This document shows, piece after piece, positions 1 through 64,000 of a DNA stretch of 64,000 nt; position 1 is the stretch's first letter; each line of letters opens with the position of its first letter. The translations under genes and the position numbers were made by a program. The notes under the pieces are model-generated. The model saw only the letters and a program-made list of their open reading frames with translations. It did not search any database and was not told the DNA's origin. Source of the DNA: an uncultured Flavobacteriaceae bacterium (GTDB taxonomy: Bacteria; Bacteroidota; Bacteroidia; Flavobacteriales; Flavobacteriaceae); assembly GCA_947500445.1 (NCBI GenBank), contig CANMSB010000006.1, forward strand, positions 62,001 to 126,000, read 5' to 3'.

Positions 1-2
1 GC

Positions 3-323
3 ATGAACGATGTTTCGCTGTTGGAAGAACTGATACGCCTGTACAAACAAAATGCAATTGAATTCATTGGAGCGGCCAAAATTCACTTGGAGCAGTCCAA
101 TTTTAAAGGCTTGGAATTTGCGCTCCATAAAATGAAATCGGGGCTGGCCATGATGAAAACCTACAGCCTGCATGCCATTGTTACCGAAATGCACACCTGC
201 TGTAAAGCAGAAAAAGACCTGAAACACCTAAACTATCTGTACCAATCCTTTTTAGAGGAATATCCGCTAGTAGAAAATCAGATAGAAATGGCGCTGACCT
301 CCATCAAACAACAAAAAAGTTAA
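3..323 (+). CDS. Hpt (histidine phosphotransfer) domain protein
   Basis: This short helical protein (about 106 residues) carries the Hpt signature, an H-K-M-K-S-G segment around residue 42 in which the histidine would accept and donate the phosphoryl group. Hpt domains relay phosphate between a hybrid kinase receiver and a terminal response regulator. The stop lies two bases before the response regulator gene, so the two are probably co-transcribed and functionally paired. The ATG at base 3 sits at the window edge, so the true start, or a larger protein with a C-terminal Hpt domain, could lie upstream. No kinase domain is visible in the window. Confidence 0.7.
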   Translation: MNDVSLLEELIRLYKQNAIEFIGAAKIHLEQSNFKGLEFALHKMKSGLAMMKTYSLHAIVTEMHTCCKAEKDLKHLNYLYQSFLEEYPLVENQIEMALTSIKQQKS

Positions 324-325
324 CC

Positions 326-697
326 ATGGTATCCAAACAGCTTTTATTGGCCGAAGATGACGAATTGTTGGGGTCATTGTTGCGTTTTCGCCTGCAAAAA
401 GTGGGATACGAGGTGGCACACGTCACCGATGGCAAACAAGTAAAGGAACATTTAGGAGAGGACATTCCGGATATTATCGTCAGCGATATCATGATGCCCT
501 ATTTTTCGGGCATCGAACTTATCGATTATGTGCGCAACGAACTGGATTCAAAAGTGCCAATCATCATCATTTCATCGGCAGGAAACGAAGAAAATGTGCT
601 GAGTGCTTTTGAGCTCGGTGCAAACGATTTTATATCAAAACCGGTGAGTCCGTCAGAACTTCTCGTCCGTGTAGCAAGAGAACTGAACAAAACATAA
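326..697 (+). CDS. Single-domain response regulator (REC)
   Basis: This is a stand-alone receiver domain of 123 residues. It has the acidic pair at residues 10-12 (E-D-D), the phosphoacceptor Asp54 in the S-D-I-M-M-P segment, a Ser around 83-84 at the switch position, and Lys105 in the S-K-P motif. There is no output domain, so it must act through protein contact. It lies two bases after the Hpt gene and one base before the HEAT-repeat gene. The likely reading is that Hpt phosphorylates this receiver, which then docks on a neighbouring protein; the HEAT scaffold and the glycosyltransferase are the obvious candidates. The partner assignment is inference. Confidence 0.9.
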   Translation: MVSKQLLLAEDDELLGSLLRFRLQKVGYEVAHVTDGKQVKEHLGEDIPDIIVSDIMMPYFSGIELIDYVRNELDSKVPIIIISSAGNEENVLSAFELGANDFISKPVSPSELLVRVARELNKT

Positions 698-698
698 T

Positions 699-3600
699 TT
701 GCAGTTTACCGCCCAAATATACCGAACCTACGACCTCATTACCGCACCTAAGATCCACACGGATCTTTTGTGGGATTTGACCTTGTTGTTCCTGGGCATA
801 GCGTTTCTTTATTTTCTGGCCATCTTTCTGTTCAAAAAGCAGCTCTCCAAGCGCTCGAATAAAACAAAAAAGATCAAACAGGAAATCGCCCCGATGATCA
901 GTGAGTTTATTTTTCTGGAAGAAGACGCCACTAAAGACGAAAAAAGCAGTTACGTAAACCTCAAAGTTGAAATTCGGGAATTGATAAAATCGGCGTTCTA
1001 TCGCAAAACGGTTACCGAAATTCTTATGGACCTACGAAAGGATGTTTCCGGAACTGCCCGGAAACGACTTTTTGAACTGTTCAAAGATTTGGGACTTCAT
1101 CAAGAATCGTATAAAAAACTTCATGCGTTGCGTTGGGAGCGTATCTCCAAGGGGATTATAGAATTGACCCAAATGCGGGTAAAGGAGTCGTACGGACTGA
1201 TCAGCAAGTTCATCAACGACAAACGGCCTACCATAAGAAAGCAGGCCGAGATTGCCGTGGTTACCTTAAAACCGGAAGGAATCAACCACTTTTTGGACAC
1301 CACCAAGCACCGTATATCCGAATGGCAACAACTAAAATTGATGGAAGTGCTGAGCAACAAGGAAAACTTTTTGCCCCCTAGCTTTAGGGTATGGCTAACC
1401 TCAAAAAACAAGTTTGTGGTGCTTTTCGCCCTTCGTCTGATCAAACATTACGATCAAAATGATGCTTATGCGTCTATTACGGAACTGGTAAAACATAAAA
1501 ACAATAGAATAAAACAGGAAGCGATCGATTGTATTAAAACATTCCATATTACCGACGCCATTCCAACATTAAAAACAGTTTTTTGGAAATGTTCGGTAAA
1601 CATCAAAATAGCCATATTGGATGCCATTGGCAACTTGGGCGAAAAGGAAGATCTGCCCTTTTTAAAGCTGATAGAAAATAAGGAGTCCAGTTTCCCGGTG
1701 AGAAGTAAGGCCTTGGCCGCCATTAATATGATTGTGCCCGAAACGGTATTGCCCACCGAAGGAATCGTAGATACCAAAAACTATAATATTCCCAAGGACA
1801 TTCGTGGTGCAAAAATGGAAACGATGCCCGAGGATCCTACGATAGATGAGTACCGCGATACCATCACTCCGGAAAATACCGCGGATACTTCAACCGATGA
1901 CAATTCCGAAACACTGCCGGAAGCAGATGTGATATCCGACCAGGGCGAGGCCGATTTGGTATCCATCAAAAACGAAAAAAAGGACGATGAAATAGCTCCT
2001 ATCTCCGAGGAACCTGGCGAAGCCATAGTAGAAAATACCCAAAAAATGACCGGAACATCCTTATCGGATGAAAAAAAATCAATTGACCAAGACCAGAAAA
2101 CCGAATCCATTTCCAATACCTACAGCATGAAGGACAACCACGAGCCAAAAGACCCTAAACCGAAGGATGTTACCAAAAATGTTTCGGAATCTTCCGCTGA
2201 ACATGAATCTTCCAAAAAAGATACTATGGAAGCGCCAACTGAAATACAACCGGCGTTTTCCATAGCGTTTTTACCCGTTGTAATCGATGGGAGCGTTGGT
2301 ACCGATGAAACCGAAACAACCGATAATGTCGAAACTACCGGCGAAACGGACGATGTCGTAGACATCAAGGTCGATTTTGAATTGTTAGCACCCATTGTCG
2401 AGGATACCAAAGAAATCACGGAAGAACGCAAGCCCATCAGGTTTGACGTAACCGATGCTGAAATGTACTTTATTCCCATCGTTGAAAATCCGCTGCCCTC
2501 CGTTACAGCTCAGTATTCCTTTGCCGACGCCAGCGTAAAAACACAAACGGACTTTAAGGAACTGGAGGTCGTGGATTACAATGAGATTATTGCTTTGGAA
2601 AAGGCAAAAAAACCAGGATTTGTTGATGCTAAGGAACTTGTGGTCCGGTATGAAGCGATTTCGGCAACACCGGAAGTAAAAACCGGCTTTGACATAAATG
2701 AGCTTCCAGTAGTTTATGATAAGGTATTGGGAAATGGCCCTTCGGACAACGCACAAAATAATCCGGCGGTCAATACTATAGCACCGGAAGTAACGGAACC
2801 GATGTTTACCGTGGTCTTCAAAGACCTACCCGAACGGCCGGTACAGGTACCGCTCGAAAGTACCGATGTTAACGAAATAACGGTAAGCTACGAAGAAATC
2901 AAAAGTATTGCCTTGGACCAATGGCTACCGGTAAGCAAGGAAACGGAATTCAAGGAGGAGCCTACAAATACCCCACTCGACCATGATATGGACGCTGAAA
3001 TAGCGAATAGTCCGGATACCGAAGAGGATATCGCCGCAAACGAAACCGAGGAGACTGCTGAGGAAAGTATCGCGGAACAGGATATTGCGGAACAACAGCT
3101 GCCCAGTTGGTTGCTTAAAGAAATTGAAGCACCGGAAGAAACAACGGACAAAACTACGGCGATCAAGATGGAAGGACCGGAATGGGAAGCCAAAACCTCC
3201 AAAATGATACACGATATCAACTACTACCTCCAATATTTACCGAGCAATAAAAAATATGATAGCGATATGGTAGATACCATGCAACTTTTAGACGATATCG
3301 ATTTTTTTGGTGACGAGCGAGAGCTTCCCTTGTTGGACGAGTTGATGCAAAAGGAAAAAAAGGAAGCGGCATTGGTCCGCATAAAAGACATCATGGCACG
3401 TTTTCAGGGGAACGCGCCTTTGGATGATGGAAACGCTACCGAAACCGAAGGCACGGTCAAAAACAACGAGCCCTACAGTATATTCCAAGAGTTTTTTAGA
3501 CACTGCGATACCGATTCCAAGTTGATATTGCTGGACGAGATCGTTGCCGTAGGCGACCATAAGGAAGTTTATTTTTTGGGAAAGCTGTTAAGCGACCCCG

Positions 3601-3923
3601 AACGGCGTATTCGCCGTAAAGCCGCAAAAACCTTAAAGGAGCTGAAAGAACGATTGGGCATTGACCCCGAACAGAATATCGAAAAAAGGGAACAAGCGAC
3701 CGTCTTGAACGCTCCGGGAGATTCTTCGGAAGGAAAGATAGAACGGCTATTGGGACAAATGGATATTCAGCCACCAAAGGAAAAGGGCATTTTCGATATT
3801 GATTTCGAACTGTTGGGAGAAGAGGCACCCACAACCGTCACCGGGCCAAAAGCAAAGAAAAAGAGTGGTAGCGTTCGGGATTCCATTTTTAAACTGTTCC
3901 AAAGAACGAACAAAAAAAAGTAG
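699..3923 (+). CDS. Large membrane-anchored HEAT-repeat scaffold protein
   Basis: This 1074-residue protein has one N-terminal membrane helix (about residues 23-46), a block of HEAT-like helical repeats (about 110-345), a very long acidic low-complexity linker (about 355-800), and a C-terminal HEAT-like region (about 820-1030) with a basic tail. The linker contains recurring short segments of the type D-x-[KN]-E-[LI]-x-V-x-Y, four of them encoded at about 2549-2900. No catalytic motif is visible, so a scaffold role is inferred. The start is a TTG one base after the response regulator stop. The next ATG codons would delete the membrane helix, so TTG is preferred. Its position between the receiver and the synthase suggests it couples signalling to the synthase. 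Confidence 0.75.
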   Translation: MQFTAQIYRTYDLITAPKIHTDLLWDLTLLFLGIAFLYFLAIFLFKKQLSKRSNKTKKIKQEIAPMISEFIFLEEDATKDEKSSYVNLKVEIRELIKSAFYRKTVTEILMDLRKDVSGTARKRLFELFKDLGLHQESYKKLHALRWERISKGIIELTQMRVKESYGLISKFINDKRPTIRKQAEIAVVTLKPEGINHFLDTTKHRISEWQQLKLMEVLSNKENFLPPSFRVWLTSKNKFVVLFALRLIKHYDQNDAYASITELVKHKNNRIKQEAIDCIKTFHITDAIPTLKTVFWKCSVNIKIAILDAIGNLGEKEDLPFLKLIENKESSFPVRSKALAAINMIVPETVLPTEGIVDTKNYNIPKDIRGAKMETMPEDPTIDEYRDTITPENTADTSTDDNSETLPEADVISDQGEADLVSIKNEKKDDEIAPISEEPGEAIVENTQKMTGTSLSDEKKSIDQDQKTESISNTYSMKDNHEPKDPKPKDVTKNVSESSAEHESSKKDTMEAPTEIQPAFSIAFLPVVIDGSVGTDETETTDNVETTGETDDVVDIKVDFELLAPIVEDTKEITEERKPIRFDVTDAEMYFIPIVENPLPSVTAQYSFADASVKTQTDFKELEVVDYNEIIALEKAKKPGFVDAKELVVRYEAISATPEVKTGFDINELPVVYDKVLGNGPSDNAQNNPAVNTIAPEVTEPMFTVVFKDLPERPVQVPLESTDVNEITVSYEEIKSIALDQWLPVSKETEFKEEPTNTPLDHDMDAEIANSPDTEEDIAANETEETAEESIAEQDIAEQQLPSWLLKEIEAPEETTDKTTAIKMEGPEWEAKTSKMIHDINYYLQYLPSNKKYDSDMVDTMQLLDDIDFFGDERELPLLDELMQKEKKEAALVRIKDIMARFQGNAPLDDGNATETEGTVKNNEPYSIFQEFFRHCDTDSKLILLDEIVAVGDHKEVYFLGKLLSDPERRIRRKAAKTLKELKERLGIDPEQNIEKREQATVLNAPGDSSEGKIERLLGQMDIQPPKEKGIFDIDFELLGEEAPTTVTGPKAKKKSGSVRDSIFKLFQRTNKKK

Positions 3924-3930
3924 AACGGTA

Positions 3931-5361
3931 ATGGATAGCGAATTCTTTCAGGTCGTCCTTAATTACATAAACGTAATATTTTTTACGTTTACGGTGGTAC
4001 TCTTTTCCATGTTTACCCTAATGGGATACCTATCCACAAGAAATTCCATCCATTATCGAAATAAAAATAGCTTTGGTGATCTCTCCAAAGTAATGGCATC
4101 CCCGCTTGCACCGAGTATCACCATTATCGCACCAGCGTACAACGAAGGCCTGACCATTGTAGAAAACATACGCTCGTTATTGTCGTTGCGGTATGTGAAC
4201 TACGAGGTAATGGTAGTGAATGACGGGAGTAAGGACGATACCTTACAGAAAATGATCGAGGCATATGACTTGGTAAAGGTACCTAGGGAAATAGATCCGG
4301 AATGGAAATCGAAACCCATTCGCGGCATCTATCGATCCAAACACCGATCTTTTTCGAAACTTACGGTCGTAGATAAGGAAAATGGAGGAAAATCCGATGC
4401 CTTGAATACGGGTATGGCGCTTTCAAGCAATCAGTATGTTGGTTGTATCGATGTCGATTGCCTGTTGCTGCCCGACGCGCTTTTACATGTGGTAAAATCG
4501 TTTTACCAACGGTCGGAGAAAAGGGTGATTGCCGTAGGCGGGGTAATCCGTGTTGCCAATTCCTGCGTGATCCAAGGTGGCCAATTGGAAGAAATTCGCC
4601 TTCCCAAAAACTGGCTGGCCCGTTTCCAATTGCTGGAATATACCCGTTCCTTCATCTTAGGGAGAATGGCGTGGGGACGAATCGATAGCCTGTTGATCAT
4701 ATCGGGAGCTTTCGGTTTCTTTGATCGCGAAATCGCCAATGCCGTTGGCGGATACGACACCAACACGGTAGGGGAGGATATGGAAATCGTGTTTCGGATG
4801 CGCCGGTATATGCACGACCGCAAGATGCCCTATACCGTAGAGTATATTCCCGATTCCCTATGCTGGACGGAAGTTCCGGAGGACTTGAAAATTCTGGTCA
4901 ATCAACGCGATCGCTGGGCACGGGGCAATTTGGAAACCTTAAAGACCCATAGGGACATGTTTTTTAATTCCAAATATGGGCGATTGGGGCTGATCAGTTA
5001 TCCGTATTGGTTTTTTTATGAATGGATGGCCCCGTTGTTGGAGTTTTTCGGCCTTTTCACGATCATCATCTTTTATTACTTGGGAATATTGAATTTCGAT
5101 TTTTTCCTGGCCATTACCGCGGCCGTATACATGTACTCCATAATGTTCTCTTTTTATGCGATTCTATGGGACGTGTACTCCTATAACGAATATAAGAAAA
5201 CCAAGGACATCCTAATATTGATGTTCTGCGCCATTATAGAACCCATAACCTTTCACCCCATTGTCGTGTGGGCAGCGGTCCGGGGCAATTACAAAAAATT
5301 GTTCAAGATAAAATCCGGTTGGGGCTCCCAGGTAAGAAAGGGATTTGCCAAGGCAACTTAA
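3931..5361 (+). CDS. Processive family 2 glycosyltransferase, membrane polysaccharide synthase
   Basis: This 476-residue enzyme resembles PgaC/BcsA/NfrB-type synthases that polymerise and extrude a polysaccharide across the inner membrane. It has an N-terminal membrane helix, a GT-A domain starting near the A-P-A-Y-N-E segment, V-N-D-G-S and D-V-D motifs for nucleotide sugar and metal binding, a G-E-D acceptor motif, and the Q-R-D-R-W motif typical of processive enzymes. At least three further membrane helices follow. The ATG at 3931 was chosen because it follows the upstream stop by seven bases and directly begins the membrane segment; a longer reading from 3799 would overlap the HEAT gene. 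The sugar donor cannot be read from sequence. There is no PilZ domain. Confidence 0.9.
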   Translation: MDSEFFQVVLNYINVIFFTFTVVLFSMFTLMGYLSTRNSIHYRNKNSFGDLSKVMASPLAPSITIIAPAYNEGLTIVENIRSLLSLRYVNYEVMVVNDGSKDDTLQKMIEAYDLVKVPREIDPEWKSKPIRGIYRSKHRSFSKLTVVDKENGGKSDALNTGMALSSNQYVGCIDVDCLLLPDALLHVVKSFYQRSEKRVIAVGGVIRVANSCVIQGGQLEEIRLPKNWLARFQLLEYTRSFILGRMAWGRIDSLLIISGAFGFFDREIANAVGGYDTNTVGEDMEIVFRMRRYMHDRKMPYTVEYIPDSLCWTEVPEDLKILVNQRDRWARGNLETLKTHRDMFFNSKYGRLGLISYPYWFFYEWMAPLLEFFGLFTIIIFYYLGILNFDFFLAITAAVYMYSIMFSFYAILWDVYSYNEYKKTKDILILMFCAIIEPITFHPIVVWAAVRGNYKKLFKIKSGWGSQVRKGFAKAT

Positions 5362-5370
5362 TACCAAAAT

Positions 5371-7716
5371 ATGAATACGAGCCAAATAGATAGTTACACC
5401 TTAAAACACTATACCCGAGCGGTCATAGCGTTTTTTGGATGCTTGGTGGCGCTGTCCATATTTCAATATAGCCTGCTCTACGCAAAAGGTATTGTGGATA
5501 TCATTTTTGGTAGAAGCTTTTTTATAGCGCTCGTTCACCATATCGGTTTTTCGTCGTTGACCGGTATATTTTTGGTATTTCCTTTCAAGTTTTTAGAAAA
5601 CCTAAGACCACGTTATGGCATGTATTTCGCTTTAGGGTCGCTGGGCGTTTTACTCTTGATCGAACTGTTTTTGACCGTATATTTTTGCACCGTGTTATTG
5701 CCTTTGGGGTCCGACATTGCTGCTTATAGTTGGGAAGAAGTCCGGTTTAAGGCCTTTAACGCCAATAGTTGGGGTACGCTGGGCTATTTTTTATTGGGGG
5801 CATTGTTGCTACAGCTCCTCTTTTTAGGAATGTACCGGTCTACCGTACGTTTTTATCGACTGATCAACGGCATGTTTCCGCTGACCTTGGTATTCTTCAG
5901 CATATTCATTACAGCCATGTTTACGCCGAGCAAGCCGATCAATCAAAACAAGACCTACTACTTGGGGCTTAACCTGTACCGCACGGCAACGGAAGAGCAT
6001 TCCTATGACGGGAAAAGTACGTATCCCTTGCTACGGCCCATACAGACACAGAATACGTTAAAGCCCTATTTCAATTTAAAAAAGACCAAACCGAATTTGG
6101 TTTTCCTTATCGTGGAAGGCTTGGGACGCGACTTTGTTGGTAAAGATGCTCCGTATGGTGGTTTTACCCCGTTTTTGGATTCCCTTAGCACGCAATCTTT
6201 GTATTGGAAAAACTGTTTGAGTACTACCGGAAGAAACTTCGGTGCCCTTCCCGCACTGGTGGGGTCCTTACCCTTCGGTAAAAATGGATTTATGGGGATG
6301 GAGGAATATCCGAACAAGCTAACACTTTACGGTATTTTAAAGAAGAACGCCTATCATACTTCCTATTATCAGGGCTCCAACGGTGCTTTTGACAATGTTG
6401 TACGCTTTCTTCAAAGTGAGGATGTCGACCTTATTTTGGACAAGGCGGGCTTTGGAAAAAATTATGATTTACAAACGGGCGATTCGGGAGGGTACTCCTG
6501 GGGATATCCCGATTTGGAGCTTTTTCGTAAGAGTGTAAGCCTCGATAGGAGCAAGGACACGCCCCGTATGGAGGTGTACCTTACCTTAAGCACGCGAGAC
6601 CCCTTTCTTCCCCCAAAAATGACGTACTACACCGAACAGGTAGAAAAAACCTTGGGGCGCCGGGCTTATGGAAAACGGGAACGCAGGATCATCAAAAAGA
6701 ACGATGGTGTTTTCGCAAGCTTGTTGTATGCCGATAATGCCTTGGCATGGTTTTTTGAGGCGTATAAAAAATTGCCCGGTTATGAGAACACCATTTTTAT
6801 CGTTACCGGAAACCATCTTTTGCCGGCCATACCCGCTAGAAACGAAATCAGCCGTTTTCATGTTCCCTTACTGATTTACAGTCCGCTGTTAAAGGCGCCT
6901 AGAAAGATGGAGGCTTTAAACTCCCATTTCGATATCGCACCCAGCATCGTATCCTTATTGCACAAGCAATATAACCTTAGCGTACCGGAAAAAACAGCCT
7001 GGCTTGGAAGTGGCCTAGATACCGAAAAAACCTTTCGGTCGGTAAAGCGCATTCCATTGATGCGAAACAAGAACGAGTTAAAGGATTATGTTAAGGGAAC
7101 CACATTCTTATCGGATGGTGAGGTTTTTGAAATGGACAAAAATTTGGGGTTAACACCTTTGGAAACCGAAGATGACACCTTGGAGCTTGCCTTAAAGCGG
7201 TTTAAGGGCGTCAATCAATACATTACTAAAAACAACAGGATCATTCCGGACAGCTTGGCCGTGTTCAACTTTGAAAAGGAAAAATTTAGCGGTCGGGATA
7301 TCGTATGGATACATAGTGTATTCAATGGCCATAATTTTGATCGGGCCTTTGATAGGGCAAGGGAATTGGCATTGGCAAAGGAGTATGACAGGGCCCTTTT
7401 ACTGTTGCGTTATATTGTTTCGGAAGTTCCTGGAAACGTAGACGCAAAAATACTTATGGGCAGGATCAATGGTTGGAGGGGACATTATTCGGATTCCATT
7501 ACCTTATTACAGGAAGCTATTGAGATGGTTCCGGACTACATTGATGCCTATGCGGCGTTATTCGATGTTTATTATTGGTCAGGCCGGTACAAGGAAGGAT
7601 ATGAATTGATTGCCAAGGTGCAGCAAAATAGCTCTAGGGCCGACGAAATATATGAGAAAATTGCTAGGGCAAAAAAACTATATGATAAGGAGAAACAACT
7701 GGCGACCGCCCAGTAA
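5371..7716 (+). CDS. LtaS/sulfatase-fold membrane protein with C-terminal TPRs, probably catalytically altered
   Basis: This 781-residue protein has about five N-terminal membrane helices (to about residue 188), an LtaS/alkaline-phosphatase-like domain (about 240-545), and a TPR-like tail (about 665-770). Typical LtaS enzymes transfer phosphoglycerol using a Thr nucleophile and a metal site. Here Glu249 is kept. However, the position aligned by eye with the nucleophile is Asn289 (R-N before A-L-P-A), the conserved T-N-H-x-P-F histidine is Arg409 (S-T-R-D-P-F), and the G-D-H motif is G-N-H at 480-482. His497 is present. It lies nine bases after the synthase. It may be a non-catalytic periplasmic component binding the nascent polymer or the YaiO barrel; activity using Thr285 or Thr286 is not excluded. 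Confidence 0.8.
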   Translation: MNTSQIDSYTLKHYTRAVIAFFGCLVALSIFQYSLLYAKGIVDIIFGRSFFIALVHHIGFSSLTGIFLVFPFKFLENLRPRYGMYFALGSLGVLLLIELFLTVYFCTVLLPLGSDIAAYSWEEVRFKAFNANSWGTLGYFLLGALLLQLLFLGMYRSTVRFYRLINGMFPLTLVFFSIFITAMFTPSKPINQNKTYYLGLNLYRTATEEHSYDGKSTYPLLRPIQTQNTLKPYFNLKKTKPNLVFLIVEGLGRDFVGKDAPYGGFTPFLDSLSTQSLYWKNCLSTTGRNFGALPALVGSLPFGKNGFMGMEEYPNKLTLYGILKKNAYHTSYYQGSNGAFDNVVRFLQSEDVDLILDKAGFGKNYDLQTGDSGGYSWGYPDLELFRKSVSLDRSKDTPRMEVYLTLSTRDPFLPPKMTYYTEQVEKTLGRRAYGKRERRIIKKNDGVFASLLYADNALAWFFEAYKKLPGYENTIFIVTGNHLLPAIPARNEISRFHVPLLIYSPLLKAPRKMEALNSHFDIAPSIVSLLHKQYNLSVPEKTAWLGSGLDTEKTFRSVKRIPLMRNKNELKDYVKGTTFLSDGEVFEMDKNLGLTPLETEDDTLELALKRFKGVNQYITKNNRIIPDSLAVFNFEKEKFSGRDIVWIHSVFNGHNFDRAFDRARELALAKEYDRALLLLRYIVSEVPGNVDAKILMGRINGWRGHYSDSITLLQEAIEMVPDYIDAYAALFDVYYWSGRYKEGYELIAKVQQNSSRADEIYEKIARAKKLYDKEKQLATAQ

Positions 7717-7743
7717 GATAACATTGCAATGGTATTGCGCATT

Positions 7744-9045
7744 ATGAACAAAAGCTTAAAGACCATATTGATCTTCCTTTGTGTAGGGGCAATGCCTTTT
7801 GTACATGCGCAGGATATGGCCTATGCGCAGCCTTCGGATCCCGATAGGGTACTTATACCACTTTCTAAGGTCGAAAACGGAGGGAATACCGAAAATAAGA
7901 TAGCCAAAACGACAATAGATTCGTTGGCCAAAATAGCGAACAAAAGCAGGGCCAAGGGCGACTATGCAACCGCTCGCGGCATGTATAACCGTATTACCTC
8001 CGTACATCGACAAGATGTAGATTTGTGGATCGCTGCGATCAAGAACGAGCTTTTTGCGAAAAACTATGCTACCGCCTTAGGGTTGCAGCATAAAGCTTTG
8101 TACTACCATGAGGGGAACAAAACGCTATTGCGACTGCAAAAGCGTACGATAAAAAAGATTACCAAAGCACAGAAGCATCAAAAAAACGGGGATACCGAAA
8201 CAGTGGCGTACGATAATGGCAATGAGGATATTGAAGCGGTTGCCAATGACCCTAGGAGTGAAGAAGAGGTCCCTTTGGAGACGGCCTTGGATACGGTTGC
8301 CAAAGAAAAGGTGCTCCTTAACAAATTTGGCATCCTGAATTCGTTCCAGATATTTGATCAGGTGTATGAACCGATGACGCTCTCCAGTTTTTTCTATGAA
8401 CGGGAAACCCAAGCGGGACTGTTAATTCCAAGAATCAACTACAGCAACAGATTTGAACAACAGGGGCTACAATATGAAATCGATTTTTATCCAAAATTTT
8501 CAAAACGGTTTTACGCCTACTTGAATTATGGATACTCAAATGCCAGCATTTTTCCAAACCATCGGGTAGGGGGCGACCTTTATGCCAACCTTCCAAAAGC
8601 TTATGAGCTATCTGCAGGAGGGCGCTATCTTAGTTTTGCGGATACCGATGTTACGGTAATAACCGGATCTTTAGGAAAGTATCAGGGCAATTATTATTTC
8701 TCCCTACGCTCCTATATTACCCCACAACCCAATAACCTCACACAGGTTTCGGGAAATTTGGTGGCCCGTAAGTACTATCGGGACGGGGAAAACTATTTGG
8801 GCATGACCTTTGGTATGGGCTATGCACCAGAACTACAACAATTGCGCAGCGGGGACGAACTCTTGGCCGAGACCCTACTTTATGTAGCATCACAACGTAT
8901 CGGGCTCGAATATCAATTTACCCCAAAAAGCGGACAACATATTTATCGAGCGGACCTTGGCGTGGCCCGTCAAGAGCTGACGTTCGACAGCGGAAACTAT
9001 TTCTGGTCGGTATCCGCGGGCATCACTTATAGGGTGAAGTTCTAG
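7744..9045 (+). CDS. TPR and YaiO-family outer-membrane beta-barrel protein
   Basis: This 433-residue protein has a signal peptide (about residues 1-23, ending A-Q after V-H-A), a helical TPR-like region (about 50-125), an acidic spacer, and a C-terminal beta-barrel domain of the YaiO type (about 205-433) rich in alternating aromatic strands and ending in an aromatic strand. YaiO lies next to a GT2 gene in Escherichia coli, and PgaA shows the analogous TPR-plus-barrel design for polysaccharide export. The likely job is the outer-membrane exit pore for the polymer made by the upstream synthase. The ATG at 7744 was preferred to an in-frame GTG/ATG 15 bases upstream because it directly starts the signal peptide. 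Confidence 0.85.
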   Translation: MNKSLKTILIFLCVGAMPFVHAQDMAYAQPSDPDRVLIPLSKVENGGNTENKIAKTTIDSLAKIANKSRAKGDYATARGMYNRITSVHRQDVDLWIAAIKNELFAKNYATALGLQHKALYYHEGNKTLLRLQKRTIKKITKAQKHQKNGDTETVAYDNGNEDIEAVANDPRSEEEVPLETALDTVAKEKVLLNKFGILNSFQIFDQVYEPMTLSSFFYERETQAGLLIPRINYSNRFEQQGLQYEIDFYPKFSKRFYAYLNYGYSNASIFPNHRVGGDLYANLPKAYELSAGGRYLSFADTDVTVITGSLGKYQGNYYFSLRSYITPQPNNLTQVSGNLVARKYYRDGENYLGMTFGMGYAPELQQLRSGDELLAETLLYVASQRIGLEYQFTPKSGQHIYRADLGVARQELTFDSGNYFWSVSAGITYRVKF

Positions 9046-9129
9046 TACCAGAAAATACATTCTCAGCGACTATTTGTATATCGTTTTAGCCATTTTCACA
9101 ACAACTCTACCTCAATACACCACAATTTA

Positions 9130-9160
9130 TTGTATCGGCCAAACGTTATAAGTATGTTTA
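9130..9160 (+). promoter_or_regulatory. Candidate promoter for the microprotein pair
   Basis: TTG at 9130-9132 is followed after 20 bases by TATGTTTA at 9153-9160. This approximates the Bacteroidota primary-sigma layout (TTG, about 19-20 bases, TAnnTTTG) with one mismatch. The predicted transcript would begin near 9166, at the base of a perfect hairpin. Match quality is moderate and no transcript data were used. Confidence 0.4.
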
Positions 9161-9167
9161 TTATATG

Positions 9168-9192
9168 ATACTTGCAACCCAATAGCAAGTAT
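9168..9192 (+). other. Perfect 8-bp hairpin upstream of the microprotein genes
   Basis: ATACTTGC (9168-9175) pairs exactly with GCAAGTAT (9185-9192) around a nine-base loop. No T-run follows, so it is a poor terminator for the YaiO gene. Coming directly after the candidate promoter, it would form a 5' hairpin on the microprotein mRNA, which could stabilise the transcript or bind a regulator. Confidence 0.5.
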
Positions 9193-9236
9193 GCTTGAAA
9201 CTTAAATCTGAATATTAACTTAACCTGAACAACAGT

Positions 9237-9335
9237 ATGCTCTACGATACCTACGGAGAGGAATATTTAAATTTCCTTCAAGATCTAAACGAAATTTTAA
9301 GTTTAAATGAATTGGTAGAGTTAGACTACATGTAG
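9237..9335 (+). CDS. Microprotein 1 (32 residues), paralogous to the next gene
   Basis: An ATG-TAG reading frame of 33 codons encodes an acidic peptide with the core Y-L-N-F-L-Q-D-L-N-E-I-L. The next small frame has Y-L-N-F-I-E-D-L-N-E-I-L. Across these 12 codon pairs, three codons are identical, seven differ synonymously and two change conservatively (Leu/Ile, Gln/Glu), which is the pattern of selection on the protein. There is no signal peptide or membrane helix. The function is unknown and I do not recognise the family. An amphipathic helix acting as a small binding partner or regulator is possible. Confidence 0.65.
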   Translation: MLYDTYGEEYLNFLQDLNEILSLNELVELDYM

Positions 9336-9370
9336 TCTACACTTATGTCCTAAATCTAAACCCTACAATT

Positions 9371-9472
9371 ATGGCAAAACAGAATCCCGACAACGCGGCG
9401 TATCTCAATTTTATTGAGGACCTCAATGAAATCCTAACCGATTTTGAAATCAACAAACTAAATTATTCTTAG
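9371..9472 (+). CDS. Microprotein 2 (33 residues), paralogous to the previous gene
   Basis: This ATG-TAG frame of 34 codons begins M-A-K-Q-N-P-D-N and then shares the Y-L-N-F-[LI]-[QE]-D-L-N-E-I-L core with microprotein 1. The 35-base gap between the frames and the absence of a terminator between them suggest one bicistronic transcript ending at the terminator at 9490-9510. Codon differences from its partner are mostly third-position, which argues against chance similarity. The gene is far below normal annotation cut-offs. Function unknown. Confidence 0.7.
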   Translation: MAKQNPDNAAYLNFIEDLNEILTDFEINKLNYS

Positions 9473-9489
9473 GCATTGCCTAAAAAAAA

Positions 9490-9510
9490 AGGCCCCTTAC
9501 AAAGGGGCCT
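9490..9510. terminator. Bidirectional intrinsic terminator between microprotein 2 and rpoD
   Basis: AGGCCCCTT (9490-9498) and AAGGGGCCT (9502-9510) form a perfect nine-base stem with loop ACA, flanked by an A-run on the left and a T-run on the right. It can therefore terminate the plus-strand microprotein transcript and the minus-strand rpoD transcript. Confidence 0.92.
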
Positions 9511-9533
9511 TTTTTTTATTCGGTCAGCTTAAA

Positions 9534-10397
9534 CTATCCCAAATAGGTCTTCAACATTTTACTTCTAGAGTTGTGTCTTAATTTCCGGATGGCTTTTTCA
9601 CGAATCTGACGTACCCTTTCCCTGGTAAGGTCAAAAGTAAGCCCTATCTCCGCCAAAGTCATCGATTGCTGGTCACCGATACCATAGTACAATTTCACGA
9701 CATCGGCCTCTCTTGGCGACAAGGTCTCTAAAGCACGATTAATTTCGGTGTTTAACGACTGTTGCATCAGTATTTTGTCCGGCTTGGGAGATTCCCCGGC
9801 ACGCAGAACATCGTACAGGTTGGAATCCTCACCTTCGCGCAAGGGGGCATCCATAGAAACGTGTCTCCCGGAGTTTTTCAAGGACTGCTGTACTTCGTTT
9901 ACGGTCATTTCCAATTCCTTGGCAATCTCTTCCGCTGACGGCGGTCGCTCATGCGCCTGCTCCAAATAAGAAAAGGTCTTTTTAATTTTATTAATGGAAC
10001 CAATTTTATTCAAAGGGAGTCGTACGACCCTTGACTGTTCGGCCAAAGCCTGCAAAATCGATTGTCGGATCCACCATACGGCGTAAGATATGAACTTGAA
10101 CCCACGGGTTTCATCAAAGCGTTTTGCCGCTTTTACAAGACCTACGTTACCTTCATTGATCAAATCGGGCAATGTTAGCCCTTGGTTTTGGTATTGTTTT
10201 GCCACCGATACTACAAAACGAAGGTTGGCTGTCGTTAGTTTTTCCAAGGCGGCTTGATCTCCGTCCCTAATTTTCTGGGCCAATTCAACTTCCTCGCTGG
10301 CGGTTATTAAGTCAATTTTACTAATATCCTGCAAGTATTTGTCCAACGATTTTGATTCTCTGTTGGTTACCTGCTTGATAATTTTTAGTTGCCTCAT
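9534..10397 (-). CDS. rpoD: Primary RNA polymerase sigma factor RpoD/SigA
   Basis: This 287-residue sigma-70 protein has sigma regions 1.2 (about residues 16-50), 2 (about 55-125, with the conserved A-V-W-W-I-R-Q-S-I segment), 3 (about 135-205) and 4 (about 220-280, with a [12 protein letters not shown] helix-turn-helix). As in other Bacteroidota, it is short and lacks region 1.1. It directs housekeeping transcription and recognises the TAnnTTTG-type promoters of this phylum. The gene stands alone and ends at a strong terminator. It provides a good taxonomic anchor for the window. Confidence 0.97.
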
Positions 10398-10918
10398 ATA
10401 TGATTAATTTGATTTTGGTTTACTTCAAGTTTCCATAATACATTTTTAAATGCTCTAATCCAAACGAATTAGCTTATTATTATACATTTTTTATCAGTTT
10501 ATCCCCACTTTTACACACCATGTTCATCGAAATTTAGCCTCTTTTCATTTAATTAATTTTATTGTTTTTGCTGCTTCCTTAGCGATATATAGGGTTTTGA
10601 CAGGTATTTTAGGCATCAAGGCAAGCATTATGCAACTATTATAAAAATGCATCCGGATTACGATAGGTTTGTAAGAAATTCTAACATGGGGCAGCGTATC
10701 GCATAGTGGCAATACACCATTTGCTCCTTATTTTGGGCAAGAAACTGGAAAGCGCTAGCATAGCTGGTTATGGGTATATGACGTGGTGGTTCAAAAACTG
10801 AAAAACAAAGAATGGCGCTACTATGACAACGATGGGACAAAACAGTAACGGAACAGGAGTTCTCTGTTTTAAAGATGCATATTCCGAAGGTGTATCGTAT
10901 TTTTGAATTCTAAAGTGT
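10398..10918. other. Intergenic region between divergent rpoD and FAD oxidoreductase
   Basis: This 521-base AT-rich gap separates two divergent genes. TATTTTTG at 10898-10905 matches TAnnTTTG upstream of the 10919 start but lacks a clear -33 partner. I see no convincing small gene, tRNA or strong hairpin. It most likely holds the promoters of both genes. Confidence 0.6.
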
Positions 10919-12169
10919 ATGAAAATGGCAGAGATTTCCCCAAAAATCGCAATCATCGGTGCCGGGCTCAGTGGTTTGGTTGCCGCCATAACCCTTGAAA
11001 AAAAGGGATATAGACCAACGATATATGAAGCTTCCGATAGTATTGGGGGAAGGGTGAAAACCGATATGGTAGATGGTATTCCAATGGATCATGGTTTTCA
11101 AGTGTTGTTGACCGCCTATCCCGCTGCTCAAAAATACTTGGATTACGAAGATTTACAACTACAACATTTTTTGCCGGGATCACTTTTACTCGATGGTCAA
11201 AACCGCTCTAAAATAGGAGACCCGCTCCGTGATATCGGTTTTTTAGTGCCTACGGTGTTTTCCAAAGTAGGTAGCCTAAGGGACAAATGGAAAATTTTTA
11301 AGCTTTCCATTAGCCTTAAAAAAATGTCCATACAAGAAGTTTTTGAAGGACCGGACGAATCTACTTTGTCCTATCTACAGGGGTATGGTTTTTCCGCTAA
11401 AATGATAGACACCTTTTTTCTTCCCTTTTTCTCCGGAATCTTTTTGGAGGATGCTTTGGCAACATCGGCCAAAATGTTTCGTTTCGTATACAAAATGTTC
11501 TCCGAGGGCAGTGCCGCAGTTCCCAAAAATGGAATGCAGGAAATACCTGCTCAATTAAGGGCGCAATTGAAACACACGACTATTGTATTCAACGGCACTG
11601 TAGCCAATGTCGAGGGGAATACGTTGGAATTCTCACAAGGGAACAAAGCGGAATTTGATTTGCTATTGATCGCTACCGACCCTACTAGCATGCTTCCACA
11701 GCTTGTACCGACACCCGTCACCTGGCAAAGTACGGAAACCCTCTACTTTAAACTAGCGTCCACCGCCGGTTTTAAAGCTCCTATAATCGGTCTGGTGACG
11801 GACAAGGACAGTTTGATCAATAATGTTCATTTCGTTACCGATGTGTTACCGGGCAAAAGAGATCATGCGATGTTATCGGTAACCATCGTCGCAAAACATT
11901 CCTTGTCCGAAACCGAAAAAATCGATAGGGTGAAAAAAGAGCTCGCGGCACATTGCGGGTTCAGTGAAATAACCTTGATAAAGAGCTATCGTATCGAAAA
12001 GGCATTGCCGATATTAAAAACGCCCACCTATGATAGCCGAATCGGAAAATATACCGATACCGTCTATCTGGCGGGAGACTATTTGGCCAATGGCAGCATC
12101 AACGCGGCGATGCTTTCCGGCGAAACTGCGGCCAAAGAAATGATCACGGCAATGGAAACCGTTATATGA
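10919..12169 (+). CDS. NAD(P)/FAD-dependent amine-oxidase-type oxidoreductase
   Basis: This 416-residue flavoprotein has an N-terminal dinucleotide-binding motif (G-A-G-L-S-G, about residues 14-19) and the following G-G-R-V motif near residue 47. This is the layout of the protoporphyrinogen oxidase, phytoene desaturase and monoamine oxidase superfamily. A C-terminal segment with A-G-D-Y-L-A-N-G-S-I-N closes the FAD site. The substrate cannot be assigned. The start at 10919 is followed two codons later by another ATG, and either could be used. The stop overlaps the start of the DUF6155 gene by four bases (ATGA), implying translational coupling. Confidence 0.85.
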   Translation: MKMAEISPKIAIIGAGLSGLVAAITLEKKGYRPTIYEASDSIGGRVKTDMVDGIPMDHGFQVLLTAYPAAQKYLDYEDLQLQHFLPGSLLLDGQNRSKIGDPLRDIGFLVPTVFSKVGSLRDKWKIFKLSISLKKMSIQEVFEGPDESTLSYLQGYGFSAKMIDTFFLPFFSGIFLEDALATSAKMFRFVYKMFSEGSAAVPKNGMQEIPAQLRAQLKHTTIVFNGTVANVEGNTLEFSQGNKAEFDLLLIATDPTSMLPQLVPTPVTWQSTETLYFKLASTAGFKAPIIGLVTDKDSLINNVHFVTDVLPGKRDHAMLSVTIVAKHSLSETEKIDRVKKELAAHCGFSEITLIKSYRIEKALPILKTPTYDSRIGKYTDTVYLAGDYLANGSINAAMLSGETAAKEMITAMETVI

Positions 12170-12714
12170 GCAAAAGACAATTAAAAAAATACCTCTCGGA
12201 AATCCCGAAAGAAGCTTTGGAAGAACAGCTGTTGGACCTTTATCAACGGTTTTCGGTGGTAAAGGAATACTACGACTTTGTTTTCAATCCCAAGGAAGAC
12301 AAAATGGTCCAGGAAGCGAAGGCGAAAATTTCCAACGAGTACTTTCCCCTACGTCGAAAACGCCCTAAGGCAAGACGCTCGGTAGCCCAGAAATTTATAA
12401 AGCATTTCCAAAAACTGGGTATGGACGCTCCTATGGTCGCAGATTTGATGCTTTATAATATCGAAATCGCCCAAACCTTCGCTTCGGAAAAGAACGTACC
12501 CGATGCCTTTTATAAAAGTATGCTGAACTCCTTTGAAGAAGCGGTACGGTATATCTCCATCAACGCGTTGTTGGATGCATATCGTCCGAGAATTGAGAAA
12601 ATATATGTGGTTACCCAAACCGGGGCATGGTTGTTATCGGAAGGTTTTTCACGGGTGTACGACGGTATCGATACCGATACGAAAGCGAATAACGATTTCC
12701 TAAACGAAATATAA
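12166..12714 (+). CDS. DUF6155 family protein
   Basis: This 182-residue soluble protein is mostly helical and rich in charged residues. Its overall pattern (early K-K-Y-L near the N terminus, E-Y-Y-D-F, A-K-I-x-N-E-Y-F-P) matches what I recall of the uncharacterised DUF6155 family. No catalytic motif is evident. It overlaps the upstream oxidoreductase by four bases and ends one base before the dehydrogenase start, so the three genes look like an operon. Function unknown. Confidence 0.75.
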   Translation: MSKRQLKKYLSEIPKEALEEQLLDLYQRFSVVKEYYDFVFNPKEDKMVQEAKAKISNEYFPLRRKRPKARRSVAQKFIKHFQKLGMDAPMVADLMLYNIEIAQTFASEKNVPDAFYKSMLNSFEEAVRYISINALLDAYRPRIEKIYVVTQTGAWLLSEGFSRVYDGIDTDTKANNDFLNEI

Positions 12715-12715
12715 A

Positions 12716-13645
12716 ATGGGCATAGTAGTGTTGAGACAGGATGGAAAAGCCGATGAATGGAAACGGGCGTTACGTAATTTCGCGCCAGAAGTTCCCGTTT
12801 ATTCGGCGGAAGAGCCCCATCCGAAAGCAGAAATAGAAATGGCCTTGGTGTGGAAACATCCAAAAGGAAGCTTATCGGAATACCCAAACCTGAAATGCAT
12901 TGCTTCCTCTGGAGCCGGGGTCGACTTTATTTTTAAGGATACCCAGGCCCCGTTGCACCTGCCCATCACCCGAGTGGTGGACCCTATTTTGGCAAAGGAC
13001 ATGGCGGAGCATGTTATTGCAACGGTTTTTGCACACTTGAAAAACGTAAATACCTATAAACTGCAGCAGTTTGACCAAACATGGAAACCAAGGACCTACC
13101 TAAGAATGAAAGAGGTTACCATTGGAATACTCGGGTTAGGGGAATTGGGCGCTTTTACCGCTACGGAACTTTCTACAATAGGCTTCAAGGTACAAGGATG
13201 GTCCCGATCCCAAAAAGAAATCACATCAGTAACCACTTTTAACGGTCCGGACCAATTGGATTTGTTTTTGGGGAGTACCGATGTTTTGGTCTGTTTGCTG
13301 CCTTTGACACCGAATACCCAAGGAATTTTAAATAAAAAAATCTTCGAAAAGCTTCCCAAAAATGCCTTTTTGATCAATGTGGCCCGTGGTGGCCATCTCA
13401 ATGACGACGACCTACTGGAAGCATTGGACAGCGGCCATTTGAGTGGTGCCGCTCTGGATGTTTTCCATACCGAACCCTTACCGGGGCCGCACCCTTTTTG
13501 GCAACATCCGAAAGTACATATGAGTCCGCATTGCGCAAGTGTTTCCGATACCGAATCGGTGGTACCACAAATAATAGCCAACTACAAACGCTTAAAAACT
13601 GGTAAGGCCTTAGAAAACGAGATATCCAAAACACAGGGGTATTGA
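12716..13645 (+). CDS. D-isomer 2-hydroxyacid dehydrogenase, glyoxylate/hydroxypyruvate reductase A-like
   Basis: This 309-residue enzyme shows the NAD(P)-binding G-I-L-G-L-G-E-L-G motif (about 137-145) followed by basic residues, consistent with NADPH preference. The catalytic triad of the family is visible: Arg224 (N-V-A-R-G-G), Glu253 (H-T-E-P-L-P) and His272 (M-S-P-H-C-A). Overall it resembles GhrA, which reduces glyoxylate and hydroxypyruvate, but the physiological 2-oxoacid is not certain. It is the third gene of a tightly packed operon. Confidence 0.88.
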   Translation: MGIVVLRQDGKADEWKRALRNFAPEVPVYSAEEPHPKAEIEMALVWKHPKGSLSEYPNLKCIASSGAGVDFIFKDTQAPLHLPITRVVDPILAKDMAEHVIATVFAHLKNVNTYKLQQFDQTWKPRTYLRMKEVTIGILGLGELGAFTATELSTIGFKVQGWSRSQKEITSVTTFNGPDQLDLFLGSTDVLVCLLPLTPNTQGILNKKIFEKLPKNAFLINVARGGHLNDDDLLEALDSGHLSGAALDVFHTEPLPGPHPFWQHPKVHMSPHCASVSDTESVVPQIIANYKRLKTGKALENEISKTQGY

Positions 13646-13851
13646 ACTGATTTCCATGCCGTCACTAAATTTGGGGTACTGTTGTTCCCTTTTGACACTG
13701 GCAAATGGAATCTTCTGAACCGTAGGGTTTTGTTGCATTTGATGCAGTATTTCCCGCTTTATATTTTTATGAAGGAGAAATTTCCGTTAGTTTTGCAAAA
13801 TTCGGAACAATGGAATAGCCCCGATCCGATAACGTTAAACCACCTACTTAC

Positions 13852-15357
13852 TTGGAATTACAAAAGACCAACGAAAAAACGCTCTACAATTATCAGATAG
13901 AGGATTTGAATACGATTTTCGAATACCTCGATTCTGCCGAATCCGGTAATTTGCTGTACCAACTCCCTACTGGTGGCGGTAAAACCGTGGTTTTTTCCGA
14001 AATCGCGAAACGGTTCATCGAACGCAAAAAGAAAAAAGTGGTGGTACTGACCCACCGGATAGAACTGAGCGTACAGACCTCAAAAATGTTGAACGGATTT
14101 GGGGTCAAGAACAAGATCATTAATAGCGGCGTAAAAGAATTGCACGATCAGGATGAGTTCATGTGCTTTGTGGCCATGGTGGAGACGCTCAACAACCGTT
14201 TGCAGGAAGAAAAAGTGGCCATCAACAACATTGGTCTGGTCATTATCGATGAGGCCCATTACAATTCTTTTCGAAAATTGTTCAAGTATTTTGAAAATGC
14301 GGCTATTTTAGGGGTTACCGCTACACCCTTGAGTTCCAATATAAAATTACCGATGAAGGACAACTATCAAAAGTTGATCATCGGGGAATCGATAAGTTCG
14401 CTTATCGAGAAAAAGTTTTTGGCAAAGGCAAACATGTATAATTACGATGTAAGCCTACAAAGCCTTAAACTCGGGATAAACGGGGATTACACAGTAAAAT
14501 CATCCGACGAGCTGTACAGCAACCAAAGCATGTTGGGGAAGCTGGTCACCGCTTATAACGAAATAGCAAAAGGCACCAAGACCCTGATATTCAATAACGG
14601 CATCAACACCTCGCGCTACGTATACGAGACCTTTAAAAAAGGAGGGTATAATGTTCGGCATCTCGACAATAAGAATACGGCTGCTGAACGGAAGGAGATA
14701 CTTAGTTGGTTCTCGGAAACGCCGGATGCCATACTTACATCGGTCAGTATTTTGACCACCGGCTTTGATGAGCCTTCGGTAGAGACCATTATCTTGAACA
14801 GGGCCACCCGTTCGCTTACCTTATATTTCCAAATGATCGGTAGGGGATCCCGGGTATTGCCCAAAAAGGACGAGTTTACGGTTATCGACCTCGGGAACAA
14901 CATTGCACGTTTCGGGATGTGGAACGCTCCGGTAGACTGGCAGGAAATTTTTCATTTTCCCGATTTTTATCTTGAAAACATCAAGAACGACGAGGATATC
15001 GAGCGGGAATTCGTTTATGAAATGCCCCCGGAACTCAGGGCACAGTTCTCCAAATCGACGGAAATCGAATTTGACATCAAGGAAGAGTATAAAAAAGTTT
15101 TTGCCCAGGGCTTACGGTCCAAAGTAGTTTTGGAACGTAGCATTGAACAACACGCAAAAATTTGTGTAGAAAATTCCGAGGATGTTTTTGATGCCCGAAT
15201 TTTGGCCAAACAGCTGAAAGAAGAAATTGCCTATCGTGTACGACAGTATTCTTATTGTATCATGAACAATACCAAAAATTATAAGGAATGGTTGGAAGAG
15301 GATTATGGCCGTAGGCTCCGCTCCAGTATCTCCAAAAAGTTTGCCGATAAAATGTAA
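13852..15357 (+). CDS. DEAD/DEAH-box superfamily 2 helicase
   Basis: This 501-residue protein has the SF2 motifs in order: Walker A G-G-G-K-T (41-45), D-E-A-H (133-136), T-A-T-P, motif V T-T-G-F-D-E-P-S, and motif VI Q-M-I-G-R-G-S-R. A C-terminal extension of about 150 residues has no motif I recognise. The family (RecG/UvrB/RAD25-like SF2) unwinds or translocates on nucleic acid. The start is a TTG; it lies just upstream of the L-Y-N-Y-Q segment that precedes motif I, so little can be missing. No nuclease or methylase partner is adjacent, which argues against a restriction or defence system. Confidence 0.9.
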   Translation: MELQKTNEKTLYNYQIEDLNTIFEYLDSAESGNLLYQLPTGGGKTVVFSEIAKRFIERKKKKVVVLTHRIELSVQTSKMLNGFGVKNKIINSGVKELHDQDEFMCFVAMVETLNNRLQEEKVAINNIGLVIIDEAHYNSFRKLFKYFENAAILGVTATPLSSNIKLPMKDNYQKLIIGESISSLIEKKFLAKANMYNYDVSLQSLKLGINGDYTVKSSDELYSNQSMLGKLVTAYNEIAKGTKTLIFNNGINTSRYVYETFKKGGYNVRHLDNKNTAAERKEILSWFSETPDAILTSVSILTTGFDEPSVETIILNRATRSLTLYFQMIGRGSRVLPKKDEFTVIDLGNNIARFGMWNAPVDWQEIFHFPDFYLENIKNDEDIEREFVYEMPPELRAQFSKSTEIEFDIKEEYKKVFAQGLRSKVVLERSIEQHAKICVENSEDVFDARILAKQLKEEIAYRVRQYSYCIMNNTKNYKEWLEEDYGRRLRSSISKKFADKM

Positions 15358-15428
15358 ACCATAAAAAATACTACGGCAGCCGTTCAAAAGTTAGCCGTTA
15401 TAGCGCCACCTCATTAAAAACGAACTGT

Positions 15429-16706
15429 ATGCCGACAAAACGTCTTTTGATCATCGGTTTTAGTTGGCCGGAACCCAATGCCAGTGCTGCGGGCTCGCGT
15501 ATGCTGCAGTTGATCCGTTTTTTTATCGATGAGCACTATGAAATCACCTTGGCCTCGACCGCAAAGCTCCCGGAGCATCCAGTGGATTGGAACGGATTAG
15601 GGGTGCAAACGGTATCGATACTGTTGAACGATGCTTCCTTTGACGATTTTCTTAAAACCATCCGGCCCGATGTGGTATTGTTCGACCGTTATCTGACCGA
15701 AGAACAATTCGGCTGGCGGATAGCCCAACAGTTGCCCCAGGCATTGCGTATTTTGGATACGGAAGATTTGCACTCCCTAAGAAAATCGCGAAGAACGGTA
15801 CTCGAAAAAGGGGGGATTTTTGAAACTTCCGATTGGTTGAACAACGATATCACAAAAAGAGAGCTGGCCAGCATTTACCGATGCGATGTTTCCCTGATCA
15901 TTTCTTCTTTTGAAATGGAGCTTTTACAAAATAGGGCAGGGGTGTCCAAATCGTTATTGCTGTGGCTGCCTTTTATGGCCGAAAAGTTAACATTGGAGAA
16001 AGTTGCCGCCTGGCCCGTTTTCGAAACGCGAAAGCATTTTATGTTCATCGGCACCGGCAGGCATGCACCAAATGTTGATGCCGTAATCCAGTTAAAGCGG
16101 CACCTATGGCCCGCCATCCGAGAAATATTGCCCAATGCGGAACTGCATATCTATGGCAGCTACTTACCCCAACAGTTTAAGGAAATGCACCGCCCTTCCG
16201 ATAATTTTATGGTCATGGGAAATGCGGAAAACGTCTCCCTTGTTATGCACAAATACCGACTACAATTGGTCCCTTTACGTTTTGGTGCCGGAATAAAGGG
16301 AAAGCTGTTCGATAGCATGCGCAATGGGTTACCGAGCGTTACTACCACCATAGGCGCAGAGGGAATGGGGGACGGCCTTTTGTGGAACGGTGCCGTTTGT
16401 GACGATTGGGAAGCATTCGTTCAACAGGCCGTACGGTTGTATCAACTACCCAAAGCATGGCGTACCGCCCAAAACAATGGAAAAATGATGATAGACACCA
16501 ATTACGATAGCGAAGTACATGCGGAACGGTTTCGATCTAAAATTGGCTTCATATCACAACATATACGATTGCATCGTACCAATAATATTATCGGCGGCAT
16601 GCTAATGCACCATACCATGGCCAGCACAAAGTACCTCTCCAAATGGATCGAGGAAAAAAGTAACATTCCTTCATTGGCCGATGGGCCTTTACATAAAAAA
16701 GACTAA
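15429..16706 (+). CDS. Family 4-type (GT-B) glycosyltransferase
   Basis: This 425-residue cytosolic protein has a GT-B layout. The N-terminal Rossmann half starts with L-L-I-I-G-F-S-W-P, and the C-terminal half contains F-I-G-T-G-R-H-A-P-N, a Y-G-S-Y-L-P strand, L-V-P-L-R-F-G-A-G-I-K-G-K and I-G-A-E-G-M. These are hallmarks of family 4-like transferases using nucleotide sugars. Donor and acceptor are unknown. A tail of about 60 residues follows the GT fold. It ends ten bases before the menB start, so the two may be co-transcribed although they have no obvious shared pathway. Confidence 0.85.
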   Translation: MPTKRLLIIGFSWPEPNASAAGSRMLQLIRFFIDEHYEITLASTAKLPEHPVDWNGLGVQTVSILLNDASFDDFLKTIRPDVVLFDRYLTEEQFGWRIAQQLPQALRILDTEDLHSLRKSRRTVLEKGGIFETSDWLNNDITKRELASIYRCDVSLIISSFEMELLQNRAGVSKSLLLWLPFMAEKLTLEKVAAWPVFETRKHFMFIGTGRHAPNVDAVIQLKRHLWPAIREILPNAELHIYGSYLPQQFKEMHRPSDNFMVMGNAENVSLVMHKYRLQLVPLRFGAGIKGKLFDSMRNGLPSVTTTIGAEGMGDGLLWNGAVCDDWEAFVQQAVRLYQLPKAWRTAQNNGKMMIDTNYDSEVHAERFRSKIGFISQHIRLHRTNNIIGGMLMHHTMASTKYLSKWIEEKSNIPSLADGPLHKKD

Positions 16707-16716
16707 AACGAGATAT

Positions 16717-17559
16717 ATGCAAAAACCAGATTGGAAAAAAGCGATCGATTTTGAGGACATCACCTATCAAAAGAGCAATGGTGTTGCCCGTATTGCCTTT
16801 AATCGGCCGAATGTGAGAAATGCGTTCCGACCCAAAACGACCAGTGAGCTGTACCGGGCATTTTATGATGCCCAAGAAGATACCTCCATCGGTGTTGTGC
16901 TGTTATCGGCGGAGGGCCCTTCCACCAAGGACGGTATCTATTCCTTTTGTAGTGGCGGTGACCAGAAAGCCAGGGGCGAACAAGGGTATGTCGGGGAAGA
17001 TGGGATGCATCGTTTGAACATTCTTGAGGTACAACGCCAAATACGGTTTATGCCAAAAGTGGTTATTGCCGTAGTACCGGGTTGGGCCGTTGGTGGTGGG
17101 CACAGTCTGCATGTGGTCTGCGATATGACCTTGGCCAGTAAAGAACATGCCATTTTTAAACAGACCGATGCCGATGTCACCAGTTTCGACGGTGGCTACG
17201 GTTCCGCGTATTTAGCGAAAATGGTGGGACAGAAAAAGGCACGGGAAATTTTCTTTTTGGGCCGGAACTATTCGGCACAGGAAGCATATGAAATGGGAAT
17301 GGTAAATGCCGTGGTACCACACGACGATTTGGAGGATACCGCTTATCAATGGGCACAGGAAGTATTGGAAAAATCGCCAACTTCCATAAAAATGCTAAAG
17401 TTTGCCATGAACCTTACCGATGATGGTATGGTGGGCCAACAAGTATTTGCCGGTGAAGCTACCCGTTTGGCGTATGGTACCGAAGAAGCAAAAGAGGGTA
17501 GAAACGCATTTCTTGAAAAACGGAAACCCGATTTTGGGGACGATAAATGGATTCCCTAA
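16717..17559 (+). CDS. menB: 1,4-dihydroxy-2-naphthoyl-CoA synthase
   Basis: This 280-residue crotonase-fold enzyme cyclises o-succinylbenzoyl-CoA in menaquinone synthesis. Diagnostic segments are C-S-G-G-D-Q, W-A-V-G-G-G-H (oxyanion hole), and Q-T-D-A-D-V with S-F-D-G-G-Y. The Asp-containing Q-T-D-A-D-V segment resembles the bicarbonate-independent MenB type, an inference from family knowledge. The ATG at 16717 was chosen over an in-frame ATG at 16681 that overlaps the upstream gene, because the M-Q-K-P-D-W start fits the family. Other men genes are not in the window. A hairpin terminator follows. Confidence 0.95.
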   Translation: MQKPDWKKAIDFEDITYQKSNGVARIAFNRPNVRNAFRPKTTSELYRAFYDAQEDTSIGVVLLSAEGPSTKDGIYSFCSGGDQKARGEQGYVGEDGMHRLNILEVQRQIRFMPKVVIAVVPGWAVGGGHSLHVVCDMTLASKEHAIFKQTDADVTSFDGGYGSAYLAKMVGQKKAREIFFLGRNYSAQEAYEMGMVNAVVPHDDLEDTAYQWAQEVLEKSPTSIKMLKFAMNLTDDGMVGQQVFAGEATRLAYGTEEAKEGRNAFLEKRKPDFGDDKWIP

Positions 17560-17610
17560 GCGAAGGCGATTCCGTTCATCTTCTAGAGTGGAGCGGTCAG
17601 AAACTAAAAA

Positions 17611-17636
17611 GAGCCCTATCGTTACCGATGGGGCTC
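17611..17636 (+). terminator. Hairpin terminator downstream of menB
   Basis: GAGCCC and GGGCTC (17611-17616, 17631-17636) pair, extended by TATCG/CGATG with one G-T wobble, around loop TTAC. The following U-run is short (CCTTT), so termination strength is moderate. Confidence 0.6.
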
Positions 17637-18055
17637 CTTTACGAGAACACTATATGAAAATGAAAAAATTTAACGCCTTGTTTATTATTACACTGTAAAC
17701 ATACGACGGAACCGAGCGCTGTCATAACTATTGTTGTGAGCTTAGGGAAATATGTGGTGAAAACCTACCTTTTTGTTATGGAACCTATTTTGGGTGGGCA
17801 GCATCCGGTTAGCTTACTTGATTTGTGCGATAAAGGGAATTCAACGATTTACCGATGTGCGTTCGGTGGTAATACCATTTCAAAGTTAAAATGGTATCGG
17901 TTGATGGGGGATTATCTTTAAGAAATTACTCGATTATCAATTGAAGGAATAGCGAAAGATTGGAAGCTGCCGAAATAAATGCAATCGTTTCGGGGCGATA
18001 AATACCGTATTTCCCGCGTAACCGCATTCATAGGGCCTATGCCAAGCGATAAGCC
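17637..18055. other. Non-coding gap between menB and the serine hydrolase, with one palindromic repeat
   Basis: This stretch holds a 14-codon frame at 17654-17698 that looks like the first part of a signal peptide and then stops, and one short palindromic element at 17872-17897. I see no complete gene. The short frame may be a remnant of a lost secreted-protein gene or chance. Confidence 0.55.
17872..17897. repeat. Short palindromic element, copy 1
   Basis: ATACCATTT (17872-17880) pairs with AAATGGTAT (17889-17897) around an eight-base loop. The inner bases equal those of the copy at 63165-63190. It is a short member of the dispersed family described in the findings. TA precedes its left end only. 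Confidence 0.85.
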
Positions 18056-19393
18056 TCAGTCTATGGCCTCTAGGATTCCTTCCAAAAGCGCGTTCACCCT
18101 AAAATCGGGAGCCTGTGACAGTCCCATACGTACGATAACCAAATCCTTTGATGGAATGATAAAAATACGCTGGCCCTGAAATCCGTTGGCCGAATAGAGG
18201 TCCCTGGGAGCATTAGGATACCGCCCGCCTTTGTTCAACCAAAAATGGGCACCGTACTTTCCTTCGGAACCTGCTGTTGCTTTACTGATATAATCTACCC
18301 ATTCGGGAGCGAACAGTTGTTCGCCGTTCCAATTGCCCCTGTTCAGATAAAGAATTCCGAACTTGGCCCAGTCCCTCGTAGTCGCCCAAGCATAGGACGA
18401 CCCAACAAAATTACCTTCCAAATCGGTTTCTACGAGCATCGAGTGCATGCCTATTTTGTCGATAAGTTCCCTATAGGGGAAGTCCAGATAGTCCTGATGA
18501 GTAGCGAATTGTTTTCTCAAAATTCCGGAAAGTAAATTAGTGGTACCCGAGGAATAGTTCCATATGGCCTCCGGCGCTGCTACCGCTTCTTTGAACAATT
18601 GCTTTTTGGTCATGTCCGAATCCAAGAAAAGCATTTCGGTAACATCGGAAATACTGGCATAATCCTCGCTCCACGCCAAACCGCTCTGCATGCGGAGCAA
18701 ATGATCGATAGTGATCTTTTTTCGCGGGTCGTTTTGCCATTCCGGAACCGGGGCAGGGGAATCGATATCGATTTTTTGCTGGTGGGCCAGTACGCCATAA
18801 AGCGTAGCCAGAATACTTTTGGTCATGGACCACCCCAAAATTGGGGTTTTTTCCGAAAAACCCTCCAAGTAACGCTCTCCTATAATATGATTTTTATAGG
18901 CCACGAGAACAGTTCGGGTCTTTTGTATATCATTGTCTACGAAAGCTCCATTGATCGCTTTTTCCAATGCTGCATAATCCACATTGTTAAAAACGGAATC
19001 TATGGGTGCTCCATTGCCATAGGGAAAAGGCGTTTCCAGTGGCGAAAAAGTCCTATTGGGCCGCGGTAACTTCGTGCCGGTAATATAGGAGTCGTTTACC
19101 AACGCGCATCCGATTCCTTCCCTGCACACCGTGGTCCGCTCCATCATCCCAAAAACACTGGCGACCGCACTGGCGCGTTCCACTTTGGTATCGGCCAATC
19201 GGATCAATGGCATATCATTGTCCGTAGCGATAATTTTTTCTTGGGAACGTCCCGCTATAAAATGGTTCGATGCCATGTTCTTGGAGGCATAACCCGCAAT
19301 GAGATTTAATTTTGGATAGTTGATAAAGGCGACAACCGCAAAAATCAAGAGCAATACCACAACAATTCGTTTCAATAATTTCTTCATAAGCAA
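18056..19393 (-). CDS. Membrane-anchored serine hydrolase of the beta-lactamase/class C family
   Basis: This 445-residue protein has an N-terminal membrane helix (about 9-24) and a class C beta-lactamase/D-alanyl-D-alanine carboxypeptidase-like domain. The S-x-x-K nucleophile motif is S-M-T-K (Ser189, Lys192) and the Y-x-S/N element is W-N-Y-S-S-G. Such proteins include esterases, peptidases and penicillin-binding-like hydrolases. The substrate is not inferable, and true antibiotic hydrolysis is unlikely on family grounds alone. An ATG two codons later (19387) is an equally good start. The gene is alone, divergent from the oxidoreductase, with two palindromic repeats between them. Confidence 0.85.
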   Translation of the reverse strand: MLMKKLLKRIVVVLLLIFAVVAFINYPKLNLIAGYASKNMASNHFIAGRSQEKIIATDNDMPLIRLADTKVERASAVASVFGMMERTTVCREGIGCALVNDSYITGTKLPRPNRTFSPLETPFPYGNGAPIDSVFNNVDYAALEKAINGAFVDNDIQKTRTVLVAYKNHIIGERYLEGFSEKTPILGWSMTKSILATLYGVLAHQQKIDIDSPAPVPEWQNDPRKKITIDHLLRMQSGLAWSEDYASISDVTEMLFLDSDMTKKQLFKEAVAAPEAIWNYSSGTTNLLSGILRKQFATHQDYLDFPYRELIDKIGMHSMLVETDLEGNFVGSSYAWATTRDWAKFGILYLNRGNWNGEQLFAPEWVDYISKATAGSEGKYGAHFWLNKGGRYPNAPRDLYSANGFQGQRIFIIPSKDLVIVRMGLSQAPDFRVNALLEGILEAID

Positions 19394-19401
19394 TAAGGGT
19401 T

Positions 19402-19427
19402 ATACCATTTTGACTTTGAAATAGTAT
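19402..19427. repeat. Short palindromic element, copy 2
   Basis: This is a 26-base copy with left half ATACCATTTT and a right half in which one base has changed (ATAGTAT instead of ATGGTAT). It lies just upstream of the serine hydrolase start and 31 bases from copy 3. Confidence 0.8.
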
Positions 19428-19458
19428 GCTATAATCGTAACCAGCTGTTTGTAGTCCG

Positions 19459-19484
19459 ATACCATTTTAACTCTGAAATGGTAT
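19459..19484. repeat. Short palindromic element, copy 3
   Basis: ATACCATTTTAACT followed by CTGAAATGGTAT gives the same 26-base length as copies 1 and 2, with both ends intact. TA follows its right end. Together with copy 2 it occupies the divergent promoter region between 19393 and 19582. Confidence 0.85.
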
Positions 19485-19581
19485 TATGGCTTTCGAATCT
19501 GCTTTAAATGTACTTCAAATTGTAAAAACTTGACAGTATTTCCATAATTTGTATGGCGATAATCATACCATCGGACGTCTT

Positions 19582-20673
19582 ATGGGAAATAGAAGAACAT
19601 TTATCAAAAATTCAAGTCTTTTTGTTGGGGCGGCACAGCTTCCGTTTTCCTTGTTTTCAATCCCGGTAAAAAAGAAAAAATTGGGGGTGGCCCTGGTCGG
19701 CTTAGGTTACTACAGTACGGACCTGTTGGCTCCGGCTTTACAAGAAACCGAACACTGCGAACTGAAAGGTATCGTAACGGGGAGTCCCGAAAAAATACCC
19801 CTGTGGCAGAAAAAGTATGGCATAGAAGATAAAAATGTTTACTCCTACGAAAACATGCATAACATTGCGAACAATCCGGAAATTGATGTTGTCTACATTG
19901 TTCTGCCCAATGCCCTGCACCTTCCATATGCCATTATCGCCGCCAATGCCGGTAAACACGTTTGGTGCGAAAAACCGATGGCCACCACCGTAGCGGAGTG
20001 CGAACAAATGATCGCGATAAGTCAAAAAAACAAGGTACAGCTTACCGTGGGCTATCGCATGCAGCACGAACCGGTTACCCAACAGATTATCGGTTGGGGA
20101 AAAAGTAGACCATATGGTGCCATGACCAAAATCTATGCCGAGGCAGGTTTTAAAAATGGGGCGAAAAATCCGAAACATTGGAAGATCAACAAAGCCCTCG
20201 GGGGTGGAGCGATGTATGATATGGGGGTTTATCCCTTAAATGCCGTACGTTATTGTACCGGTTTGGAACCCATATCGGTAACGGCGACCCAAGAAAATAC
20301 CCGTTCCCATCTTTTTGACGCGGACGAGACCACCAATTTTGAGTTGCAGTTTCCGAACGGTATCATAGCCACTTGTAAAACCACCTTTGCCGATTATCTG
20401 AACACCTTGAATGTCGCTTGTGAAAAAGGAGGGTATACCGTTTCACCATTTCAGGCCTACAGCGGTGTACAAGCGACCACCAGCGATGGAAAGACGCTAA
20501 AACCGTTCATAGGGAACCAACAAGCGAAACAGATGGACGAAGATGCCCTTGCTATATTGAACGCGGCACCGCAAACACTGGTCGTCCCTGGTGAGGAAGG
20601 ATTGAAAGATATTAAGGTAGTAGATGCCATAATGGCCTCCGCCTCAAAAAATGGTACAACAATAAAATTATAA
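19582..20673 (+). CDS. Gfo/Idh/MocA family oxidoreductase with twin-arginine-like leader
   Basis: This 363-residue NAD(P)-dependent sugar-type oxidoreductase begins with an R-R-T-F-I-K-N twin-arginine-like leader (about residues 1-25), so it may be exported folded as glucose-fructose oxidoreductase is. The Rossmann motif reads G-V-A-L-V-G-L-G-Y-Y, followed by the conserved C-E-K-P-M-A segment with the catalytic lysine, and a C-terminal domain with G-G-G-A-M-Y-D-M-G-V-Y-P. The substrate is unknown. The start at 19582 places R-R directly after M-G-N. Pirin follows two bases after the stop. Confidence 0.88.
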   Translation: MGNRRTFIKNSSLFVGAAQLPFSLFSIPVKKKKLGVALVGLGYYSTDLLAPALQETEHCELKGIVTGSPEKIPLWQKKYGIEDKNVYSYENMHNIANNPEIDVVYIVLPNALHLPYAIIAANAGKHVWCEKPMATTVAECEQMIAISQKNKVQLTVGYRMQHEPVTQQIIGWGKSRPYGAMTKIYAEAGFKNGAKNPKHWKINKALGGGAMYDMGVYPLNAVRYCTGLEPISVTATQENTRSHLFDADETTNFELQFPNGIIATCKTTFADYLNTLNVACEKGGYTVSPFQAYSGVQATTSDGKTLKPFIGNQQAKQMDEDALAILNAAPQTLVVPGEEGLKDIKVVDAIMASASKNGTTIKL

Positions 20674-20675
20674 AC

Positions 20676-21554
20676 ATGTCGAATACCGGTTTGATCGTAG
20701 CGGAACGCAGCAGGGATATTGGTGATTTTTTGGTAGGGAGGCTGATTCCGTTCCGAAAAAAAAGAATGATTGGCCCCTTTATTTTTATCGACCATATGGG
20801 CCCCTCCGTGATTGGGCCGGAACGTTATTTGGATGTAGACCAGCATCCGCATATCGGATTGGCAACACTGACCTATCTATTGGAGGGCGAGGTGATGCAT
20901 GCCGATAGTTTAGGTACGCTGCAAAGGATCGCTCCCGGTTCCGTCAACCTTATGGTCGCTGGCAAAGGGGTTTCCCATACCGAACGCACCCCAAAAGAGT
21001 TGCGCAACGGAAAAACAGGAACAGTGCATGGGTATCAGATATGGATCGCATTGCCAAAAGCAATGGAGGCCATGGAACCGGAATTTCATCATATTACCAA
21101 GGAGGAGCTGCCGTATTGGGAAGATGCTACGGCACGGTTTACGCTGGTTGCCGGCGAAGGTTTTGGCCGTACCGCACCGGTGCCCACATTTTCACCTTTG
21201 TTCATGGTTAAAATAGAAACCGGCGATACTTCATACGACTTGGACGTTAGCGGACAATTAAAGGGGGAAATCGGAATTTGTATCGTTAGCGGTGGGATAA
21301 CGGCATGCGACACAACTATCGAGAAAGGGGCGATTCTGGTTTCCAAAGTAACGGATGTCTGCCGCATCTCCATTGCACCCTATACGTGTATTCTATTGTT
21401 CGGGGGAACTCCACTTCCAGAGAAAAGGCATATCTATTGGAACTTTGTTGCCACGGACAACGCCATGATCGAAAAGGCAAAAGCGGAATGGGCATCAAAA
21501 ACATTCCCGATGATGGCAGACGATACAAGTTATGTGCCCTTACCCGATCGGTAG
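20676..21554 (+). CDS. Pirin family protein
   Basis: This 292-residue bicupin has the pirin metal-site motif H-P-H-I-G-L-A-T-L-T-Y, followed by E-G-E-V-M-H-A-D-S-L-G and H-T-E-R-T-P. Pirins bind Fe(II) and some act as quercetinases or redox sensors. It is co-directional with, and two bases after, the Gfo/Idh/MocA gene, so the two are probably co-expressed. Its 3' end overlaps the convergent DUF2452 gene by 15 bases. Confidence 0.93.
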   Translation: MSNTGLIVAERSRDIGDFLVGRLIPFRKKRMIGPFIFIDHMGPSVIGPERYLDVDQHPHIGLATLTYLLEGEVMHADSLGTLQRIAPGSVNLMVAGKGVSHTERTPKELRNGKTGTVHGYQIWIALPKAMEAMEPEFHHITKEELPYWEDATARFTLVAGEGFGRTAPVPTFSPLFMVKIETGDTSYDLDVSGQLKGEIGICIVSGGITACDTTIEKGAILVSKVTDVCRISIAPYTCILLFGGTPLPEKRHIYWNFVATDNAMIEKAKAEWASKTFPMMADDTSYVPLPDR

Positions 21555-21950
21555 TTTCTCCCACATTTTGTCCGGTCCCAAACGAAAACTGCCCAGAAAA
21601 TCAAAATTACACTCCTGGGGGGAAAGAATGGACAAAAAAGTAGAAGCATCCTTTGCCCGGTATAGGTGGTATGTCTTTCCAGTTATGGGTTCAAAACTAT
21701 ATTTGGCGCTGTAGACAAGGTTATTGTATTCGAACTGCTCCATCATTTGCTCATATTGCATCTGAATATCCTCGAACTTTGCCTTAAATTCATTGTTGGC
21801 AGATATAATATTGGTATTTTTCCAAGTTGTAACATCGGGTGGCGTAATCTTTGGTGCCCCCACTCCGGTAGCGTATGGTAAAAGGCTGCCATTATAGCTT
21901 TGTGTTTCCTCGTCAAAAACAATGGCGTCCGGTTTTTTTTCTTTCTTCAT
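21540..21950 (-). CDS. DUF2452 family protein
   Basis: This 136-residue soluble protein begins M-K-K-E-K-K-P-D-A-I-V-F-D-E-E-T and contains the Y-A-T-G-V-G-A-P, M-M-E-Q-F-E-Y-N-N-L-V-Y-S-A and Y-H-L-Y-R segments I associate with DUF2452, a conserved flavobacterial family of unknown function. The ATG at 21950 was chosen because the sequence upstream in this frame (to 22280) has no family resemblance and is opposite another gene. Its 3' end overlaps the convergent pirin gene by 15 bases. Confidence 0.85.
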   Translation of the reverse strand: MKKEKKPDAIVFDEETQSYNGSLLPYATGVGAPKITPPDVTTWKNTNIISANNEFKAKFEDIQMQYEQMMEQFEYNNLVYSAKYSFEPITGKTYHLYRAKDASTFLSILSPQECNFDFLGSFRLGPDKMWEKLPIG

Positions 21951-22044
21951 AGAATACAAATTTACAAAAAGAACAGGAGTACCTTGTGCAACCCAGGGGG
22001 TATCTTTATCTTCAACAAGAGCAAAACATCGTGTTGAAAACGTA

Positions 22045-22506
22045 ATGCGATCGCTCACGGAGAAGTTCAAACATAGGAAAGTGAAACGGATTGTCGTAAT
22101 AGTGAGCATATCGTTATATCTCCTGTACGGATGTGCAGAACGGAAGGTCAAAGCTTGGAAGTACATCGACGTTACGGTATCGGCATACAATTCTGTGCCG
22201 TCCCAAACGGACTCAAGGCCAAGCATTGCGGCTTGGGGCGATACGTTAAAACCGGGGATGCGCTGTATAGCCGTTTCCAAAGATTTGCTACAACTTGGTA
22301 TCGATTACAACACCGCCATTAAAATAGAAGGACTGGACAGTTTGTATTGGGTAAAGGATAAAATGCATTCCAAATGGCGCAAAAGAATCGATATTTATAT
22401 GGGAAAAGACATTAAAAAAGCAAAGGAATGGGGCGTACGGAAATTACGGATATACTATGTGTCCAAAACGGACAGTTTGGCAAAAACAGTGGAAAGGCAA
22501 CCGTAA
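22045..22506 (+). CDS. 3D-domain lipoprotein
   Basis: This 153-residue protein has a basic N-terminus, a hydrophobic helix and a lipobox-like L-Y-G-C, suggesting a lipoprotein. The mature part contains V-T-V-S-A-Y-N-S, D-S-R-P-S-I-A-A-W-G-D, I-A-V-S-K-D-L and Y-W-V-K-D-K-M, resembling the 3D (Asp-Asp-Asp) double-psi beta-barrel of MltA-type lytic transglycosylases and resuscitation factors. It may act on or bind peptidoglycan. The ATG at 22045 was preferred to a longer reading that overlaps the divergent DUF2452 gene. Its TAA stop shares one base with the 161-bp repeat that follows. Confidence 0.8.
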   Translation: MRSLTEKFKHRKVKRIVVIVSISLYLLYGCAERKVKAWKYIDVTVSAYNSVPSQTDSRPSIAAWGDTLKPGMRCIAVSKDLLQLGIDYNTAIKIEGLDSLYWVKDKMHSKWRKRIDIYMGKDIKKAKEWGVRKLRIYYVSKTDSLAKTVERQP

Positions 22507-22666
22507 TACCATTTCTGATGTTACATTACGGAAATAAAAACAAGGAGTTTTTTGGGTAGGCGAAAAAGAAAATCTAACCATAACTACAGCTATGCTTGGA
22601 TTTTATTTTAAAGCATACAGGGAAAAGAACAATTTTTAATGGGTAATTTAACATCAGAAATGGTAT
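22506..22666. repeat. Long palindromic MITE-like element, copy A (161 bp)
   Basis: Terminal inverted repeats of 24 bases (beginning ATACCATTTCTGATGTTA) differ at one position. The inner part has an imperfect palindrome at 22573-22600. Outer sequence closely matches the copy at 27642-27802 in the same orientation, but the 28-base centre is inverted relative to it. It contains no coding frame. It begins on the last base of the upstream gene's TAA stop. Confidence 0.85.
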
Positions 22667-22716
22667 AAAGCATCAAAGCAACGCTATTTGAATACGTGAT
22701 CGATCAACAAAGAAAA

Positions 22717-23430
22717 ATGATAGTACGACTACGACCATGGTATAAGGTTTTTGCCCAAAAAAGGATTTGTGGAATGTTTTTAGTACTGTTGTTGTATGGC
22801 ATGCAGTCCTGTTCCGTTTCTCGAGCCATAATCGACAAGCCCTTACTTTTTGACGAAGAACGCAAAACACTTTCTTTAAACTATTTAAGTGACCGATACG
22901 GAATTGAGCAACAGGAACCGGTTATTGTACCGAAAATGATCGTACTACATTGGACGGTAATCCCTACTTTTCAAAAATCGTTCGAAACGTTTTATCCGGC
23001 CACCTTACCGGCGCGACCCGACATTAAAAGCGCAAGCGCCCTAAACGTTTCTTCCCAATTCATGATCGATCGCGACGGAACCATTTATCGCTTATTGCCC
23101 GAAACCACGATGGCCCGCCATGTAATCGGTTTAAACCACTGTGCCATTGGGGTGGAGAACGTGGGCGGAGCCGAGGCACAACCATTGACCAAGGCGCAGT
23201 TGAAAGCAAATGTTTGGTTGGTAGACTACCTGGCAAAAAAGTATGCTATCGAATATGTTATCGGCCACTATGAATACACGCGCTTTGAAGGGCACCCGTT
23301 ATGGTTGGAAAAAGATGATGCCTATCGAACAAAAAAAACGGATCCCGGAAAATCATTTATGCAACAGGTCCGCAAAAGGGTCGAACACCTTGATCTAAAA
23401 CCGATACCCATTAAAACCGCTCACCAATGA
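22717..23430 (+). CDS. N-acetylmuramoyl-L-alanine amidase (Amidase_2/PGRP fold) lipoprotein
   Basis: This 237-residue protein has an N-terminal hydrophobic segment ending in lipobox M-Q-S-C, then an Amidase_2 domain: V-L-H-W-T with the first zinc histidine, Q-F-M-I-D-R-D-G-T-I-Y-R, H-V-I-G-L-N-H-C-A-I-G-V-E-N, G-H-Y-E-Y and T-D-P-G. It would cleave the amide bond between N-acetylmuramate and L-alanine in peptidoglycan from the outer-membrane periplasmic face. The ATG at 22717 is preferred to an upstream GTG at 22696. It overlaps the M14 peptidase gene by four bases, so the two enzymes are likely made together. Confidence 0.88.
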   Translation: MIVRLRPWYKVFAQKRICGMFLVLLLYGMQSCSVSRAIIDKPLLFDEERKTLSLNYLSDRYGIEQQEPVIVPKMIVLHWTVIPTFQKSFETFYPATLPARPDIKSASALNVSSQFMIDRDGTIYRLLPETTMARHVIGLNHCAIGVENVGGAEAQPLTKAQLKANVWLVDYLAKKYAIEYVIGHYEYTRFEGHPLWLEKDDAYRTKKTDPGKSFMQQVRKRVEHLDLKPIPIKTAHQ

Positions 23431-24890
23431 AATTATATGTATTAGTAGTCGTGGCATGCACACATTTGTTATGCCGCGCACAGGAACAACCATTTACCGA
23501 CGCTATTTATCAAACGTACGAAACGGTTAAAGAACCTAGTTTGGACAAGCGCCGGATAAAACATCGGCAATTGGCCCCCTTATTGAACCGGTATCGCAAA
23601 GACCCTCGTTTTACCGTAAAAACGGTAGGGCATTCCATAGAAGGAAGAAGTCTGGAACTCATTAGTATTGGAAAAGGGGATACCGACGTTTTTTTATGGT
23701 CCCAAATGCATGGGGACGAACCTACCGCGACACAGGCCATTTTCGATATTCTCAACTTTTTGGGCAACGATGCGTTCCAAGCGGAGAAGGAGGCCATCTT
23801 GAAAAATCTAAAACTCCATTTTTTACCGATGTTGAATCCCGATGGAGCAGAACTATTCCAACGCAGAAACCGCCTGGGAATCGATATCAACAGAGATGCC
23901 TTACGTTTGCAATCGCCCGAAGGACGTACCCTTAAAAAGGTCAGGGATAGTCTTGAGGCCGATTTTGGTTTTAATCTTCACGACCAAAGCATTTACTACA
24001 ATGCGGAACGTACGCCCAAACCGGCCACGATATCGTACTTGGCTCCGGCCTATAATTATGAAAAGGACGTAAACACGGTTCGTGGAAACGCGATGAAGGT
24101 CATCGTTTTTATGAACGATATTATTCAAAAATATGCTCCGGGCCAAGTTGGGCGCTATAACGACGATTTTGAACCCCGTGCTTTTGGGGATAATATCCAA
24201 AAATGGGGTACCAGTACTATTTTGATCGAATCGGGAGGGTATGCCAATGATATCGAGAAACAACAGATACGAAAATTGAACTACGTTTCCATTTTATCGG
24301 CCATTTTCACCATTGCCCAAGGTTCCTATGCCGATATTGGCTTGGAAGCCTATGAAAAGATACCGCAGAACGATCGAAAACTGTTCGATTTTAAGCTTAG
24401 CAACGCGGACTATAAACTATTAGGGAATACGTACCGAATGGATATCGGTATCAACCGTTTGGAGGTAAATAAAGAAGATTATGATTCGTTTTGGTACAGT
24501 AGCCGCGTATGGGACCAAGGAGATCTTTCCACCTACTACGGCTATGAAAGCCTGAATGCCGAGGGATATACCATAACCCCCGGAAAAATTGCTCCTAAAA
24601 CGTATGCTGACCCATCAAAACTATCCGAGCGGACGGTAATGGAGTTGTTAAAGGAGGGATATGCCTATGTACGTATTAAAAACATTCCGCTAAAACAACT
24701 TTCTTCCCCGTTTCCCATCCATATGATCTCAAACCAATACCAATTGCCCACATTCGATATTGCCGTGGGCAACAACCCTACTTTTTTTCTAGAAAAAGAT
24801 GGTGATGTGGCCTATGCAATAATCAATGGTTTTCTTATCGATCTAGAGACGGGGCAGGGAAATTTTGGAAATGCGATGATCTACCGTTAA
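23427..24890 (+). CDS. Secreted M14 family zinc carboxypeptidase
   Basis: This 487-residue protein has a signal peptide (to about residue 18) and an M14 domain in its first 300 residues. The zinc ligands are His and Glu of H-G-D-E-P-T and the later His of L-H-D-Q; N-R-D-A and the general-base Glu of L-I-E-S-G-G are also visible. M14 enzymes trim C-terminal residues from peptides, and some cut peptidoglycan peptides. Translational coupling to the upstream amidase suggests a role in cell-wall peptide turnover, which is inference. About 170 C-terminal residues form an additional domain I cannot name. Confidence 0.88.
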   Translation: MKLYVLVVVACTHLLCRAQEQPFTDAIYQTYETVKEPSLDKRRIKHRQLAPLLNRYRKDPRFTVKTVGHSIEGRSLELISIGKGDTDVFLWSQMHGDEPTATQAIFDILNFLGNDAFQAEKEAILKNLKLHFLPMLNPDGAELFQRRNRLGIDINRDALRLQSPEGRTLKKVRDSLEADFGFNLHDQSIYYNAERTPKPATISYLAPAYNYEKDVNTVRGNAMKVIVFMNDIIQKYAPGQVGRYNDDFEPRAFGDNIQKWGTSTILIESGGYANDIEKQQIRKLNYVSILSAIFTIAQGSYADIGLEAYEKIPQNDRKLFDFKLSNADYKLLGNTYRMDIGINRLEVNKEDYDSFWYSSRVWDQGDLSTYYGYESLNAEGYTITPGKIAPKTYADPSKLSERTVMELLKEGYAYVRIKNIPLKQLSSPFPIHMISNQYQLPTFDIAVGNNPTFFLEKDGDVAYAIINGFLIDLETGQGNFGNAMIYR

Positions 24891-25003
24891 GACAAGGAAA
24901 TCTGATGCGATGCGAACTTATACCAATTGCGATTATAGGCTTTAATAGCCCTCAAAATTGGCATTGCCCGATCATCCGTTGCATGCATCCTTAAAAATAA
25001 AAA

Positions 25004-25029
25004 GGCACCGAGCCATAAAGACCGGTGCC
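25004..25029 (-). terminator. Intrinsic terminator of the small membrane protein gene
   Basis: GGCACCG (25004-25010) pairs with CGGTGCC (25023-25029). On the minus strand the stem is followed by TTTTTATTTTT, a good U-run. It lies about 40 bases after the stop of the 55-residue frame at 25068-25235. Confidence 0.8.
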
Positions 25030-25067
25030 ATTTACTTTGGTTTGGTATGCTAGTTTCAGATCAAAAA

Positions 25068-25235
25068 TCAATATCCGTAACGGATATTCATATCGGACCC
25101 CTGGGTAATCAAAATAAAAAATGAAACGGCTATTATTGCCAGGATAAAGGCGAACAACAATAGGGTAGTGGCCTTATACCACTTCGGCATGCCATTTAAA
25201 GCGCTGTTTTGAACAAATACATTTAGTACATCCAT
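25068..25235 (-). CDS. Small single-span membrane protein (55 residues)
   Basis: An ATG-TGA frame of 56 codons encodes a protein with a polar N-terminus (about 20 residues, including P-K-W-Y-K), one long hydrophobic helix (about 23-44) and a short polar tail ending I-R-Y-G-Y. It has its own terminator downstream and lies upstream-free of other genes on its strand, so it looks like a monocistronic gene. It is shorter than usual gene-calling limits. Function unknown; small membrane proteins often modulate larger membrane complexes. Confidence 0.7.
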   Translation of the reverse strand: MDVLNVFVQNSALNGMPKWYKATTLLLFAFILAIIAVSFFILITQGSDMNIRYGY

Positions 25236-25378
25236 GATTTCTGCATTTTAAGCTCCCGTTTAGGGCGCGGTGAAACGTCATCATAGTCTTTTGGATGTAG
25301 GTTGTCAATTCAAGATCATATAGGGTTCTTAGAGATATAACAACCTAAAGTGCAAATACCCTACCACAAACAAAAAAA

Positions 25379-25396
25379 GGAGGCCATAAAGCCTCC
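25379..25396 (-). terminator. Intrinsic terminator of the OmpA lipoprotein gene
   Basis: GGAGGC (25379-25384) pairs with GCCTCC (25391-25396), with flanking A and T runs. On the minus strand it is followed by a run of seven Ts. It lies about 25 bases after the ompA-family stop. Confidence 0.85.
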
Positions 25397-25419
25397 TTTT
25401 TAACTAAATTTTAATGCTT

Positions 25420-26247
25420 TTACAAGCTCTCGGCCTCCAATAGGGCGAAGAATTTATCTAAATTCGGGATGATTACGATTTTGGTACGACGGTTTGTGGC
25501 CCGGTTCTCTTTGGTGTCGTTATCGACTAAAGGAACATAGCTACTTCTACCAGCGGCAATCAGTTTCGCGGGATCTACATCGTATTTGTTCTGTAGTATA
25601 CGAACAATGGATGTCGCCCTTTTTACACTAAGGTCCCAGTTGTCCTGGAACATTTCGGTACTGATGGTCCTGGAATCGGTGTGTCCTTCTACCATAACTT
25701 CCATGCTTGGCTCCGAATTGATGACCTCGGCAAGTTTTTCCAAAATGGTATTGGCCTTATTGCTGATTTTATAGCTGCCGCTATTGAATAACAATTTATC
25801 CGAGATGTTGATCATTACCACGGTTTTGTCGATATCCACGTTGATATCGTCTTCCTCATCGGCGATGGATTTTTTCAAATGGTAGGAAACTGCAAGGTTC
25901 ATGGAATCTTGCAAGGTTTTCGCTTCCGCCAATTTGGATGGATCAACCTTGGCAAGTGTAGCGCGCATTTTCGCTTTTGTATTATTGCTCATCACGGCAA
26001 CGTCGTCAACTGAAGTATACTGACTATCGTTTACTTCTTTTAAGGAGTTGATCTTATCGTTGTACTCGCTAACTCTTGCTTCTATTTTCGATACTTTTGC
26101 TTCCAAGTCTTCTTTTTCAACTTGCGTCTTGGTCAATACACTCTTTGTTTCCGCCAAATCGGTTTCCAAGGCTACATATTTCTTCTTTGAAACACATGAG
26201 GCCAAAAGTACGATGGACAATGAACCTGTAAAAATTGCTTTTCTCAT
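25420..26247 (-). CDS. OmpA/MotB-family lipoprotein with coiled coil
   Basis: This 275-residue protein has a lipoprotein signal with lipobox L-A-S-C (Cys near 18), a coiled-coil region (about 25-70), and a C-terminal OmpA-like peptidoglycan-binding domain (about 145-260) containing V-E-G-H-T-D-S and N-R-A-T-N-R-R-T-K-I. The family anchors the outer membrane to peptidoglycan. It has its own terminator and probably its own promoter. Among flavobacteria this is a common Pal-like protein. Confidence 0.92.
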   Translation of the reverse strand: MRKAIFTGSLSIVLLASCVSKKKYVALETDLAETKSVLTKTQVEKEDLEAKVSKIEARVSEYNDKINSLKEVNDSQYTSVDDVAVMSNNTKAKMRATLAKVDPSKLAEAKTLQDSMNLAVSYHLKKSIADEEDDINVDIDKTVVMINISDKLLFNSGSYKISNKANTILEKLAEVINSEPSMEVMVEGHTDSRTISTEMFQDNWDLSVKRATSIVRILQNKYDVDPAKLIAAGRSSYVPLVDNDTKENRATNRRTKIVIIPNLDKFFALLEAESL

Positions 26248-26370
26248 TTTATAAACGTTAAATATGTTAGGGTTTTCTTGTTATACGTAAGGAATGTGGA
26301 TTAGGATGTTTTTTTCTTCCAAAACATGTGAATAAACCCTAGATAAACTAGTTTTTTATGGGTATCGCAA

Positions 26371-26398
26371 AAAAAAGGATGCCTTTTGAGCATCCTTT
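26371..26398 (-). terminator. Intrinsic terminator of the VWA lipoprotein gene
   Basis: AAAGGATGC (26374-26382) pairs with GCATCCTTT (26390-26398). The A-run on the left becomes a long U-run on the minus strand. Confidence 0.82.
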
Positions 26399-26421
26399 AA
26401 TCTAAATTTTTGACAGAAAAC

Positions 26422-27519
26422 TTACTCGCAACCTCCGGTAAATCCGTTTGCGCTGAATTTTGTCTGGACCGCCCCTTGTCGGCTACCGGTGCTTACCTGT
26501 ATGGCAAGGTTGTTTTCACCGCTGCCGTCCCGTTTTGGGCTGCAATATTCGAAAAGATAAAAGCTATTTGCCTGTTGTGACACCCTAAAGGAGATATCAT
26601 TGAAGGTTTCCTCCAATTCCTCCTTGTTTCCCGCAAAAACACTAAAGGTCTTTCCCAAATCGGACAATACCTGGGTGTCGATCTCACTGCCGAGACCGAT
26701 ACTAAAAAAGGAAATATTTGGGTTGGCGTTATCCACTTTCTGCTGTGCGGCAGATTGTGTAAATCGAGATGCCTGGTCGGTACCATCGGTAAAGATGACT
26801 ACGGAGGCTGCACCTATTTTCCCGCCTTGGGTGCTATTGGCCAACAATTCGGATGCCGTGTCCGTTGCTTTGATCACGGCCCCATAAAGATCTGTGGAAG
26901 GATCGTTGCTAATGTCCGTCGTAATTCCGGCTATGGCCCCGGTCAATGCTTCGCGATCCGAAGTAAGTTCGTTCAGTAAGTGCAATTCATCCTCTCCGTC
27001 GAACCAGTAAATGGCCATTTTAAAGGATTCATTTGCGTTTTCGGGCATCACATTGTTCACAAAACTTGTGGTGGCCGATTTCAGTTCTTCCAAACTGCTG
27101 CTCAGTACACTATTGCTCAAATCGAGTACCAGTAAGGTATTGGTGCTGAATATTTGGGAGTTCGGTGATATGCGGGCCTGTGACTCCGAAGTGGAAATGG
27201 TATTGAAACAATCGTCGTTCCGCCCCTGCTCATAAATGGTAAACTGCTCTGCGGTCAAACCCGGAACGGGATCGCCCTCGGTGTCGGATACCTTAAAAAA
27301 AATAGAGACCTTACCGGGGAGGGTCACAAATTGATCTTGTATGGACAACACCAGATCGTTCTCGGGAAAATTGAGACAATCGTCAACCGGTATCCCTTCG
27401 CCGAGGCCGTCGCCGGTATTCAATGGAAAATTAACGTCATCCTCCGCATTTCCGCAGGAAACGGCTAAAAATAGCAGTAATAAAAAAGTACATCCCTTGA
27501 TAAAAGATTTCATTCTCAT
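26422..27519 (-). CDS. Lipoprotein with von Willebrand factor A domain
   Basis: This 365-residue protein has a lipoprotein signal with lipobox A-V-S-C (Cys near 22) and a VWA domain (about 125-310). The metal-ion-dependent adhesion motif is visible as D-L-S-N-S, with F-T-D-G-T-D further on. An N-terminal domain resembling an immunoglobulin-like or bacterial surface repeat precedes it, and a Cys-containing C-terminus follows. VWA lipoproteins usually mediate protein-protein or surface contacts. The partner is unknown. It is monocistronic, with a terminator downstream. Confidence 0.85.
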   Translation of the reverse strand: MRMKSFIKGCTFLLLLFLAVSCGNAEDDVNFPLNTGDGLGEGIPVDDCLNFPENDLVLSIQDQFVTLPGKVSIFFKVSDTEGDPVPGLTAEQFTIYEQGRNDDCFNTISTSESQARISPNSQIFSTNTLLVLDLSNSVLSSSLEELKSATTSFVNNVMPENANESFKMAIYWFDGEDELHLLNELTSDREALTGAIAGITTDISNDPSTDLYGAVIKATDTASELLANSTQGGKIGAASVVIFTDGTDQASRFTQSAAQQKVDNANPNISFFSIGLGSEIDTQVLSDLGKTFSVFAGNKEELEETFNDISFRVSQQANSFYLFEYCSPKRDGSGENNLAIQVSTGSRQGAVQTKFSANGFTGGCE

Positions 27520-27641
27520 TTGGTTTTACGTTCATCTTGCAGAACGGGACAAACGCATATAAAGTATTTGGGGTTGTCAAAAAAGTTTCCGTTTAACAAA
27601 CACTTAACTTTTTAACAGGAAATCGTAAGCAAAAGGGTATC

Positions 27642-27802
27642 ATACCATTTCTTGTGTTAAATTACGCAAATAAACACTAGGGATTTTTTGGGTAGGCGAA
27701 AAAGAAAATCCAAGCATAGCAGTAGCTATGGTTAGATTTTATTTTGAAGCATACACGGAAAAGAATAATTTTTAATGGGTAATTTAACATCAGAAATGGT
27801 AT
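27642..27802. repeat. Long palindromic MITE-like element, copy B (161 bp)
   Basis: This copy equals copy A (22506-22666) in length and in nearly all outer sequence and has the same ends (ATACCATTT / AAATGGTAT). The central 28 bases (27709-27736) are the reverse complement of the equivalent bases of copy A apart from a few changes. Its last base is part of the moeA stop codon (TAA on the minus strand). Confidence 0.85.
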
Positions 27803-29019
27803 TAGTATCCAAGGTTGCGGTAGGGAACAAAAGGGTAACGCTCTCCGGCGGCAAAAAGTTCTTTATCCCGAGGTAGGATCAGAAAACCATCGGTTCGCGT
27901 TAAATTGGTGAAATCGCCCGAACCGTTTCCTTTGATTACTGTTGCCGTAAGGGTGCCATCTTTTAAACTACGGATTTTTGCCTCCGGAAAATAGGTGAGC
28001 TCCGGTGGAAAAATAACATCTTCCACCAATTTTACGTACAACGTATCAGGGGTTATGCCCAGGGCGCGGTACATCCAAAATCGGATGTAAATATTGGTAC
28101 ATACGAAAGTGGAGACGGGGTTTCCCGGTAGTGCGAAAACAAGGGTGCCATCCCCGTGTTTTCCAAACCAAAATGGTTTTCCGGGACGTTGTTTTACTTT
28201 ATGAAAACACTCTTTAATGCCTATGGATCGGAATACTCCGGGCAGATAATCGAACTTTCCTTTGGACACCCCACCACTAAACACTAGGGTTTCGTAGCGT
28301 TCCAATAGTTCGGAAACGGTTTTTTGCATTGCATCTTTATCGTCCTTTAGGTGAAACACATCTGCCGATATGCCCCATTGCCTAAACATTGCCTGAAGGC
28401 CGTGCACATTAGATGACCGTATTTGGTGTGGTTCCGGTGTTGCGGAAACCGGAACAAGTTCGTCCCCAGTGGCACAAACGGCCACTTTTGGGAGTCGGTA
28501 TACCTTTAGTTCCGTTTTTCCGATGGTGGCGGCAAGCATCACTTCGGCACCCGAAAGCTGCTTCCCTTTAGTGGTTATGGTGCTTCCCTTGGGAATATCG
28601 CCCCCTTGAATATGTACGTTCTGTTTTGCGCGCACCCCCTTACCGACAAATGTGGCAATACCTTCCTTAATACGAATATCCTCGTAGCGAATTACCGTAT
28701 CTACCCCTTTCGGTAAAATGGCCCCGGTCATTACTTCAACACACTTTTGGGGGTGAAGCAGGGTTTTTTGGGGCTCCCCGGCAGCGGCTACAGCTTCTAT
28801 TTCGAATGATCGTTTCCCCTCATCATAACTGGTATAGGCAATTGCGATACCATCCATGGTAACCCGGTCGAATGGAGGGAAATCCCGGTCTGCGACCAAG
28901 TCTTCCGCCAACCAATGTCCTACACATTCCGCCAAGGGCGTTTGAACGGTTTCAAACCGATCGGTATTTTTGTAAATGATTTCCAATGCCTCCTCATATG
29001 TAATGAAATGTCGTTCCAT
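27802..29019 (-). CDS. moeA: Molybdopterin molybdotransferase MoeA
   Basis: This 405-residue protein inserts molybdate into adenylylated molybdopterin. It shows the MoeA N-terminal lid with P-P-F-D-R-V-T-M-D-G-I-A and P-x-G-V-D-T-V-I-R-Y-E-D, a central MoCF-binding domain with G-D-E-L, F-S-G-G-V-S-K-G-K-F-D and A-L-P-G-N-P-V-S, and a C-terminal beta domain. It starts one base after the moaA stop, so the two form an operon. The stop codon coincides with the end of repeat copy B. Confidence 0.95.
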   Translation of the reverse strand: MERHFITYEEALEIIYKNTDRFETVQTPLAECVGHWLAEDLVADRDFPPFDRVTMDGIAIAYTSYDEGKRSFEIEAVAAAGEPQKTLLHPQKCVEVMTGAILPKGVDTVIRYEDIRIKEGIATFVGKGVRAKQNVHIQGGDIPKGSTITTKGKQLSGAEVMLAATIGKTELKVYRLPKVAVCATGDELVPVSATPEPHQIRSSNVHGLQAMFRQWGISADVFHLKDDKDAMQKTVSELLERYETLVFSGGVSKGKFDYLPGVFRSIGIKECFHKVKQRPGKPFWFGKHGDGTLVFALPGNPVSTFVCTNIYIRFWMYRALGITPDTLYVKLVEDVIFPPELTYFPEAKIRSLKDGTLTATVIKGNGSGDFTNLTRTDGFLILPRDKELFAAGERYPFVPYRNLGY

Positions 29020-29020
29020 G

Positions 29021-30004
29021 TTATCCTCCGATACTGCTCATACTCTTCATAGCCGTATTTGGGGCTTTTCGCATACGCTCCGCTTCAAATCCGTCTTTTG
29101 GTTTTAGCCGAATTATTTCCTCGAATTTTTCGGTCAATTCCACATCCGACACACCGGAACGCATAAAATCACGAATGTTGAAAACGCCATCATCGTAGAG
29201 ACAACTTTTAATTTCTCCTTTCGGCCCAATCCGCAACCGATTACAGGTGTTGCAAAATGTTCTTGAAAAAGCGGCTATTATTCCTATTTGACCCAAATGG
29301 CCGGGCAACGAAAATTCTGTGGCCGTATCCCCATGTAATCCAGGAAGCGGGGTCAAGGTTCCAAAGTGGTTCTCCAAAGTGGTTCGGATCGCTTGCGCGG
29401 AAAACATTTTAACATTCTGTTTATACCCGCCGTTAAAAGGCATTTCTTCGATAAAGCGAACCGATACCGGGTAGCGTTCCGCCAACTTGGCCAAAGGAAC
29501 GATATCCTGGGTATTGATTCCGGCCATGATGACGGCATTCAACTTCACCTGAAAATTATTTTCCAGCAGTAAATGAAAGCAACGCATCACTTTTTCGAAA
29601 TCGTCTCGCCTGGTAATGGTTTTGAAGCGTTCGGGATCTAGGGTATCGATACTCAAATTAATTTTTGTGATTCCAAGATCCTTAAGTTTAGGAATGTGTT
29701 TTTCAAGAAGTGTTCCGTTGGAGGTGATATGTATGGATTGAAAATCGGTAGCATTCGCGGTGTTTTCCAATAACTGCATGAAGTCCTTTCGCAAAAAGGG
29801 CTCCCCTCCGGTAAACCGTACTTTTGAAAAACCGAGCGTGGACAAAACGTTCAGTAAGCGGGTAATTTCCTCGTAGCTCAGCAAATGGGGACGCGGTTCG
29901 TAAGGAATACCATTTTCAGGCATACAATAAAAGCATCTGAGGTTACAGCGATCGGTTACTGCGATCCGAACATAGTCGATTGTTCTATTATAGGCATCCT
30001 TCAT
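29021..30004 (-). CDS. moaA: GTP 3',8-cyclase MoaA (radical SAM)
   Basis: This 327-residue radical-SAM enzyme begins molybdopterin synthesis from GTP. The N-terminal [4Fe-4S] motif is C-N-L-R-C-F-Y-C, preceded by R-I-A-V-T-D-R. T-G-G-E-P follows, the C-terminal cluster is F-C-N-T-C-N-R plus a later C-L-Y, and the protein ends with the double glycine (S-I-G-G) needed for activity. The ATG at 30004 was chosen because upstream in-frame codons lack similarity. It is divergent from xdhC with 88 bases between, which must hold both promoters. Confidence 0.96.
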   Translation of the reverse strand: MKDAYNRTIDYVRIAVTDRCNLRCFYCMPENGIPYEPRPHLLSYEEITRLLNVLSTLGFSKVRFTGGEPFLRKDFMQLLENTANATDFQSIHITSNGTLLEKHIPKLKDLGITKINLSIDTLDPERFKTITRRDDFEKVMRCFHLLLENNFQVKLNAVIMAGINTQDIVPLAKLAERYPVSVRFIEEMPFNGGYKQNVKMFSAQAIRTTLENHFGTLTPLPGLHGDTATEFSLPGHLGQIGIIAAFSRTFCNTCNRLRIGPKGEIKSCLYDDGVFNIRDFMRSGVSDVELTEKFEEIIRLKPKDGFEAERMRKAPNTAMKSMSSIGG

Positions 30005-30092
30005 AAGCTTTCCTAACAAAATAAATTTGAAGATAGCTATTTTTCGATATATTCGTCCCGTTCTTGACCAAAGAAATGCAACCGTTTTTATA

Positions 30093-31202
30093 ATGAAGGA
30101 AATAAACGCCATACTGCAACTGTACCGGTCGCGTAAAATGCTGAACGAACATTGTGCAATTGCCCAGGTCGTCCACGTTGAGGAGTCGTCCTATAGACGT
30201 GAGGGGGCCCGTATGTTGGTTTTTGAATCCGGTGTTTTTGAAGGGGGTATTAGCGGCGGGTGTTTGGAAGGCGATGCCTTAAAACGTTCCCAGATGGCCA
30301 TTTTAAAACAAAAGCCCTCATTGGTGCGATACGACACTTCAAAGGACAATGAAATAGGGGTAGGGTTAGGGTGTAACGGTATTATCGATGTCTTGATACT
30401 CCCGATAACCGAAAATACCAGGACACTTGAACTTTTGGAACGCTGTACACAGGGGAGGAGCGTCCACTTACTGGCCACTGTAGTCGCCCTTAGCGGTACT
30501 ATTCCCGGTATTAGCTTGGGATCGTGCTACTATGGGGATACCCTTAAGATGGAATTTGAGGACTGTTCCAATACCGAACTAAAGGCGTTTCTGGAACAAT
30601 GCGCGATCGCGGTACGCTCCACAAAAAAATCCGGCGTGCATACCTTTGAGAAAGATGGGGCCTCGGCCCGTATTTTCCTTGAATACATTCCGCCCCGATA
30701 TCATTTAGCGGTATTTGGCGATAATTATGACCTGTATCCTATCCTTGAGGTCGCACAGGTTCTGGATTGGGAAATCAGTTTGGTCGGAAACCTTCAGAAA
30801 CTGGATAAAAGTAGACTGGATGGGGTGCACGGCCTCTTTGACAAAGAAGCCGCTTTACGTCCGGAAATTGACGCTCATACCGCCATTGTGCTCATGGCAC
30901 ATGATTATCGGACCGATAATGACAATTTAAAACGCTATTGGAACGGTAATGCAGCATATATCGGTTGTTTAGGACCTCGAAAACGTTTCGACCGTATGCT
31001 CCACGACTTAAAGCAAAGCGGTATCCTTATTGATGAGCGACAGGAAAAGCGAATATTTGCTCCTTGCGGATTGGAAATCGGTGCCAACACGCCGGAAGAA
31101 ATCGCGCTAAGCCTCTTTGGGGAAATACTTAGTGTCTTTAATGGAAAAAAGGGAGGAATGCTGCGCGAAAAGGAGGGGCCAATTCATACACGAAACTATT
31201 GA
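30093..31202 (+). CDS. XdhC/CoxI-family molybdoenzyme maturation protein
   Basis: This 369-residue protein resembles XdhC, which binds sulfurated molybdenum cofactor and loads it into xanthine dehydrogenase-type enzymes. The N-terminal motif G-G-I-S-G-G-C-L-E-G-D and the C-terminal Rossmann domain with Y-I-G-C-L-G-P-R-K-R are characteristic. The ATG at 30093 follows a TAAT tract and fits the family N-terminus; upstream in-frame sequence overlaps the divergent promoter region. No xanthine dehydrogenase subunit gene is in the window. Confidence 0.9.
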   Translation: MKEINAILQLYRSRKMLNEHCAIAQVVHVEESSYRREGARMLVFESGVFEGGISGGCLEGDALKRSQMAILKQKPSLVRYDTSKDNEIGVGLGCNGIIDVLILPITENTRTLELLERCTQGRSVHLLATVVALSGTIPGISLGSCYYGDTLKMEFEDCSNTELKAFLEQCAIAVRSTKKSGVHTFEKDGASARIFLEYIPPRYHLAVFGDNYDLYPILEVAQVLDWEISLVGNLQKLDKSRLDGVHGLFDKEAALRPEIDAHTAIVLMAHDYRTDNDNLKRYWNGNAAYIGCLGPRKRFDRMLHDLKQSGILIDERQEKRIFAPCGLEIGANTPEEIALSLFGEILSVFNGKKGGMLREKEGPIHTRNY

Positions 31203-31240
31203 TACTCTTTATCGGGTACGGCTGCAGACCCTAATATCGA

Positions 31241-31708
31241 TTATTCCTCAAGTTCCAATTGCATGATAGGGAGGGTACGTCCTGGGATACTGCTTGGTAG
31301 CTGGCCTACGACCTTAAAGCCATATTTTGCGTAAAATGCTTGGGCATGCGGGTCTGCATCCAAAAGTATTTTGGTGGCCACCGTTCCCTTAACCCGTTTT
31401 AAGAAGTCATTCAAAAGCAACCCTCCGTATCCGTGCCCTATGTACCGAGGCGCTACAAAAAGAAAGTTTAGTTTTACCGCTCGCGTTTTCAGATGCTCAT
31501 AAGCATAGAAGCCTACCAGGTCTACGTCTAGCTGTAGTTTATAAACAGCGTTCTGCCTGATATAATCCGAGGAAATGGACAGCTCATCCCGCCAAATGGC
31601 GATTTGGGGTGTACCATAATTCCAGTGATTTTTGGATGCTAGGGTCAACGCCGTTAACGCTTCCGCATCAATGGGTTGTGCACGACGTATTTGTATGGTA
31701 CCGTTCAT
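31241..31708 (-). CDS. GNAT-family N-acetyltransferase
   Basis: This 155-residue protein has the GNAT layout. Beta strands lead to L-N-F-L-F-V-A-P-R-Y, the acetyl-CoA loop R-Y-I-G-H-G-Y-G-G, and the final H-A-Q-A-F-Y-A-K-Y-G-F-K segment. The substrate is unknown. It lies 62 bases downstream of the cysteine desulfurase on the same strand and may share its transcript. Confidence 0.88.
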   Translation of the reverse strand: MNGTIQIRRAQPIDAEALTALTLASKNHWNYGTPQIAIWRDELSISSDYIRQNAVYKLQLDVDLVGFYAYEHLKTRAVKLNFLFVAPRYIGHGYGGLLLNDFLKRVKGTVATKILLDADPHAQAFYAKYGFKVVGQLPSSIPGRTLPIMQLELEE

Positions 31709-31770
31709 TTTTCAATAGCTCCATGCGAGAAATATACTATTTGGTTTATTATTGGTGTGCCCCGTTCCCA

Positions 31771-32961
31771 TTACGTTTGTTCCGTTTTGGAATACCGTTG
31801 TTCCCAAAGTATATTATCCGCTCTTTGGCGTTCGACTGCTGTTGTTATGATGTCAAGCGTTTGCTTTACCTCTTCGGAAGTGGTGCTCAATCCTAAACTA
31901 CATCGAATCGATGCCATGGCCAAACCTGAAGGTATTCCCATACTGGTAAGTACGTGAGAAGGTGCAACGGACGTTGCCTTGCATGCCGAACCGTTGGATA
32001 CCGCGACCTTAAGTCCTAAGGCGGTCAACAATTTTGACCCATCCACAAACGGAAAAGAAACATTTAGGGTATTGGGTAGTCGATGTGTACCGGTGCTGTT
32101 GGATATGGCCTGGTCGATTTGCAAAAGCCCTTCCTCTAAAAAGTCCCGCAATGCCGAAATTCGCTTGGTTTCCTTCTCTAGGTTTTCTTGGGCCAAAAAA
32201 ATGGCCTTGGCCATACCGACAATCAAAGGGGTATTTAAAGTGCCGCCCCGTTGTCCCTTTTGCTGTCCACCGCCATGGATAAAGCCCGGCAGGGCCTTCC
32301 CGTTTTCGTTCGGCTTGCAGTATACCCAACCGATTCCTTTTGGGCCGTAGACCTTATGTGCGGAGAAACAGGCAAAATCGGAATGCTCGAATACGGGCGT
32401 TAAGGACACTTTCCCCAATGCTTGGGTCGCATCGGAAAAGAGCAGACTGTTATTCGCATGCACGAGCTCCCCAATTTTCGACAAGGGCTGCAGCATTCCC
32501 GTCTCATTGTTCGCATAAAGTATGGAAACCAAAAGGGTGTCACTTCGCAAAGCGGCCTCTAATTCGGTCAACGACACCAAGCCTTGCGAATCTACGGGCA
32601 GGTAGGTAATATCAAAACCCTTTTCCTCCAAATAACCACAACAGTCCAAAACGGCTTTATGCGCGTTCGAGGTCACGATCATGTGCCTTTTTTTTCCATT
32701 TGTTTCAAATGCAAGTCCTTTCAACACCATGTTTATTCCTTCCGTTGCACCGGAGGTATAAATGATGTCGTTCTCCGGTATGTGCAGTGTATTGGCAATA
32801 GTGGTAGTGGCCTCTTCAATGGCATCTTTTGCCATCCAACCATGGGCATGGTCGCTGGAAGGGTTCCCAAAATCATGTTCAAAATAAGGCAACATCGCCT
32901 CCACAACTTCCTTTCTGCAAGGGGTTGTCGCATTGTAATCCATATAGATAACAGGTCTCAC
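31771..32961 (-). CDS. Cysteine desulfurase family (IscS/NifS-like) aminotransferase
   Basis: This 396-residue PLP enzyme takes sulfur from cysteine as a persulfide. It shows M-D-Y-N-A-T-T-P, T-S-G-A-T-E-G, the PLP lysine in S-A-H-K (Lys203), the N-E-T-G motif and the catalytic Cys327 in N-G-S-A-C-K. At the substrate histidine region the sequence is S-N-A-H-K rather than the common T-E-H-x-A-V, a small deviation. It sits among molybdenum-cofactor genes, with no iscU or suf genes, so it may supply sulfur for cofactor sulfuration; this is inference. Confidence 0.9.
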   Translation of the reverse strand: MRPVIYMDYNATTPCRKEVVEAMLPYFEHDFGNPSSDHAHGWMAKDAIEEATTTIANTLHIPENDIIYTSGATEGINMVLKGLAFETNGKKRHMIVTSNAHKAVLDCCGYLEEKGFDITYLPVDSQGLVSLTELEAALRSDTLLVSILYANNETGMLQPLSKIGELVHANNSLLFSDATQALGKVSLTPVFEHSDFACFSAHKVYGPKGIGWVYCKPNENGKALPGFIHGGGQQKGQRGGTLNTPLIVGMAKAIFLAQENLEKETKRISALRDFLEEGLLQIDQAISNSTGTHRLPNTLNVSFPFVDGSKLLTALGLKVAVSNGSACKATSVAPSHVLTSMGIPSGLAMASIRCSLGLSTTSEEVKQTLDIITTAVERQRADNILWEQRYSKTEQT

Positions 32962-33229
32962 AGCACTCGAAATGTTTGGGTCGTTACAACTTTCAATGGT
33001 TGTAGAAAGATAACACTTTTAAGGCTTTTTCACAGGATATTTTATTGCGCTCTTTCTACCAGCAACCCAGCTAGTGAATTCCTGGTTGACGGTATAGTGG
33101 CACTTTTATGCATTTGGTCTAAAAGCTATTGTCGCTTTCAAAAGTTAATGATATTTCACATTGATTATCTAAATCTTCGTTGCCCGTTATATACTATCGG
33201 TTTTCTAGGGAAACATTACTTTTACGGCA

Positions 33230-33847
33230 ATGGAACCTTTTCCACCCCAATACGGACTGTTATTGCTTGCGGCCGGTGCATCCAAAAGAATGGGACGCCC
33301 CAAACAGCTATTGCCTTGGGATAACGGAACGTTATTGTCCCATGCGGTTTTCCAGGCGGAAAAGACGGATGTTCAAAATAGGGTCGTCGTTCTCGGGGCC
33401 CACGCGGGTACCATTCAAGCACATTTGGGAAAGCTGACCGTTACGTTCATCGTGAATCCGGGATGGGAAAAAGGGATGGGAAGTTCCATTGCTTTTGGTA
33501 TTGCCCATCTGCTACGCAAAGAGCCAACGCTACAAGGTATTTTGATCATGTTGGCGGACCAACCTTTATTGGATTTTCATTTTTTGAAACAACTTCGATA
33601 TACTTTTGAATCCCGCCAAGAGAGCATTATCGCTACCAAGTACCTTCATGGGGCCGGAGTACCGGCATTTTTCGGAAAAAAATATTTTGCAGCGCTACGC
33701 CAACTGCAAAGCGACTTTGGTGCAAGGGACATCATTCGGAACAACGCGGACGACCTATACGTAATGGACCCCAAAGGAAAAGCGTTGGATATCGATACCC
33801 TGGAAACCTACCAAAAGCTGTATGCGGACTTCGGTTTATCGGAATAA
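33230..33847 (+). CDS. mocA: Molybdenum cofactor cytidylyltransferase (MocA-like) nucleotidyltransferase
   Basis: This 205-residue protein has the nucleotidyltransferase signature L-L-A-A-G-A-S-K-R-M-G-R-P-K-Q near the N-terminus, followed by W-E-K-G-M-G-S-S-I and L-A-D-Q-P-L, which match MocA/MobA-type enzymes that couple CTP or GTP to molybdopterin. Neighbouring xdhC, moeA and moaA favour MocA, which serves the xanthine dehydrogenase family. It lies alone between the desulfurase and the amidohydrolase. Confidence 0.85.
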   Translation: MEPFPPQYGLLLLAAGASKRMGRPKQLLPWDNGTLLSHAVFQAEKTDVQNRVVVLGAHAGTIQAHLGKLTVTFIVNPGWEKGMGSSIAFGIAHLLRKEPTLQGILIMLADQPLLDFHFLKQLRYTFESRQESIIATKYLHGAGVPAFFGKKYFAALRQLQSDFGARDIIRNNADDLYVMDPKGKALDIDTLETYQKLYADFGLSE

Positions 33848-33892
33848 GCCTTGTTTTTATTCCTATCTTGCTTACAACCGTAGCTGTCCAAC

Positions 33893-34978
33893 ATGAAGAA
33901 ATGCTTGTTTTACTGTTTTTACTTTTGCTTTGTTCCTTTTTTAATGGCTCAAGAAATGTCTTTTGAGGAGTATGATCCAAAATCTACCTTGGTCGTACCA
34001 GGGGCCGAAATACCGCGTGCCAAATTTCCCTTTATCGATGTACACAGTCACCAACGCGACATGTCTCCCGAGGCATTGGAACGTATGCTATCGGATATGG
34101 ATGCCTTAAATGAAGGCATTATGGTAAACTTGAGCGGTGGGTCGGGAAAAGCACTTCAAAAAAAGACCGCGAACATCGCCAAGACCCATCCCAACCGGTT
34201 CGTGGTTTTTGCCAATTTCAATTTTGATGGGGTAGGGGAAGCGGATTGGGGCACAAAGGCCGCCGATCAACTTGAGCAAGATGTGAAAAATGGTGCAAAA
34301 GGGTTAAAAGTATTCAAAAGTCTCGGATTACGATATAAAGATATCTCCGGAAACCGCCTAGCTATCGACGACCCACGACTAGATCCGGTATGGGCCAAAT
34401 GTGCGGCCTTGGGGATTCCGGTGTTGATCCATGCTGCGGATCCCAGGTCATTTTGGGAACCCATGGACAATGCAAATGAGCGTTGGCTGGAACTTAAGAC
34501 CCATCCCCGAAGAAAACGATCCGACACCGATCCCGCTCCTTGGCAGCAGCTTATCGATGAACAACATAGGCTGTTCAAAAAGCATAAGAACACCAAATTC
34601 ATAAATGCCCATATGGGCTGGTATGCCAATGATTTGACTAAACTGGGAGAATTGTTGGATGCTATGCCGAACATGTCAGTGGGCATTGCCGCGGTTATCG
34701 CCGAACTGGGAAGACAGCCAAAAACCGCCCGTGCTTTTTTTATAAAATACCAAGATAGGATCCTCTTTGGAAAGGATAGCTGGAGACCTAAAGAATTTCC
34801 AACCTATTTCAGGGTTTTGGAAAGTGACGACGAGTATTTCCCGTACTACAAGAAATACCATGCATTTTGGGCCATGTACGGCCTAAATCTTCCGGACGAG
34901 GTGCTGAAAAAAGTATATTACAAAAATGCGCTACAGCTCATACCCGGATTGGACAAAAGCCTGTTTCCGGAAGAATAA
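33893..34978 (+). CDS. Secreted amidohydrolase-family (metal-dependent TIM-barrel) protein
   Basis: This 361-residue protein has a signal peptide (to about residue 19, A-Q) and an amidohydrolase fold related to the ACMS decarboxylase/COG2159 group. Metal ligands are suggested by D-V-H-S-H, H-A-A-D, the N-A-H-M-G-W histidine and F-G-K-D. A role in decarboxylation or hydrolysis of a small organic substrate is typical, but the substrate is unknown. It is monocistronic. Confidence 0.82.
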   Translation: MKKCLFYCFYFCFVPFLMAQEMSFEEYDPKSTLVVPGAEIPRAKFPFIDVHSHQRDMSPEALERMLSDMDALNEGIMVNLSGGSGKALQKKTANIAKTHPNRFVVFANFNFDGVGEADWGTKAADQLEQDVKNGAKGLKVFKSLGLRYKDISGNRLAIDDPRLDPVWAKCAALGIPVLIHAADPRSFWEPMDNANERWLELKTHPRRKRSDTDPAPWQQLIDEQHRLFKKHKNTKFINAHMGWYANDLTKLGELLDAMPNMSVGIAAVIAELGRQPKTARAFFIKYQDRILFGKDSWRPKEFPTYFRVLESDDEYFPYYKKYHAFWAMYGLNLPDEVLKKVYYKNALQLIPGLDKSLFPEE

Positions 34979-35005
34979 CAGGCACAAGGTGGGCATAGTA
35001 AGGCT

Positions 35006-35191
35006 TTATCCTTTATCGCCCTCTGATTTATCGGATGCCTTATTATCTGCTGCTTCATAGTCTTGAAAAATTCCGCAAGAGTTTTGCTTTTTGATCAATG
35101 AAAGGTTCTTTTGCTTATTTTTTTTGGCAAAAGCTGCTATTTGTGGCGAGAGATATCCCATTATGATGTATGCATTGTTGTCGTTTGTCAA
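35006..35191 (-). CDS. Possible small protein (up to 61 residues), low confidence
   Basis: A frame on the minus strand encodes a lysine-rich protein with a charged C-terminus (K-A-S-D-K-S-E-G-D-K-G). A second in-frame Met begins M-G-Y-L-S-P-Q. Codon use looks plausible, but there is no recognisable family, promoter or terminator. It starts within five bases of the repeat at 35196, so the frame could be a chance product of that region. Confidence 0.3.
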   Translation of the reverse strand: MTNDNNAYIIMGYLSPQIAAFAKKNKQKNLSLIKKQNSCGIFQDYEAADNKASDKSEGDKG

Positions 35192-35195
35192 TCTT

Positions 35196-35357
35196 ATACC
35201 ATTTTAACTTTGAAATAGCACTAATAAATCGTTTCTTTTTCAGCTGTTCTTCGTTAAAAAATATAACCGTAGCTAGGGCTATGCTTAGATTTTTTGCCTC
35301 GAACAACTAAAAGATAATTCAATTTCTATACGCGCGATTTCAAAGTTAAAATGGTAT
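35196..35357. repeat. Long palindromic MITE-like element, copy C (162 bp)
   Basis: Its 24-base inverted ends (ATACCATTTTAACTTTGAAAT) differ at one position and match the short 26-base copies rather than copies A and B. The centre carries an imperfect palindrome (about 35264-35291) that resembles copy A (AACC...AGC...GCTATGCTT). It is therefore a link between the long and short forms of the family. TA follows its right end. Confidence 0.8.
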
Positions 35358-35451
35358 TAAAATAACATAACGCCATCTAAAAACAAAAGTTGTATGCTAC
35401 ACCAGAAAATGGCCGCGCTGTAGAGATGGTCCTATAAGCTTGCGACCGGCA

Positions 35452-36084
35452 TTAAAGTACAACTAATTGTTTTGCAATATAATCCTGTACAAGGTACCAG
35501 TTCATTTTTAGTACCAGTGCCGCCGAGGGTACGTTATCGTCCTCAATCGCGGAAATGATGGCTTCATGTTGGTTGTCGGAATTGTAATAAAAAGATTCGT
35601 CCGACATAAAGGCCTTTTCATATAAAAATACCCGTGTTTTTAAATCGCCAAGAATCTGTTGCGCTACGGTATTCTTGTAATTTTTGGTCAACAATCGATG
35701 GAACTCCATATAGGCATTGATCCGGTCCAAGGGATGCACCGATTCTTGTATCAGGCGTTGCTGCGTTCGTAAATTGGCTATCGCATCGGCATCAAATTCG
35801 GACTGCTCCAGTGCTAAAACCTCCAATTGGGCGACCAGTTCGTAAAGATTTTTGGCCTCGTCGTGACTCAGTTCCTTCATAAAAAAACCGCGATTGGGAA
35901 TGGCTTCTATCACATGGGATTGTTGCAGTTGGGTCAACGCCTCGCGAACCGGGGTAACACTTACCTTTAAAGTACGTGCGAGGGCGGCCAAGTTTACCGA
36001 TTCTCCCGCATTCAATTTACCTTCCCGCATCTGGGTAAGCAAATATTCCCGTACCTGATCACGCACTATGGTCCTATTTATCAT
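35452..36084 (-). CDS. GntR-family (FCD subfamily) transcriptional regulator
   Basis: This 210-residue regulator has an N-terminal winged helix-turn-helix (about residues 5-70, including L-A-R-T-L-K-V-S-V-T-P-V-R-E-A-L) and a C-terminal all-helical FCD ligand domain with conserved metal-type histidines (for example E-F-H-R-L-L). FCD regulators usually sense organic acids or sugars. The ATG at 36084 is preferred to one at 36099 because it fits the family start and leaves a perfect palindrome just upstream. No target operon is adjacent, so autoregulation is the only visible target. Confidence 0.9.
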   Translation of the reverse strand: MINRTIVRDQVREYLLTQMREGKLNAGESVNLAALARTLKVSVTPVREALTQLQQSHVIEAIPNRGFFMKELSHDEAKNLYELVAQLEVLALEQSEFDADAIANLRTQQRLIQESVHPLDRINAYMEFHRLLTKNYKNTVAQQILGDLKTRVFLYEKAFMSDESFYYNSDNQHEAIISAIEDDNVPSAALVLKMNWYLVQDYIAKQLVVL

Positions 36085-36098
36085 GGTATAAAAGTACA

Positions 36099-36114
36099 AA
36101 ATCGTATACGATTT
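36099..36114 (-). promoter_or_regulatory. Perfect 16-bp palindrome, likely GntR operator
   Basis: AAATCGTATACGATTT is fully self-complementary and centres on GTATAC, the core seen in many FCD-type GntR operators. It lies 15 bases upstream of the regulator's chosen ATG, as expected for autorepression. Confidence 0.65.
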
Positions 36115-36303
36115 ATAGCGAATGGGAGGTTTTTATGCCCAAGAAACAATTTTCTTTGCCCTGTCCGTACTCCCTAACTGCCCCTTTCGAACTGAAGAAA
36201 GGCTACAGTGTTCAGATTTTCATATCTTGTACATCATGCAGGTCGGATTAATATAAATGGAAGTTGTACTTCCAATCGTTGTGGACCTGTTGTTTTTTAT
36301 GCT

Positions 36304-37539
36304 ATGAAAAACGGTTTTACATCTTATTTTGGCATGATACTTAAATGCCTTTGTGTGTTTCTTTTTTGTCCCGTACAGGCGCAAATTGGCAACTGTAACG
36401 GTTTGGTGACCCCAATGGACGGCGCTACCGGTGTTTCTACGGATACCCATTTTTCTTGGAACGCCGTGGATGGTGCTACCGGATACGTATTGAACGTGGG
36501 CACTGCCTCGGGTGGAATCGATATTGTAGAAAATGAGCAGTTGGGAACGGTAACTTCGTATAATCCTACGGTAAGCCTACCTTCCGGATCTGAAATTTTT
36601 GTTTCGGTGGTTCCTTTTCGAAATAGGGAATTGATCAATACCTGTATCGAAATTAGCTTCCGTACCTCCGGCTTGGCCGTACCGCAATGTACCATGGTCA
36701 TCGATCCCGTACCCGGAAACCAGTTGGTACCGGTAAACTCAAACATTACCTGGATCGGCAGTCTTAGTGCCACAGGCTATTATGTTACCATCCGGGAGGG
36801 CGATGCCGACGGTTTGTTGGTTTGGAACCGGGAGAACGTGGGAAACACGACCAATGTTAAACCTCCGCGGTTTAAGCCCCAAACACGCTATTTTATCACG
36901 GTAATCCCTTATAATTCAGAAGGAGCCGGTATCAACTGCCGCTCGATTTCCTTTACGACCGGCGACAGTGCTTCGGAAGCTTCCTGTGCAAACCTGACCA
37001 TTCCCATAGCAGCGCAAAAGAACGTTTCCGTCACGACGGCTTTGGAATGGGAAAGTATTCCCAATGTGGATGGATATTTTATTTCTGCAGGTATCGTTTC
37101 CGGGGGGCGTGATCTCGTGGACAATTTCGATACCGGTTCGGAAAACGCCTATCGCTTTGATCGCCCGTTGCCCTATGGGACCACAATCTATATTCAGATT
37201 TCTACCTACGCTGGAACAATTATTTCCGACCAATGCCCACCAATATCCTTTACTACGGAAATACCCTCTACGGACCCTTTTATTGCCGCTATTCCGAGAT
37301 TTTTTACCCCTAACAATGATGGTTTTCGAGATTTTTGGTCCGTGGATTCTATGGAAAACTTTACGGTAACCAATGTGTTTGTTTACGACCGATATGGCAA
37401 GTTGTTGGTGCAACTGGCCCCAGGCCAAAAATGGGATGGTGAGGCCCTGGGGAGCGCATTGCCGCCGGACTCCTATTGGTACACCATCAACCTCTCCGAA
37501 AGTGCCGATATTAGTGGATATTTTTTACTTAAACGGTAG
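36304..37539 (+). CDS. Surface protein with fibronectin-like repeats and type IX (type B) sorting domain
   Basis: This 411-residue protein has a signal peptide, three similar beta domains of about 100 residues (each with V-D-G-A-T-G-Y / A-T-G-Y / V-D-G-Y then a G-G-x-D or similar turn), and a C-terminal gliding-motility-associated sorting domain (F-F-T-P-N-N-D-G-F-R-D through D-R-Y-G-K-L-L to G-Y-F-L-L-K-R). Such tails direct export and anchoring by the type IX secretion system. The repeats probably form a stalk or binding surface. The ATG at 36304 begins the signal peptide; a longer reading is not needed. The secretion machinery is outside the window. Confidence 0.88.
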   Translation: MKNGFTSYFGMILKCLCVFLFCPVQAQIGNCNGLVTPMDGATGVSTDTHFSWNAVDGATGYVLNVGTASGGIDIVENEQLGTVTSYNPTVSLPSGSEIFVSVVPFRNRELINTCIEISFRTSGLAVPQCTMVIDPVPGNQLVPVNSNITWIGSLSATGYYVTIREGDADGLLVWNRENVGNTTNVKPPRFKPQTRYFITVIPYNSEGAGINCRSISFTTGDSASEASCANLTIPIAAQKNVSVTTALEWESIPNVDGYFISAGIVSGGRDLVDNFDTGSENAYRFDRPLPYGTTIYIQISTYAGTIISDQCPPISFTTEIPSTDPFIAAIPRFFTPNNDGFRDFWSVDSMENFTVTNVFVYDRYGKLLVQLAPGQKWDGEALGSALPPDSYWYTINLSESADISGYFLLKR

Positions 37540-37619
37540 CGGTGCCTCTAGTAAAGGAAGCAGCCGGCCCTTCCGTTGTCCGCTCGCATAGCATTGTTTG
37601 ATTCCCTCCAGTGGGTTTT

Positions 37620-37648
37620 ATACCCCGATGCGTGCATCGAAATGGTAT
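37620..37648. repeat. Variant palindromic element with GATGC/GCATC core
   Basis: ATACC (37620-37624) and GGTAT (37644-37648) flank GATGCGTGCATC, giving a 29-base hairpin. It shares the ends of the dispersed family but not the inner sequence. TA follows its right end. Confidence 0.5.
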
Positions 37649-37703
37649 TAATGCCTTGTGGGCTTGCCCCGAGGTAGTTCACTAAATCGCCAAAAATAAT
37701 GTC

Positions 37704-37729
37704 ATACCATTTTAACTTCAACATGGTAT
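37704..37729. repeat. Short palindromic element, copy 4
   Basis: ATACCATTTTAACTT at the left and CATGGTAT at the right give the 26-base length of the family, with a few changed bases in the right arm. It lies about 80 bases upstream of the VTC-domain gene. Confidence 0.75.
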
Positions 37730-37777
37730 TCGCGCATGATTATTCATAGGTTGGAACCGGACTCTTAAATTAATAAG

Positions 37778-37785
37778 TAGCTTTG
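37778..37785 (+). promoter_or_regulatory. Candidate promoter -7 element for the VTC operon
   Basis: TAGCTTTG matches the Bacteroidota -7 consensus TAnnTTTG, 23 bases before the ATG at 37809. The nearest TTG upstream is 24 bases away, slightly too far, so the match is partial. Confidence 0.4.
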
Positions 37786-37808
37786 TGTTATGTCAACACT
37801 AACCATCC

Positions 37809-38591
37809 ATGTCCATTAACGCACAGTATTTGAAAAATCTGCAGCAGTCATTGGACCCGTTCCGGCCGATGTCGCTCGAGGCTATTTCTGGTGCTTCCCT
37901 GATGGATAGGGTGGATACCAAGTTTATACTCCATCAACAAAAAATCACAAGCATACTTAGTGCCGCACAATCGTCTTATCATGTTTTGGAGATTTCCGAT
38001 GCCCGCGTGATGACCTATAAAAACCAGTATTTTGATACTGAAGCTTTTGATTGTTACACCGATCATCATAATGGAAAAGGACATCGTTTTAAAGTTAGGA
38101 TCCGGGAATATAGCGCGTCCAATAAACGCTACTTGGAGGTTAAAATAAAGGAAAACACAGGACGGACGAAAAAAAAGCGCAAGCAGATCGATGCATTTAC
38201 CGCCTTGAACACTTTAGAAGACCAAGCTTTCGTACGGAGAAACTGCTCGCTAAAAAGTAGTATCTCACCCGTACTTCAAAACGATTTTAAGCGGATTACC
38301 CTGATTGCCCCGGACCTGTCGGAACGAGTGACGATCGATATCGGACTAACATTTCAAAACGGGCACGACCGTTACCAACCTGAGAATTTGGCCATCATCG
38401 AAATAAAACAAGGAACGTTCAACAGAATGGGAAATTTTTTCCAGATACTAAAGCATCATGGAATACTTCCCTATCGCGTGAGCAAGTACTGCATCGGTAT
38501 GGCACAGTTAAATCCGTCGCTAAAGCAAAATATTTTCAAGGAAAAACGATTACGAATCAATAAAGTCACCGCAGCACAATGGAGTTTTTAG
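37809..38591 (+). CDS. VTC-domain polyphosphate polymerase-like protein
   Basis: This 260-residue protein has the VTC/CYTH tunnel-fold pattern: D-R-V-D-T-K-F-I near the N-terminus, Y-F-D-T-E-A-F, R-F-K-V-R-I-R-E-Y, Y-L-E-V-K-I-K, and E-I-K-Q-G. Basic and acidic residues of this type line the tunnel in yeast Vtc4, which makes polyphosphate from ATP. A bacterial polyphosphate or related triphosphate-binding role is therefore likely but not proven. Its last 13 bases overlap the DUF4956 gene, implying translational coupling. Confidence 0.88.
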   Translation: MSINAQYLKNLQQSLDPFRPMSLEAISGASLMDRVDTKFILHQQKITSILSAAQSSYHVLEISDARVMTYKNQYFDTEAFDCYTDHHNGKGHRFKVRIREYSASNKRYLEVKIKENTGRTKKKRKQIDAFTALNTLEDQAFVRRNCSLKSSISPVLQNDFKRITLIAPDLSERVTIDIGLTFQNGHDRYQPENLAIIEIKQGTFNRMGNFFQILKHHGILPYRVSKYCIGMAQLNPSLKQNIFKEKRLRINKVTAAQWSF

Positions 38592-39181
38592 AAATCCCTC
38601 TTTACGACAACGACCTTTTAAAAATGATGTTCCGGTTTGGCATCAACATCACTTTTTTAACGATTATCGTCCGTTATCTGTATTATCCCGTAACCAAAAG
38701 AAAGGACTACCTGTTCACCTATTATCTGATCAGTATCATTGTTTTCTTTTTGTGTTTCACGCTAAAAAAGTATGAATTGGATATGGGCATGGCCCTAGGC
38801 CTTTTTGCCATTTTTGGTATCATCCGCTATCGAACAGATACCATTGCCATAAAGGAAATGACCTATCTGTTCGTAGTAATCGGGATTTCCGTAATCAATT
38901 CTTTGGCCAATAAAAAGTTGAGCTATGCCGAAATCGTTCTCGGAAACTTTTTGGTCGTTGGGGCCATCGCCATTATCGAACGATGGTGGAACCTTAAACA
39001 TGAGGTCAGCAAAGAAATTGTTTATGAAAAAATAGCGAACATCAGACCGGAAAACGAAGCAGAACTGAAGGCCGACCTGGAAAGCAGGACCGGAATCGAA
39101 ATCAATCGGATACGTATCGGGGATATCGATTTTTTAAAGGACACCGCTGTGCTTACGATTTATTACTTCGCCAAAAAATAG
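38579..39181 (+). CDS. DUF4956 membrane protein
   Basis: This 200-residue protein has about four membrane helices in its first 120 residues and a C-terminal cytoplasmic domain (about 140-200) with R-x-G-D-I-D. DUF4956 genes are commonly next to VTC-domain genes, as here. The likely role is a membrane partner of the VTC protein, perhaps for polymer transfer, by analogy with eukaryotic VTC membrane subunits; this is inference. Confidence 0.88.
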   Translation: MEFLEIPLYDNDLLKMMFRFGINITFLTIIVRYLYYPVTKRKDYLFTYYLISIIVFFLCFTLKKYELDMGMALGLFAIFGIIRYRTDTIAIKEMTYLFVVIGISVINSLANKKLSYAEIVLGNFLVVGAIAIIERWWNLKHEVSKEIVYEKIANIRPENEAELKADLESRTGIEINRIRIGDIDFLKDTAVLTIYYFAKK

Positions 39182-39199
39182 AAAGACCCTGAGGTTATT

Positions 39200-39874
39200 A
39201 TGCACAAAAGAATTATCTGTCTCTTTTTCGTTTTCATAGCGCTATGCGCCACTGTGCTTACCGCTCAAACTAACGATTTTCTAACATGGTCATCGGTCGG
39301 CCTGGACTACAAAGTCCACAAACATTGGGATTTTGAGCTCGAAACACAGTTTCGTCTAAAGGACAACAGCACAACGGTGGATGAGTATTTTGCCCAGTTC
39401 CAGACAAATCGGAAGCTGTATAAGGGACTAAAATTGGGCTTTGCTGCCCGCTATATTAGGGAGAATGACAATCAAGGGAATATACAAGGTTACGAAAACC
39501 ACTTCCGTTACCATATCGATTTACGTTACCGTGCCAAGGCAAATCGGTTCCGATTCAAATATCGGGTGCGCTATCAGCGTAAAAATGAGCTAAGGGTTTC
39601 GGACGAAGCCCGGCAATTCATCCGGTTTAAAAGTGCTCTGGAATATCAGATCAAGGATTGGAAACTAGATCCGGAGTTTGCAGCGGAGTGGTTCAACAGA
39701 ATAGCGGACGACCGTGGTCGGGCCAACCAATATCGACTGACGTTCGGTACCGATTACAAGTTGAAAAATGCCGGCAAACTAGGTATTTTTCTGCGTTTCC
39801 AAAGCGATTTGGAAGCGGTCGATCGTGAAAGGGACTATATTCTCGGCGTCAAGTATCGTTATACGATCAAATAG
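39200..39874 (+). CDS. DUF2490 outer-membrane barrel protein
   Basis: This 224-residue protein has a signal peptide (to about residue 22) and a beta-rich sequence of alternating aromatic and charged strands, typical of DUF2490 outer-membrane barrels. It starts 18 bases after the DUF4956 gene and closes the three-gene operon. It may provide the outer-membrane element of a system in which VTC and DUF4956 act at the inner membrane. Confidence 0.85.
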   Translation: MHKRIICLFFVFIALCATVLTAQTNDFLTWSSVGLDYKVHKHWDFELETQFRLKDNSTTVDEYFAQFQTNRKLYKGLKLGFAARYIRENDNQGNIQGYENHFRYHIDLRYRAKANRFRFKYRVRYQRKNELRVSDEARQFIRFKSALEYQIKDWKLDPEFAAEWFNRIADDRGRANQYRLTFGTDYKLKNAGKLGIFLRFQSDLEAVDRERDYILGVKYRYTIK

Positions 39875-40895
39875 CGTAACCGTATTCGTCCGAGGGTAAC
39901 AATTGTTCAAATGCATTAGGTATGAAAAGCAATCCTTAACCATTTGTTTTGAGCGCTACCTTACCAATAATTATTTCTCAATACCAAGTAGCTCCGTTAT
40001 GGGTCAGCAAGGCAGGTTTGCCCAACGGATGGTTTCGGTAGAGAACGGTTTGCTTATTCGTTTTATCAAATCGTTACTAAAGTTTTGTAGTTTAGGGATA
40101 CTATTTTGGTTCGTCTTCATGATGTTTATTTTTAGGATTATAGTCGGTTTATCTGTTGAATTTACGGTACTGTGCCCATTGTACTCTTTTACTCCCACTT
40201 AAAATGGAAAAGTAGTGTCCTGTTTTTGATTCTGTTGCTGTTTTGATGATTGAAGCTTTCATCTGTTTATATTTATTGTTTTTTAATAGTCAGATGTAAT
40301 TCGGCAATAGTCATTTCGGTTGGTATCAAGAATTGTTATGGCTCATTTCATAATTTTAGGTTTTTGATGATTACTGGTGTAAACTTAAAAAGGAAGTCCG
40401 GCCCGCAAAAAATGAACCTACCCAACTGTAAGTTTTGGATACCCAACTGTGGAAATGCCGATCTATTTTTCAATTTGTAGTTAGTATTTGGTAATGAGTA
40501 TTGAGTATTGATGGGTTATATGGGTAACGTACAACCAACCGAAACTACGGCCCTTTGGAAATCTCAAAACGCTGGAACTTTTGGGAAAGTCATATATTAA
40601 ATACTAACGATGGTTAACGATCAACCTATTCTGGTTAATGTAGCTGTAGGCAGTAAGCACTTTTATAATTGATAAAAAGGAGCCCCTACAACTGCCGACC
40701 GCGCCTTGGGACTGCCATACCATTTCCGTGATGCCTTTAAAGAATATTTATTTGTATAAAGTTCCTTATTCCTTTTACCATGATAGCAGCTATTTTTGCC
40801 GACTTGATTCCTTTATGGAAAAAAGCGTTGGAATAAATGTCATTTGCGTTACTATTTCAATTGCTTGTGGTATTATTGACCTTTAAAAAACGAGC
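39875..40895. other. AT-rich gap of about 1 kb without a clear gene
   Basis: Several short frames exist (for example at 39903-40202), but they lack family resemblance and have unusual residue composition. The stretch holds a run of near-repeats around 40477-40512 (AGTATT recurring) and a half palindromic element near 40717 (ATACCATTT). It may be a decayed mobile element or gene remnant, or untranslated sequence. Confidence 0.5.
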
Positions 40896-41801
40896 ATGTC
40901 CATATCCCGAAATACGCTATTGGTCGTATCGGCTTTTTTTGCGATTTACGTTATTTGGGGTTCAACCTATCTGTTGAACAAAATAGCGGTTTCCGAACTT
41001 CCACCTTTTATGTTGGCGGGTATCCGATTTACCGTTGCGGGGGTGCTGATCGGTCTGATATGTACATTTTCGGGGATTTCACTGCGTATTACGGCAAAAC
41101 AGCTTAAAAATACGGTGATTGCGGGTTTTTTGTTTCTTGCTTTTGGGAACGGGGTAGTGGTGTGGGCGTTAAAATATGTAGATAGTGGCTTTGCCGCCCT
41201 CGAAATTTCCGCACAGCCTTTGGTAGTCCTATTGTTGATGTGGGTTTTGGAAGGAAAAAAAATCAAAGCAATGTCGATCATCGGTATCGTCCTAGGTTTT
41301 GTGGGTATTTATCTCCTGATTGCACAAAAACAGGTGGTTTCCCAAGAGAATTCCCTACTTGGTATGGCCATGATCTTTGTCTGCATGGTCAGTTGGGGCT
41401 ATGGAAGCCTGTTCGTAGGCAAAGCCGACCTACCCAAAAACTACTTTGTCAATACCGGTTATCAAATGTTCATGGGAGGCATACTTTTGATACTTGCCAG
41501 CTTGGTACTAAACGAACCCTGGTCGTCCCCAGGGGAATGGAGCGGTCCCGTATTGACTTCCATGTTACTGCTGGTGGTATTCGGTAGTATCATCGCGTTC
41601 ACGTCTTTCAATTACCTGCTTCGTAAAGTCTCGCCCGAAAAGGTGGCCACATCGACCTATGTAAATCCGATTATTGCGCTTTTCCTGGGTTGGTATTTTT
41701 TGGATGAAAACATTACCCGGCAATCCATGGTCGCAGCAGTAGTATTGCTCACGGGAGTTTACTTTATCAACGCTTCAAAAAAACGTAACGTCCATAAATA
41801 A
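40896..41801 (+). CDS. EamA/DMT-superfamily exporter
   Basis: This 301-residue protein has about ten hydrophobic helices and the duplicated EamA domain arrangement. Typical elements are I-W-G-S-T-Y-L near the N-terminus and the later P-I-I-A-L-F-L-G-W segment. Family members export amino acids, nucleosides or other metabolites; the substrate here is unknown. It ends two bases before the convergent small gene. Confidence 0.92.
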   Translation: MSISRNTLLVVSAFFAIYVIWGSTYLLNKIAVSELPPFMLAGIRFTVAGVLIGLICTFSGISLRITAKQLKNTVIAGFLFLAFGNGVVVWALKYVDSGFAALEISAQPLVVLLLMWVLEGKKIKAMSIIGIVLGFVGIYLLIAQKQVVSQENSLLGMAMIFVCMVSWGYGSLFVGKADLPKNYFVNTGYQMFMGGILLILASLVLNEPWSSPGEWSGPVLTSMLLLVVFGSIIAFTSFNYLLRKVSPEKVATSTYVNPIIALFLGWYFLDENITRQSMVAAVVLLTGVYFINASKKRNVHK

Positions 41802-41803
41802 GC

Positions 41804-42022
41804 TTATTCGAGTGCTTGACATTCATGATTACAATAGTGTAAGAGGTTTATCACTTCGTTTTCCAAACATACTTGGCTCTCCACACGCAGGATTCTGTCA
41901 CAATCTTCCAAATCGAAATTCCACCTTCCATTTGTTGCAATAAGTCTATTCAACAACGGGCGTATCCTTTTAATGTCCTGCTTTTTGTTTACGGAGGTTT
42001 TAAATACCGAAACGGTTTTCAT
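41804..42022 (-). CDS. Small conserved protein with HMA-like pattern (72 residues)
   Basis: This protein begins M-K-T-V-S-V-F-K-T-S-V and contains W-N-F-D-L-E-D-C-D-R-I-L-R-V-E, a pattern I associate with small flavobacterial proteins resembling a heavy-metal-associated ferredoxin-like fold but without the C-x-x-C motif. Function unknown. The ATG at 42022 is preferred to one nine bases upstream. It is convergent with the EamA exporter, with a two-base gap. Confidence 0.65.
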   Translation of the reverse strand: MKTVSVFKTSVNKKQDIKRIRPLLNRLIATNGRWNFDLEDCDRILRVESQVCLENEVINLLHYCNHECQALE

Positions 42023-42095
42023 ATAATTCATTTTAACACTGGTTTTTATACTAGTTTCCTATTGGATGGACCTTATTTCGGCCACCAAAACGGTA

Positions 42096-42593
42096 TTATG
42101 GCAAAGGAGGGGAAACCTCCATCACGTTCAAATAGGTATTTCCATAACAGGACAATGCGGTTTCCTGTTTTAAAAAGTACCATAACGCATCATCCAGGGA
42201 TGCAAAAAGCTGATGTTGCAATCGAATATTGCCGTTACCGGCGTTGGTATCGATTTCGGCAGCATAATATTCGATCTGTACCGTACTATGGTCCCAAAGC
42301 CCCAATAGCGTATTCTTGCTCCGGTATTTTTGTCTATTGACGTTTAGGGTATCATCGATACCTGTGGCAAGCTGACGTATTCCCGGACCGGAGATGAATG
42401 CTTGCTCCAAGGCCATATCCCCAAAAGATGGAATTTTTCCGATAGTATAGGCAAACAACTGTTTTTCCGGAAAAGCGGCAATGTGTTTTCTGGTATGGCG
42501 CCGTTGCTGCAGCCAATACTCCATCAGTGTCTTAAAAACGTTTTTGGTCTTACGGCATTTTAATTCTGTAATGGGTTTGAACATATAGAGCAT
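42096..42593 (-). CDS. DinB-like family protein
   Basis: This protein of about 165 residues contains K-Q-L-F-A-Y-T-I-G-K-I-P-S-F-G-D-M-A-L-E and G-P-G-I-R-Q-L-A-T-G, resembling DinB/YfiT-type four-helix proteins that bind a metal through histidines. The expected metal histidines are not clear. Start uncertain: ATG at 42593, 42584 or 42656 are all possible. It is divergent from the WYL regulator at 42960, a pairing often seen for DinB-like proteins, so the regulator may control it. Confidence 0.6.
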   Translation of the reverse strand: MLYMFKPITELKCRKTKNVFKTLMEYWLQQRRHTRKHIAAFPEKQLFAYTIGKIPSFGDMALEQAFISGPGIRQLATGIDDTLNVNRQKYRSKNTLLGLWDHSTVQIEYYAAEIDTNAGNGNIRLQHQLFASLDDALWYFLKQETALSCYGNTYLNVMEVSPPLP

Positions 42594-42737
42594 GACCGAT
42601 AGTTTAAAAGTTTGGCACAAAGTTAAATCCAGGTAGTGACAACCTTTTGTCAGCATGAAAACGGAATTGTTCGAAATAAGGGAAAATATCCAAAACCCAT
42701 AACCGGGTCGACCCGCAAACCACCTTTATTTATAGTT

Positions 42738-42776
42738 ATACCATTTATTAGCGCTATTATAAAGTTAAAATGGTAT
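42738..42776. repeat. Palindromic element, copy 5 (39 bp)
   Basis: ATACCATTT (42738-42746) and AAATGGTAT (42768-42776) flank 21 inner bases, including the A-A-G-T-T of the 26-base form. It lies in the divergent region between the DinB-like gene and the WYL regulator. TA follows its right end. Confidence 0.8.
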
Positions 42777-42959
42777 TACTCCCTTTGAAACTATCTATTT
42801 GGACAAAAAGGAATTAAAATTGATCGATTTAGGATACTGCTGACATAGGGTTGTCAGGAACAAACCGTATTTTAGGTTTACAAAACCGCTAACGAAATAT
42901 CAATTTTCTAATATACCTTACCCTTACTTTTCAAACAAACGACGCAATAGTTCCTTTTT

Positions 42960-43922
42960 ATGAGTGTTGATACCACAAAACGATTTGACCGCATTATCGC
43001 CATCTTAATTCAACTGCAAGCGTCAAAAAAGATTACGGCAAAAGTTTTGGCGGAACGGTTCCAAGTGAGTTTGCGGACCATATACAGGGATATTCGCACC
43101 CTTGAAAGCTGTGGGGTACCGGTAGTGGGCGAGGCGGGCCTGGGGTATTCCATTATGGAAGGCTATCGATTGCCACCGATAATGTTCACCAAAGAAGAGG
43201 CCATTAGTTTTTTAGCTGCCCAAAAATTAATGCAAAAATTTACGGATAAGTCCTTGGGGGAACATTACGCCACTGCCATGCTCAAGATCAAAGCGATCCT
43301 CAGGGGTAAAGAAAAAGATTGGCTGGCCATTTTGGACACCCAAGTTATTATTACCTCCGTAAAACCTTTGTTCCATGAAGGGAGTCCGGATGCCTTGGAA
43401 GTACTTTTTGAGAGTATCGCAGAAGGAAAACAGGTTTTTATGAAATATCGCTCCCTAAGAACGGACATACCAACGGAACGAATGATCGAACCTGTTGGCA
43501 TTTACCATGAAAACAACAATTGGTACGTTTTGGGATTCTGTCATTCCCGATTGGATTATCGTCAGTTCAGAACCGATCGTATGCTACTTGTAAAACGCTC
43601 CCAAAAGCGATTTTCCCGAACCCACGGATCATTGAAGGCCTACAGAAACCAACAGCACCTGCGACATACGACCAGGGTACGTATTTTGGTCGATCGCAAA
43701 ATTGCACCTCATATTGCCGAGGGAAAATTTCGGTACGGCTTTGAATCCGAAAAGTCTAAAGGAAACTATGTGGAAATGACCTTCCAATCACCCGATATCG
43801 AAAATGCATTTCCCCGCTGGTACATGATGTTCGGTGATTATGCCGAAATTCTGGAACCTGCTCAATTACGGCATCGTGTACTCGAACTTTCCCGGAACAT
43901 TCACGATAAGTTGTCGCAATGA
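42960..43922 (+). CDS. YafY-type WYL-domain transcriptional regulator
   Basis: This 320-residue protein has an N-terminal HTH (about residues 8-60, F-Q-V-S-L-R-T-I-Y-R-D-I) and a WYL domain (about 140-220, with N-N-W-Y-V-L-G-F-C and R-Q-F-R-T-D-R), followed by a WCX-like C-terminal extension. WYL regulators sense a small ligand or nucleic acid. The likely target is the divergent DinB-like gene. A terminator follows 64 bases after the stop. Confidence 0.92.
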   Translation: MSVDTTKRFDRIIAILIQLQASKKITAKVLAERFQVSLRTIYRDIRTLESCGVPVVGEAGLGYSIMEGYRLPPIMFTKEEAISFLAAQKLMQKFTDKSLGEHYATAMLKIKAILRGKEKDWLAILDTQVIITSVKPLFHEGSPDALEVLFESIAEGKQVFMKYRSLRTDIPTERMIEPVGIYHENNNWYVLGFCHSRLDYRQFRTDRMLLVKRSQKRFSRTHGSLKAYRNQQHLRHTTRVRILVDRKIAPHIAEGKFRYGFESEKSKGNYVEMTFQSPDIENAFPRWYMMFGDYAEILEPAQLRHRVLELSRNIHDKLSQ

Positions 43923-43985
43923 CCCGTCACTTTTTTATGGGTTTTCAGGATAATCGGTGTATGTAGGTCTTTAGGGAAGGTAATT

Positions 43986-44013
43986 ACCGGCCATCATTAT
44001 GGGCCGGTTTTTT
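43986..44013 (+). terminator. Intrinsic terminator of the WYL regulator gene
   Basis: ACCGGCC (43986-43992) pairs with GGCCGGT (44002-44008), followed by TTTTT. Confidence 0.85.
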
Positions 44014-44268
44014 ACTTCAATCGCCAAAGAGGAACTTAAAAAAACAACGGACACCATACGTCGTCCAAAAAAAGCGCCGTGCTCCGATATAAAATTTTAA
44101 AAATGGAACGGAAAGCTTATCTTCGTAGTAGAATTGAAGTACTGGGCATGTTCGCGCTTTACGACCGACTTGGTTCACTTTACGGAAATCTTGATTTCCA
44201 TGTTTGTTTTCCTCAACTACATTCCGTATTTTCTTTTCTAAATAACTTAAAAATAAACAGAACAGCAC
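44014..44268 (+). other. Long leader region of the cold-shock-domain gene
   Basis: About 255 bases separate the upstream terminator from the cold-shock-domain ATG. No convincing gene lies in either strand. The stretch includes ACGGACACCATACGTCGTCC at 44046-44065, with limited self-complementarity. A long 5' untranslated region is typical of cold-shock genes and may contain a thermosensor, but I see no specific motif. Confidence 0.4.
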
Positions 44269-44724
44269 ATGGCCAAATCACAACAGACCTATAATAAAAC
44301 GGAGAAGGAAAAACAGCGCCGTAAAAAAAGGGAAGAAAAACAAAAACGTAAAGAAGCCCGAAAGGCAGAGGCAAAGGAAAAAGGAGGAGGAATTCAGTTT
44401 GCTTATGTAGACCATAACGGTAATTTAACGGATACCCCACCGGATCCTTCCGAAAAAATAGCGATCGAGGCGGAAGATATTGTTTTGGGAATTCCAAAAA
44501 AGGAAGAGACCGACGAAGATAAATTCAATCCGATCAGAAATGGAAAAGTTTCGTTCTTCGATCACTCCAAAGGTTTTGGTTTTATTATCGATTCTGAAAA
44601 CAATGAAAAATACTTCACCCATGTCAGTGGTCTTATCGACGAGATTACCGAAAACGATATGGTGAGCTTTGAATTGGAAAAAGGTGCCCGTGGCATGAAC
44701 GCCGTTCGGGTCAAGAAAATCTGA
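44269..44724 (+). CDS. Cold-shock-domain protein with basic N-terminal extension
   Basis: This 151-residue protein has a lysine- and arginine-rich N-terminal coil (about residues 8-38) and a C-terminal cold-shock domain (about 88-151) with G-K-V-S-F-F-D-H-S-K-G-F-G-F-I and F-T-H-V-S-G-L. Cold-shock domains bind single-stranded nucleic acid and act as RNA chaperones. The basic coil probably adds non-specific RNA or ribosome affinity. The middle linker is acidic. Confidence 0.9.
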   Translation: MAKSQQTYNKTEKEKQRRKKREEKQKRKEARKAEAKEKGGGIQFAYVDHNGNLTDTPPDPSEKIAIEAEDIVLGIPKKEETDEDKFNPIRNGKVSFFDHSKGFGFIIDSENNEKYFTHVSGLIDEITENDMVSFELEKGARGMNAVRVKKI

Positions 44725-44730
44725 TAGCGC

Positions 44731-46080
44731 CTAAAAAAGCATGGTGAAAGCGGTTCCGCTTTCCGGGGTGGAGTGTACCTTCATTCCCCCTCCGTGCAAA
44801 TGCATAATTTGTTTTGATAAGCTCAACCCTATTCCGGTTCCCGAGTCTTTAGTGGTGAAAAACGGGACAAATATCTCATCGATCAGGTCGGCAGGTATTC
44901 CGGGACCATTGTCCCAGACCGTTAAGTACTTTTGGCCCTTACCGGTCTCTCCCGCTTGAATGCGCACTTTTCCATTTTCCTGACCCTTTAATGACTGTAA
45001 CGCATTTTTTACCAAATTGATCAGGTTTTGGGTAATCTGTTTTTCGTCGATAAAAAGTGATAGGCCTTCCGGTTTTACTTCCACTGCTATTTCGTTCATT
45101 TCTTGAATATTATCCGGGGTCATCAACAATTTCACTTTATCCAATAAGTTCATTACCGGAACCAGTTTTTTGTCCGGTTTTGGGACGCTAAGGAAACTAC
45201 GGTACGACTGTACGAAATCCATAAGGTTTCCGCCCTGTTCTTTGATTACTTCCAATCCTTTTGCTGTATTTACAATATGGTCCTGCCTAACATCCGAAAG
45301 GGCGACCGGTTCGTTTTTGTTCTTAAAGTACTTTAAAATCGATTCCGAAATAGATGTAATAGGTGTAATGGTGTTCATTATTTCATGGGTCAACACCCGA
45401 ATAAGGCGCACCCAGGAATCGGTTTCCTTTTCGTCCAATTCCTTATGAATGTCCTGTACCGTTACAAGCAATAGCGCTTCACCGTCAACATTAATGGCGG
45501 TCGCTTTCAGCGCGAGCTGGGAGTTTTCCCTTTCGTTCGAAAGTTGAAATACTTTCCCGTCAAAGGGTTCAAGATCGGCGAACAGGGCATACAATTTTGT
45601 ATCGATCTGGTTGAACTGCTTTACGTGGTTCAAGGGATGATAATTCAAAAGCTTTTCTACCGTACCATTGGCGAACAAGATATGTCCTTTGGAATTGATG
45701 GTCAGGATTCCGATGGCGGCCTGGCGTATGATTTCCTGATAGTAGTGTTCTTGGGACTGCTTTTTCAAGTGGATGTCTTGAATCATTCCGTTGAGCATGT
45801 TCAGACTATGATTTAACTCTTTTAACGATTTTACACTCAATTTTTCCGGAAAACGAAGGGTAAAATCCTCGTTCTTTATAGCATCAAAAAAATAGGCGAT
45901 CTTCCTATTGGTCTGATTGATATATTGGATGAGTACATAGGTTTGGATACCCAAAAGGAACAGCAGAAAACCGCTCAACAGGTACCGTTCCTTAAAATAA
46001 AAGGATGCCGTCAACAAAGCGGTGAGCGAAATGACGACGATACGTATGATCAACTGTATGTAAATGTTACGACTTACCAT
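44731..46080 (-). CDS. Sensor histidine kinase, NtrB/NtrY-like
   Basis: This 449-residue kinase has two N-terminal membrane helices (about 10-25 and 34-53), a PAS-type domain (about 115-215), a dimerisation/phosphoacceptor helix with His232 (L-T-H-E-I-M-N-T), and an ATPase domain with N-L-V-K-N-A-L, D-N-G-P-G-I and G-T-G-I-G-L-S-L motifs. It is transcribed after the sigma-54 regulator, three bases downstream, so they form a two-component pair. The efflux locus is divergent, so export is a likely output. Confidence 0.93.
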   Translation of the reverse strand: MVSRNIYIQLIIRIVVISLTALLTASFYFKERYLLSGFLLFLLGIQTYVLIQYINQTNRKIAYFFDAIKNEDFTLRFPEKLSVKSLKELNHSLNMLNGMIQDIHLKKQSQEHYYQEIIRQAAIGILTINSKGHILFANGTVEKLLNYHPLNHVKQFNQIDTKLYALFADLEPFDGKVFQLSNERENSQLALKATAINVDGEALLLVTVQDIHKELDEKETDSWVRLIRVLTHEIMNTITPITSISESILKYFKNKNEPVALSDVRQDHIVNTAKGLEVIKEQGGNLMDFVQSYRSFLSVPKPDKKLVPVMNLLDKVKLLMTPDNIQEMNEIAVEVKPEGLSLFIDEKQITQNLINLVKNALQSLKGQENGKVRIQAGETGKGQKYLTVWDNGPGIPADLIDEIFVPFFTTKDSGTGIGLSLSKQIMHLHGGGMKVHSTPESGTAFTMLF

Positions 46081-46083
46081 AAT

Positions 46084-47454
46084 TTAGATTGCGGATCCCG
46101 ACTTTTTCAATTTGTTATATAGGGTTTGCCTTGAAATACCCAGTTGTTCTGCAGCTGCGCTGTGATTGCCATTGTGTTGGTCCAAAGCTTCCATGATCAT
46201 CAACAATTCCATTGCTTCCAAAGTAACGGGACCTGTTCCTTTTTTCGGTGATACCGCGTTGTTTAAGGGAAAGTCCGTAGGTTTTAATATAGTACCCTCC
46301 GAAAGTATGACCGCGCGTTCCACAGTATGTAGCAATTCCCTGATATTTCCGGGCCAACCATAGGTTTTTAATTTTTCTTGTGCAGCTTGGTTTATTTTCA
46401 ATCTCTGTTTTCCATATTTTGAGGTAAACTTGTTCAAATAATGATCGGCCAGCAATAGGATATCTTCGTTACGTTCACGCAAGGGGGGAACTTCCACGCG
46501 TATGGTGTTGATACGGTAGAGCAGATCTTCCCGAAAAAGACCATCGGCGACCATTTGATCCAAGTTTACATTGGTGGCGCATATCAATCGGATATCGACG
46601 GAAATGGGTTTGTTCGAACCTACCCTGACTATGGTTTTATGTTGTATGGCCGATAATAGCTTGGCTTGGGTCTGTAGGGATAGGTTCCCGATCTCATCCA
46701 AAAACAAGGTGCCGCCATTGGCCGCCTCAAATTTACCTGCACGATCTTCCTTGGCATCGGTAAAGGCCCCCTTCATATGGCCGAAAAGTTCACTTTCGAA
46801 GAGGTTTTCGGAAATGGACCCCATATCTACGGATATAAATACCTCGTTCATACGCAAGGACTGTCCATGAAGCGCTCTTGCAATGAGTTCCTTCCCGGTA
46901 CCGTTTTCCCCGGTAACCAATACGTTGACATCCGTTTTGGCAACCTTGGAAACCAAGTGCAAGACCCCTTTTAAACTTTTGGAGTTTCCGATAATCGTGC
47001 TGCCCTGCTGGTTGATCACCTGTTTTAAATGGCTTTCCTTACGCTTTAACTGATCTACCTCTTTCTTCGATTTTCGAAGTTCATAGGCCGATTTTACCGT
47101 AGCCAATAGCTTATCGTTGTTCCATGGTTTTAAAACAAAATCGGCCGCCCCTTCCTTGAGTGCCTCTACGGCCAAGTCCACCGCACCATAGGCGGTCATC
47201 ATTATCACCGAAACCAAGGGTACCTTTTTCTTTATTTCGCGAAGCCAATAAAGCCCTTCGTTCCCGGTATTTACACCGGCGGAGAAGTTCATGTCCAACA
47301 AAATGATATCGCAATCCTTTAAACCGGGGTAGGAGCTTATTTGGTTGGGGTTGGATAAGGTACCGACTTCCTTATATTCGAATTGTAATAGAATTTCAAG
47401 GGCACTGAGCACACTCTTGTTATCATCGATAACCAAAATTTTGGCATTTACCAT
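46084..47454 (-). CDS. Sigma-54-dependent response regulator, NtrC family
   Basis: This 456-residue protein has a receiver domain (Asp54), a central AAA+ domain (about 145-375) with Walker A G-E-N-G-T-G-K-E and the sigma-54 contact loop G-A-F-T-D-A (the Bacteroidota variant of GAFTGA), and a C-terminal Fis-type HTH (about 420-455, S-A-A-A-E-Q-L-G-I-S-R-Q-T-L-Y). It activates sigma-54 promoters after phosphorylation by the adjacent kinase. It is the first gene of the pair, divergent from the TolC gene by 195 bases. Confidence 0.95.
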   Translation of the reverse strand: MVNAKILVIDDNKSVLSALEILLQFEYKEVGTLSNPNQISSYPGLKDCDIILLDMNFSAGVNTGNEGLYWLREIKKKVPLVSVIMMTAYGAVDLAVEALKEGAADFVLKPWNNDKLLATVKSAYELRKSKKEVDQLKRKESHLKQVINQQGSTIIGNSKSLKGVLHLVSKVAKTDVNVLVTGENGTGKELIARALHGQSLRMNEVFISVDMGSISENLFESELFGHMKGAFTDAKEDRAGKFEAANGGTLFLDEIGNLSLQTQAKLLSAIQHKTIVRVGSNKPISVDIRLICATNVNLDQMVADGLFREDLLYRINTIRVEVPPLRERNEDILLLADHYLNKFTSKYGKQRLKINQAAQEKLKTYGWPGNIRELLHTVERAVILSEGTILKPTDFPLNNAVSPKKGTGPVTLEAMELLMIMEALDQHNGNHSAAAEQLGISRQTLYNKLKKSGSAI

Positions 47455-47521
47455 TTGTATTGTCTCATTTAATGGTTAAAACTACGATTTGTATCCAATT
47501 AAAAATATCAGTTGTCCAATA

Positions 47522-47573
47522 TTTTGACAGTATTTGTAAAATTATTGTACAATTGCCTAAGTGTATGTCAAAA
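47522..47573. promoter_or_regulatory. Inverted repeats upstream of the efflux operon, candidate activator sites
   Basis: TTTTGACA (47522-47529) and TGTCAAAA (47566-47573) are perfect inverted copies, with ATTGTACAAT (47544-47553) in between. They are about 45-95 bases upstream of a sigma-54-like promoter, the expected location of NtrC-type enhancers. This assignment is inference. Confidence 0.4.
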
Positions 47574-47614
47574 ACAAAATTAATAACAAATTGATTTCCA
47601 GTAATTTAAAAACG

Positions 47615-47629
47615 TGGCACACCTATAGT
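47615..47629 (+). promoter_or_regulatory. Candidate sigma-54 promoter of the efflux operon
   Basis: TGGCAC at 47615-47620 matches the -24 element (TGGCAC), and ten bases after GG comes GT (47628-47629), where the -12 element has GC. The -24 match is perfect and the -12 match partial. It is 35 bases before the TolC ATG and fits the adjacent sigma-54 activator. Confidence 0.5.
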
Positions 47630-47649
47630 ATACCAATTGGCATACCAAT

Positions 47650-49002
47650 ATGAATATGCATTCTAAAATAACGACCTTAACAGTTGTACTTGTGCTGATC
47701 GGAAAGTTCGTTTTCGCTCAGGAGACTTGGACGTTGAACGATTGTGTGGACTATGCCTTGTCCAACAATTTACAACTCAAAGATTTTCAATATACCACGG
47801 ATTCGGGCAAGGAAACCTATCGTCAATCCGTTCGTGATTTATTACCGACCCTTAGCGGTAATGCGAGCTATACCGTAAATTTTGGAAGAAGCACGGATCC
47901 TTTTACCAACGATGTGGTTACCACCGATTTCTTTTCCAATAGTTATTCTTTGGAATCGTCAGTGGCTCTCTTCCAAGGTTTTCAGCGGATGCATACCATA
48001 AAAGCATCGAAATTTCTTTTTAAAGCGGCCAAAGAAGATGTACGCCAACAAAAATATCTTTTGGCGTTCCGGGTAATGCAAGCGTTTTACGATATCGCAT
48101 TTTTTGAAGGCTTGGTAAACATTTCAATGGAACAATTGCAGGTTTCACAAAACAACCAGCGGTTGGTGGAAAAGCAAATTGAATTGGGCCTAATGGCCGG
48201 TGCGGATCTATACGAGGCACAATCCCTTTTATTGACCGACAGTTTGAACCTCACCCAAAGTCAAAACCAGTTGGCTGCCGCAAGGCTTCGACTGGTGCAG
48301 GAAATGAACCTGGAAGACGTATCCGATATTACCATTCAGCCAAATTTTGCGGTCGATACAGATGAAAATTCCTTTAAAAAGATAGAAACGGATAGTATTT
48401 TTAAAGCGACCAAAGTTTTTTTACCCTTGTTGAAGGCAAGTACCCTAAGAGCAAAGGCGGCGCGCAAACAATTGGGAGCGGCACGCGGACAATTATATCC
48501 CTCACTTTCCCTTTTCGGAGGTATTGGAACGGGCTATTTTGAAACCACACGGGACACACTCGGTGCCACTATTCCTTTTCGGGAACAATTTCGGGACAAT
48601 ACCTTTCAATTTATAGGGGTCAACCTAAGCATCCCCATCAGCAATCGATGGTCCGGCAGGTCCGGGGTAAAACAACGCAAAATCGACCGGTTGCGTGCCG
48701 ATAACAATGTGGCCATACAAGAACAAGTAGTGTACCAGACCATTCAAACCTTGGTACAGGAACACACGGCATTGCAGGTGGAGTTCAAACAGACCACCAA
48801 AAATATGGAAGCCCAGCGTTTGGCGTTTTCCATAGCACAAAAACGATATGAAAAAGGGCTCATCAACGCCATTGCCCTATTTACGGCAAAAAATTTGTTC
48901 GCTACCGCACAAAACCAACAGTTGCAGGCGCGGTTAAAATCGGAGGTGAATAAAAGCACCTTGGATTTTTACCGTGGACTGCCCGTATTCGGCATTCAGT
49001 AA
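47650..49002 (+). CDS. TolC-family outer-membrane efflux protein
   Basis: This 450-residue protein has a signal peptide (to about residue 23) and two long coiled-coil halves with paired outer-membrane-efflux repeats, starting W-T-L-N-D-C-V-D-Y-A-L. TolC trimers form the outer-membrane duct of tripartite exporters. It is the first gene of the efflux operon, followed 32 bases later by the HlyD-type adaptor. Confidence 0.94.
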   Translation: MNMHSKITTLTVVLVLIGKFVFAQETWTLNDCVDYALSNNLQLKDFQYTTDSGKETYRQSVRDLLPTLSGNASYTVNFGRSTDPFTNDVVTTDFFSNSYSLESSVALFQGFQRMHTIKASKFLFKAAKEDVRQQKYLLAFRVMQAFYDIAFFEGLVNISMEQLQVSQNNQRLVEKQIELGLMAGADLYEAQSLLLTDSLNLTQSQNQLAAARLRLVQEMNLEDVSDITIQPNFAVDTDENSFKKIETDSIFKATKVFLPLLKASTLRAKAARKQLGAARGQLYPSLSLFGGIGTGYFETTRDTLGATIPFREQFRDNTFQFIGVNLSIPISNRWSGRSGVKQRKIDRLRADNNVAIQEQVVYQTIQTLVQEHTALQVEFKQTTKNMEAQRLAFSIAQKRYEKGLINAIALFTAKNLFATAQNQQLQARLKSEVNKSTLDFYRGLPVFGIQ

Positions 49003-49034
49003 AAATGGACCATTACAACTAAACGATTTCAACT

Positions 49035-50285
49035 ATGGATATTAAATTGGAGAAAAAGAAAGGATTAAAGGCCAAGCACTATGGTTATATTGCTTTAGGC
49101 CTATTGCTTCTCTTTGCCGGTTATCAATTGCTGTTCGGAAATTCCGCATCGACGTTTCGGACCGAAAAGGACAAACTCTCCGTTGGCGAGGTAATACAAG
49201 GGAAGTTTGACGATTATATCACCATTAGCGGAACCGTTGCCCCGATTTCCACCATATATATGGATGCCTATGAAGGGGGAAGGGTTACCGAAAAACTGAT
49301 CGAAGAGGGCGCCACCGTAAAAAAGGGGGATATCATCTTGAAGTTGGAGAACATGAACCTGTATGAACAAATATTGGCAAGTGAAAGCAATTTGGCACTA
49401 AAACAGAACGATTTAAGATCTACAAAATTGACTTTCGATCAACGTCAGGTAGATGGTAGAAGATCATTGGCCACCGCAAGTACCGACTTACAGCGTTTGA
49501 AACGAAATTTTGAACAGAATAAAGCCCTTTTTGAAGAAGAGCTGATTTCCAGAGAGGTGTATCAGCTGTCCAAAGAAAATTACGAGCTGTCCCAAAAACA
49601 GCACGATATTATTAAATTACAGACGGAAAACGACGATCAATTGCGCAACACTTCGCTAACGGGATTGGACGCCGATCTGGCCCGAATGCAAAAAACATTG
49701 GGTATGGTCTATCAGCGTCTGGACCACCTGAACGTTAGGGCCCCCGCCGATGGTCAATTGGGCTTTTTGGATGCCGAAATCGGTCAGAATATCACTCAGG
49801 GACAACGCATAGGACAGGTAAACGTACTCACCGACTATAAGATCGAAGCTACCATAGATGAACATTACATCGATAGGGTCGTCCGCGATCTGACAGCAAT
49901 TTTGGAACGTAACGGTAAGGCATATCCCTTACGATTGCGAAAGGTATATCCAGAGGTGAGAAACGGAAAGTTCAAGGTAGATCTCGTTTTTACGGAAGCA
50001 AAACCGGAAACCATTCGAACGGGGCAGAATTACAACATCAAGTTACAGTTGGGCGAATCGTCCGAAGCGCTGTTATTGCCGAAAGGAAGCTTCTTTCAAA
50101 GCACCGGTGGGCAGTGGATCTTTGTGGTCGATCCCGATGGGGGAGAAGCGCTAAAACGCCCTATCCGTATCGGAAAACAAAACTCCCGATATTATGAAGT
50201 GTTGGAAGGACTGGACGCAGGAGAACGGGTAATTACCAGTAACTATGATAGCTTTGGGGACGCCGAAAAAATTGTATTGAAGTAA
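49035..50285 (+). CDS. HlyD/MacA-type periplasmic adaptor
   Basis: This 416-residue membrane-fusion protein has an N-terminal membrane anchor (about 16-33), a barrel-sandwich lipoyl half (G-G-R-V-T-E-K-L-I-E-E-G-A-T-V-K-K-G-D), a long coiled-coil hairpin (about 115-215), and a beta-barrel C-terminus. It bridges the ABC permease and the TolC duct. Its size and layout match adaptors of MacB-type systems. Confidence 0.92.
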   Translation: MDIKLEKKKGLKAKHYGYIALGLLLLFAGYQLLFGNSASTFRTEKDKLSVGEVIQGKFDDYITISGTVAPISTIYMDAYEGGRVTEKLIEEGATVKKGDIILKLENMNLYEQILASESNLALKQNDLRSTKLTFDQRQVDGRRSLATASTDLQRLKRNFEQNKALFEEELISREVYQLSKENYELSQKQHDIIKLQTENDDQLRNTSLTGLDADLARMQKTLGMVYQRLDHLNVRAPADGQLGFLDAEIGQNITQGQRIGQVNVLTDYKIEATIDEHYIDRVVRDLTAILERNGKAYPLRLRKVYPEVRNGKFKVDLVFTEAKPETIRTGQNYNIKLQLGESSEALLLPKGSFFQSTGGQWIFVVDPDGGEALKRPIRIGKQNSRYYEVLEGLDAGERVITSNYDSFGDAEKIVLK

Positions 50286-50377
50286 ACAAAAATAGTATGA
50301 TTTAAAAGTGTGCTATTCATCATAAACACATTGCTTGACAATGGGCAAGCAGGAACAAAAACTAAAATCGAACAATA

Positions 50378-51073
50378 ATGATACAAATTCAAAATTTAAA
50401 GAAAAGCTTTAGGACAGAGGAGGTGGAGACCCTTGCCCTGAACAACGTAAACCTACATGTTGAGAATGGGGAATTTGCGGCAATCATGGGACCATCTGGT
50501 TGTGGAAAATCGACCTTATTGAACATAATTGGAATGTTGGACAACCCCACCGAAGGGAGCTACCAGTTTGCGGGCCATGAGGTTGGCGGCCTTAAAGAGC
50601 GACAGCGGACCGAGCTGCGAAAGGGAAACCTCGGTTTTGTGTTCCAAAGCTTTAATTTGATCGACGAGCTTACCGTTTTTGAAAATGTGGAACTCCCGTT
50701 GATCTATCTTAAAATCGGAAAAGCGGAACGCAAAGCAAAGGTAATGGAGGTGCTCGAGCGAATGAAAATAGCGCATCGGGAAAAACACTTTCCGCACCAA
50801 CTTTCCGGTGGACAACAACAACGGGTCGCCATTGCCAGGGCGGTAGTCACCAATCCAAAATTGATCTTGGCGGATGAGCCTACCGGAAATCTTGACTCTA
50901 AAAATGGTATAGAAGTCATGAACCTGTTAACCGAACTCAACCAAGAGGGGACCACCATTGTGATGGTTACCCACTCCGATCGCGACTCGCACTACGCCCA
51001 TAGGGTCATCAACCTATTCGATGGGCAAATCGTTACCGAAAGTCAAAATAGGGCAGTGGGGGCCGTTATGTAA
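50378..51073 (+). CDS. ABC transporter ATPase, MacB/LolD type, canonical
   Basis: This 231-residue ATPase has Walker A G-P-S-G-C-G-K-S-T (about 38-46), signature L-S-G-G-Q-Q-Q-R, Walker B L-I-L-A-D-E-P-T and a canonical D-loop (G-N-L-D-S). It should drive the MacB-like permeases that follow. There is a second, divergent ATPase gene at the end of the same operon. Confidence 0.94.
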   Translation: MIQIQNLKKSFRTEEVETLALNNVNLHVENGEFAAIMGPSGCGKSTLLNIIGMLDNPTEGSYQFAGHEVGGLKERQRTELRKGNLGFVFQSFNLIDELTVFENVELPLIYLKIGKAERKAKVMEVLERMKIAHREKHFPHQLSGGQQQRVAIARAVVTNPKLILADEPTGNLDSKNGIEVMNLLTELNQEGTTIVMVTHSDRDSHYAHRVINLFDGQIVTESQNRAVGAVM

Positions 51074-51146
51074 CCGCGACCATAAGGAGTTTATTCATCA
51101 ATCAAATCATTTTTAAAGTACCCCGATCCATCATAAAACGAACATC

Positions 51147-53582
51147 ATGTTTAAAAATCATTTAAAGATCGCTTGGAGAAATCTTTTGAAGAACAAAGGG
51201 TTTACCATTATCAATATTGTAGGTTTAAGTATCGGGGTAGCCTCTTGTATCCTTATCGCCGTTTATATTTTACACGAAAGCAGCTATGATGCCCATGTCA
51301 AGAATGCCGATACCGTTTATCGCATGCTCAATAGGGATGCCCGTGACGGTAAAATTGCCGATGGCATCCATTTTTCGGCCAACACCGCAAGTACCTTACT
51401 TGCCGATTTTCCAGAAATCGTAAATGCGGGTAGAATTAATGACAATGATCTTTTTTATGGGGCGGGGAGTAACGAAATCCGTATCGATGGTAACCAGAAG
51501 CAACATCATGAAAAAGGTTTTGCCTATGCCGATCAGTCCATTATCGACATTATGGATGTTTCCATGGTGTATGGTGAAGCTTCCTCGGCTCTTGCGCAGC
51601 CCGGTAGTTTGGTCATCTCCCATAAAATGGCCAAAAAATACTTTGGTGAGCAAAATCCCATTGGCCGTTCCATATACCTGAACGGTAATGATTCGGAACC
51701 CTATCAGATCAATGGGGTGATGGAAGATTTTGCCAGCAATTCGCATATGGACTATGATTTCTTTATTTCCTTGAAAGGAGTGGAGTTCGGTGAAGGGGAA
51801 CAGACCCGATGGGTACAGAACAACTACTTTACCTATTTGCAATTAAAACCTGGAACGGATGCCCTGGCCTTTCAGGATAAAATGTCCGTACACCTGATAC
51901 AGAATTATATTCGTCCCGCATTGGAGGCCTCTGGCTTTGTAGTCCCCGAGGATGCCGGGGAGGTATTTAGCATGCGTTTGCAAAAACTAACGGACATCAA
52001 TTTACGGTCCGGTACCATTGGGTATGAGGCGAGCGTTCGGAACGACATCAAGATAATATGGATATTCGGGATAGTGGCATTGTTCATTCTTGTTATCGCG
52101 AGCATCAACTTTATCAACCTATCTACCGCCAAATCGGCCAACCGTGCAAAGGAAGTCGGGATCAAAAAAGTAGTGGGTTCACCCAGGGCGTATCTGATAG
52201 GGCAATTTTTGACAGAATCGGTGATGGTTACTATGATTGCCTTTATTTTCGGAATTGTACTTTCCTTTCTGGCCTTGCCCATGTTTCAGGACTTATCGGG
52301 CAAAACCTTAAAAATTCCGCTGACCCATCCCTATTTTCTGCCCATCATACTTGTCGGCGGTATACTTGTGGGTGTTTTGGCGGGCCTTTACCCCTCCTTT
52401 TATCTGTCACGCTTTAAACCGAGTGCCGTGCTTAAAGGTCGGTTGGCCACGGGAAGTAAATCCAGTGGCTTGCGCAGCGGATTGGTGGTACTCCAGTTTT
52501 CGATATCCATCGTATTGATCATTGGTACGCTTGTCGTAAATCAACAGATGAACTTTATATTGAATTCAAAGATAGGTTTTGAAAAAGATCAGGTTATTCA
52601 GCTCTATGGCACCAATATGTTGGGCGATAAAATTGACACCTTTAAATCGGAGCTTGAGGGAATCAACGGAGTGGCAAGTGTTAGCATTAGCGACTATTTG
52701 CCCATATCGGGAACCAAAAGGGACGGTAACGGCTTTGTAAACGAAGGTCGCGATAACATTGACGAAACGGTTTTCGGTCAGGCATGGGTCATCGATGAGG
52801 ATTACCTGGGTACACTGGGCATGACGCTGATATCCGGTCGAAACTTTTCGGAAGATAGGGCCTCTGACAACGAGGCGATCATCATTAATGAAACCATGGC
52901 ACAACGGCTGAACCTCAAAGATCCGATAGGTAAAAAAATATCCCGTTACGGTCGCTTATACGAAGTTATAGGAGTGGTAAAGGATTTTAACTTCGATAGT
53001 ATGAAGCAAAAAGTGGAACCGCTAAGCTTTTTTAGAGGAATCAGTCCCACGATAACCTCGGTGAAGGTAAGCACCGACGACCTTCCGGCTTTTCTGTCCG
53101 CGCTCAAGAAAAGTTGGGCCACCTTTATGCCGAACATGGATTTGCGGTATGCGTTTATGGACGATTCGTTTTCTAAAATGTACCAAAACGTAAGCCGTAT
53201 CAAAGCGATTTTTATCTCGTTCGCCGTTTTGGCCATTTTTGTGGCTTGCCTCGGCCTTTTTGCATTATCGGCGTTTATGGCGGAACAACGTCGTAAGGAA
53301 ATCAGCATACGCCTGGTATTGGGCGCTACGTTTAAAAACGTATACAAGTTGCTCACCTTCGACTTTTTAAAGCTTGTATTTATCGCCATTGTAATCGCTT
53401 CCCCCATTGCATGGTATGTCATGACCCGCTGGCTAGAAGATTATGCCTATCGCATTCAAATTACCTGGCAGTTGTTCGGCCTGGGCGCCCTCATTGCCAT
53501 AACGATCGCCATTTTCACTATAAGCTACCAATCGGTTCGTGCGGCGCTGGCGCAACCGGCAAAAAGCTTACGAACGGAATAA
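51147..53582 (+). CDS. MacB-like ABC permease 1 (811 residues)
   Basis: This permease has the duplicated layout MacB periplasmic core plus FtsX domain, twice: one N-terminal helix (about 20-42), periplasmic domain (about 50-285), three helices (to about 420), another helix, second periplasmic domain (about 455-670) and three C-terminal helices. The N-terminal K-I-A-W-R-N-L-L-K-N-K and C-terminal S-L-R-T-E segments are shared with the other three permeases. Such single-chain duplicates act as both halves of a MacB-type exporter. The substrate is unknown. Confidence 0.9.
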   Translation: MFKNHLKIAWRNLLKNKGFTIINIVGLSIGVASCILIAVYILHESSYDAHVKNADTVYRMLNRDARDGKIADGIHFSANTASTLLADFPEIVNAGRINDNDLFYGAGSNEIRIDGNQKQHHEKGFAYADQSIIDIMDVSMVYGEASSALAQPGSLVISHKMAKKYFGEQNPIGRSIYLNGNDSEPYQINGVMEDFASNSHMDYDFFISLKGVEFGEGEQTRWVQNNYFTYLQLKPGTDALAFQDKMSVHLIQNYIRPALEASGFVVPEDAGEVFSMRLQKLTDINLRSGTIGYEASVRNDIKIIWIFGIVALFILVIASINFINLSTAKSANRAKEVGIKKVVGSPRAYLIGQFLTESVMVTMIAFIFGIVLSFLALPMFQDLSGKTLKIPLTHPYFLPIILVGGILVGVLAGLYPSFYLSRFKPSAVLKGRLATGSKSSGLRSGLVVLQFSISIVLIIGTLVVNQQMNFILNSKIGFEKDQVIQLYGTNMLGDKIDTFKSELEGINGVASVSISDYLPISGTKRDGNGFVNEGRDNIDETVFGQAWVIDEDYLGTLGMTLISGRNFSEDRASDNEAIIINETMAQRLNLKDPIGKKISRYGRLYEVIGVVKDFNFDSMKQKVEPLSFFRGISPTITSVKVSTDDLPAFLSALKKSWATFMPNMDLRYAFMDDSFSKMYQNVSRIKAIFISFAVLAIFVACLGLFALSAFMAEQRRKEISIRLVLGATFKNVYKLLTFDFLKLVFIAIVIASPIAWYVMTRWLEDYAYRIQITWQLFGLGALIAITIAIFTISYQSVRAALAQPAKSLRTE

Positions 53583-53609
53583 TAGGGAATTCATTATTAA
53601 AAAAAAACC

Positions 53610-56036
53610 ATGATCAAAAACTATATAAAAATCGCATGGAGGAATCTCCTCAAAAATCCGCAGCAGACTACCATCAATTTGTTGGGGCTTACCATAGGTA
53701 CGGGAAGCTGTCTATTTATCCTTATCTACGTTTTTGCACAATTGGGCTACGATGCGCACCACGAACAAGCCGATAATATTTACAGGGTTGAAACCATTAT
53801 CGAAAGAGAGGGTGCAAATTTTGATACCGCTGCCGCCAGTCCCCCCATTGCTTTCGCCATAAAAGAAGACTTTCCCGAAGTAACGGAAGCAACGAGGGTA
53901 GTCTTGACCGATGTATTCTTTAGCACGTTGATCCGGGCCTCCAACAGTAATGACGGCTATTACGAACCTCGTGCCTATATTGCAGACTCGACATTTTTTA
54001 AGGTTTTTGATTATCGTTTCGTGGAAGGAAGCCCTACAGGTGCGTTGAACGAACCAAATACGGTAGTACTTTCTTCAAAATTGGCCCACAAACTGTTTGG
54101 AGAACAACAGGTGCTGGATAAAGAAGTTGTTTGGGGCAGTGGTGAAGACGAACTCGTTTTGACCATAAAAGGAGTGTTCGATGAAACCTACGGAAAATCA
54201 CATTTAAACCCCAATTACATTGTAAGTATGGGCACGGAGGGCATGGGTACCTTTGTACAGGGATTCGAAAGTTTTGCCACCAACAATTTTGTGTACTCCT
54301 ATATACAGCTTTCCCCAAATAGCAGTGCAATCGGGTTACAGCAAAAGTTGCCGGAGTTTATAGAAGTTCGGGGGGGGGAAGATCTTGCCGATGCCGGCAT
54401 GTTGTCCAAGACCCACTTGTTAAAAAATATTGCCGACATTCATTTGTATTCTGAAGGTCGTAAGAACCAACTCCACGAGGTATCGAGTATCAAATTTCTA
54501 TATTTTCTGTTAAGTCTTGCGTTTTTCATACAATTGGTTGCCTGCGTTAATTTTATTAACCTCAGTACCGCTAGAGCTAGCAAAAGGGCGAAGGAAATTG
54601 GCATCCGAAAAGTAGTGGGCGCTGGAAAACGAATGCTTCGTGGGCAATTTTTGGGAGAATCGATTCTCCTTTCCATGACAGCGGTGTTGATCAGTGTACC
54701 GTTGACACTTGTACTGTTGCCCTACTTGAACGAACTTACCAATGCCTCCTTAAATTATACCAATGTGCTGCAGTGGAAAATCACGTTATTGCTATTGATC
54801 ATCGGTTTGCTTACGGGTTTGATCGCAGGTATCTATCCCGCTATATTACTATCGGCGATACATCCTGTAAAAGCATTTAAAAGGACCAATATTCTAGGTT
54901 CCGGAAATGGTACCTTACGGAAAGCGCTGGTCGTTTTTCAATTTGTAGTTTCTATAAGCTTGGTCGTCGCCGTAATCATCATCACCCAACAGTTTCGGTT
55001 CTCCCAAAACAAAGACCTGGGATACGATAAAGAAAACATGTTGGCGTTGCGCATCGGTACCGATGAGGCATCCAGTAAATTCGATGCGATAAAAGAGTTG
55101 TTTTTAAAAATCCCAGGTGTAACCGCTGTATCCAGTGGAAACTATGCGCCATCGGAAAATGTACTGAGCGATAATGGTCTGTATCTCCCTGGCGGAAGTA
55201 GGGAACGTTCCACTATTGTAAAACGCAACGGTGTAAGTGAAGACTATTTTAAAACAATGCGTATCCCATTTCTTGCCGGAAGGGATTTTACCGCTAGGGA
55301 TACGGTAGACCAAATTATCGTGAACAGGGCAACTTTGGAAACCTTTGACATTCCACTGGAAAAAGCGTTGAGCGCACAACTGATACAGAGTTTTGGGGAA
55401 GAAACCTTCGAAATGCGAATTATCGGGGTGGTTGAAAATTACCACTACGCTTCTATAAAAGAGGCCATTTCCCCTTTGTTTTTATACAAGGAAAATTCAC
55501 CCAACTGGTTGTTCCTGAAAACCAAGACTAAAAATTACGGACAACTGTTGGCCGCTTTGGAAACCGAATGGAAAAAATCGGTACAGAACGTTCCCTTTGA
55601 TTACCGATTTGTAGACCGTGAGATAGCCCAACTCTATGCCGAAGAAAAACGATTGGGTAAAATATCCATCGTTTTTACCCTATTGGCCATTGTCATAAGT
55701 TGTTTGGGACTTTTTGGATTGGTATCCTACGTTGCCGAACAAAAGAAAAAAGAAATCGGGATCCGTAAGGTTTTAGGGGCAAGCGTTAATTCGGTAGTAC
55801 GGCTCCTTACCAAAGACTTTATAAAATTGGTGGTCATCGCACTTTTCATTGCGGTACCGATTGCCTATCTGCTTATGGACCGCTGGCTGCAGGATTATAC
55901 CTACCGCATCGATATCAAATGGTGGGTATTTGCGTTGGCAGGCGGTTGTGCAATGTTCATTACCCTTTTGACCGTCGGGTTTCAGTCCTTAAAATCAGCA
56001 GTCGCAAATCCTATCAAGAGTTTAAAAACCGAGTAA
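53610..56036 (+). CDS. MacB-like ABC permease 2 (808 residues)
   Basis: This permease has the same duplicated MacB-core and FtsX layout and the same K-I-A-W-R-N-L-L-K-N start as permease 1; it begins 27 bases after it. Its periplasmic domains have diverged strongly, while the membrane segments (for example F-I-N-L-S-T-A-R-A-S-K-R-A-K-E-I-G-I-R-K) remain similar, consistent with different substrates or heteromeric assembly. Confidence 0.9.
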   Translation: MIKNYIKIAWRNLLKNPQQTTINLLGLTIGTGSCLFILIYVFAQLGYDAHHEQADNIYRVETIIEREGANFDTAAASPPIAFAIKEDFPEVTEATRVVLTDVFFSTLIRASNSNDGYYEPRAYIADSTFFKVFDYRFVEGSPTGALNEPNTVVLSSKLAHKLFGEQQVLDKEVVWGSGEDELVLTIKGVFDETYGKSHLNPNYIVSMGTEGMGTFVQGFESFATNNFVYSYIQLSPNSSAIGLQQKLPEFIEVRGGEDLADAGMLSKTHLLKNIADIHLYSEGRKNQLHEVSSIKFLYFLLSLAFFIQLVACVNFINLSTARASKRAKEIGIRKVVGAGKRMLRGQFLGESILLSMTAVLISVPLTLVLLPYLNELTNASLNYTNVLQWKITLLLLIIGLLTGLIAGIYPAILLSAIHPVKAFKRTNILGSGNGTLRKALVVFQFVVSISLVVAVIIITQQFRFSQNKDLGYDKENMLALRIGTDEASSKFDAIKELFLKIPGVTAVSSGNYAPSENVLSDNGLYLPGGSRERSTIVKRNGVSEDYFKTMRIPFLAGRDFTARDTVDQIIVNRATLETFDIPLEKALSAQLIQSFGEETFEMRIIGVVENYHYASIKEAISPLFLYKENSPNWLFLKTKTKNYGQLLAALETEWKKSVQNVPFDYRFVDREIAQLYAEEKRLGKISIVFTLLAIVISCLGLFGLVSYVAEQKKKEIGIRKVLGASVNSVVRLLTKDFIKLVVIALFIAVPIAYLLMDRWLQDYTYRIDIKWWVFALAGGCAMFITLLTVGFQSLKSAVANPIKSLKTE

Positions 56037-56093
56037 GTACATCATCATCAAATCAATAGCGGAGCCGATGGGCAACGCACCAAAACGAGCATT

Positions 56094-58493
56094 ATGTTTA
56101 AAAACTATGTAAAAATCGCCTGGCGCAACCTTTTAAAGAACAAAGGGTATTCGCTGATCAACATTGGAGGGCTGGCCCTAGGAATGGCGGTTACCCTGAT
56201 CATTGCCCTTTGGGTGACCGAAGAACTGTCGTACAATCGCTATTTCACCAACAAGGACAGGGTGGCGCAAGTGTTCCAATCGCAAACCTTTAACAACCAA
56301 ACCGGGACCGGGCCATCCATACCGTTGCCTTTGGAACCGGCGCTTAAAGAAGCCTATGGGGATTATTTCAAACATATCGTATTGTCCTCCTGGAACAACC
56401 AACAGTATATAAAGTTTGGTGAAAAAAATCTGGCTAGGACCGGTAATTTTATGCAAGACGGTGCGCCGGACCTGTTGGATCTGAACATTTTAAAAGGAGT
56501 AAAGGCAGGTTTGGAGGATGTAAACTCCATCATGATCAATCAGTCCACGGCCGAGGCCTTTTTTGGAACAGAAGATCCTATCGGCAAAGTCGTAAAAATC
56601 GATAATCAGCATGATATGATGGTTACCGCCGTGTATGAGGATATTCCAGTGAACAATTCTTTTAACGATATGGAGTTTATCATGACCTGGCAACATTACC
56701 TGAACAGTAACGAGTGGCTCGAATCGGCACGGGAAAACTGGGGAAACAATTCCTTTCAACTTTTTGTACAGCTAAAGGCCAATACTGACATGGAAAGCCT
56801 ATCGGCACAGATACGTGATCTAAAAAAAGTGTCCAATGAGGATACCGCCGAATTTAACCCGCAGCTCTTCTTGCATCCCATGAAAGATTGGTATCTCAGG
56901 AGTAATTTTGAAAACGGTAAGCAGGTAGGCGGTCGTATCAAATATGTATGGCTATTTGGTATCATCGGTGTTTTTGTATTGCTCATTGCCTGTATCAATT
57001 TTATGAACCTCAGTACGGCCCGTTCCGAGAAAAGGGCCAAGGAAGTCGGTATTCGAAAATCCATCGGTTCACAAAAAGGGCAACTGATCTACCAGTTTTT
57101 GAGCGAGTCGTTTTTGGTCGTTCTCTTTGCGTTTTTGCTGGCCCTGTTTCTGGTACTGCTCTCGCTCAATGGATTTAATGATCTTTCCCGAAAGGAAATT
57201 GCCTTCCCTTGGCGGAGTATCTCGTTTTGGGGCGCCTCGTTATTCTTCATTGTGGTGACCGCTCTGGTCGCTGGTAGTTACCCGGCCTTGTATCTATCAT
57301 CTTTTCGTCCTGTAGATGTATTGAAAGGCACTTTTAAGGCAGGCAAATATGCCGGGCTGCCCAGAAAAATATTGGTGGTATTGCAGTTTACGGTTTCCGT
57401 GGCATTTATCATAGGCACCTTCATTGTCATGCAGCAAATCAATTACGCAAAAAATAGACCAGTGGGGTACGATAAGGAGGGGTTGTTACAAATACCCACT
57501 TTTAGCGAGGATTTTACGGGTAAATATGATCTGATGCGTAGCGAGTTCCTAAAATCCGGTGCGGCAATTGAAATGTCGTCTTCCAGTAGCCCTACCACAC
57601 AAATTTGGTCGAATCGGGGTGGATTTACCTGGGAAGGAAAACCGGATAATTTTCAGGAAGATCTGGCATGGACGGAAGTATCCTCGGAATATGCAAAATC
57701 GTTGAACCTTAAAATTGTAGAGGGTCGAGATCTTTCCCGAGAATTTGCGACCGACTCCAATGCGGTATTGATCAATGAAACCGCAAAAAAATATATGGGC
57801 CTCGATAATCCGATAGGGGTCTTGATCAAGGACAGCAATGAGGAAAACCCCGATCCTCCATTGAAAATTGTAGGTGTTGTACAGGACATGATTACGCAAT
57901 CGCCCTACGAACCCGTAAAACAGGGCATCTATGTTTTTGATAAGGAAGGAGAGTCCAGTTACTACAACCTAAGGTTGAACCCGAAAAATAGCGCTTCGGA
58001 AAATCTTGCCACCATAGAACGGGTATTCAAGGAACACTTTCCTAAAATCCCCTTTCAATATGACTTTGTTGATGATGAATACGGTGAAAAGTTTGCTTCG
58101 GAAGAACGCATCGGAAGCCTTGCGGCAATATTTACGGCATTGGCCATATTTATCAGTTGCTTGGGGCTTTTTGGACTGACCTCTTTCGTAGCTGAACAAC
58201 GTACTAAGGAAATTGGGGTGCGAAAAGTATTGGGCGCAACGGTTTTCAATGTTTGGAACATGCTTTCCAAAGATTTTTTGAAACTGGTAACCATTTCCTG
58301 TTTTATCGCCATTCCCATTTCCTATTACATCATGAACGGTTGGCTGCAGGAGTACCCCTATCGGGTAGTACTGCAATGGTGGATCTTTTTGTTGGCTATC
58401 ATCGGTGCCTTGGGCATTACCATGCTTACCGTAAGCTTTCAAGCAATTAAGGCCGCAAACGCAAATCCCGTAAAAAGTTTACGTACAGAATAG
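56094..58493 (+). CDS. MacB-like ABC permease 3 (799 residues)
   Basis: Duplicated MacB-core and FtsX permease, again with K-I-A-W-R-N-L-L-K-N-K-G-Y at the start and S-L-R-T-E at the end. The first FtsX region has N-F-M-N-L-S-T-A-R-S-E-K-R-A-K-E-V-G, also seen in permease 4, so 3 and 4 look like the closest pair in the set. Confidence 0.9.
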   Translation: MFKNYVKIAWRNLLKNKGYSLINIGGLALGMAVTLIIALWVTEELSYNRYFTNKDRVAQVFQSQTFNNQTGTGPSIPLPLEPALKEAYGDYFKHIVLSSWNNQQYIKFGEKNLARTGNFMQDGAPDLLDLNILKGVKAGLEDVNSIMINQSTAEAFFGTEDPIGKVVKIDNQHDMMVTAVYEDIPVNNSFNDMEFIMTWQHYLNSNEWLESARENWGNNSFQLFVQLKANTDMESLSAQIRDLKKVSNEDTAEFNPQLFLHPMKDWYLRSNFENGKQVGGRIKYVWLFGIIGVFVLLIACINFMNLSTARSEKRAKEVGIRKSIGSQKGQLIYQFLSESFLVVLFAFLLALFLVLLSLNGFNDLSRKEIAFPWRSISFWGASLFFIVVTALVAGSYPALYLSSFRPVDVLKGTFKAGKYAGLPRKILVVLQFTVSVAFIIGTFIVMQQINYAKNRPVGYDKEGLLQIPTFSEDFTGKYDLMRSEFLKSGAAIEMSSSSSPTTQIWSNRGGFTWEGKPDNFQEDLAWTEVSSEYAKSLNLKIVEGRDLSREFATDSNAVLINETAKKYMGLDNPIGVLIKDSNEENPDPPLKIVGVVQDMITQSPYEPVKQGIYVFDKEGESSYYNLRLNPKNSASENLATIERVFKEHFPKIPFQYDFVDDEYGEKFASEERIGSLAAIFTALAIFISCLGLFGLTSFVAEQRTKEIGVRKVLGATVFNVWNMLSKDFLKLVTISCFIAIPISYYIMNGWLQEYPYRVVLQWWIFLLAIIGALGITMLTVSFQAIKAANANPVKSLRTE

Positions 58494-58547
58494 GCAAATG
58501 CAATGGCAACAAAAAACGTTCAAGAATAAGTAATACCGCTTTCGACC

Positions 58548-60911
58548 ATGTTCAGGAACCATATAAAAATCGCCTATAGAAATTTATTGAAAAACAAAAG
58601 TTTTTCAATTCTCAATATCACTGGGCTCTCGGTAGGTTTGTGCGTGACGACGCTAATAGCGCTATGGATCAATTTTGAACTCGGTTTCGACGGTTTTCAT
58701 GAGAATGAAAAAAACCTCTACCAAGTCAACAACCAATATGAAGTGGAGGGGGAAATCGATACCTGGAACAGTACCCCAAAAGTAATGGCAACGGTATTAA
58801 AAGCGGATTATCCCGAGATTTCAAGGGTGTCGCGCTACTTTTTTGAAACCCCTTTTCTATTCACCAAAAACGAAAAACGCATCAAGGCTACGGGAACCGC
58901 AGTAGATGCCGATTTTTTGAGCATGTTCCGTTTTCCATTGATCGAGGGAAATGTGAAAACCGCCCTATCGGAGGTTAACACGGTGGTATTGACCGAAAAG
59001 TTGGCCAAAACCCTTTTTGGGGAAAAAGACGCAATAGGGCAGACCTTGACCATCGATAATTCGGAACTGTTGACCGTAAGCGGTGTTCTGAAGAACTTAC
59101 CGGACAACACCATGTTCAATTTTGAGTATTTATTGCCATGGTCCTATCTTGAACAAAAAGGTTGGAATGACGATAATTGGAGCAACAACAGTATCGTTAC
59201 CTATGTACAATTGAAGGATGGGACGAATTTTGGGGCATTCTCCGAAAAGCTGGCATCCCTTAGGGAACGTTATGACCGTTCCTCGCCCGACATCCATACC
59301 TTTTTGTATCCGTTTGGCCGCATTCACCTCCACGGTAAGTTTGAAAATGGAAGGGAGGCGGGAGGTCGTATCGATACCATTCGCCTTTTCGGGATCATCG
59401 CCGGTATCCTTTTGCTCATTGCCTGTATCAATTTTATGAACCTCAGTACGGCCCAAAGCGAAAAACGGGCAAGGGAAGTCGGGGTACGCAAGGTGGTTGG
59501 CGCAAAAAAAGGTACGCTGATAGCCCAGTTTATGGGAGAGTCTATTTTTATTGCGACAATCTCGGCAGTTATTGCCTCCGGTCTGGTCTGGGCCGGTCTG
59601 CCTTATTTTAACGAGTTGGTCGGAAGGCCCCTGTCCCTATTGACATTACCCCCTGCCTTCTGGTGGGGAGCGGCAGGTACGGTAGTGCTGACCGGAATCT
59701 TGGCTGGTAGCTATCCCGCTATGTATTTGTCAGCGTTTCGACCTTCTGCAGTACTCAAGGGCCATTTCAAAAAAAAATCTAAAAACGACGTATCGCCACG
59801 TAGCGTTTTGGTCATTTTTCAATTTGGTATGGCCATTATACTGATCACCGCAACGGTTATCGTACAACAACAAATTAAAAAAGCCCAGACTCGGAATAGC
59901 GGATATTCGAAAAACAACTTGTTGTACACCCATATGGAGGGTGATATGGAACAGCATTACACTTTGATCAAGGACGAACTGCTGCGATCCGGGGCGGCGA
60001 TTTCGGTGACCAAGACCAATGCACCTATAATCGAAAGTCAAAGCAACACTTGGGGAATGTTATGGGACGGAAAAGCGCAGGATGACCACACCATCGTTCA
60101 TAGGATGATGGCCGACGAAGCGATTATAAGAACAATGGGGTTGGAATTGATGGAAGGTAGGGATTTTGACTTAAGGGAGTACCCTAGTGATTCTTCGGCA
60201 GCGATCATTAACCAAAGTGCCGCACGGCTCATGGGGTTCGAAGATCCGATAGGCAAAACGATCAACGATCGGAATCGCGACTGGCACGTCATAGGGCTTG
60301 TCAAGGATTTTGTTTTGGACTCGCCCTATCAAAAAATAGAACCTTTGGTCATCCAAGGCGCCGACGGTTGGTTCGATGTTATCAACATGAAACTGAACAC
60401 CGATCGAAGTACTCGTGAAAATTTGACCATGATCGAAGTGATCCTTAAAAAGTACAACCCGGAATATCCCTTTCAGTACCAATTTGTTGATCGTGCCTAT
60501 GCGCAAAAATTTGAAGATCAGCAACGAATCGGAAAAATAGCCAGCGCATTTACCCTGTTAACGGTGTTGATCTCTTGTTTGGGGCTTTTCGGACTTGCCA
60601 GTTATATGGCCGAAAACAGGACCAAAGAAATCGGGATTCGAAAGGTACTGGGTGCCACGGTAGGGAATATCACTACATTGTTGACCACACAGTTTATGAA
60701 ATTGGTCGCCATATCTTTTGTCATCGGAGCTCCGATCTCGTGGTACTTTATGTCGAATTGGCTCGAAGGCTTTGCTTACAGGGTTACCATTGCGTGGTGG
60801 GTATTTCCATTATCGGGTATCCTAGCGATGGGAATAGCAATGGTTACCATCAGCTTTCAGGCCATAAAAGCGGCGGTTGCCGACCCAACGAACAGTTTAA
60901 AAACGGAATAA
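58548..60911 (+). CDS. MacB-like ABC permease 4 (787 residues)
   Basis: The shortest of the four. It starts R-N-H-I-K-I-A-Y-R-N-L-L-K-N-K and ends S-L-K-T-E. Its first FtsX segment (F-M-N-L-S-T-A-Q-S-E-K-R-A-R-E-V-G) is closest to that of permease 3. It lies directly before the second ATPase, with which it may form a separate sub-complex. Confidence 0.9.
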   Translation: MFRNHIKIAYRNLLKNKSFSILNITGLSVGLCVTTLIALWINFELGFDGFHENEKNLYQVNNQYEVEGEIDTWNSTPKVMATVLKADYPEISRVSRYFFETPFLFTKNEKRIKATGTAVDADFLSMFRFPLIEGNVKTALSEVNTVVLTEKLAKTLFGEKDAIGQTLTIDNSELLTVSGVLKNLPDNTMFNFEYLLPWSYLEQKGWNDDNWSNNSIVTYVQLKDGTNFGAFSEKLASLRERYDRSSPDIHTFLYPFGRIHLHGKFENGREAGGRIDTIRLFGIIAGILLLIACINFMNLSTAQSEKRAREVGVRKVVGAKKGTLIAQFMGESIFIATISAVIASGLVWAGLPYFNELVGRPLSLLTLPPAFWWGAAGTVVLTGILAGSYPAMYLSAFRPSAVLKGHFKKKSKNDVSPRSVLVIFQFGMAIILITATVIVQQQIKKAQTRNSGYSKNNLLYTHMEGDMEQHYTLIKDELLRSGAAISVTKTNAPIIESQSNTWGMLWDGKAQDDHTIVHRMMADEAIIRTMGLELMEGRDFDLREYPSDSSAAIINQSAARLMGFEDPIGKTINDRNRDWHVIGLVKDFVLDSPYQKIEPLVIQGADGWFDVINMKLNTDRSTRENLTMIEVILKKYNPEYPFQYQFVDRAYAQKFEDQQRIGKIASAFTLLTVLISCLGLFGLASYMAENRTKEIGIRKVLGATVGNITTLLTTQFMKLVAISFVIGAPISWYFMSNWLEGFAYRVTIAWWVFPLSGILAMGIAMVTISFQAIKAAVADPTNSLKTE

Positions 60912-60984
60912 GCGCAAACAGGTCATCCAATAAGTCCATACTGATCTTGAGAGAGTATTTTACAAAAAAAATAAAACGAAAAAT

Positions 60985-61653
60985 ATGCTACTACAATTAA
61001 ACAATATATTTAAATGGGTCCAACAAGGAGGGGAGCGTGTTTTTCTGTTGAAAGACATTAATTTGGACGTTTCGGAAGGCGAATTTATTTCCATTATGGG
61101 ACCGTCGGGATCTGGAAAGTCCACTTTACTCAACGTTTTGGGAATGCTCGACGGATTTAATGAGGGCTCGTACACCTTTATGCAAGAACCGGTGCATTCC
61201 CTAAAGGAAAAGCACCGTTCCGAATTGTACAAACGCTACATCGGCTTTGTTTTTCAGGCCTATCATCTAATCGATGAACTTACGGTATATGAAAATTTGG
61301 AAATGCCACTTTTATATAAGAAAGTGAAGAGCGGGGAACGGAAGGCCTTAGTCGCCGATATGTTGGACCGTTTTCATATCGTTGGTAAAAAAGATCTTTT
61401 TCCCAGTCAACTGAGTGGGGGGCAACAGCAATTGGTGGGTGTGGCCCGCGCATTGATCGGAAACCCGAAACTACTTTTGGCGGATGAGCCTACCGGAAAT
61501 CTGAATTCCCAACAAGGCGAAGAAATCATGGAATTGTTTCAACAATTGAACAACGAGGGCGTAACGATTATACAAGTAACCCATTCCGAGAAAAATGCCG
61601 CTTACGGCTCAAGAACTATACACCTTTTAGACGGCAGAAAAATATCCGGATAA
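60985..61653 (+). CDS. Second MacB/LolD-type ATPase, divergent motifs
   Basis: This 222-residue ATPase has a normal Walker A (G-P-S-G-S-G-K-S-T, about 39-47) and Walker B (L-L-L-A-D-E-P-T). However, its signature reads L-S-G-G-Q-Q-Q-L rather than -R, and the D-loop reads G-N-L-N-S rather than G-N-L-D-S. The last gene of the operon, it may pair with one or more permeases asymmetrically. It is probably still ATP-binding; hydrolysis may be reduced. Confidence 0.9.
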   Translation: MLLQLNNIFKWVQQGGERVFLLKDINLDVSEGEFISIMGPSGSGKSTLLNVLGMLDGFNEGSYTFMQEPVHSLKEKHRSELYKRYIGFVFQAYHLIDELTVYENLEMPLLYKKVKSGERKALVADMLDRFHIVGKKDLFPSQLSGGQQQLVGVARALIGNPKLLLADEPTGNLNSQQGEEIMELFQQLNNEGVTIIQVTHSEKNAAYGSRTIHLLDGRKISG

Positions 61654-61670
61654 CACCCCTCACGTAAAAA

Positions 61671-62252
61671 TCACTCGGAACGTATCGGCAAAACCATGCC
61701 CGGCCGCATTCCCGTCAGATATTCGTCCCCGATGCGTACACGAACAAGACGCAAAGTGGGGTAGCCCACGGCCGCCGTCATTTTTCGTACCTGTTTGAAC
61801 TTGCCCTCTTTTAAAACGATCCTTACCCAAGAACTGGGTCGATGTCTACCGATACGCAATGAGGCATCGGCTTCCACAAAACCCAAAGGAGGCTCCAATA
61901 CACTCGCGTGGCAGGGTTTCGTAAGGTATTTTTTGCCATTGACCCCGATCGTTACGCCCGTCACCAATTGCGCCACCGCGGCACTGGTAATGCTTCCATC
62001 CACTTGGGCATAATACTCTTTTTCGATACCGGAACGGTTAACGGTATCGCTCCATTTACCATCGGTGGTCATGAACAACAGCCCTTCCGACTTAGCGTCC
62101 AAACGTCCTACCGGCATAATACCTTTCGGAAATGCATGCAGTACGCCAAGAAAGGTTTTGGTACGTTGTTCTTTTGCGTTGTTCGAATGCAATTGGCTCA
62201 ACATCCCAAAAGGTTTATAAACCTTGTAATAATACTGTTTTGAACCGTTCAT
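61671..62252 (-). CDS. RluE-like 23S rRNA pseudouridine synthase
   Basis: This 193-residue protein of the RsuA/RluE family has the catalytic motif G-R-L-D-A-K-S-E-G-L-L (Asp as nucleophile), and later R-K-M-T-A-A-V-G-Y-P-T-L-R-L. There is no S4 domain, as in RluE. It modifies a single uridine in 23S rRNA. The ATG at 62252 was chosen to start at M-N-G-S-K. It is convergent with the ATPase gene. Confidence 0.88.
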   Translation of the reverse strand: MNGSKQYYYKVYKPFGMLSQLHSNNAKEQRTKTFLGVLHAFPKGIMPVGRLDAKSEGLLFMTTDGKWSDTVNRSGIEKEYYAQVDGSITSAAVAQLVTGVTIGVNGKKYLTKPCHASVLEPPLGFVEADASLRIGRHRPSSWVRIVLKEGKFKQVRKMTAAVGYPTLRLVRVRIGDEYLTGMRPGMVLPIRSE

Positions 62253-62356
62253 GCGGACAAAAATATAAATTTTGGACCGTATCATTGGCTAAACCGCTTC
62301 AATCACGTAAAACCGCAAACAAAGATGGATATATTTGTACCCATACCAGTTGCGCC

Positions 62357-63115
62357 ATGAAATTCGATGTACAAGGAAAAACAATATTGCTTACCGGGGC
62401 TTCCGATGGTATCGGAAAAGCGTTGGCAATCTTTTTGATCGGGCAAGGTGCCCGGTTGGCCGTCCATTACCACACCAACGGTGCATCGGCCGAATCGATT
62501 GTTGCACGCTGCAGCAATGGTTCCGAAACCTTCCGGGCCGACCTTTCCGACGAAAAAGAAGTATCCGATCTTTTCACGAACGTTGTGGCGCGGTTTAAAC
62601 GGATCGACACCATGGTATTGAATGCCGGGGTATTTCTACCGCATAGCGTGAACGGCGGCACGGTGGAATGGTTTCAAACATGGAAACGCACGATGGCCGT
62701 CAACCTGAATGCGGTGGGATTGCTGACCAAACTGGGTATCGATCATTTTAAAACGCTCGGGAGAGGGCGATTGATATACCTGGGCAGCCGCGCGGTGTTT
62801 CGGGGAGAGACCGAAGCGTATTTGGCCTACGCAGCCTCAAAAGGCGGAATAACCGCTTTGGCGCGAAGTGTCGCCAGATCTTTCGGAAAAGACGGAATCG
62901 TTGCCATGGTATTGGCTCCCGGCTTTACCCGGACGGCAATGGCGGAAGCTTTCATCGCCGATCATGGAGAAGAAACGCTGCTGAACGAAATCGCTTTGAA
63001 AGAGTTGACCGAACCGGAAGATCTGGCCCCCTTATTGTGCCTGATGTGCAGTGGTGCCATGGACCATGCCACAGGGGCCACCATAGATATGAATGCCGGA
63101 AGTCATATCCGATGA
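62357..63115 (+). CDS. Short-chain dehydrogenase/reductase
   Basis: This 252-residue SDR shows the cofactor motif G-A-S-D-G-I-G-K near the N-terminus, N-A-G-V, the catalytic Ser (L-G-S-R-A), Y-A-A-S-K (Tyr and Lys), and P-G-F-T-R-T. The substrate is unknown. The ATG at 62357 is preferred to an upstream reading that overlaps the divergent pseudouridine synthase start region. Confidence 0.92.
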   Translation: MKFDVQGKTILLTGASDGIGKALAIFLIGQGARLAVHYHTNGASAESIVARCSNGSETFRADLSDEKEVSDLFTNVVARFKRIDTMVLNAGVFLPHSVNGGTVEWFQTWKRTMAVNLNAVGLLTKLGIDHFKTLGRGRLIYLGSRAVFRGETEAYLAYAASKGGITALARSVARSFGKDGIVAMVLAPGFTRTAMAEAFIADHGEETLLNEIALKELTEPEDLAPLLCLMCSGAMDHATGATIDMNAGSHIR

Positions 63116-63164
63116 CCGAAAAGGGAGAACGATCTCAACTTCGGACCCGTTTTTGCCATTTAGC

Positions 63165-63190
63165 ATACCATTTCAAAGTTAAAATGGTAT
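63165..63190. repeat. Short palindromic element, copy 6
   Basis: Identical to copy 1 (17872-17897) across the 26-base palindrome. Its last base is the first (plus-strand) base of the DeoR stop codon (TAA on the minus strand). Confidence 0.88.
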
Positions 63191-63939
63191 TACATGATCT
63201 TGATTCCCGCCTTTCTAAAATCGCCCAGTCGGGCGTCCGAAGGCTCCAATTCCGTTATCATTGTAGAAATATCCTTTAGTTCACAAGTTTTGTAGCGATT
63301 TTGAGAATTTAGTTTTTCCGAAATCGTGAGCAGCACCGGGTTTTTAGCGGCCTGTACGATCGCCATTTTCACCTGTACACTTTCCCAATCGAACTCGGTG
63401 AGCCCGTACACCGCATCAACATATCCTGTACCGATAAAACCATAGTCGACCCGTACCTTGGAAAGGTTGTGTATTGCATGTCCACCGGAGGCTATCTGCG
63501 ATTCCTTGGCCATGGTACCCCCTAACAAAACGACCTCCAGTTTGGGTTTTTTACATAGCTCCATGGCTACGGGGAGACTTAAGGTAAAACAGGTAAGGCT
63601 CAAATTTGCCGGTATTGTTCTGGCCAGTTCCAAACAAGTGGTTCCCCCATGTATCAAGATAACGCTACCGTTCTTCAGAAGTTTGCATGCCTTTTCCGCA
63701 ATCCTTGTTTTTTTTGCAATGGCATAAATTTCTTTGTTCTGAACGTTTGTATTGGAATACCCTAAGCTGACCGCTCCACCGTGTACTTTTCGAAGCAGCT
63801 TGTCGGCATCCAGCTTTATGACGTCCCTTCTTACCGTGTCAACGGAAACGTTCAAAACCTCGGATATATCGGTCAACAATACCCTGTTATGAAGGGCTAC
63901 TTCGTTTAAAATAATGCGGTGTCGTTCCTCTTTAAGCAT
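63190..63939 (-). CDS. DeoR/GlpR-family transcriptional regulator
   Basis: This 249-residue protein has an N-terminal DeoR HTH (about residues 5-57, L-N-V-S-V-D-T-V-R-R-D) and a C-terminal sugar-phosphate isomerase-like sensor domain (I-H-G-G-T-T-C-L-E-L-A, G-G-T-M, G-F-I-G). Such regulators repress sugar or polyol catabolic operons and are released by a phosphorylated sugar. The target operon is not visible; it is probably upstream of the window's right end. Confidence 0.92.
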   Translation of the reverse strand: MLKEERHRIILNEVALHNRVLLTDISEVLNVSVDTVRRDVIKLDADKLLRKVHGGAVSLGYSNTNVQNKEIYAIAKKTRIAEKACKLLKNGSVILIHGGTTCLELARTIPANLSLTCFTLSLPVAMELCKKPKLEVVLLGGTMAKESQIASGGHAIHNLSKVRVDYGFIGTGYVDAVYGLTEFDWESVQVKMAIVQAAKNPVLLTISEKLNSQNRYKTCELKDISTMITELEPSDARLGDFRKAGIKIM

Positions 63940-64000
63940 AGATGAAAAATAATGGCCGTGAATGGCAAATGTAAAAGAATTATGGTTTTAAGATATAATT

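Follow-up and report, generated by a model that had tools for sequence, protein, structure and literature searches.

A run of six co-directional genes was identified at the start of the analysed DNA (a stretch of 64,000 nucleotides from an uncultured Flavobacteriaceae bacterium, bases 62001-126000 of contig C6, referred to as the window), and its products probably make and export a surface polysaccharide. The explanation that we favour, with moderate confidence, is that they form a synthase-dependent exopolysaccharide machine which a phosphorelay controls after translation, through a HEAT-repeat adaptor. Across the phylum, the constant core of this module was found to be the HEAT protein with the adjacent GT2 synthase, while the LtaS-like protein is optional and nearly always accompanied by the YaiO outer-membrane protein.

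Organisation of the locus

A sequence-only reading had described six co-directional genes with gaps of at most about 30 bases. This was borne out, as all lie on the + strand (Table 1) with successive gaps of 2, 1, 7, 9 and 27 bases (the last being 12 if YaiO starts at 7729). Its assignment of the last five genes, to a receiver, a HEAT-repeat scaffold with one helix, a GT2 with QRDRW, a multi-pass LtaS-like protein with TPRs and a TPR/YaiO protein, was matched in each case by Pfam, transmembrane (TM) or motif analysis. Each ORF was extended to its earliest start codon, which makes overlaps come out too large. The run was found to contain no sugar-nucleotide gene, which was counted against the machine reading.

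Table 1. Features of the six-gene run, in window coordinates
Feature	Position	Strand	Evidence
C-terminal end of hybrid histidine kinase, including Hpt domain	1..323	+	contig ORF, Pfam, motif position
Stand-alone receiver, phospho-acceptor Asp54, without output domain	326..697	+	PF00072 4e-26, residues 7-116 of 123
HEAT adaptor, one N-terminal TM helix	699..3923	+	PF13646/PF02985; HEAT_2 8e-12
Processive-type GT2 synthase, PgaC/IcaA-like, QRDRW	3931..5361	+	PF13641 6e-19, PF00535 1e-20
LtaS-like alkaline-phosphatase-superfamily protein, five TM-like stretches, C-terminal TPR	5371..7716	+	PF00884 5e-20, TPR_19 3e-9
Outer-membrane YaiO protein: signal-peptide-like N-terminus, TPR-like helices, predicted 14-stranded barrel	7744..9045	+	PF19413 5e-65, TIGR04390 8e-58

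Hybrid kinase and receiver

The first gene had been read as a stand-alone Hpt protein at 3-323, which proved to be an artefact of the window edge. On the contig a longer ORF runs in from upstream (L009:10572-12323, equal to G000:C6:60572-62323), starting 1428 bases before the window and encoding a hybrid kinase of 583 aa; the Met at base 3 falls within this longer frame. Its domain order is HisKA-HATPase-REC-Hpt (Pfam: HisKA, HATPase_c, Response_reg, Hpt), with Hpt His519 placed at bases 126-128 by motif position, and no TM stretch was found in it by TM analysis. Asp54 of the separate receiver was retained in 151 of 157 aligned receivers. With HisKA, HATPase, REC and Hpt in the kinase and an Asp in the separate receiver, all the parts of a four-step phosphorelay appear to be present. 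The proposal of a phosphorelay without DNA-binding output feeding a synthase/TPR/barrel machine remains the best reading, with the correction that the Hpt is part of a full hybrid kinase.

A stand-alone receiver was located within 9 kb of the GT2 gene in 82 of 94 loci and in 74 of 80 loci from named genomes (the best 80 of 547), usually next to the HEAT or YaiO gene, and is a near-constant part of the module.

The HEAT-GT2 core

The window HEAT protein carries a single N-terminal TM stretch that is K/R-rich on its C-side. Such a TM-like stretch was found in 189 of 192 HEAT homologues, with K/R commoner after than before it in 180 of the 189, and a further TM-like stretch occurred in 14 of the 192. 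Because the K/R residues lie mostly on the C-side, the solenoid was placed in the cytoplasm. An AlphaFold2 model of the first 365 residues, counted from base 711 (pLDDT 92, pTM 0.81), predicted a long N-terminal helix (17-67) and then a helical solenoid up to residue 341, so that the protein would comprise a solenoid at residues ~70-341 (same count), a long acidic linker and a C-terminal HEAT stretch. Foldseek comparison of this model returned generic HEAT/ARM solenoids.

In the GT2, D98, D174, D283, Q325 and W329 were kept in 193 of 193 rows and R328 in 184, and these residues, combined with TM-like stretches, point to an inner-membrane synthase. The best NCBIfam model was TIGR03937 (PgaC/IcaA; 2e-41, 142 bits, below the cut-off of 422), and a profile search against solved structures gave short matches only. 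The nearest named relatives among the matches listed were Flavobacteriaceae of the Maribacter-Zobellia kind.

In an even sample of loci from the whole phylum, every locus (99 of 99) had a HEAT-profile match within 6 kb of the GT2 gene, counted at a level of at least 20 bits at which L164 and L263 are weak. Over all loci the HEAT gene lay directly upstream (<=400 bases) on the same strand in 190 of 193, with a gap of <=30 bases in 181; duplicates between collections (e.g. L042/L166, L043/L193, L097/L217) inflate this total and that of 174, and the 99-locus draw is the cleaner sample. Among the named-genome loci (best 80 of 547), a HEAT match was found within 9 kb in 79 of 80, the exception (L198) starting at a contig end. 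Later rounds of the HEAT profile drew on ORFs picked by adjacency; the first-round profile alone gave 156 of 172. Thirteen GT2 matches were present in the window's own genome, and among the eight examined with ~1.5 kb flanks, only that of the module had a HEAT-profile match beside it. Chance adjacency was ruled out by this result and by the conserved neighbourhoods.

The LtaS-like protein and its active site

Solved structures nearest to the LtaS-like protein in profile comparison were VP1736 (6e-23) and LtaS2 (4e-15), with LtaP and LtaS also matched, while NCBIfam scores were far below cut-off (34 bits against 572 for phosphoglycerol transferase I; 29 against 970 for LtaS). In most members of the family, as in 15 background sulfatase-like proteins, the active-site positions 249, 289, 409, 481 and 482 are E, T or S, H, D and H. 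The window copy instead carries N289 at the nucleophile position (bases 6235-6237), R409 at an active-site position (6595-6597) and N481 at a metal-ligand position (6811-6813), and it lacks the full set of metal ligands and the Thr/Ser nucleophile of an LtaS or phosphoglycerol transferase.

All five residues were intact in 75 of 97 family rows. In a tree built by a quick method from these 97 rows plus 4 of an outgroup, with SH-aLRT as the sole support measure (9 of 106 rows left out as short or identical), the 22 rows with a lost active site required only two changes, one for a clade of 21 rows and one for the window alone. The clade comprises Cellulophaga, Eudoraea, Robiginitalea, Muriicola, some Maribacter and other relatives, among which are two genomes from the same genus as the window; D481 is replaced in this clade by S, T or N. 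The end branch of the window copy is long (0.5, compared with 0.1-0.2 in its sisters). Judged from these residues, the family is ancestrally catalytic and the 'pseudo' state a local, derived one; the earlier label of 'pseudo-LtaS' is upheld for the window copy, but does not hold for most relatives, which keep T/S, D and H. The gene was kept after the loss of the active site, and a second, structural role is therefore argued for.

The GT2 and LtaS-like proteins were found to be fused into one polypeptide in 12 of 94 loci and in 9 of 80 (best 80 of 547). These fusions fall in separate parts of the LtaS-like tree: one group holds Sphingobacterium and Chryseobacterium, a second includes a Chitinophagaceae bacterium, and a third lies inside the window's family. 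TPRs were identified at the C-terminus of the LtaS-like protein and at the N-terminus of YaiO, with their periplasmic side suggested by the TM-like stretches and the signal-like N-terminus.

Sequence identity to L041, a locus of the same genus, was 59% for the window's LtaS-like protein and 55% for YaiO, while L041, L042, L044 and L045 are mutually 74-82% and 67-74% identical. The GT2 is 92% identical to that of L041 and a neighbouring sigma factor 99%. The LtaS-like and YaiO proteins thus diverged together in the window lineage while the GT2 stayed constant. The kinase has also diverged there (49-55% identical to these four loci, 54% to L041, compared with 61-66% among the four), so that co-divergence is not confined to the LtaS-like and YaiO proteins, which counts against the machine reading. 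No noticeable extra divergence was seen for the HEAT protein (54% to L041, compared with 51-59%).

The YaiO barrel

YaiO scored above the cut-offs of both of its models (PF19413, 219 bits against 23.9; TIGR04390, 196 against 32). AlphaFold2 predicted TPR-like helices and 14 strands (pLDDT 84, pTM 0.60). The top Foldseek matches of this model were general porins, and for this reason the fold alone is no proof of polysaccharide export; the first 50 also include PelBC, BcsC, the porin OmpG and 4y25 ('polysaccharide outer membrane secretin'), which we take to be PgaA. In sister layouts, a YaiO with a long TPR array (937 aa) was found to be followed by DUF4838 proteins, which are presumably hydrolase-like; by our own comparison, this pairing may resemble Bcs and Pga, where a TPR-bearing pore goes with a hydrolase. 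The predicted 14 strands fall short of the 16- to 18-stranded outer-membrane barrel given for known synthase exporters in PMC9601211, and this counts against the machine reading.

Conservation of the module

An LtaS-like match was identified in 9 of the 10 genomes of the genus (own included), being absent from G007 (86% complete). The order HK-REC-HEAT-GT2-LtaS-YaiO was found in all seven fully covered loci of other genus members (L041-L045, L048, L049), with the kinase shortened to 343 aa in one of them; a further genus locus (L054) is cut by its contig. In two other genera of the family (L046, L047) the order was kept with a kinase reduced to 243-251 aa, in which Hpt was the only domain recognised in the one scanned. 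More distant genera (L050, L051) have REC-HEAT-GT2-LtaS-YaiO without an adjoining kinase, and a divergent Hpt gene lies near L051. A shortened or missing kinase beside the module in some relatives counts against the machine reading. The sequence-only reading had named a break-up of the unit in relatives as a refuting outcome; within the family the module was found to be kept together, which favours that reading.

In an even sample of 395 genomes from the whole phylum, 94 had a GT2 match at E<=1e-60; in a draw of 295 genomes of the class, scored for presence of the GT2, 40 had one. Of the 106 GT2 matches in the phylum draw, 100 were covered by neighbourhoods retrieved for it, three by ones already in the set and one by lying inside a retrieved stretch; two (G287 and G385) were left out. 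From the 100 neighbourhoods 99 loci were analysed, L253 being dropped as it had no GT2 ORF above 200 bits. Within 6 kb of the GT2 in these 99 loci, YaiO was identified in 71 and an LtaS-like protein in 31; the LtaS-like protein occurred without YaiO in 1 of the 31, and YaiO without it in 41 of the 99. Neither was found within 6 kb in 27 loci, where the export parts may lie elsewhere or be different, which counts against the machine reading. Among the named-genome loci (best 80 of 547, within 9 kb), an LtaS-like protein was present in 65 and YaiO in 70; these loci span Maribacter, Zobellia, Robiginitalea, Flavobacterium, Polaribacter, Chryseobacterium, Sphingobacterium, Mucilaginibacter, Chitinophaga and Pontibacter. 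Of the six families whose adjacency in Bacteroidota had been suggested as a check, HEAT and GT2 were constant, with LtaS-like and YaiO optional. A conserved accessory protein of 382-399 aa was also observed in 19 loci, two scanned members of which gave no Pfam match.

Signalling input

In known systems, as described in PMC8461298, cellulose, alginate, Pel and PNAG synthases are switched on post-translationally by c-di-GMP, the receptors being the PilZ domain of BcsA, Alg44, PelD and PgaCD. PilZ was found in 1 of 395 phylum genomes, and the idea that HEAT or GT2 of the window might carry a PilZ domain gained no support, the Pfam scan finding none. The window's own genome gave no GGDEF match at E<=1e-10 and no PilZ match at E<=1e-5. 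GGDEF (E<=1e-10) was identified in 189 of the 395 genomes; within the window's class (which we take to be Bacteroidia) or closer, it was found in G075 alone, and in 0 of the 44 synthase-bearing genomes of the class (own included).

Outside the window's class, 16 of 52 loci had a GGDEF gene no further than 6 kb from the core; inside the class, 0 of 47 did. The profile of the module's kinase was matched in 31 of 99 loci and jointly with GGDEF in 0 of 99, although unrelated kinases may escape this profile. Both profiles behind this exclusion were made in this study, that for GGDEF from nine of the same loci. The exclusion is confounded with phylogeny, and for this reason it is taken as a lead to a regulatory swap and not as proof. 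In ten of the 99 loci, the surrounding 6 kb were found free of REC, HK and GGDEF genes, which counts against a phosphorelay-gated reading.

It is a tentative possibility that the HEAT protein is a phylum-wide adaptor of synthase control with an exchangeable input, namely a phospho-receiver in the window's class and c-di-GMP in outgroup classes. C-di-GMP would then be placed at the HEAT-GT2 unit, because PilZ is nearly absent. Outgroup cores were observed to be flanked by GGDEF, EAL or HD-type genes. One (L254) has PAS-GGDEF-EAL followed by REC-HEAT-GT2, and another (L250) has HD-domain and epimerase genes upstream and CHASE3-GAF-GGDEF downstream of HEAT-GT2. In four loci (L138, L142, L145, L256) a fused REC+GGDEF protein occupies the receiver's place, all four without the GG[DE]EF motif, which the remaining 14 GGDEF proteins of these loci retain.

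Comparison with known systems

The module is classed as working like synthase-dependent systems while falling outside any one of them. With Pga, Bcs, Alg and Pel, as presented in PMC9601211 and PMC8461298, it shares an inner-membrane GT2, periplasmic TPRs, an outer-membrane barrel and a co-encoded synthase regulator, but it has a HEAT adaptor and receiver in place of a c-di-GMP receptor and other families for the modifying enzyme and the pore; it is set apart from these systems because its YaiO barrel is predicted to have 14 strands and not 16-18.

Alg44, the single-pass partner of Alg8, is the closest functional parallel to the HEAT protein by analogy. In Alg8-Alg44 of P. aeruginosa a GT2 is likewise joined by a membrane protein that spans the membrane once and bears a regulatory domain in the cytoplasm, although Alg44, as described in PMC8461298, has a c-di-GMP-binding PilZ and a periplasmic domain, while the module has a HEAT solenoid beside a receiver.

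For the LtaS-like protein the closest parallel, again by analogy, is BcsG, which belongs to the alkaline phosphatase superfamily. BcsA-BcsG-BcsC of E. coli pEtN-cellulose also combines a synthase, a membrane-anchored periplasmic transferase (BcsG, positioned next to BcsA) and a TPR-bearing outer-membrane pore, according to PMC11379886. In contrast, the module's transferase is nearest to VP1736 and LtaS proteins, carries TPRs and is synthase-fused in several lineages, and no BcsB or PilZ gene was found in the window's run. The yaiS-yaiP-yaiX-yaiO locus of E. coli also encodes a putative glucosyltransferase with a YaiO outer-membrane protein, but its partners are a putative deacetylase and an acyltransferase, yaiX is broken by IS2, and HEAT, receiver and LtaS-like genes are absent from the stretch examined there.

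A description of the module was not found in openly available full-text papers (preprints apart), as judged by titles and the starts of abstracts. An operon survey of biofilm machineries (PMC7112194), searched by term, gave no occurrence of Bacteroidetes, Bacteroidota, YaiO or HEAT repeat.

Proposed mechanism and alternative explanations

Drawing on the domains, conservation, fusions and residue losses read from the sequences, the favoured machine would work as follows. The soluble hybrid kinase would pass phosphate from His to Asp to His through its own HisKA, REC and Hpt and on to Asp54 of the lone receiver, which would act on the membrane-anchored, cytoplasmic HEAT adaptor and so gate the adjacent GT2. 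Binding of the receiver to HEAT is plausible, and a receiver-HEAT-GT2 contact is proposed, with HEAT filling the role held elsewhere by PilZ, Alg44, PgaD or PelD. The GT2 would polymerise and extrude a glycan, which the LtaS-like protein, being physically coupled to this synthase, would meet as a nascent chain in the periplasm and hand through its TPRs to the YaiO barrel. Ancestrally, the LtaS-like protein may have added a phosphoglycerol-type group; the window copy is predicted to be dead and is presumably structural. The phosphotransfer, the transferred group, the identity of the glycan and the export route are all putative.

It is rather unlikely that HEAT is instead a constitutive assembly factor of the GT2 in such a polysaccharide machine, with the receiver acting elsewhere or as a phosphate sink. 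Its occurrence in 99 of 99 loci, steadier than that of any signalling gene, and the ten loci lacking REC, HK and GGDEF would agree with this, but a stand-alone receiver accompanies the GT2 in most loci (82 of 94, and 74 of the 80 that are the best of 547), usually by HEAT or YaiO, and GGDEF proteins stand in or beside the receiver's place in some outgroups. Synthesis by the GT2 of a glycolipid or lipid-linked sugar, on which the LtaS-like protein would build a teichoic-acid-like glycerol-phosphate polymer, is improbable. Only 31 of 99 loci have an LtaS-like gene at a distance of up to 6 kb from the GT2, and the LtaS-like active site was lost in two lineages that keep the module; moreover, the GT2 has QxxRW (Q and W in 193/193, R in 184/193) and its best NCBIfam model is PgaC/IcaA, though below cut-off. 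These points are set against the solved relatives LtaS2, LtaP and LtaS and the active-site residues intact in 75 of 97 rows. The same 75 rows, keeping E, T/S, H, D and H, ruled out the LtaS-like family as a whole being pseudoenzymes, and two state changes suffice on the tree; a pure periplasmic scaffold throughout the family is thus very improbable, even with N289, R409 and N481 in the window and S, T or N for D481 in the 21-row clade.

Implications

A polymer-modifying enzyme that has twice lost its active site inside a conserved machine constitutes a natural experiment. If the HEAT input is indeed exchangeable, a single machine would have exchanged one signalling currency for another and, to our knowledge, this would be the first phosphorelay-gated polysaccharide synthase. 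For bacteria free of GGDEF and nearly free of PilZ, the module is a concrete and widespread candidate for the gating of a polysaccharide synthase.

Gene content and layout around the module

In all seven same-genus loci with downstream sequence, the next gene downstream of the module was found to encode a sigma-70-type factor, the copy of the window sharing 98-99% identity with most of the compared copies from the genus and 96% with that of locus L043. Among the loci compared, L097 was identified to encode a full REC-HEAT-GT2-LtaS-YaiO set followed directly by a second set (HEAT-GT2-YaiO), showing that the module can occur twice in tandem.

In four loci (L138, L142, L145 and L256) the place of the stand-alone receiver is taken by a single protein comprising a receiver and a GGDEF domain. 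These fusions lack the GG[DE]EF motif, and a genome-wide search gave one GGDEF match in each respective genome (G193, G047, G096 and G088).

Comparison of module neighbourhoods revealed an accessory protein of 382-399 aa with a hydrophobic stretch near its N-terminus, conserved in 19 loci (L234 and 18 others) and in most of these encoded beside the YaiO or LtaS-like gene; no Pfam match was obtained for the two members scanned. At three loci whose layout lacks an LtaS-like gene, YaiO is followed by a gene for a DUF4838 protein, possibly a polymer-trimming hydrolase.

Features of module neighbourhoods
Feature	Size	Location	Strand
Sigma-70-type factor	287 aa	window 9534-10397	-
Accessory protein, L234 copy		L234:11803-12969	-
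Second HEAT-GT2-YaiO set		L097:13922-14983	+
DUF4838 proteins	744 aa (L129), 774 aa (L121), 736 aa (L156)		

At the parallel yai locus of E. coli K-12 MG1655 (L165), IS2 splits yaiX, the gene flanked by yaiO and yaiP (putative glucosyltransferase), and the locus is therefore probably impaired in this strain.
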